Positions 1 to 40,005 of a stretch of 40,005 bases of DNA are shown here, piece by piece. Below the pieces are notes generated by a model. It saw nothing but the letters and a program-made list of their open reading frames with translations, searched no databases and had not been told where the DNA came from. Within the stretch, counting starts at the first letter, position 1; each line of letters opens with the position of its first letter. Origin of the DNA: Gemmatimonadota bacterium. GTDB taxonomy: Bacteria > Gemmatimonadota > Gemmatimonadetes > Longimicrobiales > Gaopeijiaceae. The stretch spans positions 1 through 40,005 of the forward strand of contig VXOC01000075.1 in assembly GCA_009840215.1 (NCBI GenBank). Direction: 5' to 3'. The position numbers and the translations under genes were made by a program.

Positions 1-496
1 GCGCGCCGGCATCGGGATGCGGCCTGGCACCGCTCCGGAACGCCATCATTCCATAATCCGCGACCTGGCCCGCCGACATGTTCACCTGACGGTCGAAGGA
101 GCCATCGGGAGCGAATACGACGTAAGTGCCGTTTCCACGGTCCGCCACGGCCACCGTACCGTCCCTCCAGACGTATATGTCGTCGGGACCGCTGAACTCC
201 CCCGGGCCCTCACCCTTCCGTCCCAGGGTCCGGACGAGTCCGCCATCACGGTCCAGAACGGCCACGACCGGGACATCGGGGTTCAGCACGAACAGGTTGC
301 CGCCGCCGTCGAACCCCAGGCTCGGAGGTGTCCCGAACTGAGCCCAATCGGGCTGATCCACGTCACCCACCCTGAACACCTCGACGAACTCCGCAGCCAG
401 GGGACGATCGGTGTCCACGGCGTCATCCGGTACGTCGGAGCAGGCACCCGCCGCAATGGCCAGCGCGAGGGTCCGCAGGGCTGTTCGTCCGCTCAC
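1..496 (-). CDS. Six-bladed beta-propeller lipoprotein, 3' end outside window
   Basis: Reading the minus strand from a GTG at 496 gives 165 residues open to the window edge, so the C-terminus is missing. The start is supported by AAGGA about 10 nt upstream. The N-terminus has a short hydrophobic segment ending in AAGAC, with Cys19 as the probable lipidated residue. Residues 91-101 carry the LGRKGEGPGEF strand that marks the six-bladed propeller family also seen at 569, 25185 and (altered) 20930 and 28913. The family has no established enzymatic role; members are thought to be cell-surface binding or sensing proteins. The gene is divergent from the propeller at 569, with 72 bp between the starts. 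The family call is confident; the function is unknown. Confidence 0.8.
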   Translation of the reverse strand, partial: MSGRTALRTLALAIAAGACSDVPDDAVDTDRPLAAEFVEVFRVGDVDQPDWAQFGTPPSLGFDGGGNLFVLNPDVPVVAVLDRDGGLVRTLGRKGEGPGEFSGPDDIYVWRDGTVAVADRGNGTYVVFAPDGSFDRQVNMSAGQVADYGMMAFRSGARPHPDAGA

Positions 497-510
497 GGGG
501 CTATCCTTGT

Positions 511-532
511 CAGTGTGAGGGGTCTTACACTG
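511..532. promoter_or_regulatory. Inverted repeat in divergent promoter region
   Basis: CAGTGT (511-516) and ACACTG (527-532) form a perfect 6-bp inverted repeat with a 10-bp centre. It lies in the 72-bp gap between the divergent propeller genes starting at 496 and 569, a good place for an operator acting on both. A TACACT at 526-531 could be a -10 box for the plus-strand gene, although no good -35 is visible. A regulator is inferred, not identified. Confidence 0.4.
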
Positions 533-568
533 GGTTCGAAAACCCTGAACTGCAAGGAATAGGTACCG

Positions 569-1945
569 GTGAGAGCACCAAGGACACAAGTAGCGATCGT
601 ACTGGCCGGTACGGCTACGCTGTTGCGGTCACGAACCGCCGTGTCCGTTGTTCGAGAGCGACGTCCAGGATCCCCTCCGCTCCTGCCCCGACCGGCCGCG
701 TGCCTCGTCGTCGTGGCGTCGTTCCTCGCCCTGTCCGCGTGTGACCGGCATGGCGACGAGGCCGCTCAGGGAGAGGCCCCCCAGGAAACGGTGACCGTCC
801 GGGATTCGGCCAACATCCGGATCGTCGAGAATCATGCCCCCGCATGGGATCCCGCCCGCTTCTGGACGGTGGACCCCGAGCCGGAGATCGTCATCGGCGG
901 GACTCGCGCGTCCCAGGCGGCCGACGATCCCGCTCATCTGCTGTGGCGGCTAAAGGGGGCCGCGCTTCTTTCGGACGGGCGGGTGGCCGTGCTCTCCGGT
1001 GGTGAGCCATGGGTGCTGGTCTTCGACACCACGGGCGCCCTTGCCGCTGCATTCGGGCGCAAGGGGCAAGGCCCCGGCGAATTCAACTATCCCATTCACC
1101 TTCAGGTTCTTCCTGGGGACACCATCGTGGTCTGGGACCGAATGTGGGGTGGGATCGGCCATTTCGATCCATCAGGAACGCTCCTGAGGCATCGTACCCT
1201 CGACCTGAGTGCGCTGTTCGCCGCGGCGCAAACGCCGGAGCAACGCCTGGGTGAGTCGATGGCCCTGCCCCTTCCGGACGGAACGTTCCTGGTTGACGTC
1301 AAGCCCGGGGATTGGATTCCCGTCATCGACACGCGCATCAGGATTCCCACTGGCTTCCTGAGGGTCGACTCGGCCTACGCCACGCACTCCTTCGGGTGGT
1401 GGGACGGCCAGGAAGTACTCCATACTCTGACACCTGTCCCCTTGCTCTTCCGGGCCGAAGCGGTGTTGGCTTCGGGGGGAAGTCCCCTTTCGGTGTACAT
1501 CAGCAGCGGAGACCGATATGAAGTTCACCAGTTCTCCCCGACGGGTGTCCTTCGCCGAATCATCAGGCGCACGGCGGTGGAGCCGATCCCCATCCTCGCC
1601 TCGGAAGTGGAGGCCTGGAAGGCGCGGCTGTCCGAGGAGGGACCATTGGATTGGGACGCGTGGGATCGGGCCGTGGCGCGCAATCCGCCGAGACCGTACC
1701 GCGCGAGGGTCGCGGGGCTGATGACCGAAATCGACGGGAACTTGTGGGTGGCGAACCGGCTGGACGAGCGGTCGAGCGAGTGGAGCGTCTTCGACCCGGA
1801 GGGCCGTTGGCTGGGGACGATGTCGCTGCCGTTCGGCCGAGTCACCTGGATCACGAGGGATCGCATCGTCGGGGTGCTGACCGACCCCGACACCGGCGTG
1901 GAGTCGGTGGCGGTCCACCGGCTGAACCGCACCGCGCCGCGCTGA
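569..1945 (+). CDS. Six-bladed beta-propeller lipoprotein
   Basis: 458 residues from GTG 569, with AAGGA 11 nt upstream. The N-region before the hydrophobic stretch is unusually long and arginine-rich; a later in-frame GTG at 641 would shorten it, so the start is not certain. The lipobox LSAC gives Cys58. Residues 79-87 (DSANIRIVE) match the DSxGxxxV motif that opens the mature part of this family, and residues 162-172 give FGRKGQGPGEF. Repeating strand patterns (DGR.., FD..G.L, W....) continue to the C-terminus, as expected of a full propeller. It is probably anchored to the outer membrane or periplasmic face. No catalytic motif is visible. It is divergent from the related gene ending at the left edge. 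Confidence 0.8.
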   Translation: MRAPRTQVAIVLAGTATLLRSRTAVSVVRERRPGSPPLLPRPAACLVVVASFLALSACDRHGDEAAQGEAPQETVTVRDSANIRIVENHAPAWDPARFWTVDPEPEIVIGGTRASQAADDPAHLLWRLKGAALLSDGRVAVLSGGEPWVLVFDTTGALAAAFGRKGQGPGEFNYPIHLQVLPGDTIVVWDRMWGGIGHFDPSGTLLRHRTLDLSALFAAAQTPEQRLGESMALPLPDGTFLVDVKPGDWIPVIDTRIRIPTGFLRVDSAYATHSFGWWDGQEVLHTLTPVPLLFRAEAVLASGGSPLSVYISSGDRYEVHQFSPTGVLRRIIRRTAVEPIPILASEVEAWKARLSEEGPLDWDAWDRAVARNPPRPYRARVAGLMTEIDGNLWVANRLDERSSEWSVFDPEGRWLGTMSLPFGRVTWITRDRIVGVLTDPDTGVESVAVHRLNRTAPR

Positions 1946-2172
1946 GCCGGGCGCCTGCCTTGCCCACCCCAAAGCTCAGCTAACGCTAGACAGACAGGTC
2001 CTGCCAAACCCCGGTCGCCGCCTGCCCTGGTGATCCTGAAAGCCGAGCTGACAATGCGCAGGTGAAGGCCCCACACCGACAGGCTCAGTCTTTTCCAGCC
2101 CGCTCACTCGCATCCGGCCGAGCACAGAGGTCCGTTTGGCCCGCATCAGGTGGGCCTTGGGTGGTCCGGTGC

Positions 2173-2246
2173 GCGCAACAAAAAACGGTGCGCGTACCTC
2201 CAGAACTGCCCTTAAATGGTACGCTACGCACCAAAATATGGTGCGC
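2173..2246. repeat. Orphan copy of paired RES/Xre-type operator dyads
   Basis: Two 21-bp imperfect dyads at 2173-2193 (GCGCAAC, 7-nt A-rich centre, GGTGCGC) and 2226-2246 (ACGCACC, AAAATAT, GGTGCGC) are in inverted orientation with centres 53 bp apart. The arrangement and centre sequences match 6873-6945 next to the antitoxin gene, but most half-sites are GGTGC/GCACC instead of GTTGC/GCAAC. Changes on both sides of a dyad argue that the symmetry matters. No toxin or antitoxin gene is adjacent. It could be the relic of a second toxin-antitoxin locus, a remote site for the same regulator, or a small dispersed repeat. Confidence 0.65.
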
Positions 2247-2546
2247 ACTAGCCGACACCGTCGATTTCCTCCCCGCTTCTTGACTGCGGCGGTGATTCGG
2301 CCACGGGTACCCAGGAACAGCGCGTCCCACCGGCATTGCTCCCGCCACGCCCCATCCCTATCCTCCCCCCTGCTTCGCGGTCGTCACACATCACTCGGGC
2401 GAAGAGGAGCGAAGGATGCAGCGGCCCCACCACCATCCACTCAACGCAGGTCCATCGGCCCGTGGGGAGGATCCCCGCGGCACTCGAACGGCGTTCTGTT
2501 CACGCCGGCCATTTCGCGTCACCGCTTCGCGATGTAAAGACAACAT

Positions 2547-2555
2547 TACTTTTTG
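2547..2555 (+). promoter_or_regulatory. TACWWTWTG promoter-like box (copy 1)
   Basis: TACTTTTTG lies in an AT-rich patch that contrasts sharply with its surroundings. Similar boxes occur before the M20 gene (31851-31859, minus) and the thioredoxin gene (37644-37652). Here and at 37644 the box ends about 25 nt before the likely start codon. It overlaps a partial dyad, TGTAAA-N6-TATACA (2555-2572). It is either a -10-type element or an operator; the resemblance to the TAnnTTTG box of Bacteroidetes promoters is loose. Confidence 0.35.
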
Positions 2556-2580
2556 TAAATCAAAGTATACATTCGGCTTT

Positions 2581-5500
2581 TTGTACATCCTCATCCCCGG
2601 CCTCCTCGCGTGCAGCCTCATCATCGCCCCACCCGCCTCGGCCCAGGAAACCGAACCGGACACCGCAGCCACACCCCCCGACACCACCGAAGCCCTCCCC
2701 CTCCAGACCACCCGAACCATCGCCTTCACGACCGACGAGGGCACCTGGATCGATCTGGACCTCAGCCCGGACGGACGCACGATAATCTTCGAACTGCTGG
2801 GCGATCTCTACACCATCCCGATCTCCGGCGGCGAAGCCACGCGCATCACGAGCGGGCTCGCCTACGACGCGCAGCCGCGCTTTTCCCCCAGCGGCGACCG
2901 GATCGTCTTCGTCAGCGACCGCAACGGCGGCGAGAACGTCTGGCTCGCCAAAGCCGACGGCACCGAGCCCGAGATGCTCACCAGCGGGATGACGAACCGC
3001 TTCCAGTCACCGGAGTGGACACCCGACGGGCACATCGTCGTGTCGAAGGGGACGGGGGCCTTGAGAGGCGGCGGCTTTCCTTCGCGGCAGTACGACCAGC
3101 GCGCCTACGACATCATGCTCTATGACCTGCGTGGCGGAAGGGGGATCAGGCTGGACCTCGGGGAAACGACGAGTCTCCTGGGAGCGGCCTTCGGCTCCGA
3201 TCCGCGCTACCTCTACGTAAGCTCAGCCGGACAGCCCCGGCCCGGCGGATGGCGGATCCTCGTTCTGGACCGGGAGACCGGGGAGACCACGTCCGTCGCG
3301 GGCAATGCGGGCGGTGCGCTGCGCCCCGTGGTCAGTCCGGACGGCCGGTGGCTCGTCTACGGCGCGCGCTACGATCATGGACAGGGGCTCCGCCTCCGCG
3401 ACTTGGAGACCGGGGAGGAGCGCTGGCTGCACACCGACGTGCAGCGCGATGAGCAGGAGGGGATCTTCTCCCGCGACCTCATGCCCGCCTCGGCCTTCAC
3501 TCCGGACGGCGACGCGCTGATCCTCTACGCGAGGGGAAGGATCCGGCGGCTGGCGGTCCCCTCGGGCGAGATGACCGAAATCCCCTTCACCGCGGACGTC
3601 GAGCTGCCTGCCGGCCCCCTGGTCCGCTTCGACTACCGGATCGAGGACGACACCGTCGAGATCCAGCAGATCCGCGGCGCCCGCCCCTCTCCCGACGGAA
3701 GCAGGCTCGTCTTCACCGCGCTGAACAAGCTCTGGTTGATGGACCTGCCGGCGGGCGTCCCCCACCGCCTCACCGATGCCGTCGGAGTGGTCGAGCACGA
3801 CCCGGTCTGGTCGCCGGACGGCCGTCACATCGCCTACGTGACCTGGAGGGGCGGGACGAATCCGGAGGGGACGATCCAGCGTGTCACCCTGCCGGCGGGG
3901 ACGGGGCCGGCCTCGCCCCAACAGCTCACCACACAGCCCGGCTTCTACGAAAAAGCGGTCTATTCCGCGGACGGCAGCCGCATCGTGGCCCAGCGGCATT
4001 CGCTCTACGACCGGGCGGAGGGGAGGTTCGGCGGGGATGTGGAACTCGTGTGGATCCCCGCCGCGGGCGGTTCCGCGACTGTGATCACCAGGGGTCGCGG
4101 CACCCCGCAGTTCACCGACGACACGTCGAGGGTCTGGGTCAACGTCGGCGAGGCGCTCGAGTCGATGGACTGGAACGGGTATGACCGGCGCACCGAACTG
4201 ACCGTCTCCGGAGTCCGCCAACTCCTCATCTCGCCCGATCGGAAGTACGCCTACGCGCTGGGCGGCGGCGGTCCGCAGGCCTATCTCGTCACCCTTCCCG
4301 GGGTCAGCGGGATCAGCGTCTCGGTGGCCAATCCCGCCGGATCCGCCGTCCTGGTCAAGAAGCTCACGACGATCGGGGCCATGTTCCCCGCATGGTCGCA
4401 CGACTCCGGGAGCCTGCACTACTCGCTGGGACGGTCCTTCTTCACCCACGACGTAGCGGCGGAGGATTCGGCTGCCACCGCGCGAACCGACATCGTCCTC
4501 CGCGTCCCGGCCGACAAGCCCCGCGGGACCATCGTCCTGCGCGGAGCCCGCATCCTCACGATGAACGGCCGCGAGGTCATCGAGCGGGGCGACATCGTGG
4601 TGACCGACAACCGGATCGTCGCCGTGGGAACGAGCGGCAGCGTGGACATCCCCCCAGGAGCCCGCACCATCGACGTATCCGGGAAGACGATCCTCCCGGG
4701 TTACGTCGACAGCCACGGACACGTCGGCGGCTTCGGCCGGGGCGAGGTCATGCGTGACCGGGACTGGAGCTTCATGATCAATCTCGCCTACGGGGTCACG
4801 ACCATTCGGGATCCCTCGACGGGCACGGACGTCTTCGGCTACTCCGACCTCCTGAGGGCCGGAGAGATGATCGGTTCGCGGCTGTACGCCACCGGTCCCG
4901 TGCTGAGCGGCGGCAACAACATCACCAGCCTCGACGCCGCGCGAGACGTGATCACCCGCTACGCCGACTTCTACAACACCCGCTACATCAAGCAGTACGG
5001 CGCCGGCGAACGGCGCGTGCTCCAGTGGCTCCTGCTGGCGGCGGCGGAGAAGGAGGTGACCGCCGTCACCGAGCCCTACTACGATGTCAAGAAGGATGTG
5101 AACGATGCGCTCGACGGGTACCCCGAAATGGGGCACGGCTGGCCCATCTACCCCGTCTACCGGGACCTGACCCAGCTCCTGGTGCAGACCGGCCAGGTGC
5201 ACACGGCCACCCTCACCACCACCTTCGGCGGACCCAAGGGACGTACGTACTTCTTCACCCGCAAGGACTTCCACGACGACTCCAAGCTCCGCCGCTTCAT
5301 GCCGCACGCCGATGTCGACCGCGCGGCGCTCCGCCAATCGAACTGGTACGCCGACGGGCAGTACATCTTCGTCCAGCACGCGGAGGGGATCCGCGACATG
5401 ATCGAGGCCGGGGTGAAGGTCGCCATGGGCGGCCACGGGGACTTCGACGGGCCCGGATTCCACTGGGAGCTGGAGATGCACGCGATGGGGGGCGTCCCCG

Positions 5501-5757
5501 AGTGGGAGATCCTGAGAGCCGCGACGATTAACGGGGCCGAGGCGATCGGGTTCGCCCGCGACATCGGATCGATCGAGGTGGGGAAGCTGGCGGACCTTCA
5601 GGTGCTCGACCGGAATCCGCTCGACGACATCCTCAACACGCTCGCCATCCGCTACGTGATGAAGAACGGGCGGCTCTACGAGGGCGATTCGCTGAGGGAG
5701 GTATGGCCGAGGGAGAGGGACGCGCCGGGGCTTTGGTGGTGGCGTCCCGATCGATGA
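2581..5757 (+). CDS. TolB-like propeller/amidohydrolase fusion, exported
   Basis: The N-terminal half (about residues 30-640) holds repeated SPDGxxIxF/SPSGDRIVF strands of a TolB/PD40-type propeller. The C-terminal half begins with VLRGARILTMNGREV and GKTILPGYVDSHGHVGGFG, giving the HxH metal motif of the amidohydrolase superfamily, and ends with the usual NGAEAIGFARDIGSIEVGKL region. The frame is open back to an ATG at 2416, but the signal peptide (ILIPGLLACSLIIAPPASAQ) follows a TTG at 2581, and the AT-rich promoter-like patch lies just before that codon. I therefore prefer 2581 (1058 residues) over 2416 (1113), with low certainty because no ribosome-binding site precedes the TTG. Related fusions are annotated as imidazolonepropionase-like or prolidase-like hydrolases; the substrate is unknown. 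Probably periplasmic. Confidence 0.85.
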   Translation: MYILIPGLLACSLIIAPPASAQETEPDTAATPPDTTEALPLQTTRTIAFTTDEGTWIDLDLSPDGRTIIFELLGDLYTIPISGGEATRITSGLAYDAQPRFSPSGDRIVFVSDRNGGENVWLAKADGTEPEMLTSGMTNRFQSPEWTPDGHIVVSKGTGALRGGGFPSRQYDQRAYDIMLYDLRGGRGIRLDLGETTSLLGAAFGSDPRYLYVSSAGQPRPGGWRILVLDRETGETTSVAGNAGGALRPVVSPDGRWLVYGARYDHGQGLRLRDLETGEERWLHTDVQRDEQEGIFSRDLMPASAFTPDGDALILYARGRIRRLAVPSGEMTEIPFTADVELPAGPLVRFDYRIEDDTVEIQQIRGARPSPDGSRLVFTALNKLWLMDLPAGVPHRLTDAVGVVEHDPVWSPDGRHIAYVTWRGGTNPEGTIQRVTLPAGTGPASPQQLTTQPGFYEKAVYSADGSRIVAQRHSLYDRAEGRFGGDVELVWIPAAGGSATVITRGRGTPQFTDDTSRVWVNVGEALESMDWNGYDRRTELTVSGVRQLLISPDRKYAYALGGGGPQAYLVTLPGVSGISVSVANPAGSAVLVKKLTTIGAMFPAWSHDSGSLHYSLGRSFFTHDVAAEDSAATARTDIVLRVPADKPRGTIVLRGARILTMNGREVIERGDIVVTDNRIVAVGTSGSVDIPPGARTIDVSGKTILPGYVDSHGHVGGFGRGEVMRDRDWSFMINLAYGVTTIRDPSTGTDVFGYSDLLRAGEMIGSRLYATGPVLSGGNNITSLDAARDVITRYADFYNTRYIKQYGAGERRVLQWLLLAAAEKEVTAVTEPYYDVKKDVNDALDGYPEMGHGWPIYPVYRDLTQLLVQTGQVHTATLTTTFGGPKGRTYFFTRKDFHDDSKLRRFMPHADVDRAALRQSNWYADGQYIFVQHAEGIRDMIEAGVKVAMGGHGDFDGPGFHWELEMHAMGGVPEWEILRAATINGAEAIGFARDIGSIEVGKLADLQVLDRNPLDDILNTLAIRYVMKNGRLYEGDSLREVWPRERDAPGLWWWRPDR

Positions 5758-5889
5758 GTCACCGGATCAACGACGGGGGCGGAGAATGACAAGTGAAGAG
5801 ATGTGGGAGGATCTGGGGTTCGACTGCTGGCCGCACCCGTCTCCAGGTTCCCTCGGGTGGATAGGCCTCAGGCCGGGGCCAGCACCGTC

Positions 5890-6453
5890 TCAGATCGCCA
5901 GCGGCATTCCCAGCGCCGCCGCCGCCTCACGCAACGCCGGGGTCTCCGCCGACAGCACCTCCGGCCTCCCGAACCGCACGCTCCGCTCCACGCGAGCCGT
6001 GAACAGAACGACACCGTGCCAGTCCCCCCTGAAACCCGACCACCATCGCACCCCGACGTGCCCCCGGTCCCACACCGACGCCGCAATCCGCCGGGTCGGC
6101 CGCCGATCGCGGGACGCCAGCTGGTCCGCGCTCACACCCAGCCGGCCGAGCGTGCCCGGATCACACAGATCCGCCAGGTCCGATGCTTTCTCGGGGGCCA
6201 CCTCCACGCCGACCAGCGCCAGAGGCCTTCCCGCCCGCAACAGGTGCGGCGGCCGCAAAGGCCGGTTGCGCCACGGCTGAATCGCCTCGGCGATCGCGTG
6301 TTCCGGTGACTCGGCCACGTAGAGCACAGGCGAACAGGCCGCGGGCAGATCGAAGCGGCCGCGGCCGGTCGTTGGGGGGATGTGGGACGGCGAGAACAGC
6401 CGTCCCTCGCCGACGTCCGGATCCCACGGGATGACGCGCCAGAAGCGGGCCAA
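5890..6453 (-). CDS. RES-domain toxin
   Basis: 187 residues from TTG 6453 (MARFWRVIPWDP). The RES-family signature residues are present: Arg in the early GRGRFDLP segment, Tyr and Glu in VLYVAESPEHAIAEAI, and Ser in VRWWSGFRGDW. Characterised RES toxins degrade or ADP-ribosylate NAD-linked targets; whether this one does so is inference from family. It lies 15 nt downstream of the Xre-type antitoxin on the same strand, the standard gene order. The start codon is the weakest part of the call, since no clear ribosome-binding site precedes it. It converges with the amidohydrolase gene ending at 5757. Confidence 0.82.
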   Translation of the reverse strand: MARFWRVIPWDPDVGEGRLFSPSHIPPTTGRGRFDLPAACSPVLYVAESPEHAIAEAIQPWRNRPLRPPHLLRAGRPLALVGVEVAPEKASDLADLCDPGTLGRLGVSADQLASRDRRPTRRIAASVWDRGHVGVRWWSGFRGDWHGVVLFTARVERSVRFGRPEVLSAETPALREAAAALGMPLAI

Positions 6454-6468
6454 GGTCAGCGCGGCCGC

Positions 6469-6843
6469 TCAGGCGAACACACCGGTCTTCATCGCTTCCA
6501 CCGCCCCGATCACCTGGGCCAGCCGGCTCTGTTGAATGAAATAGGACGGCGTGGCGCCATCGAGGTGCGCATTCGCCCCGGTCAGCCACTCCTCGACGAT
6601 GTCGGCGTCCAGCCAGCGAAGCAGCATCTCGACGACCAGCGCGAGCCCGGCAAGGCGGTCTGCGTTCTCGCGGTCGGGACGCTGGCCCTGCCGCCAGCGG
6701 GACACTTGCGAGGAAGACACGCCCAGGACGGCCGCGATCCCCCGGTCTGAGCGCACCCCGGCACGGATCATCTTCAGATGACTCAAGGCCCTGGCGGTGC
6801 GTCGATCGGGGGTCTGTTTGCTGGTCGCGGCGGGCTCGCTCAT
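6469..6843 (-). CDS. Xre/MbcA/ParS-type antitoxin
   Basis: 124 residues. Residues about 20-60 form a helix-turn-helix (GIAAVLGVSSSQVSRWRQGQRP), and the C-terminal half (VEMLLRWLDADIVEEWLTGANAHLDGATPSYFI) fits the toxin-binding part of MbcA/ParS/Xre antitoxins paired with RES toxins. The ATG at 6843 has no ribosome-binding site. A possible promoter, TTGCGC and TACATT with a 17-bp spacer, would place the transcript start only a few bases upstream, so translation may be leaderless. Dyad 6873-6893 covers that -35, which suggests autorepression of the operon by the antitoxin or the antitoxin-toxin complex. Confidence 0.82.
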   Translation of the reverse strand: MSEPAATSKQTPDRRTARALSHLKMIRAGVRSDRGIAAVLGVSSSQVSRWRQGQRPDRENADRLAGLALVVEMLLRWLDADIVEEWLTGANAHLDGATPSYFIQQSRLAQVIGAVEAMKTGVFA

Positions 6844-6872
6844 GAGAAGAATGTAGCGGTGGCTTGCTGGCT

Positions 6873-6945
6873 GCGCAACAAAAAACGTTGCGTGATTGCC
6901 CCAATCTCCTTTCTACAGCCCTCTACGCATCAAAATATGTTGCGC
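6873..6945. promoter_or_regulatory. Paired operator dyads of the RES/Xre operon
   Basis: Dyad 1 (6873-6893) has arms GCGCAAC and GTTGCGT around AAAAAAC. Dyad 2 (6925-6945) has arms ACGCATC and GTTGCGC around AAAATAT and lies in the opposite orientation. Their centres are 52 bp apart, about five helical turns, so two dimers could sit on one face of the DNA. Dyad 1 overlaps the presumed -35 of the antitoxin promoter. A close copy of the whole arrangement is at 2173-2246. Confidence 0.65.
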
Positions 6946-6958
6946 GCCCGCCTTCCCC

Positions 6959-9343
6959 CTACGAAACCGGCCTTCTCCCCCGATACTTCACCACGAACAA
7001 TCCCTCACCCCCCGACGTCACCACCACGATCCCCGACCTGAAGAACGGGTAGTTGCTCCACGACCCGTTCATCGACGGGAAGTCCTCTCCCGGCACGGTG
7101 TCGAAGAAGCCCACGGGCCGCGGGTTCTCCCGGTCGGCGATGTCGAACACACGCAGGCCGCTGTTGTAGTTCGACTGGTACATCAGGTCGCCCACGATGT
7201 AGAGGTTGTGGTCGCTGGAGGTGTTCTCGGAGAGGTGCTCCTTGACCAGGAGCGGGTCGTCGAGGTCGGAGACGTCGAAGATCAGGGTGCGCGTGTTCGA
7301 CACCACGCCGCCGGTCTCGTCCGTCTCGTCGTTCATGTAGAACCAGGCCTGGTCCTCGGTGAGCCATCCCTGGTGGGTGTAGCTGGCGTTGGGGTACTCC
7401 GCCATCGAGAGGGCGACGGGGGCCTCCTTGTCGGTCACATCCGCGATGCTCAGCGCGGTCTCGTTGGAGCCGAAGCAGATCTCCTTGCCGCGGTGCTCCT
7501 CGTCGGGTCCGCTGTAGATCACGCACTGCGCGTCGTGTGAGTACCCCGTGCCCGACCTGCCCGTCCGCTCGTCGGCGAAGCAGCCCGCGAAGGTGGGATT
7601 CTTCGGGTCGCGGATGTCGATCATGTGGAGGCCGCCGCCGCAGGTCTCCCCACCGCCCCCGGCACCCACCGCGTACGCGAAGCCGGTCTCCTCGTTGATC
7701 ACGATGTTGTGCACGCTGCTGACCTGGTCGTAGAGCGCGTCCTCGGTGAGCGCGAGCGGCTCCCCGTCGTACTCGCGCAGTCTCGTCAGGTCGAGAACCT
7801 GCATGCCGTGTTCGGGCGCGTTGTCGGACACCACGAAGACGTGGTCGCTGTAGACCTTCATGTCGCGCCAGCTCGAGCTCGGCGCCGCTTCGGTCCTGGG
7901 GAGATTCCCGACGAGGAACGGGTTGGGCGGGTCGGTAACGTCCACGAACGACGTGCCGTCGCTGCGGCCGACGATCGCGTAGTCGCGATTGGTTTCCGGG
8001 TCGGTCCAGCCCCAGATGTCGTTGACGCGCACCCCGCGCTGGCCGCCCAGCTGCGAGACCGGCATGTACGCCACCAGGTCCACCTCGTTGCACCCGAAGA
8101 CGGTGGCTTCGCCCCCGGCGCAGTCGACCTGCCCGCCCAGCACCGCTTCGATTTCCTCCACACGGGTGAACACGGTCGCGCCTTCCGACCAGTTGCCCGC
8201 GCCGCCCGCGAGAATCAGCGCAGTCCCCAGGCCGTTGTCGGCACCCGGGTTGCCGGAGACGAGCACGCCGTCGGCGTACGCGAGCCGGCCACCGACCTGG
8301 GCACCGCCGTCGCTGCCGCCGGTCACCCGCTGAATCGGGCCGAAGCCGGAATCGTCCAGCGCGAACTCGTAGATCGCGCCCCGCTGGCCGTCGATGGCCG
8401 GGGCGCCTGCCCAGACGGTGGTGCCGTCCGTGCCCAGCGTGGCGCCGAACCGGTCCCTTGTACCACCATCGGGCGCCTGCACCCTGCCGCTCTCCGTCCA
8501 CCCGTCGCCCCCGCGCTCGAAAGCGATGACGCGACCCGGCTGAGTCGCGGGATTTCCAGCCGAGACGAGGATGCGGTCACCCGCGATGAGCACGGCGGTC
8601 CCGAAGAACGATGCCGGCCCGTCGGGGCTCGGGAGTTCGGCGGTCTGGCTCCACCCGTCAGGACCGGGTTCATAGACCAGGGCGCTGCCGGCGAGCGGGC
8701 CCGCCCGCGACGCGCCGATCACCAGCATCCCGTCACCCAGGGCCATTGTCCCGCCGAAGCGCGTCAACCGGTTGAAGGGCGACTCCACCATGGCTTCCCG
8801 CACCCACCCGTCGCCCGTATCACGAAAGACGAGAATCATGCCGTCTCTCGGCAACGCGGGCGGCTGCGGGCGGATTGAAACGGCCACCGCGGCCAGATCA
8901 CCGTGGAGGGCCACGTTGCCCACCTGCGCGCCCTCGGGGAGACCCTCCGGAACAATCGTGCCGGCCGGAGTCCACCCGTCGGCGGTCCGGGAGAAGCTGT
9001 AGAGCGCTCCCGCTCCCCCGGCGCCCGCATTCGGCGCGGCAACCAGGAGCCGTCCCTGCGAGGCGGACAGGCTCCAGCCGAAGCCGTCACCGACCTCCGC
9101 GTCGGGGCTCATGATGGTGGCCGTCTCGATCCATTCGCCGCCCTCCAGCGCGTACACGTACACGCAGCCTCCGGCCACTCCGCTGCAGCCCGGGTGCCCG
9201 ACCACCACCTCCCCGCCCGCTACCGCAACGGCACCTCCGTAGCCCTGCGCGAGGGCGCGCGATGGAGCGGCCGCGGCAATGGCAACCCCCAGAAACACAA
9301 CGACGCACACTCTATTCAGCTGATCCATCAGGTTCATCTCCAT
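6959..9343 (-). CDS. Choice-of-anchor-B protein with N-terminal FG-GAP propeller
   Basis: 794 residues from ATG 9343 (GGAG a few bases upstream; ATG 9337 is possible). A signal peptide ends near SRALAQG. Residues about 35-385 contain FG-GAP-like repeats (GDGFGWSLSASQGRLLVAAP, FFGTAVLIAGDRILVSAG, RFGATLGTDGTTVWAGAP). The rest is the LVIVD/choice-of-anchor-B propeller with its conserved segments HNIVINEETGFAYAVG, HMIDIRDPKNPTFAGCF and SSDHNLYIVGDLMYQSNYNS. Such proteins are secreted or surface-bound and often carry alternative C-terminal anchors; none is visible here. It closely resembles the protein at 16363-18699. It is the last gene of the arsM-containing run, 55 bp after the lipoprotein gene. 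Confidence 0.82.
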   Translation of the reverse strand: MEMNLMDQLNRVCVVVFLGVAIAAAAPSRALAQGYGGAVAVAGGEVVVGHPGCSGVAGGCVYVYALEGGEWIETATIMSPDAEVGDGFGWSLSASQGRLLVAAPNAGAGGAGALYSFSRTADGWTPAGTIVPEGLPEGAQVGNVALHGDLAAVAVSIRPQPPALPRDGMILVFRDTGDGWVREAMVESPFNRLTRFGGTMALGDGMLVIGASRAGPLAGSALVYEPGPDGWSQTAELPSPDGPASFFGTAVLIAGDRILVSAGNPATQPGRVIAFERGGDGWTESGRVQAPDGGTRDRFGATLGTDGTTVWAGAPAIDGQRGAIYEFALDDSGFGPIQRVTGGSDGGAQVGGRLAYADGVLVSGNPGADNGLGTALILAGGAGNWSEGATVFTRVEEIEAVLGGQVDCAGGEATVFGCNEVDLVAYMPVSQLGGQRGVRVNDIWGWTDPETNRDYAIVGRSDGTSFVDVTDPPNPFLVGNLPRTEAAPSSSWRDMKVYSDHVFVVSDNAPEHGMQVLDLTRLREYDGEPLALTEDALYDQVSSVHNIVINEETGFAYAVGAGGGGETCGGGLHMIDIRDPKNPTFAGCFADERTGRSGTGYSHDAQCVIYSGPDEEHRGKEICFGSNETALSIADVTDKEAPVALSMAEYPNASYTHQGWLTEDQAWFYMNDETDETGGVVSNTRTLIFDVSDLDDPLLVKEHLSENTSSDHNLYIVGDLMYQSNYNSGLRVFDIADRENPRPVGFFDTVPGEDFPSMNGSWSNYPFFRSGIVVVTSGGEGLFVVKYRGRRPVS

Positions 9344-9398
9344 TCGACTCCGTTGTTCCACACGATGTTCGTCGCAAGCCCGCTCAGGCGGGCCGGGT

Positions 9399-10277
9399 TC
9401 AGTTCACCAGCCGCATCCTCGACGGTCCGGCCCCGGTCATGGCCATCGCTCCCAGTCCGCCCATCGACATCATTCCGTCCACGGTGCGCACCAGATCCGC
9501 CAGGACCACGAGCCTGCGGTCGGCGTCCCAGAGGTAGAAACCGTCCACGGTGCTGGTCATGTCCTGCGAAACCTCTTCTCCGGCCTCTACCTCGGTGGCG
9601 GAAACCTGCATGGTGCCGAAGCCGCTGATGGTGATCTTGTGCAGCGTCAGGCCGGCGACCACGGTGTCCCCAACCAGCGTGTAGGTGTAGATGGTGCTGT
9701 TTTCGCCCGCTCCGGACAGCTCCGCCACCTCTTCCAGGTCCGCGGATGAGGTCATCGTGTCGGCCCATGTGTCGCCGGGTTCGAGCGGATGGCCGGGGAA
9801 GCGCGGGAACAGATCGGGTGCGTTGAACTGGAACGGGGTCGCCACCGGGAGCGGACCACCGGTCACCTCGGGTATCGAAACCATCTCGACATCACCCCAC
9901 GGCCCGATCACGAACTCGAGATCGCCCGACACTTCCCCACCCCCCACGCCCATGTCGCCCATCATGGAGCTGGACATGCCCGACGAATAGTCCGACACCG
10001 TGCCGGAAACGCGTAGCCCGCCCGAATCGGCCACGAAGGTCAGCGCCAACGTGGCGGACGACGTCTGGGCCATGTCTATCTCCCCCTGGGGCGGCATGTT
10101 CATGATCATGGTGTTGGTGTCGGAGATCTGGTACGTGACCGTCGGCGGCGACGGGACATCGTACCGGAACGGGTTGTCGGCCGGTGCCGGTGCTGCGGAG
10201 GACTCGCCGGGCCCGCCGGAGGAGCAGGCGGCGAGAAGTGTCGCGGCGGCGGCCGCGAGGAATGCTCGGTTTGTCAC
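9399..10277 (-). CDS. Lipoprotein of unknown function in arsM operon
   Basis: 292 residues from GTG 10277, with AAGGAA about 10 nt upstream. The signal sequence ends in a lipobox, LLAAC, with Cys18. The mature part is rich in Thr, Ser, Gly and Met (SSMMGDMGVGGGEVSGDLEF) and contains alternating beta-type segments such as YTYTLVGDTVVAGLTLHKITISGFG. Its start overlaps the arsM stop in a GTGA arrangement, so the two are probably translationally coupled. I do not recognise the family. DUF6263-type periplasmic proteins have similar composition, but this is only an impression. Confidence 0.7.
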   Translation of the reverse strand: MTNRAFLAAAAATLLAACSSGGPGESSAAPAPADNPFRYDVPSPPTVTYQISDTNTMIMNMPPQGEIDMAQTSSATLALTFVADSGGLRVSGTVSDYSSGMSSSMMGDMGVGGGEVSGDLEFVIGPWGDVEMVSIPEVTGGPLPVATPFQFNAPDLFPRFPGHPLEPGDTWADTMTSSADLEEVAELSGAGENSTIYTYTLVGDTVVAGLTLHKITISGFGTMQVSATEVEAGEEVSQDMTSTVDGFYLWDADRRLVVLADLVRTVDGMMSMGGLGAMAMTGAGPSRMRLVN

Positions 10278-11164
10278 GGATGGTTCCTTTCGATATCGAA
10301 GTTCGTGTGGGGAGTGGCCACGTCACGCTTCACGGCCGAGATGGCCCCCCCGTGGATCGACTCCACGAAGTCCCCTACCTCCCTCTCCCGCCACGGTTCG
10401 CGTCCGATGACCGTCTGCACGCGCGGGTCGCCCAGAATGTGCTGCGACGGATAGGGCCGTCCGAACTCAACGGCCACCTCCACGAACCCGGCCGCGGCCA
10501 GATCGGACTCGTATTCGGCCACCTGCACCGGCAGGCACCCCACCAGCGATTCATTCGAGGCAGCGATGAAGTCCGGCACGGCCCGATCCGACAACAGATC
10601 CGAGATCATCAATCGGCCCCCGGGCCTGAGCACACGCATCGCTTCGGCGAGGACGCGGGGCCGGTCGGCCGAGAGGTTCAGCACGCAGTTGGAGATGACC
10701 ACGTCCACGACCGCGTCGCGCACCGGCAGCGCCTCGATCTCGCCGAGGCGGAACTCGACGTTCGCGAAGCCGCCCGTCGCGGCGTTGGCGCGGGCCCGCT
10801 CGACCATCTCCGGTGTCATGTCGACGCCGATGACGCGCCCCGCCGACCCCACGCGCTCGGCGGCCAGGAAGCAGTCGAAGCCCGCGCCCGCGCCGAGGTC
10901 CAGCACCGTTTCGCCCGGAATGAGCGACGCCAGCGCGACGGGGTTGCCGCACCCGAGGCCGAGGTTGGCCCCCTCCGGGACGCGGCTGATCTCGTGCTCG
11001 TCGTAGCCGACGGCGCAGCTGATTGCGTTGGCGGTGGCCGTCGAATCGGCGCCATCAGGCGGAGTCCCGCAATCCGAGGGGCCGCAGCAGCCGTCTCCCG
11101 TGGTCGCGGCTCTCGCGTAGCGCTCGCGGACGGCGGCGCGGCGTTCGGTGGTGTCAATCGTCAT
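10274..11164 (-). CDS. arsM: Arsenite S-adenosylmethyltransferase
   Basis: 296 residues. The segment VPEGANLGLGCGNPVALASL followed by GETVLDLGAGAGFDCFLAAE is the ArsM hallmark and contains the SAM-binding loop. VISNCVLNLS and SLVGCLPVQVAEY supply cysteines equivalent to the two C-terminal As(III)-binding cysteines of ArsM; further cysteines lie at SCAVGYDEHE and in an N-terminal CC. The enzyme would methylate As(III) in the cytoplasm. Its start overlaps the MFS transporter stop by 4 bp (ATGA) and its stop overlaps the lipoprotein start, so it sits inside a tight operon. No ArsR gene or arsenic operator is visible nearby. Confidence 0.9.
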   Translation of the reverse strand: MTIDTTERRAAVRERYARAATTGDGCCGPSDCGTPPDGADSTATANAISCAVGYDEHEISRVPEGANLGLGCGNPVALASLIPGETVLDLGAGAGFDCFLAAERVGSAGRVIGVDMTPEMVERARANAATGGFANVEFRLGEIEALPVRDAVVDVVISNCVLNLSADRPRVLAEAMRVLRPGGRLMISDLLSDRAVPDFIAASNESLVGCLPVQVAEYESDLAAAGFVEVAVEFGRPYPSQHILGDPRVQTVIGREPWREREVGDFVESIHGGAISAVKRDVATPHTNFDIERNHP

Positions 11165-12402
11165 GTCGTGCCCTCCAATGCGGCGGGCGCCTTGGGGTCA
11201 CGCACCCGCTGCAGAAGTATGAGTCCTATGAGGAAGAGTGCGGTCAGCACCAGGAAGCCGGGGCGCTGGTTGCCGCCGGCGAGGTAGGTGGTCCCACCGA
11301 AGAGCAGCGGACCCAGGACCGACGACGATCTGCCGCAAAGCGCGTAGAACCCGAACAGTTCGGCCTCTCGCCCGTCCGGAATCAGCGACGCCATGAGCGC
11401 CCGGCTGGCGGACTGCACCGACCCGAGGCCGAACCCCGCCGCGACCGCCAGACCGTAGAAGACGTTGGGACTCTCGACGAAGTAGGCGGCCACCCCCGCC
11501 GCCACCCACAGGCAGAGCACCCCCGACAGCACCTTCTTCGGCCCGATCGTGTCGGCGGGCTTCGCCAGCGAATACGCCCCGATGAGTGCCGAGAACTGCA
11601 CGATCAGGAAGAGGATGATCACCTGCTGCTGGTCGAAGCCGAAGGTGCCCTGCGCGATGACGGCGGCCATCACGATGATGGTCAGGACCCCGTCGATGTA
11701 GAAGAAAAAGGCGATGAGGAAGCGCCGCAGGTTCGAGTGCCCCCAGACCTCGGCGGCGATGCGCTTGAAGTCCGCCAGCCCCTTCCTGGCCGCCTGCCCG
11801 ATGCCCATTGCGCCCCGCTTGTCCTTCGGCAGGAAGAGGAACGCCGGGATCGAGAAGATCGCGAAGTAGGCGATGACGATGGTCCAGACGACCTCCATGC
11901 GCCCCTCCCGTGCGAAGGGGAGGACGAGCAGCAGGCCGAGTGCCGACCCCAGGTAGCCCAGGCCGTAGCCGTATCCCGAGGTGCGGCCCAGCCGTTCGGG
12001 CGGGACGATGTCGGGGAGGTACGAGTTGTAGAAGACGTTCGCGCTCTCGAACCCCACGTTGCTGAGGATGAAGATGAGGAAGCCCGCGACGACCATGCCG
12101 GGTTCGAGCGTCATCATGAGCGCCACGCCGATCAGGCAGGTGACGACGTAGAAGCCCAGGAAGCGCTTGCGGGCACCGCTGCGGTCCGCGATCGCGCCCA
12201 GCAGCGGCGAGGTCAGGGCGACGATGATCGCCGATACGGCCACCGCCCAGCCCCACCACAGTTCGGCCACGCCGCCTTCGCTGCCGACGACCGTGCCGCG
12301 GTAGAAGATCGGAAAAACGGCCGTCGTCACGACCGCCGGATAGATGGAGTTGGCGAAGTCGTAGAGGACCCACGCCCGGACGGTTCGCTTGTCGTGGCTC
12401 AA
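11161..12402 (-). CDS. MFS transporter, UMF1/Atg22-like
   Basis: 413 residues from TTG 12402 (MSHDKRTVRAWVLYDFANSIY), with GGAAAG about 9 nt upstream; the open frame extends further but upstream residues look non-coding. About 12 hydrophobic segments alternate with short loops. WVLYDFANSIYPAVVTTAVFPIFY and LLGAIADRSGARKRFLGFYV are typical of the UMF1 family related to Atg22. The substrate is not known. Coupling to arsM by a 4-bp overlap suggests efflux linked to arsenic metabolism, but UMF1 members also occur in unrelated contexts, so this is inference. Confidence 0.82.
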   Translation of the reverse strand: MSHDKRTVRAWVLYDFANSIYPAVVTTAVFPIFYRGTVVGSEGGVAELWWGWAVAVSAIIVALTSPLLGAIADRSGARKRFLGFYVVTCLIGVALMMTLEPGMVVAGFLIFILSNVGFESANVFYNSYLPDIVPPERLGRTSGYGYGLGYLGSALGLLLVLPFAREGRMEVVWTIVIAYFAIFSIPAFLFLPKDKRGAMGIGQAARKGLADFKRIAAEVWGHSNLRRFLIAFFFYIDGVLTIIVMAAVIAQGTFGFDQQQVIILFLIVQFSALIGAYSLAKPADTIGPKKVLSGVLCLWVAAGVAAYFVESPNVFYGLAVAAGFGLGSVQSASRALMASLIPDGREAELFGFYALCGRSSSVLGPLLFGGTTYLAGGNQRPGFLVLTALFLIGLILLQRVRDPKAPAALEGTT

Positions 12403-12463
12403 AGGGGCTGCTTTCCGGTTGGATGCCAGTGGCAGGCGGGACTCCGCGCGGGGTCGGCGCCTG

Positions 12464-12736
12464 TTATTCTCCCCGTACCTTCCTGATGCCGAACCCCACC
12501 CCGGATCCCACGCCCAACCCGATGAGGGCGGCCGTGCCCCATCCCAGGCCCACGAAGGGAACCAGGCCCACCAGCGGCGTGGCGACGATGGCAGTCGCCG
12601 CACCCGCGGCCAGCCCCATCCCGCTCGCCGACTTCTCGGCAACCTTCGTGTATCGCAGCTTGCGGCGCACAAAATCCTTGCACTTCACATGCCCCAAGGC
12701 CCCCACCGTCCCCCCTACGAGCGTCTCGATGATCAT
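12464..12736 (-). CDS. Small glycine-rich membrane protein
   Basis: 90 residues from ATG 12736, chosen because AAAGGA lies about 8 nt upstream. A basic middle (HVKCKDFVRRKLRYTKVAEK) precedes two hydrophobic glycine-rich helices (GLAAGAATAIVATPLVGLVPFVGLGWGTAALIGLGV) in the C-terminal half. The pattern suggests a two-helix hairpin membrane protein of the glycine-zipper kind. No function can be assigned. It lies 79 bp downstream of the DUF1232-like gene. Confidence 0.6.
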   Translation of the reverse strand: MIIETLVGGTVGALGHVKCKDFVRRKLRYTKVAEKSASGMGLAAGAATAIVATPLVGLVPFVGLGWGTAALIGLGVGSGVGFGIRKVRGE

Positions 12737-12815
12737 TTTTCGTTTCCTTTCCCGGGGCGAACCCCGTTTACTCACTGCCTACGGCTGCCGGCGGCGCGGC
12801 GTTTCCCATTCGCCG

Positions 12816-13331
12816 TCACGACTGGTGCCCCGCCTCGTCCCAGGCACGGGACATCTGCTCGGACACGTCCTGGAGCGCGAAGAGCGACGCGGCGTCCAGC
12901 TTCGCGCTGACCTCCTCGCCCAGGAGCCTCCGCAGAAAGCGTAGCGGCACCCCGAAGTCGGTGTCCATGAGCGGAGGGGACCCTCGGTTCAGGTTTTCCA
13001 GGATACGGAAGACCAGGTAGGTGTCGTCCAGGAGCCCGGCCATCCCCTGGGTCATCTCCGGAATCAGGTCCACCGGGTTGACGATGTAGCGGGCAGCGTG
13101 GTCCAGGATGGGCATGACCACCAGCGTCAGGCGCCGCTGCTCGGCGGCCTGGGCCGCGCATGCCAGCACGATGGGCACCATCTCGACCACTTCCGTCGCG
13201 ACCTTCGCTGCGTCCGTAACCTCTTCGTCGGTCGAAACCGGCGACGTGCGCCGGATGAACTCTTCCAGCTTCCCGTCATCGCGCACCTTGGCGCTGTCGA
13301 TGACGGCCTGAATATCGTCCAGATTCACCAC
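12816..13331 (-). CDS. DUF1232 (YkvA-like) protein
   Basis: 171 residues from tandem GTG codons at 13331. The core YIVNPVDLIPEMTQGMAGLLDDTYLVFRIL (about residues 82-111) matches the DUF1232 pattern of a short amphipathic or membrane-associated helix around D-x-I-P. The preceding segment VPIVLACAAQAAEQRRLTLVVMPILDHA is also hydrophobic. Its function is unknown. The start codon immediately follows the stop of the FG-GAP gene with no gap, which points to translational coupling. Confidence 0.65.
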   Translation of the reverse strand: MVNLDDIQAVIDSAKVRDDGKLEEFIRRTSPVSTDEEVTDAAKVATEVVEMVPIVLACAAQAAEQRRLTLVVMPILDHAARYIVNPVDLIPEMTQGMAGLLDDTYLVFRILENLNRGSPPLMDTDFGVPLRFLRRLLGEEVSAKLDAASLFALQDVSEQMSRAWDEAGHQS

Positions 13332-15215
13332 TCACCCCCCTCCGTTGCGAACAGTCCGCGGATCAGGGCCACCCGAAGGGGCATCCTCTCCACGGGCTGC
13401 CAGGTAGACGACGAGCCCGCCTCCGTTCCCACCCGTCACCAGATCAAGGTCGCCGTCACCGTTGATATCCGCAAACACCGGCGCGGTGAACGCGGGGACC
13501 TCGGGGCCGAACGGCTCGGTCTCGACGAAGACCGGCTCGGCGCGCGACCCCTCGTTGAGGAAGATCCGAAGGCCCGAGATCTCCGAACCGACCGCCAGAT
13601 CCAGGTCGCCGTCGCCGTCCAGATCGACCAGGGTGGGGACGCTGCGGCGGCCGACGTCGATGTCCTGAAACTCGTCCGAGACGAGCTGGAAGTCCGGGCC
13701 GCCGGGGCCTCCGTCGTTCCGGTAGTAGTTGAGCGCGCCCGACGACTCGCCGACGATGAGGTCGAGGTCGCCGTCGCCGTCCAGGTCACCCAGCGTGGGG
13801 GTGGTGTTGCGGCCCCGGGTCAGGGTGGCGGCGGCGCTGTCGACCAGCGTCCAGCGCGGCAGAAGATCGTTGCGCGAGAAGAGGCCCCGTCCGTCGTTGC
13901 GATAGTAGGCCATCCGGTCGCGCCACTGGCCCAGCAACATGTCGTCGTCGCCGTCGCCGTCCAGGTCGCCGAATGCGGGCGCGAAGTGGTACGCGTCGGG
14001 AAGCCCGGGAACCTTGCCGCGCGCGTGGAACGCGGGATCGGATGCGGACCCGGTGTTCTCGAAGACGTAGAGCGCGCCGGTCCTCGTGTCCTCGGGCTCG
14101 ATCTTGTTGGAGATGAGGAGGTCGAGGTCGCCATCGCCGTCCAGGTCGGTCAGAGCGGGGATGGACTCGCTGCCCACATCCACGGTGCGGATCAGGCGGG
14201 AGGTCACGGGGGTGAATTCGCCGTCGTCGTCCTGGACGAACTGGTAGAGGTTCTCGACCGCGGTGCGCGCCGGGAGGAACGCGCCGCCGAGCACGCCCAT
14301 GGTGAGGTCCAGGTCGCCGTCCTGGTCGATGTCTCCCAGGGCAGGGGCGTTGTACCCCGAGGTGGCGATCGGGTCGCCGGGGGGGAAGGGGCGGGGGGTG
14401 CCGCGCAGCACCGGGCGGCCGCACGTCCCCGTGTTCTCGATGAAGAGGAGGCCCGCTTCGAAGAAGTCGCCCCAGAAGAGGTCGTGGTCGCCGTCCTGGT
14501 CGACGTCTCCCAGCGCCATGGTGTTCGCGCCGTGGCGCAGCCCCTGGAAGGCGGCCACGATCTCGATGTCCTCGAATGAATCCGTGATGTGGCGGAAGCG
14601 GGGCACGCCGTCTTCGTCGGTGCCTTCCGCCTCGTAGTGGGTGATCGTTCCGGTGAGGCGGCCGATGAGCAGGTCCACGTGGCCGTCGCAGTCGATGTCG
14701 GCCGCATTGGGGATGTTCTGCCGGTCCGAGAAGATGGGCTCGCCCGCGATGTCCCTGATCGTGTCGGTCGCGAGGACATAGTCCGCGGGGCCCGAACCGC
14801 CGTCGTTGCGATAGTAGCGGATGTAGCTGTAGGGCTCCTCGGCCAGCAGGTCGAGATCGCCGTCGAGGTCCACATCGGTGAACCGGTACCACTCGCCCAC
14901 CGAGAGACCCTCGAAAGTGTCGGTGACCCAGCGGTACTCGCTGGCGCCGGAGCCGTCGTTGCGGAAGAACATGACCCGGTCCGAATGCTCCTGCAGGAAG
15001 AGGTCGAGGTCGCCGTCGCCGTCGGAGTCGGCCAGTTGGGGGCGCGGGAGGTTGAACCCGCCCAGGAAAGGGTGGTCGATGAGGTCGCCGGCTTCGTCCC
15101 GGAACTCGATGCCGTAGATGATGCGCTGCCACTGCTCGGACTGGGCGGCCGCGCCCCCCGCCGAGAGCTGGAGGACGAGGGCGGAAAGCAGTAGCGGGAT
15201 GCGCCGGTGCGACAT
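13332..15215 (-). CDS. Exported FG-GAP/VCBS repeat protein
   Basis: 627 residues with a signal peptide ending near SAGGAAAQS. About ten repeats contain the calcium-binding loop D-x-D-x-D-G-D-x-D-L, for example DSDGDGDLDLF, DLDGDGDLDLLIS and DINGDGDLDLVTG, giving a VCBS/FG-GAP propeller over almost the full length. Such proteins are secreted or surface-attached and bind Ca2+. No enzymatic domain is attached. It lies 4 bp after the YVTN propeller gene and abuts the DUF1232 gene, so it is in an operon. Confidence 0.85.
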   Translation of the reverse strand: MSHRRIPLLLSALVLQLSAGGAAAQSEQWQRIIYGIEFRDEAGDLIDHPFLGGFNLPRPQLADSDGDGDLDLFLQEHSDRVMFFRNDGSGASEYRWVTDTFEGLSVGEWYRFTDVDLDGDLDLLAEEPYSYIRYYRNDGGSGPADYVLATDTIRDIAGEPIFSDRQNIPNAADIDCDGHVDLLIGRLTGTITHYEAEGTDEDGVPRFRHITDSFEDIEIVAAFQGLRHGANTMALGDVDQDGDHDLFWGDFFEAGLLFIENTGTCGRPVLRGTPRPFPPGDPIATSGYNAPALGDIDQDGDLDLTMGVLGGAFLPARTAVENLYQFVQDDDGEFTPVTSRLIRTVDVGSESIPALTDLDGDGDLDLLISNKIEPEDTRTGALYVFENTGSASDPAFHARGKVPGLPDAYHFAPAFGDLDGDGDDDMLLGQWRDRMAYYRNDGRGLFSRNDLLPRWTLVDSAAATLTRGRNTTPTLGDLDGDGDLDLIVGESSGALNYYRNDGGPGGPDFQLVSDEFQDIDVGRRSVPTLVDLDGDGDLDLAVGSEISGLRIFLNEGSRAEPVFVETEPFGPEVPAFTAPVFADINGDGDLDLVTGGNGGGLVVYLAARGEDAPSGGPDPRTVRNGGG

Positions 15216-15219
15216 CTTC

Positions 15220-16350
15220 CTACCCCGCCGGCCCTATCGAGATGCCCGCCGGGTACGCACCCACCTCGATCGTCTGCACGACCTCGTACGTCTCCGTATC
15301 GATCTTCACGACCGTGCCCACGTCGGCGTTGTTCTCGACCTCGCGGGCGGGCGTGTAGGTGCCCTTCAGGTTGCGGTTCGACACAAACAGGTAGCGCCCG
15401 TCGGCGGTCACCGCGCTGCCGTGCGGCTCCACGATGCCGGGCGCCGTGATCCGCTCCACCACGGTCCATCCGCCGGTCTCGACCACGATCACCGCGTCGT
15501 CGTCCTTGGCGCCGAAGTACACCCGGTCGCCGCTGGGCGAGAAGACCGGATGCCACGGCTGCGTTCCCACGTCCACCTCGGCCACGAGCCCGGCCGCGGG
15601 GTCGGCCGCGTCGAAGACCAGGAGCTTCCCGGTCAGCTGCGCGGTCGCGACGAGGTGGCGTCCGTCGGGTGACAGCGCGAACTGCACCAGGGTGTGCGGC
15701 GGACCGTCGACACTGACCAGGTCGAGGTCCCCGGAGGCCTCGCTGAGCACCGCGAAGCGGTTCTCGACCAGGGAAGCCGCGAAGACGCGCTCGGTCTCCG
15801 GATCGACGGTGAGCGCGTGGGGCCGCGGGAAGAAGACGTCCAGCTCCTCGATCCCCATGTCGGCCGGGTCGATGACGCCGATGCGCTGGGGGGGATTCAC
15901 CGCCATCATCGAGCGCCCCACGTAGAGCATTTCGGACGAAGGGTCGACGGCCAGCAGCCCCGGGGTCTCGAAGGGCGCGCGGCCGACCAGGTTGTTGTCG
16001 GCGTCGAAACGCAGGACATGTCCCCCGCCGATAAGCGACACGTACCAGTGGGCGCCGTCCGGATCCACGGCCGTGTGATGGGGACGGGAGTTCGCGTCGA
16101 AGCCGTATTGCATCACGTCGATGGTCGCCACGACCTCACCGGATCCGGCGTCGATCACCGATACGCTTGCCCCGGCCTGGTTCGCGACATAGACGCGCTC
16201 GGCCGCCGGGGCCGCCGTCTCCGTCCCGCCCGAGGTCTCCCCATCGTCCGATGCGTCCGGTGCGCAAGCAGTCCAGGTGATCGCGCTGCAGAGCAGAATG
16301 AGTCCCGCTGCCGCTGTCCATCTCCAATTCATCACGTTGTCTCGTTTCAC
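15220..16350 (-). CDS. YncE-like YVTN beta-propeller lipoprotein
   Basis: 376 residues from GTG 16350, with AGGGGG about 9 nt upstream; ATG 16332 is an alternative. The signal sequence ends in ITWTAC, a plausible lipobox. Repeats such as RVYVANQAGASVSVIDAGSGEVVATIDV and RYLFVSNRNLKGTY are of the YVTN/cytochrome-D1-like propeller type found in YncE. Family members bind DNA or ligands or have no known activity. It lies 12 bp after the anchor-B gene and 4 bp before the FG-GAP gene. Confidence 0.8.
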   Translation of the reverse strand: MKRDNVMNWRWTAAAGLILLCSAITWTACAPDASDDGETSGGTETAAPAAERVYVANQAGASVSVIDAGSGEVVATIDVMQYGFDANSRPHHTAVDPDGAHWYVSLIGGGHVLRFDADNNLVGRAPFETPGLLAVDPSSEMLYVGRSMMAVNPPQRIGVIDPADMGIEELDVFFPRPHALTVDPETERVFAASLVENRFAVLSEASGDLDLVSVDGPPHTLVQFALSPDGRHLVATAQLTGKLLVFDAADPAAGLVAEVDVGTQPWHPVFSPSGDRVYFGAKDDDAVIVVETGGWTVVERITAPGIVEPHGSAVTADGRYLFVSNRNLKGTYTPAREVENNADVGTVVKIDTETYEVVQTIEVGAYPAGISIGPAG

Positions 16351-16362
16351 GTTGGTGTCCCC

Positions 16363-18699
16363 CTAGGAAATCGGAGTCCCCCTCTTCTTCACGATGAAGA
16401 GCCCCTCCTCCATCGAGGTCACGACCACGATGCCGGACTCGAAGAACGGGTAGTTGCTCCAGGAACCGCGCATCGCCGGGAAGTCCGTGCCAGGCAGCGT
16501 GTCGAAGAATCCGACCAGGCGGGGGTTTTCCGGGTCCGACACGTCGAAGATGCGCAGCCCGCTGTTGTAGTTGGACTGGTACATCAGGTCGCCGACGACA
16601 TAGAGGTTGTGGTCGCTGGAGGTGTTCTCCGAAAAGAACTCCTTGACGAGGATGGGTTCGTCGAGGTCCTTGACGTCCCAGATCAGGGTCCGGGTGTTCG
16701 GGACCTGGCGGAATTCGTCCGTTTCGTCGCCCATGAAGAAGTAGGCCTGGTCCTGGGTCAGCCATCCCTGGTGGGCATAGCCGATGTTGGGGTAGCTCTC
16801 TATGGACAGCGCGACGGGGTTCTCCTTGTCGGTCACGTCTGCGATGCTGAGGGCGTTCTCATTCGCGCCGAAGCAGATCTCCTTGCCGCGGTGCTCCTCG
16901 TCCGGCCCCCGGTAGATGACGCACTGCGCGTCGTGGGTGTAGCCCGTGCCGATCCGTCCCGTTCGCGGGTCGGCGAAGCACCCCGCGAAGGTGGGGTTCT
17001 TCGGATCGCGGATGTCGATCATGTGGAGGCCGCCGCCGCAGGTGTCGCCGCCGGCGCTGCTCCCCACGGCGTACGCGAAGCCGGTCTCCTCGTTGATGAC
17101 GATGTTATGGACGCTGTTGATGCGGTCGTAGTGGGCGTCTTCGTCGAAGGTCAGCATGGTGCCGGAGAACTCGCGCAGCCGGGTGAGGTCGAAGACCTGC
17201 ATCCCGTGTGCCCCGGCGATGTCGGACACCACGAACACATGGTCGCTGTAGACCTTCATGTCGCGCCACGAGGTTCCCGGGATTCCTTCGGTCCTGGGCA
17301 GGTTGCCCACCACCACCGGATTGGCCGGATCGGTCACGTCCACGAACGACGTGCCGTCCATTCGCCCGACGAGGGCGTAGTCTCGCCGGGTCTCCGGATC
17401 GGTCCACCCCCAGATGTCGTTGAGGCGGGTGCCGCGCTCCCCACCCAGTTCGCTGACCGGGACGAATGCGACCAGATCCACGTCGTTGCAGCCGAATACG
17501 GCCGCCTCGCCGTCCGAACAGTCGAGCTGCCCCCCGACGACCCGGTCGAATTCGTCGATCTCCGTGTAGAGCGAGGTGCCGGCGCGCCAACCCCCTCCGT
17601 CCCGTTCGAAGAGCTGCACGGTGCCGGCTCCGTAGTCGTTGCCGGGCATCCCCGACACGAGCAGATCGCCGCTCTGGGCCACGGCGCCACCCAATCCGTC
17701 ACCGAGCTCGGGCTCGGGAAGCGTAACCTTGTTGACCGACGTCCACATGCCATTCGCGTCCGGACTGAATTCGTAGATGCCTCCCTGGCGACCGTTCACC
17801 CCGCTCGCCCCGATCCACACGGTGGCGCCGTCACTTGCCATGGACCAGCCGAACCTGTCCCCCGCACCCCCGTCGAAGGCCGCGAAGCGCCCCATTTCGG
17901 ACCACTCGCCGTCCTGTTTGGCGAAGGCGGTGACCGTGCCCGAACCGCCGATCGCACCGCGGGTAGCCACCAGAACGCGGTCCCCCGCGATCAGCGCGCC
18001 GGAGCCGAAGTAGCCCCCGGGCTCGCCATCGGATTCCAGCTCGGCCGTCATCGACCAGCCGTCGGCACCACGCTCGAAGACGAACGCGGCGCCGGACGCC
18101 GAATCCGCCACGGAGGCCCCCACCACCAGCAGGTCGTCCGACAGGGCGAGCGCACTGCCGAAGCCGTCAGCTCCGGGAGACTCCAGCTCGCCTTCCTGGA
18201 CCCAGGCGCCGCCTACGTTGCGGAAGAGGAGCACGCGTCCGTTTTCTCCCTGGGGCGACCCCGCGCTCAGAGCGGCCAGGTCACCACTGAGCACCGCTGC
18301 ATTCCCTACGATCACTCCCTCGGGAAGGCCCTCGGTGCCGATCAAGCCGTCCCGGCGCCACTCCGACCCCTCTCGCACGAATGAGTGGACGGCGCCCGTC
18401 GGCGACGGGAAGGGACTGAAGGACGCAACCAGGAGACGGTCTCCCGAAACGGCCATGGCCGTCCCGAAACCGTCCCCCTCGACGGGCTCCGGAGCCGTGA
18501 GCCTCCCGGATTCCACCCAGCCGTCCGCACCGCGCGTGTAGATGTAGACCACACCCCCGTCGAAATTCCGGCTCTCGGCCACCAGAATCTGGTCTCCGGC
18601 CACCACCACCCGATCGCCGAAGCCCTGGGCGCTCACCGACCCCGACAGGAGGGCCATCCCTGCCAGCGACAGTGCCGCGCCCCATAACACTCTGTTCAT
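16363..18699 (-). CDS. Choice-of-anchor-B protein with N-terminal FG-GAP propeller (paralogue 2)
   Basis: 778 residues from ATG 18699, placed at the start of an evident signal peptide (MNRVLWGAALSLAGMALL to VSAQG); a longer frame to 18894 exists but lacks a sensible start. The architecture copies the protein at 6959-9343: FG-GAP-type repeats for about 370 residues (GDGFGTAMAVSGDRLLVASF, YFGSGALIAGDRVLVATRG), then the LVIVD domain with HNIVINEETGFAYAVGSSAG and SSDHNLYVVGDLMYQSNYNS. The C-terminal LVIVD parts are much more alike than the N-terminal propellers. It is first in a run that continues with the YVTN and FG-GAP genes, a set of exported propellers probably acting at the cell surface. 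Confidence 0.83.
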   Translation of the reverse strand: MNRVLWGAALSLAGMALLSGSVSAQGFGDRVVVAGDQILVAESRNFDGGVVYIYTRGADGWVESGRLTAPEPVEGDGFGTAMAVSGDRLLVASFSPFPSPTGAVHSFVREGSEWRRDGLIGTEGLPEGVIVGNAAVLSGDLAALSAGSPQGENGRVLLFRNVGGAWVQEGELESPGADGFGSALALSDDLLVVGASVADSASGAAFVFERGADGWSMTAELESDGEPGGYFGSGALIAGDRVLVATRGAIGGSGTVTAFAKQDGEWSEMGRFAAFDGGAGDRFGWSMASDGATVWIGASGVNGRQGGIYEFSPDANGMWTSVNKVTLPEPELGDGLGGAVAQSGDLLVSGMPGNDYGAGTVQLFERDGGGWRAGTSLYTEIDEFDRVVGGQLDCSDGEAAVFGCNDVDLVAFVPVSELGGERGTRLNDIWGWTDPETRRDYALVGRMDGTSFVDVTDPANPVVVGNLPRTEGIPGTSWRDMKVYSDHVFVVSDIAGAHGMQVFDLTRLREFSGTMLTFDEDAHYDRINSVHNIVINEETGFAYAVGSSAGGDTCGGGLHMIDIRDPKNPTFAGCFADPRTGRIGTGYTHDAQCVIYRGPDEEHRGKEICFGANENALSIADVTDKENPVALSIESYPNIGYAHQGWLTQDQAYFFMGDETDEFRQVPNTRTLIWDVKDLDEPILVKEFFSENTSSDHNLYVVGDLMYQSNYNSGLRIFDVSDPENPRLVGFFDTLPGTDFPAMRGSWSNYPFFESGIVVVTSMEEGLFIVKKRGTPIS

Positions 18700-18926
18700 G
18701 CTTCTTTTTCCTCTGACCTGTGGAACGAACTGATTACGCTGCCGGTCCTTGGGGATCCCCACCGCATCGAGCGCAATGAGGTTTACGGACCGGCTAGTAA
18801 GGCTGGCACGTTGGAAGCCGCCGGACAAGGTAGGCGGCGTGTCCCGATGACGGCAGGGTCCGTGTCCGTGAGGTGAGCCAGCAATCCCCGTCACCCTTGT
18901 GGGGACTGTACTTGACGGGTGGACTC

Positions 18927-20696
18927 CTATTCGTCAGCGGCCAATTCCGGAACACCGTCCAGAATCCGCCGGGCTTCCTCCAGGCCCTCGATCACCTTGT
19001 TAACCTGGCGCCGCAGGTCCGTCATGATGAAGGGGAACCGATCCGACTCCTCTTCGCGCAGCGGCTCGAGCTCGGGGACCCTGGCCAGCTTGGGAAGCGG
19101 GACGCGCGGCGTCGCCGGATCGTGTTCGAAGCGTGGCCCTTCCGCGTATCCCAGGTGGACCAGAATACGGCTCAGCCCGAGGAGCACTGCGTTGGCGACC
19201 TCAGGTTCCGGATGCCCCTCTTCGAGGTTCTCGTAGAAGGTCTCCACCCGCTGGGCGAGGGCATCGAAGGCGGCGCGAACGGGAACCAGGTTAAACTTCT
19301 TGCCGAGGTCCTTGGTGATCGTGGCTTCGTAGCCTTCGAGCGCCTCGTTCAGCTCGCCCATGGTTTCGCGGAAATCCAGGGGGATGATCTCGTCATCCAG
19401 GAATCGCAGGATCGCCGTGATGTACACGCGCAGGTCGCGCTCCAGGTTGTCGCGGTCGGCGACATCGAGCCGGTCCGCTTCGGTGTGCCAGGCGATATTG
19501 CCGCCGCAGCCGCCGACCGCGTAGAAGCCGAGCCGCTCACGCTCCTCCTGCGGAATGTTCGACAGCAGCATGAAGAACGACGAGATGCCGAGCTCGTTGA
19601 AGGAGTAGTCCCCCGCTCTGGGCGGTCTCTCGTGTCCGGGCTCGATTCCCGCGACGGACTGGATGGAAGTGCGACACACCTCTCCGGCCTCGGCCATCCA
19701 CGCCACCTCGTCGTAGTTGGAGGCGCCCCGGCAGCCCGGCGAGTCGATGTTGAGGGTCGCGACGCAGTGCCGGGACAACTCGAGCCCGAAGTTGTCGGCG
19801 TACCAGGCGGACCCACCGTACCTGCCCGTGGAGTGCGCGGGCCACCATGCCACGCGCAGCGAGCGGCGCAGCTCGTCGCGGTGTTCGTGGAAGATGCGGG
19901 CGAGCTCGAGCAGGGTCGCGTCCCCGACCGCATTGTCGCCGATCCCGATATCCCACGAGTCGTAGTGACCGTGCGCGAGCAGGAAGTCCTTTTCGCGGCC
20001 GTCGATGCGGGCGACGGGGAGGGGGCAGTCGAACCAGCCCTCCTGCAGGTCCGTGTGGAGCGTGATCCGGTCCAGCCCGTCCTCGATGGCCTGGATCAGG
20101 TGGTCGCCATCCGGGCGGTTGATGGCCGCGACGGGGGTGGTGGGTTTCAGGTGGCGCTGGGATTCTCCCGGCGTCCCCCAGATGGTGGTGCAGATCCCCC
20201 AGTGGATGCGGCTGCCCGGGTTGATGTAGACCTGTCCGACGGCCCCTGCGGCCTCGAGTTGCGCTACCGCGACTGGCATCGCGTAACCCTCGGTGACCAC
20301 GATCTTACCGGCCACATCTTCGGGGAGGGGACCGAGCGTGGAGTCAAAGAGTGTGGACGTGTCCGCGACCTGGGCGGCGGGAACGTGGATGGGCTGCGCC
20401 GAAAGCCCCTTCTTGGGCGTCGAAGTCGCGAAGGACGGAGGCTTGGCCGCGAGACTGGCGTCGGCCAACTCCACCGAGGCACCGCGAGGAATGGAGAGAT
20501 ACAGCTCGGGCTCGTAGACATTGTAAGGGATCTCCATGGCCTCGAGCCGAGAGACGATGAAGTGCGCGGCCGCCCGCTCGTCCGCCGACCCGGACTCCCT
20601 GACGAGAACCGCAAACCGTTCGAGCAGACTCCAGCCCAGGTCGAAGGAGACGTCGGCCAGGAGGGCGTCGGCCAGGTTCGCGGGGGATTCTGACAT
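18927..20696 (-). CDS. M28-family metallopeptidase with PA-like region
   Basis: 589 residues from ATG 20696. The middle contains a PA-like insert (KIVVTEGYAMPVAVAQLEAAGAVGQVYIN). The catalytic part follows: FLLAHGHYDSWDIGIGDNAVGDATLLELA supplies the first zinc His and the bridging Asp of M28 peptidases, NIDSPGCRG and WHTEADRLDVADRDN the later metal ligands. No signal peptide is visible, so it is probably cytoplasmic, unlike most neighbours. A TATAGT about 45 bp upstream of the ATG could be a -10 box; no ribosome-binding site precedes the ATG. The natural substrate is unknown. Confidence 0.85.
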   Translation of the reverse strand: MSESPANLADALLADVSFDLGWSLLERFAVLVRESGSADERAAAHFIVSRLEAMEIPYNVYEPELYLSIPRGASVELADASLAAKPPSFATSTPKKGLSAQPIHVPAAQVADTSTLFDSTLGPLPEDVAGKIVVTEGYAMPVAVAQLEAAGAVGQVYINPGSRIHWGICTTIWGTPGESQRHLKPTTPVAAINRPDGDHLIQAIEDGLDRITLHTDLQEGWFDCPLPVARIDGREKDFLLAHGHYDSWDIGIGDNAVGDATLLELARIFHEHRDELRRSLRVAWWPAHSTGRYGGSAWYADNFGLELSRHCVATLNIDSPGCRGASNYDEVAWMAEAGEVCRTSIQSVAGIEPGHERPPRAGDYSFNELGISSFFMLLSNIPQEERERLGFYAVGGCGGNIAWHTEADRLDVADRDNLERDLRVYITAILRFLDDEIIPLDFRETMGELNEALEGYEATITKDLGKKFNLVPVRAAFDALAQRVETFYENLEEGHPEPEVANAVLLGLSRILVHLGYAEGPRFEHDPATPRVPLPKLARVPELEPLREEESDRFPFIMTDLRRQVNKVIEGLEEARRILDGVPELAADE

Positions 20697-20859
20697 GAAG
20701 GGTAGGGAAGAGGGAGGGCCAAATGTTCCCAGTACTATAATGGGGGGCGCAATAGGCTCACGCTCGGGGTTGGCCTCACTCGGTTCAGATACCCTTCGAG
20801 GGTTCCACTCGCACCCATCGCTACCGAGTCGTTTGATCCCAAGGCGGGGCGTTGACGCG

Positions 20860-20885
20860 CCCGCAAAACCGGCCCGCAAAACCGG
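20860..20885. repeat. Perfect 13-bp tandem repeat
   Basis: CCCGCAAAACCGG occurs twice without a gap between the end of the propeller at 20930 and the M28 gene. It may be a recombination scar or a weak termination region; I see no functional signal beyond the repetition. Confidence 0.6.
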
Positions 20886-20929
20886 TGGGGGGCCCCTCGG
20901 CCTCGAGAGAGCCCCCAACCTTTTCTCCC

Positions 20930-21814
20930 CTAATGCGATGACAGCATCCGGGATACTCCATGGCGTACCGCGTGTCGCTTCGGAATCGCCTTCGTGGTGC
21001 AGGGCTCTCCGCCATCGGGACTCAGTGGCCTCAGCGCAATCATCTGCGCATTGCCCGCGTCAACCACAACGGTGCGAACCCCATCTACGACCCGCTCGAT
21101 GGGCTCGCTCTCAGCCACCATGACGCTATCCCGGTAGACTCCCATCACCCATCGCGACCGACGAGTACGCGGATCGGGATCCGTTATGACCTTGTAGCAT
21201 CCACTGGTCGGATCGATGATCCCACCAACGACGTTGCCTGGCCCCATACGGGGAGTAGCTATGAAGAGCCTTCCTTTTCCATCGTGACTCAGGCCACCAT
21301 ACGGGAAAGGAATCGCAGGCCACTTGATGCTCTCGCGCCAGCGTCGGCTTGCTTCCTCCAACTCCGGCGGGATTTCGATCTGCATTGCCCCATCGTTCAA
21401 ACCGTACGCCCAAAGACGTTCATGGAGCACGTAAGCAACGTCATCGAAACAGATGATGTAAGAGTCTGACGCTCCACTGAAAGCTCCTGGCTCCGGTCGT
21501 CTCGGACCGACAGCCTCCCAGGAGCCATCGGAAACGCGTCTTAGGAAACCTCCGTGCACCGGCACCACAGGTTGGTCTGCCAATGAGCAAACCAGCACGG
21601 TGCCCCTCGCCTCTGGCGCGGATGGACGATAGGACCCCACCAGGGTACCATCCATGCGCCAGTGATTCACACGGGTTCCGTCGGAAACCAGGACCCCGTC
21701 CGAGGTTGTGGCGACATTGACCACCTGGCGCAGTTCGCCGGGGCCCTCCCCTCGTCCGCGTCCGTACCTGCCGACCACCGACCCATCCTCGATCGTGATG
21801 GCCATGGCTACCAA
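20930..21814 (-). CDS. Six-bladed propeller protein, N-terminally short
   Basis: 294 residues from TTG 21814 (ATG 21805 also possible). The family strand appears as RGRGEGPGEL at residues 19-28, only about 20 residues from the start, whereas in the full-length relatives it lies at about 90-170. Signal peptide, lipobox and the DSxGxxxV motif are all absent. The frame stays open upstream through the hairpin at 21870-21902 to a TGA, but without another normal start codon. It is either a decayed copy or a protein that lost its export signal. The remainder (GLSHDGKGRLFIATPRMGPGNVVGG) looks intact. It is the last gene of the minus-strand peptide/ABC locus. Confidence 0.55.
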   Translation of the reverse strand: MVAMAITIEDGSVVGRYGRGRGEGPGELRQVVNVATTSDGVLVSDGTRVNHWRMDGTLVGSYRPSAPEARGTVLVCSLADQPVVPVHGGFLRRVSDGSWEAVGPRRPEPGAFSGASDSYIICFDDVAYVLHERLWAYGLNDGAMQIEIPPELEEASRRWRESIKWPAIPFPYGGLSHDGKGRLFIATPRMGPGNVVGGIIDPTSGCYKVITDPDPRTRRSRWVMGVYRDSVMVAESEPIERVVDGVRTVVVDAGNAQMIALRPLSPDGGEPCTTKAIPKRHAVRHGVSRMLSSH

Positions 21815-21869
21815 CGGATCAATCGAGATCGGCGAGTCCTCATCCCGTTCCCCCTCGTTCTCTGCTGAG

Positions 21870-21902
21870 GCGGAGGTCCTCCAACTTCGGGAGAACCTCC
21901 GC
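21870..21902 (-). terminator. 13-bp-arm hairpin, copy 1
   Basis: Arms of 13 nt (GCGGAGGTTCTCC and GGAGGACCTCCGC on the minus strand) surround a 7-nt loop. The one imperfect position is a U-G pair in minus-strand RNA but a C-A mismatch in plus-strand RNA, which supports minus-strand transcription. No T-run follows, so this is not a classical intrinsic terminator; it may stabilise a 3' end or attenuate read-through into the short propeller gene. The same hairpin with a different loop is at 22774-22806. Confidence 0.55.
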
Positions 21903-22100
21903 GGTTGCTTCCCTGTGGACAGAGGGTTCCGACCCAGGCCTGCTCACCATCGAAGAGTGTCACTCAGAGGTGTTGGAATCGAATCGCGGCCCTGCCGCCA
22001 CCCCACAGGGGTTTGCTCACGGTTGTCGCCAGGTGTGCGTCCGTGTCCGAACGCATCGGAGGCTTCGCACCGCAAGGTCTTGTGTTCTCCGTGTAAGAGG

Positions 22101-22436
22101 CTAGTGGACAACGAGGTCCATCGTGCAAGCCAAGAGGTCGAACAGTCGCGCAAGCCAGCACAGAGCATCCCGATACCACGGGTTGCGATCAATGCACTCC
22201 CTATACTTCTGTTCGGCCGCTTCAACGCACGGCGTCGGGGGATCGCAAGGAGGCTCCTGCGCGTACACGGGCTCGCCGAAGACCGCCTCCGCGATGGCCG
22301 GTCCGACGCCATCAAGGTGGAAGTCGGTCATCGGTACGACTGCCGGAGACACCGCCAGGATTGCGAACGCTGCCGTCAGGGCCACGCGCTGCACGGATCC
22401 GAACCCGCCACGTCTCTTTCTCCCATGGTCTATCAT
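22101..22436 (-). CDS. Small Cys-rich exported protein, paralogue 1
   Basis: 111 residues from ATG 22436, preceded by GGGAGG with 7-nt spacing. A basic N-terminus (HGRKRRGG) and a hydrophobic helix (about 18-37) are followed by HLDGVGPAIAEAVFGEPV (40-57) and a possible cleavage site at VYA/QE (57-61). The mature part has Cys64, 70, 81, 93 and 104 and the motif PWYRDALCW. Residues 40-61 match paralogue 2 (22995-23375) at 19 of 22 positions, while the mature parts share only the Cys/Trp framework. A conserved leader with a variable core is the pattern of dedicated export or processing substrates. I do not recognise the family. It is the downstream member of a tandem duplication. Confidence 0.75.
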   Translation of the reverse strand: MIDHGRKRRGGFGSVQRVALTAAFAILAVSPAVVPMTDFHLDGVGPAIAEAVFGEPVYAQEPPCDPPTPCVEAAEQKYRECIDRNPWYRDALCWLARLFDLLACTMDLVVH

Positions 22437-22664
22437 GATCTTACCTCCCAAAAAGGGGGTGGAGGATGATTCCGGCGGACTATCCACCGGTCCGCGTCTC
22501 ACTGACGCGTCTTCGCCGACCGAGGCTTCCGTTCCTCAACATTCCGGCCCATCCGACGATGCCGGTGTCCTGGGGTCCACTACCAAAACCGAGGGGTGGC
22601 GTTCCTCATGGCCGCGAGGGCTGCAGCGGCTGTTGCCCAATCCCGGGCAATCCCCGGCGTGGAC
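22437..22664 (-). other. Structured 5' leader of paralogue 1
   Basis: About 230 nt without a gene separate the 65-nt element from the start codon. CCTCC 12 nt upstream of the Shine-Dalgarno can pair with its GGAGG (22444-22465), hiding the ribosome-binding site. A second stem, GCGGAC with GTCCGC (22475-22495), has a 9-nt loop. Both stems recur in the leader of paralogue 2, the second with a 10-nt loop. The leader may control translation; no known riboswitch is recognised. Confidence 0.45.
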
Positions 22665-22730
22665 GGTCGCCTCGATCAGGCGATATCATCGTAACCTGCT
22701 CTTGCGGGCGCATACATGTCGGTTTGGGAC
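22665..22730 (-). promoter_or_regulatory. Conserved 65-nt element, copy 1, with MYAP mini-ORF
   Basis: On the minus strand, GTCCCAAA (22730-22723) precedes CATGTATGCGCCCG, then TACGAT (22693-22688), TGATCG and GCGACC. The distances from the ATG to the TAnGAT (24 nt) and on to the TGATCG (15 nt) are the same in all three copies. TACGAT could be a -10 hexamer. The ATG at 22717 also opens a 13-codon frame, MYAPARAGYDDIA, but the third copy (26361-26428) breaks this frame early, so a DNA-level role fits better. Confidence 0.55.
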
Positions 22731-22773
22731 TAGGTTTCGCGCACCCGCCTTTGGGGAGACTACACGCTCGACG

Positions 22774-22806
22774 GCGGAGGTCCTCCAATTACCGGAGAAC
22801 CTCCGC
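22774..22806 (-). terminator. 13-bp-arm hairpin, copy 2
   Basis: The same 13-nt arms as at 21870-21902, with the same U-G wobble on the minus strand but an unrelated 7-nt loop. It follows the paralogue 2 gene by about 190 nt, as copy 1 follows paralogue 1. Arms kept and loop changed indicates that the fold is what is retained. No T-run follows. Confidence 0.55.
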
Positions 22807-22994
22807 AATTGCGTCCCTGCGGACCCAAGGGCCCCGAGCTCGGCTCGGGTTCACCATCGGTGTGTGCCCTCAATTGGTGCCGGGACGGGATCCCGACCCC
22901 TGCCGCCATCCCGCAGGTTCGTCGCCTTCATGGTTGCCGCCAACGTGACCCGAACCGCTCGGAACGCTTTGGCGTTCTCCAATCCAGATCCTGG

Positions 22995-23375
22995 TCATCC
23001 AGTGAGGACGTCACCCACCATCCCTGCACCGCAGGACGCAGAGTCCACCGCCAGGGCCGCCCAGCACATGAACTCTCGCCACCATGGGTGAAAATCGGTG
23101 CACTGGGCAAAGTTATCATCGGCGGCATTCAGACAGTGTCCGAATTTCTCCGTAGCCGTGCACATCCGTGGGTTGCCATTGATGTCCGTACACTCCTGTG
23201 CGCTGACGGGCTCGCCGAACACCGCTTCCACGATGGCAAACCCGACGCCGTCCAGGTGGGAGCCGGCCACCGAAACAATCGCCGGCGACACCGCAAATGC
23301 CGCAACGGCAGCAACCGTAGCCCCGAGCCGACCGATTCCGAACCTGCCAATTCTCCTTCTCCAATCGCCCATCAT
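22995..23375 (-). CDS. Small Cys-rich exported protein, paralogue 2
   Basis: 126 residues from ATG 23375 (the next codon is also ATG), with GGGAGG 7 nt upstream. A basic start (DWRRRIGRFGIGR) is followed by a hydrophobic helix, HLDGVGFAIVEAVFGEPV (40-57) and a likely cleavage site VSA/QE. The mature part carries Cys62, 72, 81, 92, 104 and 115 and the motif PWWREFMCW. Residues 30-61 align without gaps to paralogue 1; the mature part is longer and much diverged. Six cysteines would allow three disulfides in the periplasm or outside the cell. It lies downstream of the ABC transporter genes on the same strand, behind its own copy of the 65-nt element. Confidence 0.75.
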   Translation of the reverse strand: MMGDWRRRIGRFGIGRLGATVAAVAAFAVSPAIVSVAGSHLDGVGFAIVEAVFGEPVSAQECTDINGNPRMCTATEKFGHCLNAADDNFAQCTDFHPWWREFMCWAALAVDSASCGAGMVGDVLTG

Positions 23376-23602
23376 GATCGTACCTCCCAAAAAGGGGGTG
23401 GAGGATAACCCCGGCGGACTTTTCCACCGGTCCGCGCCTCGCGGGCGCGTCTTCGTTGACCGAGTCTACCACTTCGCCACGGGCCAGCTTGTCCGACAGC
23501 ACCGGTGCCCTGGTCGGTCCAGTGCCGAGTCCGAGGGGCGGCTTTCCTCGTAGCTCCGCGGGCTGCGGTGAGACACATGACCTGGACAGTCCGAATGTTG
23601 GT
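23376..23602 (-). other. Structured 5' leader of paralogue 2
   Basis: This leader is homologous to that of paralogue 1. It has the same ribosome-binding-site hairpin (CCTCC with GGAGG, 23383-23404; 24 bp around it are identical in both copies) and the same GCGGAC/GTCCGC stem (23414-23435, loop one base longer). No gene is visible in it. Confidence 0.45.
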
Positions 23603-23667
23603 GGTCGCTCGATCAAGCGGCACTATCGTAGGCTCCGGTTGCGGGCGCATACATGCTGATTTGGGAC
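23603..23667 (-). promoter_or_regulatory. Conserved 65-nt element, copy 2, with MYAP mini-ORF
   Basis: On the minus strand, GTCCCAAA (23667-23660), CATGTATGCGCCCG, TACGAT (23630-23625), TGATCG and GCGACC occur with the same spacing as in copy 1. The mini-frame from ATG 23654 reads MYAPATGAYDSAA. The element begins about 45 nt after the ABC permease stop, so it could give paralogue 2 its own promoter inside the larger run. Confidence 0.55.
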
Positions 23668-23710
23668 TGAATCCCCCGCAGCCACGGACTGCACGCGCAC
23701 GCACCCGGGT

Positions 23711-24445
23711 TCAGGCAGACCGCACCCATGCGGAGCACGAGAAAGCGCGTCGAATCCCCAAGGCTCCAATTGCAACCCAGGCTGCAGCATAGCAGAGAAC
23801 CCAAGCGAGGGGGCGTAGTAGTGACCCGGGTGCCATTCCCTCCGTCGCCCGGAGTTCAATCAATGGGGACAATGGAAACAGTATCATGTCCACCAGCGGG
23901 GACCTGAGCCAATCCATCGCTGAAGGATCCGGGGGGACGAACACCTCTCTGGCCACCGTGACGCCCAAAAAGGCCAGTGTACCCAGTCTGCCTCCTCGGG
24001 GCAGAGTGGCACAGAACCCGAACCCCACCGCAGCCACGACGAACGCGAGGAGCGCGTCTACTGCGACGGGACGAAGAGGGTGCATGACCGGCTGCCACCC
24101 CGAATACAAAGCCACCACGATGAGGATGCTCACGATGACCGTCGACAACGCGACCGAAGCCATGGCGCCCTCGGCGAACCTCGCTACATGAAAACGCACG
24201 GGATCTACGGGTTTCTGAACCCACAGCGTTGCCACCCCCTTCCGCAGATTGGCTCCAACAGTCGTCAGCACCAACGGAACGCCCACCACCACCACGACAC
24301 GGCCGGTAGTGCCATCGAAGCTGCCGGCCCTCCACTCGAGAGCCGACATCGCGGCTGCTGCCAGGGTCAGGATGAAGAGTGGACCGCGCCGGGATCGTAA
24401 AAGGATGGTGATTCGGCTCGGCAACGGCAGCAGTCGTCGTGTCAT
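23711..24445 (-). CDS. ABC-2-type transporter permease
   Basis: 244 residues, starting 3 nt after the ATPase gene stop. Six or so hydrophobic segments are visible (about 24-40, 47-63, 90-115, 130-150, 160-175, 215-235), with no soluble domain. Size and pairing fit the membrane half of an ABC-2 exporter, presumably working as a dimer with the upstream ATPase. The cargo is unknown. The two small Cys-rich exported proteins encoded just downstream are candidates for its substrate or for signals linked to it, but they carry apparent Sec-type signals, so this is speculative. Confidence 0.75.
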   Translation of the reverse strand: MTRRLLPLPSRITILLRSRRGPLFILTLAAAAMSALEWRAGSFDGTTGRVVVVVGVPLVLTTVGANLRKGVATLWVQKPVDPVRFHVARFAEGAMASVALSTVIVSILIVVALYSGWQPVMHPLRPVAVDALLAFVVAAVGFGFCATLPRGGRLGTLAFLGVTVAREVFVPPDPSAMDWLRSPLVDMILFPLSPLIELRATEGMAPGSLLRPLAWVLCYAAAWVAIGALGIRRAFSCSAWVRSA

Positions 24446-24448
24446 CTG

Positions 24449-25165
24449 TTAGTGGCCCATCAGTTCGGCTTCCAGAGAGGCGCCTGCGGACTCCCCTTCG
24501 CCCCACGCAGTGGCGGGTCGCATGTTCCCGTCCTCAAGAATGAAGGCTCGGTCGGCCAACCGTCCGACCTCCAGGAGTTCATGGCTGGCAAACAGAACGG
24601 TCGCCCCCCGATCGCGTACGGCAACCATCTCACGCCGCAATCTCTCCCTGGCACGCACGTCCAGCCCCGAGAACGGCTCATCGAGCACAATCAGCGCAGG
24701 ATCGCCGGTCAGGGCGTACGCGAGGCCCACCACTCGCTGCATCCCTTTCGAGCACTTGTCGACCAGCGTCGACAGCGTCGCGGAATCGAACCCGGTGCGG
24801 GCAACCGCCGTCGCGAACACCTTGGCGGAAGCCCCCGAACCCGACAGGTCGGCACCCCGGGCCAACAGAGCCCGAACCGTCCATCCGCCAGGGAACGCGC
24901 TGAGTTCCGGCAGGTAGCCCACGCCATGGCGGCGCCGGTAGTCCGAAGGTCGCAACCCACCAACCAGGCATCCGCCGCGGTCCGGGCAGAGCAGCCCGAG
25001 GATTACCGAAAACAATGTCGTCTTCCCCGCTCCATTGGGACCCACAATCGCGGTGATCGTCCCGGATTCGGCCGAGAGATTCACCCCCTTGAGCACCTCG
25101 AGACGCCGGAGACCCATTCTGTAGGACACCACGAGCCCCTCAGCGACCACGCCGACCTCCGTCAC
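24449..25165 (-). CDS. ABC transporter ATP-binding protein
   Basis: 238 residues from GTG 25165, chosen because the ABC fold begins at once (VVAEGLVVSYRMGLRRLEVLKGVNLS); it lies 19 nt after the propeller stop. Walker A is GPNGAGKTT (about 42-50), the signature segment is degenerate (CSKGMQRVVGLAYAL), Walker B with catalytic Glu is ALIVLDEP, and the switch His is in VLFASHELLEV. The degenerate signature (CSKGM for LSGGQ) resembles other ABC-2 exporters. It presumably energises the permease at 23711-24445. Confidence 0.88.
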   Translation of the reverse strand: MTEVGVVAEGLVVSYRMGLRRLEVLKGVNLSAESGTITAIVGPNGAGKTTLFSVILGLLCPDRGGCLVGGLRPSDYRRRHGVGYLPELSAFPGGWTVRALLARGADLSGSGASAKVFATAVARTGFDSATLSTLVDKCSKGMQRVVGLAYALTGDPALIVLDEPFSGLDVRARERLRREMVAVRDRGATVLFASHELLEVGRLADRAFILEDGNMRPATAWGEGESAGASLEAELMGH

Positions 25166-25184
25166 TCTCCGCGGCTCCGAGGGT

Positions 25185-26270
25185 TCAAGACGCACCGAGG
25201 TTTCGGATCGCGATGCGCATCCCGTCAACGCCCTCCCACCAAAGGAGCACCGAATTGTCGGCTGCGAACAATCCCTCGGCGACCGGCAAGGGAAAGGCGA
25301 CCGCCTCCCCGGTGGGTCCTCGCCTGAGAAGCCGGAATGTCTCGAGGTCATCGGGCAGCGGCACCTGGTACGCGAGCTCTCCGCCGACCGACATGATCTG
25401 TGTGAAGGGTGGCAGGAGATTGGACTCTACCAGTCGAATCCCGCTCATTCGTGCCCGCTCCCGCACACGCGCCATCCCGTTTTCCACCTCTTTCGGGACC
25501 GGCAGACGCTCGATCCAGTCGTGGCAGACCGCACCCAGTGCCGCCCCTTGCGGCCCAAAGATGTCGAGACAGTTGTTTCCAGGCAGTCCGAAGACGAATC
25601 CCCGGGCGTGTGCACCAAGAACGGCATTCGCCATGCCCACGTCCACGACTCCCGGGTCGCTGCCTAGAACCGCGAGCGTTCGGTACGATCCATCGTTCGC
25701 CTCGAGAACTACCATCCACGTCATCCGGCCGGCATCCCTGCAGTTGACCAGTAGGAGAAGGCCCATCGGTTGTGCCAGGAGATCTCTTGCGGCGCCAGTG
25801 GCGCAACCACCCAGCTCGACTGTGCGATCTGCCAGACGACTGCCATCCAGGTCGAACGAATGGAGGTCTCCACCGTCCAGGACGAAAACGGTGTCTCCTC
25901 GTGAAGCAATCGCCGCGGGGCGCCGGAACTCACCCGGACCCTCACCCCTGCGTCCGAAGCTCCCGAGCAGGGTGCCGGACTCGTCGAAGCGATGGACCTG
26001 CGTGGCCCGGCGGTCCAGAACGAACCAGGTGCCTCGGTGAAGCACGGCGTCGGAAACCGAAAACACCTCGCTGTACAACCGCGTTCCGGGCGGTGCAACC
26101 ACCAGCGTATCCTCAGCCGCTTCCGTTCCGATGGCTCCCGGCCCGTTGTCGATACGAGTCCGAGCGATCTCTATCACGCCCCAGATGACGATCGCCGCCG
26201 CCCCGGCAACTGTGACTATCGCCAACCATGTACCCAGCCCCTTACGGGGTGCTTCCGGATGCGGCGTCAC
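25185..26270 (-). CDS. Membrane-anchored six-bladed propeller protein
   Basis: 361 residues from GTG 26270. A single hydrophobic helix (about 13-36) has no lipobox cysteine, so this paralogue is held by a transmembrane anchor or uncleaved signal. Residues 105-115 give FGRRGEGPGEF. It is the first gene of a run with the ABC ATPase (19 nt) and permease, and a copy of the 65-nt element lies upstream. The context suggests a sensor or binding partner for the transporter system; the family itself has no assigned function. Confidence 0.75.
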   Translation of the reverse strand: MTPHPEAPRKGLGTWLAIVTVAGAAAIVIWGVIEIARTRIDNGPGAIGTEAAEDTLVVAPPGTRLYSEVFSVSDAVLHRGTWFVLDRRATQVHRFDESGTLLGSFGRRGEGPGEFRRPAAIASRGDTVFVLDGGDLHSFDLDGSRLADRTVELGGCATGAARDLLAQPMGLLLLVNCRDAGRMTWMVVLEANDGSYRTLAVLGSDPGVVDVGMANAVLGAHARGFVFGLPGNNCLDIFGPQGAALGAVCHDWIERLPVPKEVENGMARVRERARMSGIRLVESNLLPPFTQIMSVGGELAYQVPLPDDLETFRLLRRGPTGEAVAFPLPVAEGLFAADNSVLLWWEGVDGMRIAIRNLGAS

Positions 26271-26360
26271 TGATCCGCGGAAGCCTTGCGGGGCGAACTT
26301 CTTCGACTACGGAATCCACATGGTGCTACGCTCATTCTGCAATCTCCGGGGTCTCGACAG

Positions 26361-26428
26361 GGTCGCTTCACGATCACGCGCCCCCATCCTAAACGCCCCG
26401 GACGGGCGCATACATGTCATTTTGGGAC
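26361..26428 (-). promoter_or_regulatory. Conserved 65-nt element, copy 3
   Basis: On the minus strand, GTCCCAAA (26428-26421), CATGTATGCGCCCG, TAGGAT (26391-26386), TGATCG and GCGACC occur with the same spacing as copies 1 and 2. The mini-frame ends early here (MYAPVRGV, then TAG formed by the TAGGAT itself), which argues against a conserved peptide. It is 116 nt upstream of the membrane propeller start and about 2.8 kb from copy 2. Confidence 0.55.
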
Positions 26429-26480
26429 AGATTCTCCCTGCGCCTGCGCCCTGCCTCATCCCAACCACCCCGCCCCGCCC

Positions 26481-27107
26481 CTACAGCCCCTTCAGCACCT
26501 CCAGAATGTCCTCATTCGTCGGACGCACCCGGTAGTCCACCTCCACGAAGCGGTACCGCACCACCCCCTCCTTGTCGATTACGTACGTGGCGGCGTGCGG
26601 CAGCGGCCTCCTGCGCGACGAGTCCTCGTTGAACAGGCCATACCGGTCGATCACCGCGTGGTCCGGATCCGACAGCATCACGAAGTCGGGCATGACCCCG
26701 TCATCCTCCGAAATCCGGTCGATCATCCTCTTCATCCCCTCGCGGTCGTCCACCGAGACCGTGACCACCTCCGTCTGTTCCCTGAGTTCGTCGGGGAGAA
26801 GGGCTCTCAGCTCGCCGAGCTGACTGGCGCAGTAGGGTCACCAGTGGCCCCGGTAGAAGACCAGCACCACGAACTTCTGCCCGCGGAAGCTCGCCAGCTC
26901 CACCGCTTCGCCGCCGTACGACGCCAGGGTGAAGTTCGGCGCCTCGTCGCCCACGGCCACCCGCTCCAGGTCGGCGCGGGGCAGTTCGCGGCCGTCCGCG
27001 GGTCCAAGCTCCTGCGCGTGCGCGGCGGACGCGGGCCCATCCGCGACAAACAGGGCGAGGAGCGCGAGGGCGCATGCGGTGACCAGGGATCGGATCGAAG
27101 TTCTCAT
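26481..27107 (-). CDS. Exported peroxiredoxin-like selenoprotein (in-frame TGA = Sec90)
   Basis: Read through one TGA at 26840-26838, this is a single 208-residue protein from ATG 27107. It has a signal peptide (SLVTACALALLALF, cleavage near AHAQ), then DEAPNFTLASYGGEAVELASFRGQKFVVLVFYRGHW, the TGA, and PYCASQLGELRALL. Relatives have FYRGxWCPYC at this point, so the TGA replaces the first redox cysteine, giving U-P-Y-C (Sec90, Cys93). The part after the TGA carries the expected AhpC/TSA strands (VVTVSVDD, YVIDKEGVVRYRFV). A SECIS-like hairpin follows the TGA. Expected role: periplasmic thiol- or Sec-dependent peroxide or disulfide reduction. The alternative, a nonsense mutation, is less likely given the exact position and the second case at 38231. 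Divergent from asnB. Confidence 0.8.
26808..26822 (-). promoter_or_regulatory. Candidate bacterial SECIS hairpin (first selenoprotein)
   Basis: Counting the T of TGA as 1, nucleotides 19-24 (CAGCTC) pair perfectly with 28-33 (GAGCTG) around a GGC loop starting at 25. Bacterial SECIS elements need a short apical loop with G in its first two positions at about this distance; both conditions are met. Confidence 0.6.
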
Positions 27108-27186
27108 GGAATGCCGTCCGTTTCTCGGGGGCGGTTGTCGTCTGTGCGGGTACACCGTCGATCGGTGTCGCAGGTATCTTAACGAC

Positions 27187-28845
27187 ATGTGCTCCGTCCT
27201 CGCCATTCTGGGACTCGATCCCTCCGAGCCGATTCCGCGCGAGCGGGTCCTGGCGCTTTCCCGGCTCCAGCGCCACCGCGGTCCGGACTGGTCCGGCGTC
27301 TACGCCGACGGGCGGGCCGTCCTGGCCCACAACCGGCTGGCCATCGTGGATGTGGAAAACGGGGCCCAGCCGCTGCGCAGCCCCGACGGCGCCCACGTCC
27401 TGGCCGTCAACGGGGAGATCTACAACCACCGCGAACTCGAGGCCGCCCTCACCCTCCCCTACGACTTCCAGACCCGCAGCGACTGCGAAGTCATCCTGGC
27501 GCTCTACGCCCAGGAGGGCAGCGCCTTCCTGGACCGCCTGAACGGAATCTTCGCCTTCGTCCTCCACGACGCCGACGAGGACCGCTTCATCGTCGCACGC
27601 GACCACATGGGGATCGTCCCCCTCTACACCGGCCACGACGACGATGGCCGCTTCTACGTCGCATCCGAGATGAAGGCGCTCATCCCCGTCTGCCGCACCG
27701 TCTCCGAATTCCCCCCCGGCCACGTCCTCGACTCCGCCAACGGCACCCCGCAACCCTACTACAAGCGCCCCTGGCGACGCCACACCGCCGCCACCGCCGA
27801 CCCCGACCCCGCCACCCTCCGCGAAGCCCTCGAAGCCGCCGTCCACCGCCAGCTCATGTCCGATGTCCCCTACGGCGTCCTGCTCTCCGGGGGACTGGAC
27901 TCCTCCATCATCGCCGCAGTGGCCCAACGCTACGCCCGCCACCGCATCGAGGACGACGACCGCACCGAAGCCTGGTGGCCCCGCCTCCACTCCTTCTGTA
28001 TCGGACTGGAGGGGTCCCCCGACTTGGCCGCCGCCAGACTCGTCGCCGACCACATCGGCACCGTCCACCACCAGTTCCACTTCACCATCCAGGAGGGACT
28101 CGACGCCCTCTCCGACGTCATCCATCACCTGGAGACCTTCGACGTCACCACCGTGCGCGCCGCCACCCCCATGTACCTGATGGCGCGCCGCATCCGCACA
28201 CTCGGCGTGAAGATGGTCCTCTCGGGCGAAGGGGCGGACGAGGTCTTCGGCGGCTACCTGTACTTCCACCGCGCGCCCGACCCCCGCGCCTTCCACGAGG
28301 AGACCGTTCGCAAGCTCGACCGCCTGCACCAGTTCGACTGCCTCCGCGCGAACAAGGCGACCGCCGCCTGGGGCGTCGAGGCCCGCGTTCCCTTCCTCGA
28401 CAAGGAGTTCCTGGATGTGGCCATGTCGATCGACCCCGCGGCCAAGATGCCCGGCGGCGGGATAGAGAAGCGGATCCTGCGCGAGGCCTTCGCCGACTAC
28501 CTCCCGGACACCGTGCTCTGGCGCCAGAAGGAGCAGTTCTCGGACGGCGTGGGCTACGGGTGGATCGACGCGCTGCGGGACCACGCGACGGCGAGTGTCA
28601 CGGATCGGCAGATGGCCAACGCCCGCTTCCGCTTCCCCCACAACCCGCCCGCAGACAAGGAGGCCTACCTGTACCGGCGGATCTTCGAGTCGCATTTTCC
28701 GCTGCCCGACGCGGCGCGGTGCGTCCCGGGCGGGCCGAGCGTGGCCTGCTCGACACCGGAGGCGCTGGCCTGGGACGCGGAGCTGTCGAAGACGGTGGAC
28801 CCGTCGGGACGGGCGGTGGCGGGGGTGCACCGCGCGGCGTATTGA
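27187..28845 (+). CDS. asnB: Asparagine synthase B (glutamine-hydrolysing)
   Basis: 552 residues from ATG 27187, nearly the length of E. coli AsnB (554). The start is fixed by the need for Cys2 (MCSVLAI), the glutaminase nucleophile. The N-terminal glutamine amidotransferase shows RGPDWSG, NRLAIVD and VNGEIYNH. The C-terminal synthetase has the PP-loop SGGLDSSIIAA and SGEGADEVFGGYLYFH. It converts aspartate, glutamine and ATP to asparagine in the cytoplasm. An open frame continues upstream to 26929 but that part is antisense to the selenoprotein and is not counted. Confidence 0.95.
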   Translation: MCSVLAILGLDPSEPIPRERVLALSRLQRHRGPDWSGVYADGRAVLAHNRLAIVDVENGAQPLRSPDGAHVLAVNGEIYNHRELEAALTLPYDFQTRSDCEVILALYAQEGSAFLDRLNGIFAFVLHDADEDRFIVARDHMGIVPLYTGHDDDGRFYVASEMKALIPVCRTVSEFPPGHVLDSANGTPQPYYKRPWRRHTAATADPDPATLREALEAAVHRQLMSDVPYGVLLSGGLDSSIIAAVAQRYARHRIEDDDRTEAWWPRLHSFCIGLEGSPDLAAARLVADHIGTVHHQFHFTIQEGLDALSDVIHHLETFDVTTVRAATPMYLMARRIRTLGVKMVLSGEGADEVFGGYLYFHRAPDPRAFHEETVRKLDRLHQFDCLRANKATAAWGVEARVPFLDKEFLDVAMSIDPAAKMPGGGIEKRILREAFADYLPDTVLWRQKEQFSDGVGYGWIDALRDHATASVTDRQMANARFRFPHNPPADKEAYLYRRIFESHFPLPDAARCVPGGPSVACSTPEALAWDAELSKTVDPSGRAVAGVHRAAY

Positions 28846-28912
28846 TTGACGGGTGACGGCAGGTTTCGCGCGGGCTGCGGTGCCGCTCGCGCCAAAAAGA
28901 CGGGAGTTGCAG

Positions 28913-30415
28913 ATGATCATGCGAATCGCACGTTCCGCAATCGCTTTCTCATCGGTGCACGGGGATCGGGGGAGTCGGAGACGGCTCAGCATCGCGCAAA
29001 CTCGGGCGAAGCGGTCCAGGCCGGATGCATCGCTGGCAGAATGCCGGGGTGGTCTTTTCCTGGGCCTGGCGTCCTTGCTGGGCCTGCTCACCGCCGCCTG
29101 CTCCGAAACACCGCAGGAACCCCCACCCCCCACCTTCACCGCCACCGACAGCGCGGGCGTTCGCGTCGTGGTAAACTCGGCACCACAATGGGGCGAGGGC
29201 GAAGGATGGCAGGTGACGCCCGACCCCGTGCTCACCCTGGGCACCGTGGACTATCCCCTCGAGCAGCAGTTCCAGCGCCTCGGCGAGGTCACCCGCCTGG
29301 GCGACGGCACTGTCGTCGTGCTCGAGATCGAGGACGCGCAACTCCGGGCCTTCGACCCCTCCGGAGACCTGCTCTGGACCGCCGGCGGCATCGGGGACGG
29401 CCCCGGCGAGACCAGGCGGTACGACGACACGCGTGCCGTGCTCACGAGGCTTCCCGGCGACACTCTGCAATTGCAAAACGGCCAGGCCCGCGTGCGCTTC
29501 AGCTCCGGCGGCGACCTGCTCGAGCATGTCAAGGTCGACTACGCGCGATTCCGCCGGTGGGGGCAGATCTTCCTGCAATACTGCCCGTTCGATGCCTATT
29601 TCCTCCAGGACCAGATCGTGTTTTGCGACACCACCCTGCTGGACGACGTGTCCGCCGCCGCCAGTCCGATCCGCGAGCAGACGATCATGCGGACCGACTG
29701 GTCGCTGGACAGCCTCGATAGTCTGGGCACCTTCTTCCTGGCAGTCGGAGCGCCGGTGGAGATGGAGTGGATCTATCCGCCCGAGGTGATAGGGGAGCTG
29801 AACCGTTGGGGACAGCGGAATGTTCGCCTCTCCTCTCCACTGGGCCCGAAGGGCATTCTCCGCGTCGGCGTACGTGACCGGCCCCGGCTCCTGTACGCCC
29901 GCAACGACCAATACCGGATCGAGGTGTGGGACATCCTGACCGGGGCGCTGTCCATGGTGGTGGAGCGACGAGCCGCCCGGAGAGCCCGGACGCAGGAAGA
30001 AGCCGCCCATACGCTTCAATGGGGAGTGTTGTCGGTCCGGGAGGATCGCACCGTGTTCGATCCGGCCGACGACCGCTGGCAGGCGCTCGATTCCGTGTCC
30101 ATCGCCGAGGACTTCCTGCTCGACGACCTCGGTTTCCTCTGGGTCCGCCGGGGTCCGTCTCCGTTGGAGGGTGACGAGGGCGTGACAAGCGAATTCACCG
30201 ACTACACCGGCAGGCAGTGGACGATTCCGCGTCCCTCCGGCCTCCACGACGTCTTCCGTCCGGACGGCGTGTACCTCGGTACCGTGCAACTCCCCCACGA
30301 CCTCGACGTGGAAGAGATCGGCGAGGACTATGTGCTCGGCAAGACGACGGACGACCTCGATGTCGAGTACGTGCGGGTCTACGGGCTGGACCGGGGGGCC
30401 GCCCCCTTCAGATAG
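28913..30415 (+). CDS. Six-bladed propeller lipoprotein
   Basis: 500 residues from ATG 28913, chosen for GGGAG 7 nt upstream; GTG 28853 is in frame but lacks one. Basic N-region, hydrophobic segment and lipobox LTAAC with Cys63. FTATDSAGVRVVVNSAPQW (about 75-93) carries the DSxGxxxV family motif; the conserved strand appears as IGDGPGETRRY, a mild variant of GEGPGEF. It begins 68 bp after asnB on the same strand and overlaps the end of the convergent M20 gene by 37 bp. Surface-exposed binding protein by family; no ligand known. Confidence 0.78.
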   Translation: MIMRIARSAIAFSSVHGDRGSRRRLSIAQTRAKRSRPDASLAECRGGLFLGLASLLGLLTAACSETPQEPPPPTFTATDSAGVRVVVNSAPQWGEGEGWQVTPDPVLTLGTVDYPLEQQFQRLGEVTRLGDGTVVVLEIEDAQLRAFDPSGDLLWTAGGIGDGPGETRRYDDTRAVLTRLPGDTLQLQNGQARVRFSSGGDLLEHVKVDYARFRRWGQIFLQYCPFDAYFLQDQIVFCDTTLLDDVSAAASPIREQTIMRTDWSLDSLDSLGTFFLAVGAPVEMEWIYPPEVIGELNRWGQRNVRLSSPLGPKGILRVGVRDRPRLLYARNDQYRIEVWDILTGALSMVVERRAARRARTQEEAAHTLQWGVLSVREDRTVFDPADDRWQALDSVSIAEDFLLDDLGFLWVRRGPSPLEGDEGVTSEFTDYTGRQWTIPRPSGLHDVFRPDGVYLGTVQLPHDLDVEEIGEDYVLGKTTDDLDVEYVRVYGLDRGAAPFR

Positions 30416-31788
30416 TCCAGCAACAGGTTCGACATCGCGCGAATCCCCACCGGAACCGCCGAATTGTCCGCCTGGAAGTCCGGCGTGTGGTGTCCCCCTG
30501 AACTCCCGCCCGGCAGCACCTGCCCCAGCCGGAAGTAGAACCCCGGCACCTCGTTCGCGAAGTACGCAAAGTCCTCACCCCCCATCGTCGGGTCCAGCGC
30601 GACCACATTCTCCGCGCCAATCACCCGCTCCAGCGTCGGCAGCATCCGCGCGCCCAGTTCCGGGTCGTTGATCGTCGCGGGGGTGCCGCGGTCGTAGTCC
30701 AGTTCGAACGTCCCGCCCCCCGCCGCCGTGATCCCCGCCAGGATCTCGCCCATGCGCTGCTCCACCGCGTCGCGCACGTCGGGGTTGTAGGTGCGCACCG
30801 TGCCCTCCATCTCGACCACGTGCGGGATGATGTTGAAGCGGGTGCCGCCCCGGATGATCCCCACCGTCACCACGCTGGGTTCGAGCGGGGGCAGATTGCG
30901 CGACCGGATGGTCTGGAATGCGCTGACCGCCTGGGACGCCATCACGACCGGGTCGATCCCCAGATGCGGCGCGGCGCCGTGGGACTGCAGCCCCAGGATG
31001 CGGATCTTGAAGTGGTCCACGGCCGCGAGCGCCGGCCCGGAGGTGAACCCGACCTTGCCCACCTCCATCTCGGCGAAGGAATGGAGGCCGAAGATCGCGC
31101 TCGGGGCGGGATCCTGCAGGACGCCCTCGGCCACCATCATGCGCGCGCCGCCGTCCTCGCCCGGCGGGGGCCCCTCCTCGGCCGGCTGGAAGATGAACTT
31201 GACCGTCCCCGGCAGCTCGTCGCGCATGCCGGCCAGCACCGACGCCACCCCCAGCTGCACGGCCACGTGAATGTCATGCCCACAGGCGTGCGACACCCCC
31301 ACCTCCTGGCCCAGGTAGGTGGTCCGCACCGTCGACTTGAACGGGAACGGCGTGAACTCGGTGACCGGGAGCGCGTCCATGTCGGCCCGCACCGCCACCA
31401 CCGGCCCGGGAAGTCCACCCCGCAGGATCCCCACCACCCCCGTATGCGCGATCCCCGTCTCCACCTCGTCGAAGCCGAGCGAGCGCAGGTGATTCGCGAC
31501 CAGCTCCGCCGTCTTGAACTCGCGGTTGCCGAGTTCGGGGTACTGGTGGATGTGTTCCCGCAGGCGGATGATCGAGTCCCGGACCTGGGCGAGGATCTCC
31601 TCGACCCGCGCCTCCTGTGGTTGCTGCGCCGCAAGCGGTGGTGCGGAAGGGACGAAGACAGCCACGGCCAGCGCGGCCGCGGCCCCCAAGGGGAAGCGGC
31701 GGCTGCGGGGCACATCCCTCAACCCCGCACCTCCCCGCTCTCGGTGCTCGCGCGGGCTTGTCCCTGGACTCCTGGTGGTCCTGATCAT
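30379..31788 (-). CDS. Exported M20-family amidohydrolase/carboxypeptidase
   Basis: 469 residues from ATG 31788 (AGGGAA upstream). An Arg-rich N-region precedes a hydrophobic helix and APPLAAQQ cleavage site, which suggests export and perhaps Tat use (RSRRFPLG, not a full twin-Arg motif). Metal-binding motifs: VSHACGHDIHVA (about 165-176), FQPAEEG with catalytic Glu pair, and GGEDFAYFANEVPG. This is the M20D/aminoacylase-carboxypeptidase group that hydrolyses N-acyl or amide bonds, e.g. hippurate or indole-3-acetyl amino acids. The specific substrate is unknown. Confidence 0.9.
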   Translation of the reverse strand: MIRTTRSPGTSPREHRERGGAGLRDVPRSRRFPLGAAAALAVAVFVPSAPPLAAQQPQEARVEEILAQVRDSIIRLREHIHQYPELGNREFKTAELVANHLRSLGFDEVETGIAHTGVVGILRGGLPGPVVAVRADMDALPVTEFTPFPFKSTVRTTYLGQEVGVSHACGHDIHVAVQLGVASVLAGMRDELPGTVKFIFQPAEEGPPPGEDGGARMMVAEGVLQDPAPSAIFGLHSFAEMEVGKVGFTSGPALAAVDHFKIRILGLQSHGAAPHLGIDPVVMASQAVSAFQTIRSRNLPPLEPSVVTVGIIRGGTRFNIIPHVVEMEGTVRTYNPDVRDAVEQRMGEILAGITAAGGGTFELDYDRGTPATINDPELGARMLPTLERVIGAENVVALDPTMGGEDFAYFANEVPGFYFRLGQVLPGGSSGGHHTPDFQADNSAVPVGIRAMSNLLLDYLKGAAPRSSP

Positions 31789-31850
31789 GGTGGATTCCCT
31801 GTTCGTGAAGTTGTGAAGGCTCGGCGTCCAGATAGGTAAACTGGACATGA

Positions 31851-31872
31851 CATATTGTAAACTCACCTTTAC
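31851..31872 (-). promoter_or_regulatory. AT-rich promoter/dyad before the M20 gene
   Basis: TGTAAA (31855-31860) and TTTACA (31867-31872) form a perfect inverted repeat with a 6-bp centre, and on the minus strand TACAATATG (31859-31851) fits the TACWWTWTG box seen before the amidohydrolase and thioredoxin genes. It is 62 nt upstream of the M20 start. TACAAT itself is a fair -10 hexamer. Promoter, operator, or both. Confidence 0.4.
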
Positions 31873-31905
31873 ATTTTCCGCTGTTTGGGCTCGTTGCGGA
31901 CGCCT

Positions 31906-32898
31906 CTAGTTCGACCCCGCGAGACTTCGGTACACCGCCCGCACGAACCGCTCCGGATTCTCCCCCCAGACCGCGTCCAGCTCCGCCGTCGGCGCCGCCG
32001 CCACAACCTGGTCCTCCGTCCGCCCGTTGGCCACCAGTCCCGCCACCCTCAGCCGCACCGTCTCAAGCATGTCGCGGTATTCACGGAGATGCTCCGGCGC
32101 CGCCAGCTCGCCGTGCCCGGGGATGATCCGCGTCCCCTCGCTCGACCGCTCCAGCACGAAGTTGGCCGCCGCGATCACCCCGTCGATCCCGCCGCCGCTG
32201 TCCACATCGACGAACGGATAGCGCCCCCGGAAGAAGGTGTCGCCCATGTGGAAGACGTTGGCCCGCGGGAAGTGAACGATCGCGTCGCCGTCCGTGTGCG
32301 CCCTCCCGATGTGCGTGACCTCGATGTGGCGCCCGTTCCAGTGGAAGCGCACCCCCTCGTCGAAGGTGACGACGGGCAGGGCGGCGCGCGGCGCCTGTCC
32401 CGAACGCCCGACCAGATCCGCGAACTCGCCCGGGTTCATGCGGCGGTAGACGTTCTCGTGGGCCACGATCATGGCGCCGGCCTCGCCGAGGTTTTCGTTG
32501 CCTCCGGTGTGGTCGCCGTGCCAATGCGTGTTCAGCACCCAGCGGACGGGCTGGTCGGTGACCGCCGCGACCGCAGCCAGAATCTTCTCCGTCAGCGGCG
32601 CGAACTGGTCGTCGATCATGAAGGCGCCGTCGTCCCCCACCGACAGCCCGATGTTGCCCCCCCGGCCCATCAGCATGAAGAGATCGCTCTCGAGCTCGAT
32701 GGTCGTGATCTCCACATCCGCCATGTTCTGCTGACCCGCGACCGGACCCGCGGCGATCCCCGCGCACATGAGCAGGAAGACGCCCACGGGCAAGAAGCGC
32801 CGGGCCGCACGGCTCAGGTGGATGCAATCCGCCGGTTGCCGGCTCGCCGTCCGCCATCCGCAGATGCGGGTCGGCATCATCCGGTACAAAGTCCTCAT
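31906..32898 (-). CDS. Exported MBL-fold metallohydrolase
   Basis: 330 residues from ATG 32898. A signal-like segment (about 34-55, LPVGVFLLMCAGIAAGPVAGQQ) is followed by the beta-lactamase fold. Metal ligands: NTHWHGDHTGG with His125, His127, Asp129 and His130, then His in IGRAHTDGD and His in IIPGHGEL. The set resembles subclass B metallo-beta-lactamase-like and quinoprotein-relay MBL proteins; antibiotic hydrolysis cannot be inferred. It is on the same strand as the M20 gene downstream and divergent from the dienelactone hydrolase gene. Confidence 0.88.
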   Translation of the reverse strand: MRTLYRMMPTRICGWRTASRQPADCIHLSRAARRFLPVGVFLLMCAGIAAGPVAGQQNMADVEITTIELESDLFMLMGRGGNIGLSVGDDGAFMIDDQFAPLTEKILAAVAAVTDQPVRWVLNTHWHGDHTGGNENLGEAGAMIVAHENVYRRMNPGEFADLVGRSGQAPRAALPVVTFDEGVRFHWNGRHIEVTHIGRAHTDGDAIVHFPRANVFHMGDTFFRGRYPFVDVDSGGGIDGVIAAANFVLERSSEGTRIIPGHGELAAPEHLREYRDMLETVRLRVAGLVANGRTEDQVVAAAPTAELDAVWGENPERFVRAVYRSLAGSN

Positions 32899-32996
32899 TC
32901 CTCGATTTCCTCTCGATTCCGGGGTGGAATTGTGGCGAACCGCGCGCCCCGTCCATATGAATTAAAGTCACCGTCACCACATTGGAGAATACCGAC

Positions 32997-33848
32997 ATGA
33001 GACCCCTGCTTGCCACCGCACTGCTCGCCTCCCTCCTCCCGCTCGCGTGCGCCGACGCCCCACCGGCGGACGACGCCAGCCCGCCCGCGAACGCCGGCAC
33101 CGCCTCCGCCACCTCCACCCAGGACCTCCCCCCCGCCATCATCGGCCAGGGCGGCGCGCTCGAGGGCACCGACCTCCACTACGTCGACGGCGACCCTCTC
33201 ACCACCGGCTACCTCGCAGTGCCCGCTGGCGAAGGCCCCTTCCCCGCCCTGGTCATCATCCACGAATGGAACGGCCTGCAGGACCGGGTGCGCCAACTGG
33301 CCGACGACTTCGCCGCCGAAGGCTACGTCACCCTCGCCGCAGACCTCTTCCAGGGACGCACCGGCGCGAACCCCCAGGAGAACATGGCTCTGGTCCGCGA
33401 AGCGCAGGGGAACCCCGAGGCGATGATCGCCAATCTCGACGCGGCGGTGGCCTACCTGAAGGCCCGCCCCGACGTGACCGGACGCGTGGGGGCGATGGGA
33501 TGGTGTTTCGGCGGCGGCGTCGCGCTCTCCTTCGGGCTCGACGGCGTCAACCACGAAGCCACCGCCATCTTCTACGGCCGCCTGGTGGACGACCCCGAAG
33601 TGCTGGCCGCCATGGACCACGAGGTGTACGGCACCTTCGCCGCCCTCGACAACGGGCCCTCCCCCGAATCGGTGGCCGCCTTCGAGGCCGCGCTGCGCGC
33701 CGCCGGCATCGAGCACGACCTCCACATCTACGACGACGTCAACCACGGCTTCTGGCTCCGCGTGGACGGCGACCCCGAGGTTCGGACCGCCCCCGCCGCC
33801 GACGCGTGGCAGCGCCTGAAGGCGTACCTGGACCGCACGCTGCGGTGA
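32997..33848 (+). CDS. Dienelactone-hydrolase family lipoprotein
   Basis: 283 residues from ATG 32997, with GGAG 9 nt upstream. The signal sequence ends in LLPLAC, a lipobox with Cys18. The alpha/beta-hydrolase core has the nucleophile elbow GWCFGGG (Cys, as in dienelactone hydrolase), and the His in DDVNHGFWLR near the C-terminus. The central IHEWNGLQD matches the family. Likely a periplasmic esterase or lactonase anchored to a membrane. It diverges from the MBL gene. Confidence 0.88.
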   Translation: MRPLLATALLASLLPLACADAPPADDASPPANAGTASATSTQDLPPAIIGQGGALEGTDLHYVDGDPLTTGYLAVPAGEGPFPALVIIHEWNGLQDRVRQLADDFAAEGYVTLAADLFQGRTGANPQENMALVREAQGNPEAMIANLDAAVAYLKARPDVTGRVGAMGWCFGGGVALSFGLDGVNHEATAIFYGRLVDDPEVLAAMDHEVYGTFAALDNGPSPESVAAFEAALRAAGIEHDLHIYDDVNHGFWLRVDGDPEVRTAPAADAWQRLKAYLDRTLR

Positions 33849-33874
33849 CGACGGGCGGGCGGTCTGGGAGAGGT

Positions 33875-33914
33875 CTCCGTACGGAGTTATGTTACTCCCA
33901 AACAAGGAGATAAC
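33875..33914. promoter_or_regulatory. Cluster of palindromes before the VapBC-like pair
   Basis: CTCCGTACGGAG (33875-33886) is a perfect palindrome, GGAGT/ACTCC (33883-33898) an overlapping inverted repeat, and GGAGATAAC just before the ATG mirrors GTTACTCC. The set overlaps the ribosome-binding site AGGAG. This is where an antitoxin operator is expected, though the exact site cannot be chosen. Confidence 0.4.
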
Positions 33915-34142
33915 ATGATCCCGATCCGGATCTCCCTGGACCGCGACCTCTACGAACAAGCCGACAGGGTTTCACGCCGCCAGGGCGTCTCGCTGGCGGA
34001 CTTCTGTCGCCGCACGCTGCGCGAGGCGCTGGCCGGGTATCCGGAGGACAAGCCCTGGATGGCCTATGTCGGCAGCCTGGAGGGACGCGCGAACGACAGC
34101 TGCACCGTGGACGCGGTCGTCTACGGGCACGACGCCAGATGA
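33915..34142 (+). CDS. Ribbon-helix-helix antitoxin (VapB-like)
   Basis: 75 residues from ATG 33915, with AAGGAG about 7 nt upstream. The N-terminus (IPIRISLDRDLYEQADRVSRRQGVSLADFCRRTLREALAG) reads as a beta strand and two helices of the ribbon-helix-helix DNA-binding fold; the C-terminal tail (PWMAYVGSLEG) would bind the toxin. Its stop overlaps the toxin start by 4 bp (ATGA). It would neutralise the PIN toxin and repress the operon. Confidence 0.8.
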   Translation: MIPIRISLDRDLYEQADRVSRRQGVSLADFCRRTLREALAGYPEDKPWMAYVGSLEGRANDSCTVDAVVYGHDAR

Positions 34143-34543
34143 GCCGCCCGAAGGTCTTCATCGACACCGGCATCTTCATCGCCGCCATGAACCGGCGCGA
34201 CCTGTATCACGACCGGGCCCGCGCACTCTTCGCCGACACCCCACCCCGCTGGCACACCTCGGTGCTGGTCTGGTCGGAGGCTTACAACTGGTTCCTTGAC
34301 CAGCACGGAGACGAGGCGGCGCGTGCATTCGGATCGATGGTCGCGAGCCTCGAGGGGCTGGTCATGTTCACCGCCGACGAGGACCACCACGCCCGGGTCT
34401 GCCGAATGTCGGACCGTTTGCGCCACGAGCGGCTGACCTACGTGGATGCCTCGAGCCTGGTGCTGATCGACGAGCACGACATCACAACCGTGTGGTCCAC
34501 GGACAGGCGGCTGGGACTTACCGGAGCCGAGGTGCTGCCATAG
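34139..34543 (+). CDS. PIN-domain toxin (VapC-like)
   Basis: 134 residues. The acidic PIN-domain residues are in place: Asp in VFIDTGIFIAAM (about 9), Glu in SVLVWSEAYNWF (about 47), and Asp in LTYVDASSLVLI and TVWSTDRRLGLTG near the end. Family members are Mg2+-dependent RNases acting on tRNA or rRNA; the target here is unknown. It is translationally coupled to the antitoxin gene. Confidence 0.85.
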   Translation: MSRPKVFIDTGIFIAAMNRRDLYHDRARALFADTPPRWHTSVLVWSEAYNWFLDQHGDEAARAFGSMVASLEGLVMFTADEDHHARVCRMSDRLRHERLTYVDASSLVLIDEHDITTVWSTDRRLGLTGAEVLP

Positions 34544-34552
34544 CCGTAGTGC

Positions 34553-34592
34553 GGGATGCCGGCAGCCAACGAAGTGGTCCACCCGGCATCCC
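34553..34592 (+). terminator. 10-bp perfect inverted repeat after VapC-like gene
   Basis: GGGATGCCGG (34553-34562) and CCGGCATCCC (34583-34592) pair perfectly across a 20-nt loop, 10 nt after the toxin stop. There is no T-run. It may end the toxin-antitoxin transcript. The remaining stretch to 34819 shows no gene; its likely use is the promoter of the next gene. Confidence 0.5.
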
Positions 34593-34819
34593 GGGCGGGG
34601 TCCATCCAGGGACTGCCGGCACGCCGCCTGCACGCCCGGTACATGTCCCTGAGGGGTGACGCGGCTGTCACCCTGCGGTGACTCCGGCTCCGACGGCGAT
34701 CGCCCCTGCCGGGCCCGCGACCCCCGAAAACACCAGCCAGGCCGCCCGATCCGCACCGGAATCCGAAACGGCACGGGTCTTGCTATTCATGTTCCGCAAA
34801 CCGCAACTTAGGAGACGAC

Positions 34820-35620
34820 ATGTTCAGCCGACTCGGGAAACTCGACACGATGCGACTTCTTTGGATCATCCCCAGCGTTGCCCTGCTGGCGCCCTTGAGC
34901 GCACCGGAGCTCGCTGCCCAGGAGCGCGATTTCCTCCTGCGGACGCCGCAGATCACCCTCTCGATCAGAGGGGGATACAGCGTGCCCCGGCTCGGAGGCG
35001 GCGGCGACGCTCAAAGCCTGTGGGACTTCACCAGGGAGCAGTTGACGGTGGAGAACCGCGATTTCGCCGGTCCGCACGCCATGATCGAGGTGGGGATCCG
35101 GGGATCGGAGCGGCTCGATCTGGTCTTCTCGGCCGGGCACAGCTCCTCTTCGGTTCTCTCCGAGTTCCGCAAGTGGGAGGGCGCCGACGGCCTGCCCATC
35201 ACCCAGACCACCGAATTCACCACCACCCCGGTCACCGCCGGCGTGAAGGCCTACCTGAGTCCCCGGGGCCGGGCGATCGGCAGTTACGCCTGGGTGCCCC
35301 GCACCTTCAATCCGTTCGTGGGAATCGCGGGCGGGATGGTCTGGTACCGGTTCGAGCAGTACGGGGAGTTCGTGGACTACGAGACGCACGACATCTTCCT
35401 CGACAATTTCCGGTCCTACGAGAAGGCTCCGACCGTGCACTTCTTCACGGGCATGGACATCAGCGTCAACAGGCGCATAATGCTGACCGGCGAAGCCCGC
35501 TACGGCTTAGCGAAGGGTCCCTTCCAGACGGACTATGACGGCTATTCCGATTTCGTAGGCTTCCCCAAACTGGATCTTTCGGGCTTCAAGTTGAGCCTCG
35601 GGGTCGGGTTGAGGGTGTAG
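34820..35620 (+). CDS. Outer-membrane beta-barrel protein
   Basis: 266 residues from ATG 34820 (TAGGAGAC upstream). The signal peptide covers about MRLLWIIPSVALLAPLSAPELAAQ. The mature part alternates amphipathic strands (ITLSIRGGYSVPR, RLDLVFSAGHSSS, FNPFVGIAGGMVWYRF, RIMLTGEARYGLA) and ends FKLSLGVGLRV, typical of 8-stranded OmpW/OmpA-like barrels. This indicates an outer membrane in the host. No ligand or partner is evident. Confidence 0.75.
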   Translation: MFSRLGKLDTMRLLWIIPSVALLAPLSAPELAAQERDFLLRTPQITLSIRGGYSVPRLGGGGDAQSLWDFTREQLTVENRDFAGPHAMIEVGIRGSERLDLVFSAGHSSSSVLSEFRKWEGADGLPITQTTEFTTTPVTAGVKAYLSPRGRAIGSYAWVPRTFNPFVGIAGGMVWYRFEQYGEFVDYETHDIFLDNFRSYEKAPTVHFFTGMDISVNRRIMLTGEARYGLAKGPFQTDYDGYSDFVGFPKLDLSGFKLSLGVGLRV

Positions 35621-35686
35621 GGCGATAGAACGATGACGACAAGACACGGACGAAACAGAGCGATGCTCGACGCGGAAGGAGCGATC

Positions 35687-36796
35687 ATGGGTACGAAGAC
35701 AACAGGAATCGGTTTGCTCGCCGGCTTGGCCGCGGTGGCCGCCATGGCCGTCCACGGCCCGGCCCAGGCGCAGGAGCAGGGACTGCGAGCGGGGTGGCAG
35801 TCCTATCTCGGGTGCTGGCAGTCTACGGCCACCGAGGAGGACCAGGGCCTTCTGTGCCTGGTGGCCGACGGCCGGGACGTGCAAATGCTGACTATCATCA
35901 ACGGCGAGGTCGCGTTCAACGAGCCCCTGGTGGCGGACGGCGGCACACACGACTTCGAACGGGATGACTGTAGCGGCACCGAGTCCGCCCGTTTCTCCGA
36001 GGATCTGCGCCGCCTCTACACGGCGTCGCTGGTGACCTGCGACGGGGAGGCCTCCCGGCGCAGCACGGGAATCATCTCCATGCCGGGCATGGACGAGTGG
36101 ATCGATGTCCGCGCCATCGAGACGAATGGTGTGGTCACCGTCTGGTCGCAGCGGTACCAGCGCGCGAGCCACAGTGTGCTGGGGCAGCTCGGACTGGCCG
36201 ACCCGGTTGCCCGCCCCAACCCCTTCGCGCTGCGCGGCGGCATCAGCTACGCGACATCCGCCATCACCATCGACGACGTGATCGATGCTTCACGCAACGT
36301 CGACATGGACGCGGTGCAAGGTTGGCTCGCAGAGGTCGGACAGGAGTTCGAGGGTCTGAGCGCCGAGGACCTGATCCGGCTCGAGGACGCCGGTGTGGCG
36401 ACGGCGGTGATCGACGTCGTGGTCGCGGTCTCGTTCCCGCAGCACTTCGCGTTCAACCAGGATGCGGAAGGGGATCGCGCCCGCACGTACATGTACGGGT
36501 GGGGTGATCCGTACTACGGCTACTACGGCCGCTATGGTTACTACGGCTACAACAGGGGGCCGTGGTATTATGGCCGGTACTACCCAGGCTACTACACCCC
36601 CGTCGTGTACACGCCGGGACGGATCGGCGGTGGCGGCGGCGGCCAGGTCGTCGCGGGCAGGGGCTACCGTCGCCCCGGGACGGCCACCTCTTCCGGCTAC
36701 ACCGGTGGCTCCTCGGTGTCCAGCGGCAGCGGCGGCAAGTCCTCCACCTCCAGGGGCAGCACCGGCCGCACGGCCGTACGGCGTGGTGGCAAGTAG
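35687..36796 (+). CDS. Exported protein with Tyr/Gly-rich tail
   Basis: 369 residues from ATG 35687, preferred over ATG 35633 because GGAG lies 7 nt upstream and the signal peptide (TGIGLLAGLAAVAAMAVHGPAQAQ) follows directly. Residues about 28-280 include four Cys and a predicted mixed fold; ITIDDVIDASRNVDMDAVQGWLAEV and SAEDLIRLEDAGVATAVIDVVVAV look helical. The tail (about 285-325) is packed with Tyr and Gly (YYGYYGRYGYYGYNRG), then Ser/Gly/Thr/Arg-rich. Tails like this occur in surface or adhesive proteins. I do not recognise the family. Confidence 0.7.
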   Translation: MGTKTTGIGLLAGLAAVAAMAVHGPAQAQEQGLRAGWQSYLGCWQSTATEEDQGLLCLVADGRDVQMLTIINGEVAFNEPLVADGGTHDFERDDCSGTESARFSEDLRRLYTASLVTCDGEASRRSTGIISMPGMDEWIDVRAIETNGVVTVWSQRYQRASHSVLGQLGLADPVARPNPFALRGGISYATSAITIDDVIDASRNVDMDAVQGWLAEVGQEFEGLSAEDLIRLEDAGVATAVIDVVVAVSFPQHFAFNQDAEGDRARTYMYGWGDPYYGYYGRYGYYGYNRGPWYYGRYYPGYYTPVVYTPGRIGGGGGGQVVAGRGYRRPGTATSSGYTGGSSVSSGSGGKSSTSRGSTGRTAVRRGGK

Positions 36797-36821
36797 CAGC
36801 ACCACCACGCTCTCCATTCTC

Positions 36822-37580
36822 ATGGCCGGGGCCGGCGATCCTTCGCCCGCCCCGGCCGTCTTTTTCCTCCTCCAGGAGACGACCGGCGGGCTCTCCGAAA
36901 CACTCGCGTCCAACCCGCTGCTGGCCCTGGCCGTCCTCTTCGGCGCGGGTGTCGCGACCAGTCTGACCCCCTGCGTGTATCCGATGATCCCCATCACCGC
37001 CTCGGTGATCTCGGGGACCGCGCGCGACCGGCAGCCGTGGAGGCGCACCCTGGGGCTCACCATGACCTACGTCACGGGGATGGCGCTGCTCTACGCCGTG
37101 CTCGGACTGGTGGCGGGCTTGACGGGGACGCTGTTCGGCACGGTGAGCGCGAGCCCGTGGGCGCTGCTGGCCATCGGCAACCTGCTGCTCCTGTTCGCGC
37201 TGGCCATGTTCGACGTGATCCCGGTGCGGGTGCCGCAACGCCTTCTGGCGTGGGCGGGAGGGCGCGAGGGGGGCTCCTATGGGGCCGTCTTCGTGCTCGG
37301 GGCCACATCCGGGGTGGTGGCGGCGCCGTGCGGGGCGCCCGCCTTCGCGGCGGTGCTGGCGTGGGTGGCCGCCACGCGGGCGGGGTTCATGGGATTCGTC
37401 TACCTCTTCGTCTTCTCCATCGGGATGACCGCGTTGCTGGTGGCGGTGGGGCTCTTCACGGGGACGATTTCGCGGCTGCCGGAGTCGGGGAAGTGGATGG
37501 TGACGGTCAAGCGGGTGGCCGCAGTGATCATGCTGGGGGTTGCGCAGTATTATTTCGTCCAGGCGGGGTATAATTTGTAG
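36822..37580 (+). CDS. DsbD/CcdA-like transmembrane thiol-disulfide reductase
   Basis: 252 residues from ATG 36822; no ribosome-binding site is evident and GTG codons near 36782, overlapping the previous gene, are possible. Six or more transmembrane helices are visible. LTPCVYPMIPIT (about 48-59) and VVAAPCGAPAFAAV contain the paired intramembrane cysteines of the DsbD-beta/CcdA family, which carry electrons from cytoplasmic thioredoxin across the inner membrane. The N-terminal and C-terminal soluble domains of full DsbD are absent. The exported thioredoxin encoded 96 bp downstream is the natural acceptor. Confidence 0.85.
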   Translation: MAGAGDPSPAPAVFFLLQETTGGLSETLASNPLLALAVLFGAGVATSLTPCVYPMIPITASVISGTARDRQPWRRTLGLTMTYVTGMALLYAVLGLVAGLTGTLFGTVSASPWALLAIGNLLLLFALAMFDVIPVRVPQRLLAWAGGREGGSYGAVFVLGATSGVVAAPCGAPAFAAVLAWVAATRAGFMGFVYLFVFSIGMTALLVAVGLFTGTISRLPESGKWMVTVKRVAAVIMLGVAQYYFVQAGYNL

Positions 37581-37643
37581 GGGCGTGTGGACCGGCCAAC
37601 ACACAACATGGAAAGACGGGTTTCCATAATGTCAACTTTACTA

Positions 37644-37652
37644 TACTATTTG
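37644..37652 (+). promoter_or_regulatory. TACWWTWTG promoter-like box (copy 3)
   Basis: TACTATTTG sits in an AT-rich patch between the DsbD-like and thioredoxin genes; TATACT (37642-37647) within it is a good -10 hexamer. It ends 24 nt before the GTG start, with AGGAGG in between, so the thioredoxin gene may have its own promoter. Confidence 0.45.
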
Positions 37653-37676
37653 TCCCCAGCCAGGAGGACTTCAGCC

Positions 37677-38291
37677 GTGAGAACACATCTGCCCGGAACT
37701 CACGACTTCCGGCTGTCCGCCGCCGCGCCCTCACGCGCCGCTGCCTGCGTCACCCTCGCCCTGGTCCTCGCGCTCCCTGCCGCCGTCACTGGCCAGGAGC
37801 CGGAGGACGGACTGGGCCTCCCAACCGGCACCCCGGCCCCCGACGCACAGGTGGAGGACATGGAAGGCAACGAAATCTCCCTCCTCGAGGTCATCAATGG
37901 GCGTCCCGCGCTGATCGAGTTCTGGGCGTCGTGGTGTGAACAGTGCGAGTTGCTGCAGCCCGAGATCGACCGCGTGCAGGAGCGGTTCGGGGAGAAGGTG
38001 GCGGTGGTGGCGGTGGCCGTGGCGGTGTCGCAGTCACGCCGCAGGGTGCGCCGCCACGTGGAGCGGCACGCACCGGGGTATGACTTCCTTTACGACGCGA
38101 ACGGCGAGGCCGTGAGAGCGTACAAGGCCCTCACGACCTCGATCGTGGTGCTGGTGGATGGGGAAGGCCGGGTGGTCTCAACCGGCGTGGGGCCGAAGCA
38201 GGAGCTGGTGAAGGCGCTGGAAACCCTCCTTCAGGAACCCTCCTCCGGCTCCGGCGTCACCTCGTCGATCGCGGCGGCCAGCTCGTCGTAG
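37677..38291 (+). CDS. Exported thioredoxin-like (TlpA-type) protein
   Basis: 204 residues from GTG 37677, with AGGAGG about 9 nt upstream and the promoter-like box just before; the frame extends to 37587 but that covers the promoter. A signal peptide (ACVTLALVLALPAAVTGQ) is followed by GTPAPDAQVEDMEGNEISLLE and the active site FWASWCEQC (Cys87, Cys90). CEQC is unusual compared with CGPC or CxPC. A Val/Ala-rich stretch (VAVVAVAVAVS) replaces the usual strand. Its 3' end overlaps the convergent selenoprotein gene by 61 bp. It probably takes electrons from the DsbD-like protein. Confidence 0.85.
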   Translation: MRTHLPGTHDFRLSAAAPSRAAACVTLALVLALPAAVTGQEPEDGLGLPTGTPAPDAQVEDMEGNEISLLEVINGRPALIEFWASWCEQCELLQPEIDRVQERFGEKVAVVAVAVAVSQSRRRVRRHVERHAPGYDFLYDANGEAVRAYKALTTSIVVLVDGEGRVVSTGVGPKQELVKALETLLQEPSSGSGVTSSIAAASSS

Positions 38292-38815
38292 GCGGTCGGA
38301 TCCGTCTGTCTGAACTGAGGGATCACCTTGGCCACGCGGCCGTCAGGACCGATCACGATCACGGCGCGGCTGCCCACCATCCCGTTGTCCCGGGGCGTCC
38401 CGCCGAACGCGGCGAAGGAGGCGCTCTCGGCATCCGAGCCGAACAGGTAGGGGAAGTCCTCGTCCTTCAGCCATGAGGCGCCCTCTTCGGCCGAGTCGTT
38501 GGAGATCGCCATGAGCACCACGTTGCGGCCCTCGTTGAACAGTTCTGCGTACTGATCACGGTACGCTCTCATCTGAACCGTTCAGCCACGCGTCCTGACT
38601 CTGAAGAAGAACGCGAGGACCACCGTTTCGCCGCGGTAGTCGCTCAGCCGGACCTTGTCGCGGAGGACGCCGTGACGGGTCGCTCCGGTCAGCTCGAAGT
38701 CGGGGGCAATCGCCCCCACCTCGATGAGGCCGGTCTCCTGCGCCGTGGCGCCTTCCGGCGCGCCCATCCCGATCACGGCGGCCAGCGCCGCCGCCACCAA
38801 CAGTCTGCGCATCAT
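38231..38815 (-). CDS. Exported peroxiredoxin selenoprotein (in-frame TGA = Sec78)
   Basis: Read through one TGA at 38584-38582, the frame gives a 194-residue protein from ATG 38815 (GGAG 9 nt upstream). Signal peptide RLLVAAALAAVIGMGAPEGATAQ; then VGAIAPDFELTGATRHG, LSDYRGETVVLAFFFRVRTRG, the TGA, and TVQMRAYRDQYAELF. Relatives have RTRGCTVQM here, so the TGA replaces the peroxidatic cysteine. VLMAISNDSAEEGASWLKDEDFPYLFGSD and AVIVIGPDGRVAKVIPQF are usual peroxiredoxin strands. A SECIS-like hairpin follows. Expected role: periplasmic peroxide reduction. It lies 84 bp after the creatininase gene and converges on the thioredoxin gene. A nonsense mutation is possible but unlikely. Confidence 0.82.
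38547..38566 (-). promoter_or_regulatory. Candidate bacterial SECIS hairpin (second selenoprotein)
   Basis: Counting the T of TGA as 1, nucleotides 19-24 (GCGTAC) pair perfectly with 33-38 (GTACGC). The 8-nt loop starts at 25 and has G at its second position. GTTC at 7-10 can also pair with GAAC at 40-43, giving a longer stem. Geometry equals that at 26808-26822 although the sequences are unrelated. Confidence 0.62.
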
Positions 38816-38855
38816 TTCGTTTTCTCCGTTCTCGGTTCACCCGATACCTGTGCAC

Positions 38856-38887
38856 ATGAGTATATGAGTATGTGAGTATGTGTGTCG
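38856..38887. repeat. 8-bp tandem repeats upstream of selenoprotein gene
   Basis: Three units of ATGAGTAT (the third starting with G) and a degenerate fourth lie between the creatininase gene and the selenoprotein start. On the minus strand they present CATACT/TATACT hexamers that could act as a -10 box. Copy number of such repeats can vary and alter promoter strength. Confidence 0.45.
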
Positions 38888-38899
38888 GATCGGGCTTCC

Positions 38900-39808
38900 T
38901 CAGCTGCCGCCCCCGATCGCCGCCCTGATCGCCTCGACGGTGCGGTCCACGCGGAAGCCGAGCAGCTTCTTCCCGGTCTCGATCGTCGCTTCCAGGTCGG
39001 CGATGCTGAGCCCGTTGATGGAGGCTTTCCCGACCGCAACGCGCTGGGCGTGCCGCACCGACTCGGGGTCCACGACCGTCATGATCGAGGTGATCACGAA
39101 GTCGTCGTGGATGCCGTCGTTGGTGGGTTCGGTGATCCCCAGCTCGCTCTCCATCCACTCGAAGACTTCGCGGTAGCGGTAGAACTCGGGGACGTAGTGT
39201 GCGCGCGCACCCCCGCGCCACCGCTCGTTCAGCGCGGCCGCCACCGCCGCCATTCCGCCCTGGTTCCCCCCGCTGTCGCCGATGAAGACGATGTTGGTGA
39301 AGCCGTGGGCCCGGAGGCTGCTGGCGACATCATCGAGCACCGCCCGAAAGGTCTCCTCCCGGAGGCTGATCGTGCCCGGATAGCGCATGTGCCCGGAGGG
39401 ATTGGCGATGCCGCCTTCGGGAACGAGCTTGATGACGGGGGCGCAGAGCGCGTTGCCCAGCTTGCGCGCGATCCCCTCGCAGGCGCCCTCGAGGACATAG
39501 TTGTGTTTGCCCGTGGCGAGGTAGGGCCCGTTCTGCTCGATCCCGCCGGTCGAGATGATCGCGGTGGTCTTCCCGTCGCGCAGCGCGTCGCGGACCTCCA
39601 TCCAGGTGAGCTCCTCGATCCAGACCGAGTTCAGGGCCTCGATCGGACGCTCCGTCCGCATGTCGGCCAGGAGCGCCTCCGCCTGGCGGGCCATCATCTC
39701 GGCGCGGCGTTCCGCGGTCATCCCGCCGCGGCCCTGCTGGGCGGTGCCCGTGATCGGAACTACCAGCGCGACCGCAGCCGCTGCCAGGATCCATCGCCTG
39801 CATTCCAT
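38900..39808 (-). CDS. Exported creatininase-family amidohydrolase
   Basis: 302 residues from ATG 39808, chosen over ATG 39814 because GGAGG is then 7 nt away. Signal peptide RRWILAAAAVALVVPITGTAQ. STGGIEQNGPYLATGKHNYVLEG corresponds to the metal-binding GSxEQHGPHLP segment with Asn replacing the His, and IGDSGGNQGG to the GDHGGN loop with Ser replacing His. Two altered metal-site positions mean activity cannot be assumed. Creatininase relatives hydrolyse cyclic amides. It precedes the selenoprotein gene on the same strand. Confidence 0.83.
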   Translation of the reverse strand: MECRRWILAAAAVALVVPITGTAQQGRGGMTAERRAEMMARQAEALLADMRTERPIEALNSVWIEELTWMEVRDALRDGKTTAIISTGGIEQNGPYLATGKHNYVLEGACEGIARKLGNALCAPVIKLVPEGGIANPSGHMRYPGTISLREETFRAVLDDVASSLRAHGFTNIVFIGDSGGNQGGMAAVAAALNERWRGGARAHYVPEFYRYREVFEWMESELGITEPTNDGIHDDFVITSIMTVVDPESVRHAQRVAVGKASINGLSIADLEATIETGKKLLGFRVDRTVEAIRAAIGGGS

Positions 39809-39923
39809 TGTCATGCCTCCGTGTCGGTTGAGTGCCTGCTGCGGGCTCCATTGTAGCGCGGGCGCCGCGCCAAGGCGACCTTTTCGGCGCCCCAAACGCT
39901 TCCTGCCTACCGGAGCCCATCCC

Positions 39924-40005
39924 ATGAGACGCGTCACCGCCAGACCCCGACCGCCATTGCCCGCGCTCTCCACCCTGCTGACAGTGTCCACGCTTCTCGC
40001 CTGCG
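39924..40005 (+). CDS. Lipoprotein, N-terminal fragment cut by window edge
   Basis: From ATG 39924 (GGAG about 10 nt upstream) 27 codons run to the window end: basic start, hydrophobic segment LPALSTLLTVSTLLAC. The Cys at 27 would be the lipidation site. Nothing can be said about the rest. It diverges from the creatininase gene. Confidence 0.5.
   Translation, partial: MRRVTARPRPPLPALSTLLTVSTLLAC

Follow-up and report, generated by a model that had tools for sequence, protein, structure and literature searches.

Introduction

Peroxiredoxins share the active-site motif PxxxTxxC. PrxU of Eubacterium acidaminophilum is said to have been described as a selenocysteine (Sec)-containing peroxiredoxin by Sohling in 2001. 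TxxU Sec peroxiredoxins (PF00578/COG1225) appear in lists from the Sargasso Sea survey onwards, according to an excerpt of it (PMC1088965), and an excerpt of the GOS survey gives 253 TxxU peroxiredoxin sequences (PMC2398784). The motif PxxxTxxU is called highly conserved in Sec peroxiredoxins in the accessible part of a 2026 review (PMC13188914); what is said here of Pro in the Sec peroxiredoxins of other phyla comes from that statement. In Caulobacter, ScsB, TlpA and PprX form an envelope peroxide reduction pathway, as outlined in the accessible part of its description (PMC5403849).

The window considered here, the whole stretch of 40,005 nt that was analysed, comes from a bacterium of the phylum Gemmatimonadota and encodes a peroxiredoxin with an in-frame TGA. 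By comparison with its homologues, this catalytic-site TGA almost certainly encodes selenocysteine. There is high confidence in the fuller reading, in which SelB and a hairpin would direct Sec into a probably exported 1-Sec peroxiredoxin; that a TlpA-DsbD pair resolves it is, taken by itself, about as likely as not. The gene shares with the TxxU Sec peroxiredoxins the AhpC/TSA family, Sec at the peroxidatic site, the TxxU motif and a predicted bacterial SECIS element right after the UGA. It differs from them in having Phe for Pro, a putative signal peptide, no resolving Cys and a weak score against the PrxU model. As TxxU peroxiredoxins already appear in the Sargasso Sea and GOS surveys, the kind is known; the branch described here, a probably exported 1-Sec form without the Pro and with DsbD/TlpA genes alongside, is a variant of it.

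The gene and its in-frame TGA

The sole internal stop in the frame is the TGA at codon 78, in the context RTRG-U-TVQM (Table 1). The N-terminus, MMRRLLVAAALAAVIGMGAPEGATA followed by QE, resembles a signal peptide by eye, and similar N-termini occur in the few homologues inspected; the protein is probably exported. In 12 pairwise comparisons with relatives, dN/dS was 0.06–0.26 over the 45 codons 5′ of the TGA and 0.07–0.40 over the 54 codons 3′ of it. The gene is under purifying selection on both sides of the TGA. An Rfam scan of the window gave no match, and ARAGORN found no tRNA in it. Short ATGAGTAT/GTGAGTATGTG-like repeats lie upstream of the gene, at ~38855-38882.

Table 1. Features of the selenoperoxiredoxin locus and related genes in the window.
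Feature	Position	Strand	Remarks
Selenoperoxiredoxin CDS	38231..38815	minus	194 aa; ATG at 38815; terminator TGA 38233-38231
Sec codon UGA (almost certain), residue 78, peroxidatic position	38582..38584	minus	TGA 96, TGC 3 of 99 loci
Putative signal peptide, ~residues 1-25, ending GATA before QE	38741..38815	minus	By eye from sequence
Possible ribosome-binding site GGAG, 8 nt 5′ of ATG	38824..38827	minus	By eye
Predicted bSECIS apical hairpin GCGUAC-CGUGAUCA-GUACGC	38547..38566	minus	Exact 20-mer in 110/122 Sec, 0/46 Cys regions
Prx-like selenoprotein FYRGHW-U-PYC (UxxC), the "first" gene	26481..27107	minus	TGA 26840-26838
TlpA/ResA-like thioredoxin-fold protein, WCEQC; proposed reductant	37587..38291	plus	Convergent; 3′ ends overlap with the peroxiredoxin gene
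DsbD-like transmembrane electron transporter; proposed electron source	36816..37580, start not fixed	plus	DsbD_TM PF02683, E=2.3e-47

Homologues and the catalytic codon

Homologues of the gene were collected at the level of the order and of the phylum. A match at E<=1e-25 was present in 96 of the 154 genomes of the order. The loci examined number 100 including the window gene, one of which stops short of the site; some genomes yield two loci, and in G031 the gene is split over two contigs. The catalytic codon is TGA in 96 and TGC in three of the 99 loci covering the site, with 93 genomes carrying the Sec form and three the Cys form. TGA is also found in 80/80 loci of a named genome collection (the best 80 of 234 confirmed relatives), which partly overlap the order set. 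The titles in this collection are mostly Gemmatimonadota/Longimicrobiales, with a few others such as three Gammaproteobacteria and one Euryarchaeota.

A homologue in Sec or Cys form was matched at E<=1e-35 in 306 of 395 genomes drawn from the phylum. A chosen sample of 70 mostly lower-scoring genomes plus 11 others, with 90 loci altogether, gave 101 hits, 100 of them with the site. The catalytic codon was TGA in 54, TGC in 43 and TGT in 3, counts which are not phylum rates, because Cys forms were chosen on purpose and some genes were fetched twice.

These data bear on several statements of a first-pass annotation of the window. It had described 38231-38815, without giving the strand (minus), as a complete 194-codon peroxiredoxin frame with a TGA as its only interruption, and translation confirms this. 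It placed the TGA at the cysteine of RTRG-C-TVQM, and homologues without Sec do carry Cys exactly there. The alignment around RTRG(C/U)TVQM that it proposed has now been made, with Cys as the non-Sec residue in 3/99 loci of the order and 46/100 of the phylum sample. Its view that a chance mutation or a sequencing error is very unlikely holds in light of the TGA in 96/99 loci and the purifying selection on both sides.

Some further observations concern the wider set of matches. Adjacent Cys and Sec copies of the gene occur in four genomes of genus g77 (L289-L292). Matches on plasmids came to 24 records, all below 60% identity, and no relative was found among viral contigs. Sec encoded by UAG was considered for matches that bear a TAG and was rejected: L285-L288 read TGC at the catalytic site and carry their TAG close to the C-terminus, and those of the other TAG-bearing matches whose site was read have TGA there. 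As a terminator, TGA is rarer in Sec-form genes (51/143) than in order-level neighbour genes (106/159; p 9e-8) or Cys forms (25/46; p 0.04), in a comparison of unmatched sets made without kinship correction and with the 159 neighbour genes not deduplicated.

The predicted SECIS hairpin

The accessible part of the 2026 review (PMC13188914) gives rules for bacterial SECIS (bSECIS) elements: a loop of 3-9 nt, a stem of 4-16 bp, a G in the first two loop positions, a distance of 16-37 nt from the UGA and an MFE <= -7.5. In the window gene, a 20-nt hairpin begins 15 nt after the UGA, with a UGA-to-loop distance of 21 nt, a 6-bp stem, the 8-nt loop CGUGAUCA and G at the second loop position. It conforms to all of these rules, to the energy term only when flanks are included (-7.0 kcal/mol for the bare 20-nt hairpin, -18.5 for a 61-nt stretch).

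The hairpin goes with the Sec form across 168 distinct 60-nt regions (122 Sec, 46 Cys). The exact 20-mer occurs in 110 of the Sec regions and none of the Cys regions, and all six stem pairs are possible in 121/122 versus 4/46. As the stem is almost invariant, no covariation could be counted. Among 93 distinct Sec genes, silent positions within the hairpin are frozen on otherwise rare codons: AGA makes up 0.97 of the 40 Arg codons at +5 (background 0.04), CGT 0.97 of 93 codons at +8 (background 0.14) and GAT 0.98 of 92 at +9 (background 0.24).

Folding energy was dropped as an argument. Against randomisation of synonymous codons, the energy of the SECIS region is unremarkable (<0.05 in 6/122; median 0.19), as the stem is nearly fixed by the residues AYRDQYA that it encodes. 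The window's own stretch has a fold z-score of -1.84, with 9/200 shuffles folding as well. The energy is thus weak as proof of a SECIS and the case rests on the frozen codons, by which the hairpin 3′ of the UGA is, as far as sequence conservation indicates, a bacterial SECIS element. SelD and both Prx-like genes of the host genome lack this 20-mer, having other sequences 3′ of their TGA.

Selenocysteine decoding and other selenoproteins

The host genome (4.09 Mb, 94.6% complete) encodes a tRNA-Sec with anticodon UCA (79.7 bits) and, on the same contig, SelB (312 bits, model positions 2-344 of 581), as well as SelA (494 bits) and SelD (385 bits), all four above cut-off. SelD has an in-frame TGA of its own in HGAG-U-ACKLG. 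The Sec-decoding host implied by the first-pass annotation is thereby borne out, and the absence of selB or tRNA-Sec, which it named as a finding that would count against Sec, does not apply to this genome.

The Sec form and SelA also occur together across the order. With SelA matched at E<=1e-60, 87 genomes have both, 6 the Sec form only, 19 SelA without the Sec form and 42 neither (Fisher p ~1e-16, without kinship correction). Of the 19 SelA genomes lacking the Sec form, 18 have no homologue at the cut-off and G149 has the Cys form; the 42 with neither include G114 and G126, both with the Cys form. The Sec-form genomes in which SelA was not matched are G052, G098, G099, G112, G117 and G150, with completeness of 63-95%; G150 is listed as 95% complete.

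The AhpC-TSA matches in the host genome number 23, three with a TGA, of which two lie in the window and the third on contig C308. The first-pass annotation counted two selenoperoxiredoxins in the window. Both TGA genes are real, but the gene at 26481-27107 belongs by its motif to the Prx-like UxxC selenoproteins, whose active-site layout differs from that of the TxxU gene, and not to the TxxU family. It was matched in 39 of 78 genomes searched, and all 40 matches including the window gene contain exactly one TGA, counted within each match and not at an aligned position. The UxxC and TxxU genes also lie ~3-13 kb apart in G033, G014, G032, G041 and G046. A paralogue of the UxxC gene (L129; G000 contig C308, ~1350-1974) has UPFS instead of UPYC, making it UxxS.

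Family and fold

The protein matches the profiles AhpC-TSA (PF00578, E=7.4e-21, above the gathering cut-off) and Redoxin (PF08534), and PF00578 is matched by all 26 aligned homologues. Its best solved sequences are the peroxiredoxin-like/BCP entries 2ywn, 4g2e, 3hjp and 2cx3. An AlphaFold2 model built from 26 aligned relatives, with Cys replacing Sec, has a mean pLDDT of 84.9, falling to 67-68 at residues 51-70 around the active site; only the C-terminal tail is lower. The 50 Foldseek matches listed are peroxiredoxins or BCP by title, apart from one "Redox protein", with query TM ~0.7, and the closest folds are those of BCP and 2-Cys peroxiredoxins. Scores against curated models fell short of their cut-offs, at 48.6 bits for PRK09437 (cut-off 140) and 39.9 bits for NCBIfam PrxU NF040737 (cut-off 270). 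The protein therefore shares its best solved relatives with the PrxQ/BCP thiol peroxidases, but differs from them in having Sec for Cys, putative export, the loss of Pro and a PRK09437 score below cut-off.

The active site

The motif PxxxT/SxxC(U) is only partly preserved in the window gene, where Thr75 and Sec are present and Pro is replaced by Phe. At the 96 order-level Sec loci, this position is Phe in 93 and Tyr in 3, and all three Cys loci have Pro. The hits of the phylum sample show Pro in 46/46 Cys forms, and F in 19, Y in 15, P in 17 and I, V and S in one each of the 54 Sec forms. Counted as distinct sequences, Pro occurs in 43/43 Cys forms, and the 50 Sec forms have F in 19, Y in 15, P in 13 and I, V and S in one each. 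Pro is hence not always lost with Sec, yet every Cys form examined keeps Pro.

Thr, the Sec/Cys site and R123 (numbering of A1) are invariant in 26 aligned sequences, R123 being presumably the catalytic Arg of the peroxiredoxin family. Among the 96 order-level Sec forms, 94 retain the Thr of TxxU; it is replaced by Gly in L090 (RVRGGG-U) and by Ser in L093 (KVRSPG-U).

The history of the Pro/Sec pairing was followed on a quick 129-row tree from which the Sec/Cys and Pro columns had been left out. The tree contains 10 Sec/Cys changes and 9 Pro/non-Pro changes. The Cys forms L111-L113 are placed among Sec+Phe rows under a starred branch, and this nesting suggests Sec-to-Cys changes accompanied by a return of Pro. 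Supported branches give four independent pairs, in which Pro changes with Sec in 2.7 on average, in the opposite direction in 0 and without a difference in 1.3 (sign test, p 0.25). With so few supported pairs and this p value, the Pro/Sec pairing is a pattern and not a proven dependency.

The window protein has no Cys besides the Sec site, and so has no candidate for the resolving cysteine of 2-Cys peroxiredoxins. No other Cys lies within the 50 residues before the site in any of the 99 order loci. Past the site, none was seen at 96 loci (three of them truncated by a contig end), and at the other three the final residue is the one further Cys. Another Cys occurs in 1 of 51 distinct Sec forms and 0 of 43 Cys forms of the phylum sample. 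A mature domain lacking a resolving Cys indicates a 1-Sec enzyme that would require an outside reductant. L102, L106 and L108 are Sec forms with an extended C-terminus that closes on one Cys (...PAGDC in L102), which might act as the resolving residue.

Neighbourhood and a putative electron relay

Genes for a TlpA-like protein and a DsbD-like transporter are common neighbours of the selenoperoxiredoxin. Among the best 80 of 234 confirmed relatives, TlpA lies within ~3 kb in 64 and both genes do so in 62, and none of the three neighbours tested for was found within that distance at 14 loci. TlpA is present at 75 of 98 loci of the order set, 74 times convergent and downstream. In the phylum sample, where most flanks are ~1-1.5 kb, it was seen at 23/90 loci and not at the other 67.

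The arrangement differs between forms. TlpA and DsbD beside the Sec genes of the order are convergent and not co-transcribed with them. At eight distant Cys-form loci, TlpA is upstream and on the same strand as the peroxiredoxin gene in an operon-like arrangement, with the order TlpA-prx-DsbD in five, DsbD-TlpA-prx in two and no DsbD in view in one.

A DsbD/ScsB-type transporter and TlpA, the genes that such a relay needs, are thus both encoded near the window gene. The Caulobacter ScsB-TlpA-PprX pathway, in the accessible part of its description (PMC5403849), likewise joins a DsbD-type membrane transporter, a TlpA-like thioredoxin and an envelope peroxiredoxin in one relay. It is the best analogue of the putative relay in the window, whose presumed peroxidase differs in being a predicted selenoprotein and is linked to its proposed partners by neighbourhood. 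By this analogy, the chances are about even that the protein works in the envelope as a peroxidase supplied through DsbD and TlpA, as in Caulobacter.

Discussion

The observations can be joined in a single scheme. SelB, guided by the hairpin 15 nt past the UGA, would place selenocysteine at the peroxidatic position, and Sec is presumably inserted at this UGA in the living cell. The protein would be exported, and its selenolate would attack H2O2 or organic peroxides to yield a selenenic acid, with Thr75 and the conserved Arg completing the usual peroxiredoxin pocket. An external dithiol protein, most likely the neighbouring TlpA-like protein, would resolve the selenenic acid, and the neighbouring DsbD-like transporter would re-reduce the TlpA-like protein with cytoplasmic electrons. 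The selenoperoxiredoxin is presumed to have peroxidase activity.

A lone in-frame stop in an otherwise intact frame fits, at first sight, a pseudogene, that is a cysteine peroxiredoxin with a nonsense mutation or a sequencing error. This has virtually no chance of being correct when the same TGA recurs in 96/99 loci from many assemblies, selection persists past it and silent sites of the hairpin are frozen; the conserved TGA together with the conserved downstream frame rules it out. UGA reassignment occurs in other bacteria, which provides a precedent for UGA being read here as another amino acid (e.g. Trp, code 4), or by leaky read-through without selenium. However, such a reading was rejected as extremely improbable, since the homologues without TGA all have Cys at the site (3/3 in the order, 46/46 in the phylum sample), UGA is an ordinary terminator (106/159 neighbour genes, not deduplicated) and the genome has complete Sec machinery.

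A genuine Sec protein on this fold may not scavenge peroxide at all but act as a thiol-disulfide or other envelope redox protein, as could be argued from the canonical Pro lost in 96/96 order Sec forms, the lack of a resolving thiol, the frequent adjacency to disulfide-reducing TlpA/DsbD genes and the equivalog models PRK09437 and PrxU being matched only far below their cut-offs. The position of Sec in TxxU is nevertheless the peroxidatic one and is not CxxC-like. Thr, the Sec/Cys site and Arg do not vary in the 26 aligned sequences, Thr persists in 94/96 order Sec forms, the closest solved sequences are BCP-like and the closest folds are BCP and 2-Cys peroxiredoxins. A role other than peroxide scavenging is therefore unlikely, and the exported 1-Sec peroxiredoxin remains the preferred reading.

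Implications

Among selenoprotein and tRNA-Sec surveys and reviews, the main texts of PMC13188914, PMC9312934, PMC2398784 and PMC5330540 do not contain Gemmatimon*, and that of PMC5029168, from the same literature, does not contain Gemmatimonad*. No title among the top-ranked literature matches for selenium terms concerns Gemmatimonadota selenoproteins, which does not prove their absence from the literature. According to the accessible part of one study, about half of its Challenger Deep MAGs carry sel genes and Gemmatimonadota belong to its active clusters, with no link drawn between the two and no protein named there (PMC8938466). Accessible parts of PMC9727886, PMC10143001 and PMC8318568 name the phylum merely as present.

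Selenoprotein genes are easily mistaken for broken genes. The family described here occurs, in Sec or Cys form, in 306 of 395 sampled genomes of a phylum that goes unnamed in the main texts word-searched. That Pro, in the sequences examined, is lost only alongside Sec raises a directly testable question, namely what retains Sec at a place where Cys would suffice, and the neighbouring Sec and Cys copies within genus g77 offer natural controls for comparing the two. A broader proposal, drawn from the sequence comparisons and put forward tentatively as somewhat more likely to be wrong than right, is that this is a phylum-wide, exported and largely Sec-committed peroxiredoxin branch in which Sec relieved the constraint on the active-site Pro, and which may be the final peroxidase in a selenium-based DsbD-TlpA relay of the envelope. 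If this is true, Sec would not be a drop-in for Cys but a condition for a differently built pocket.
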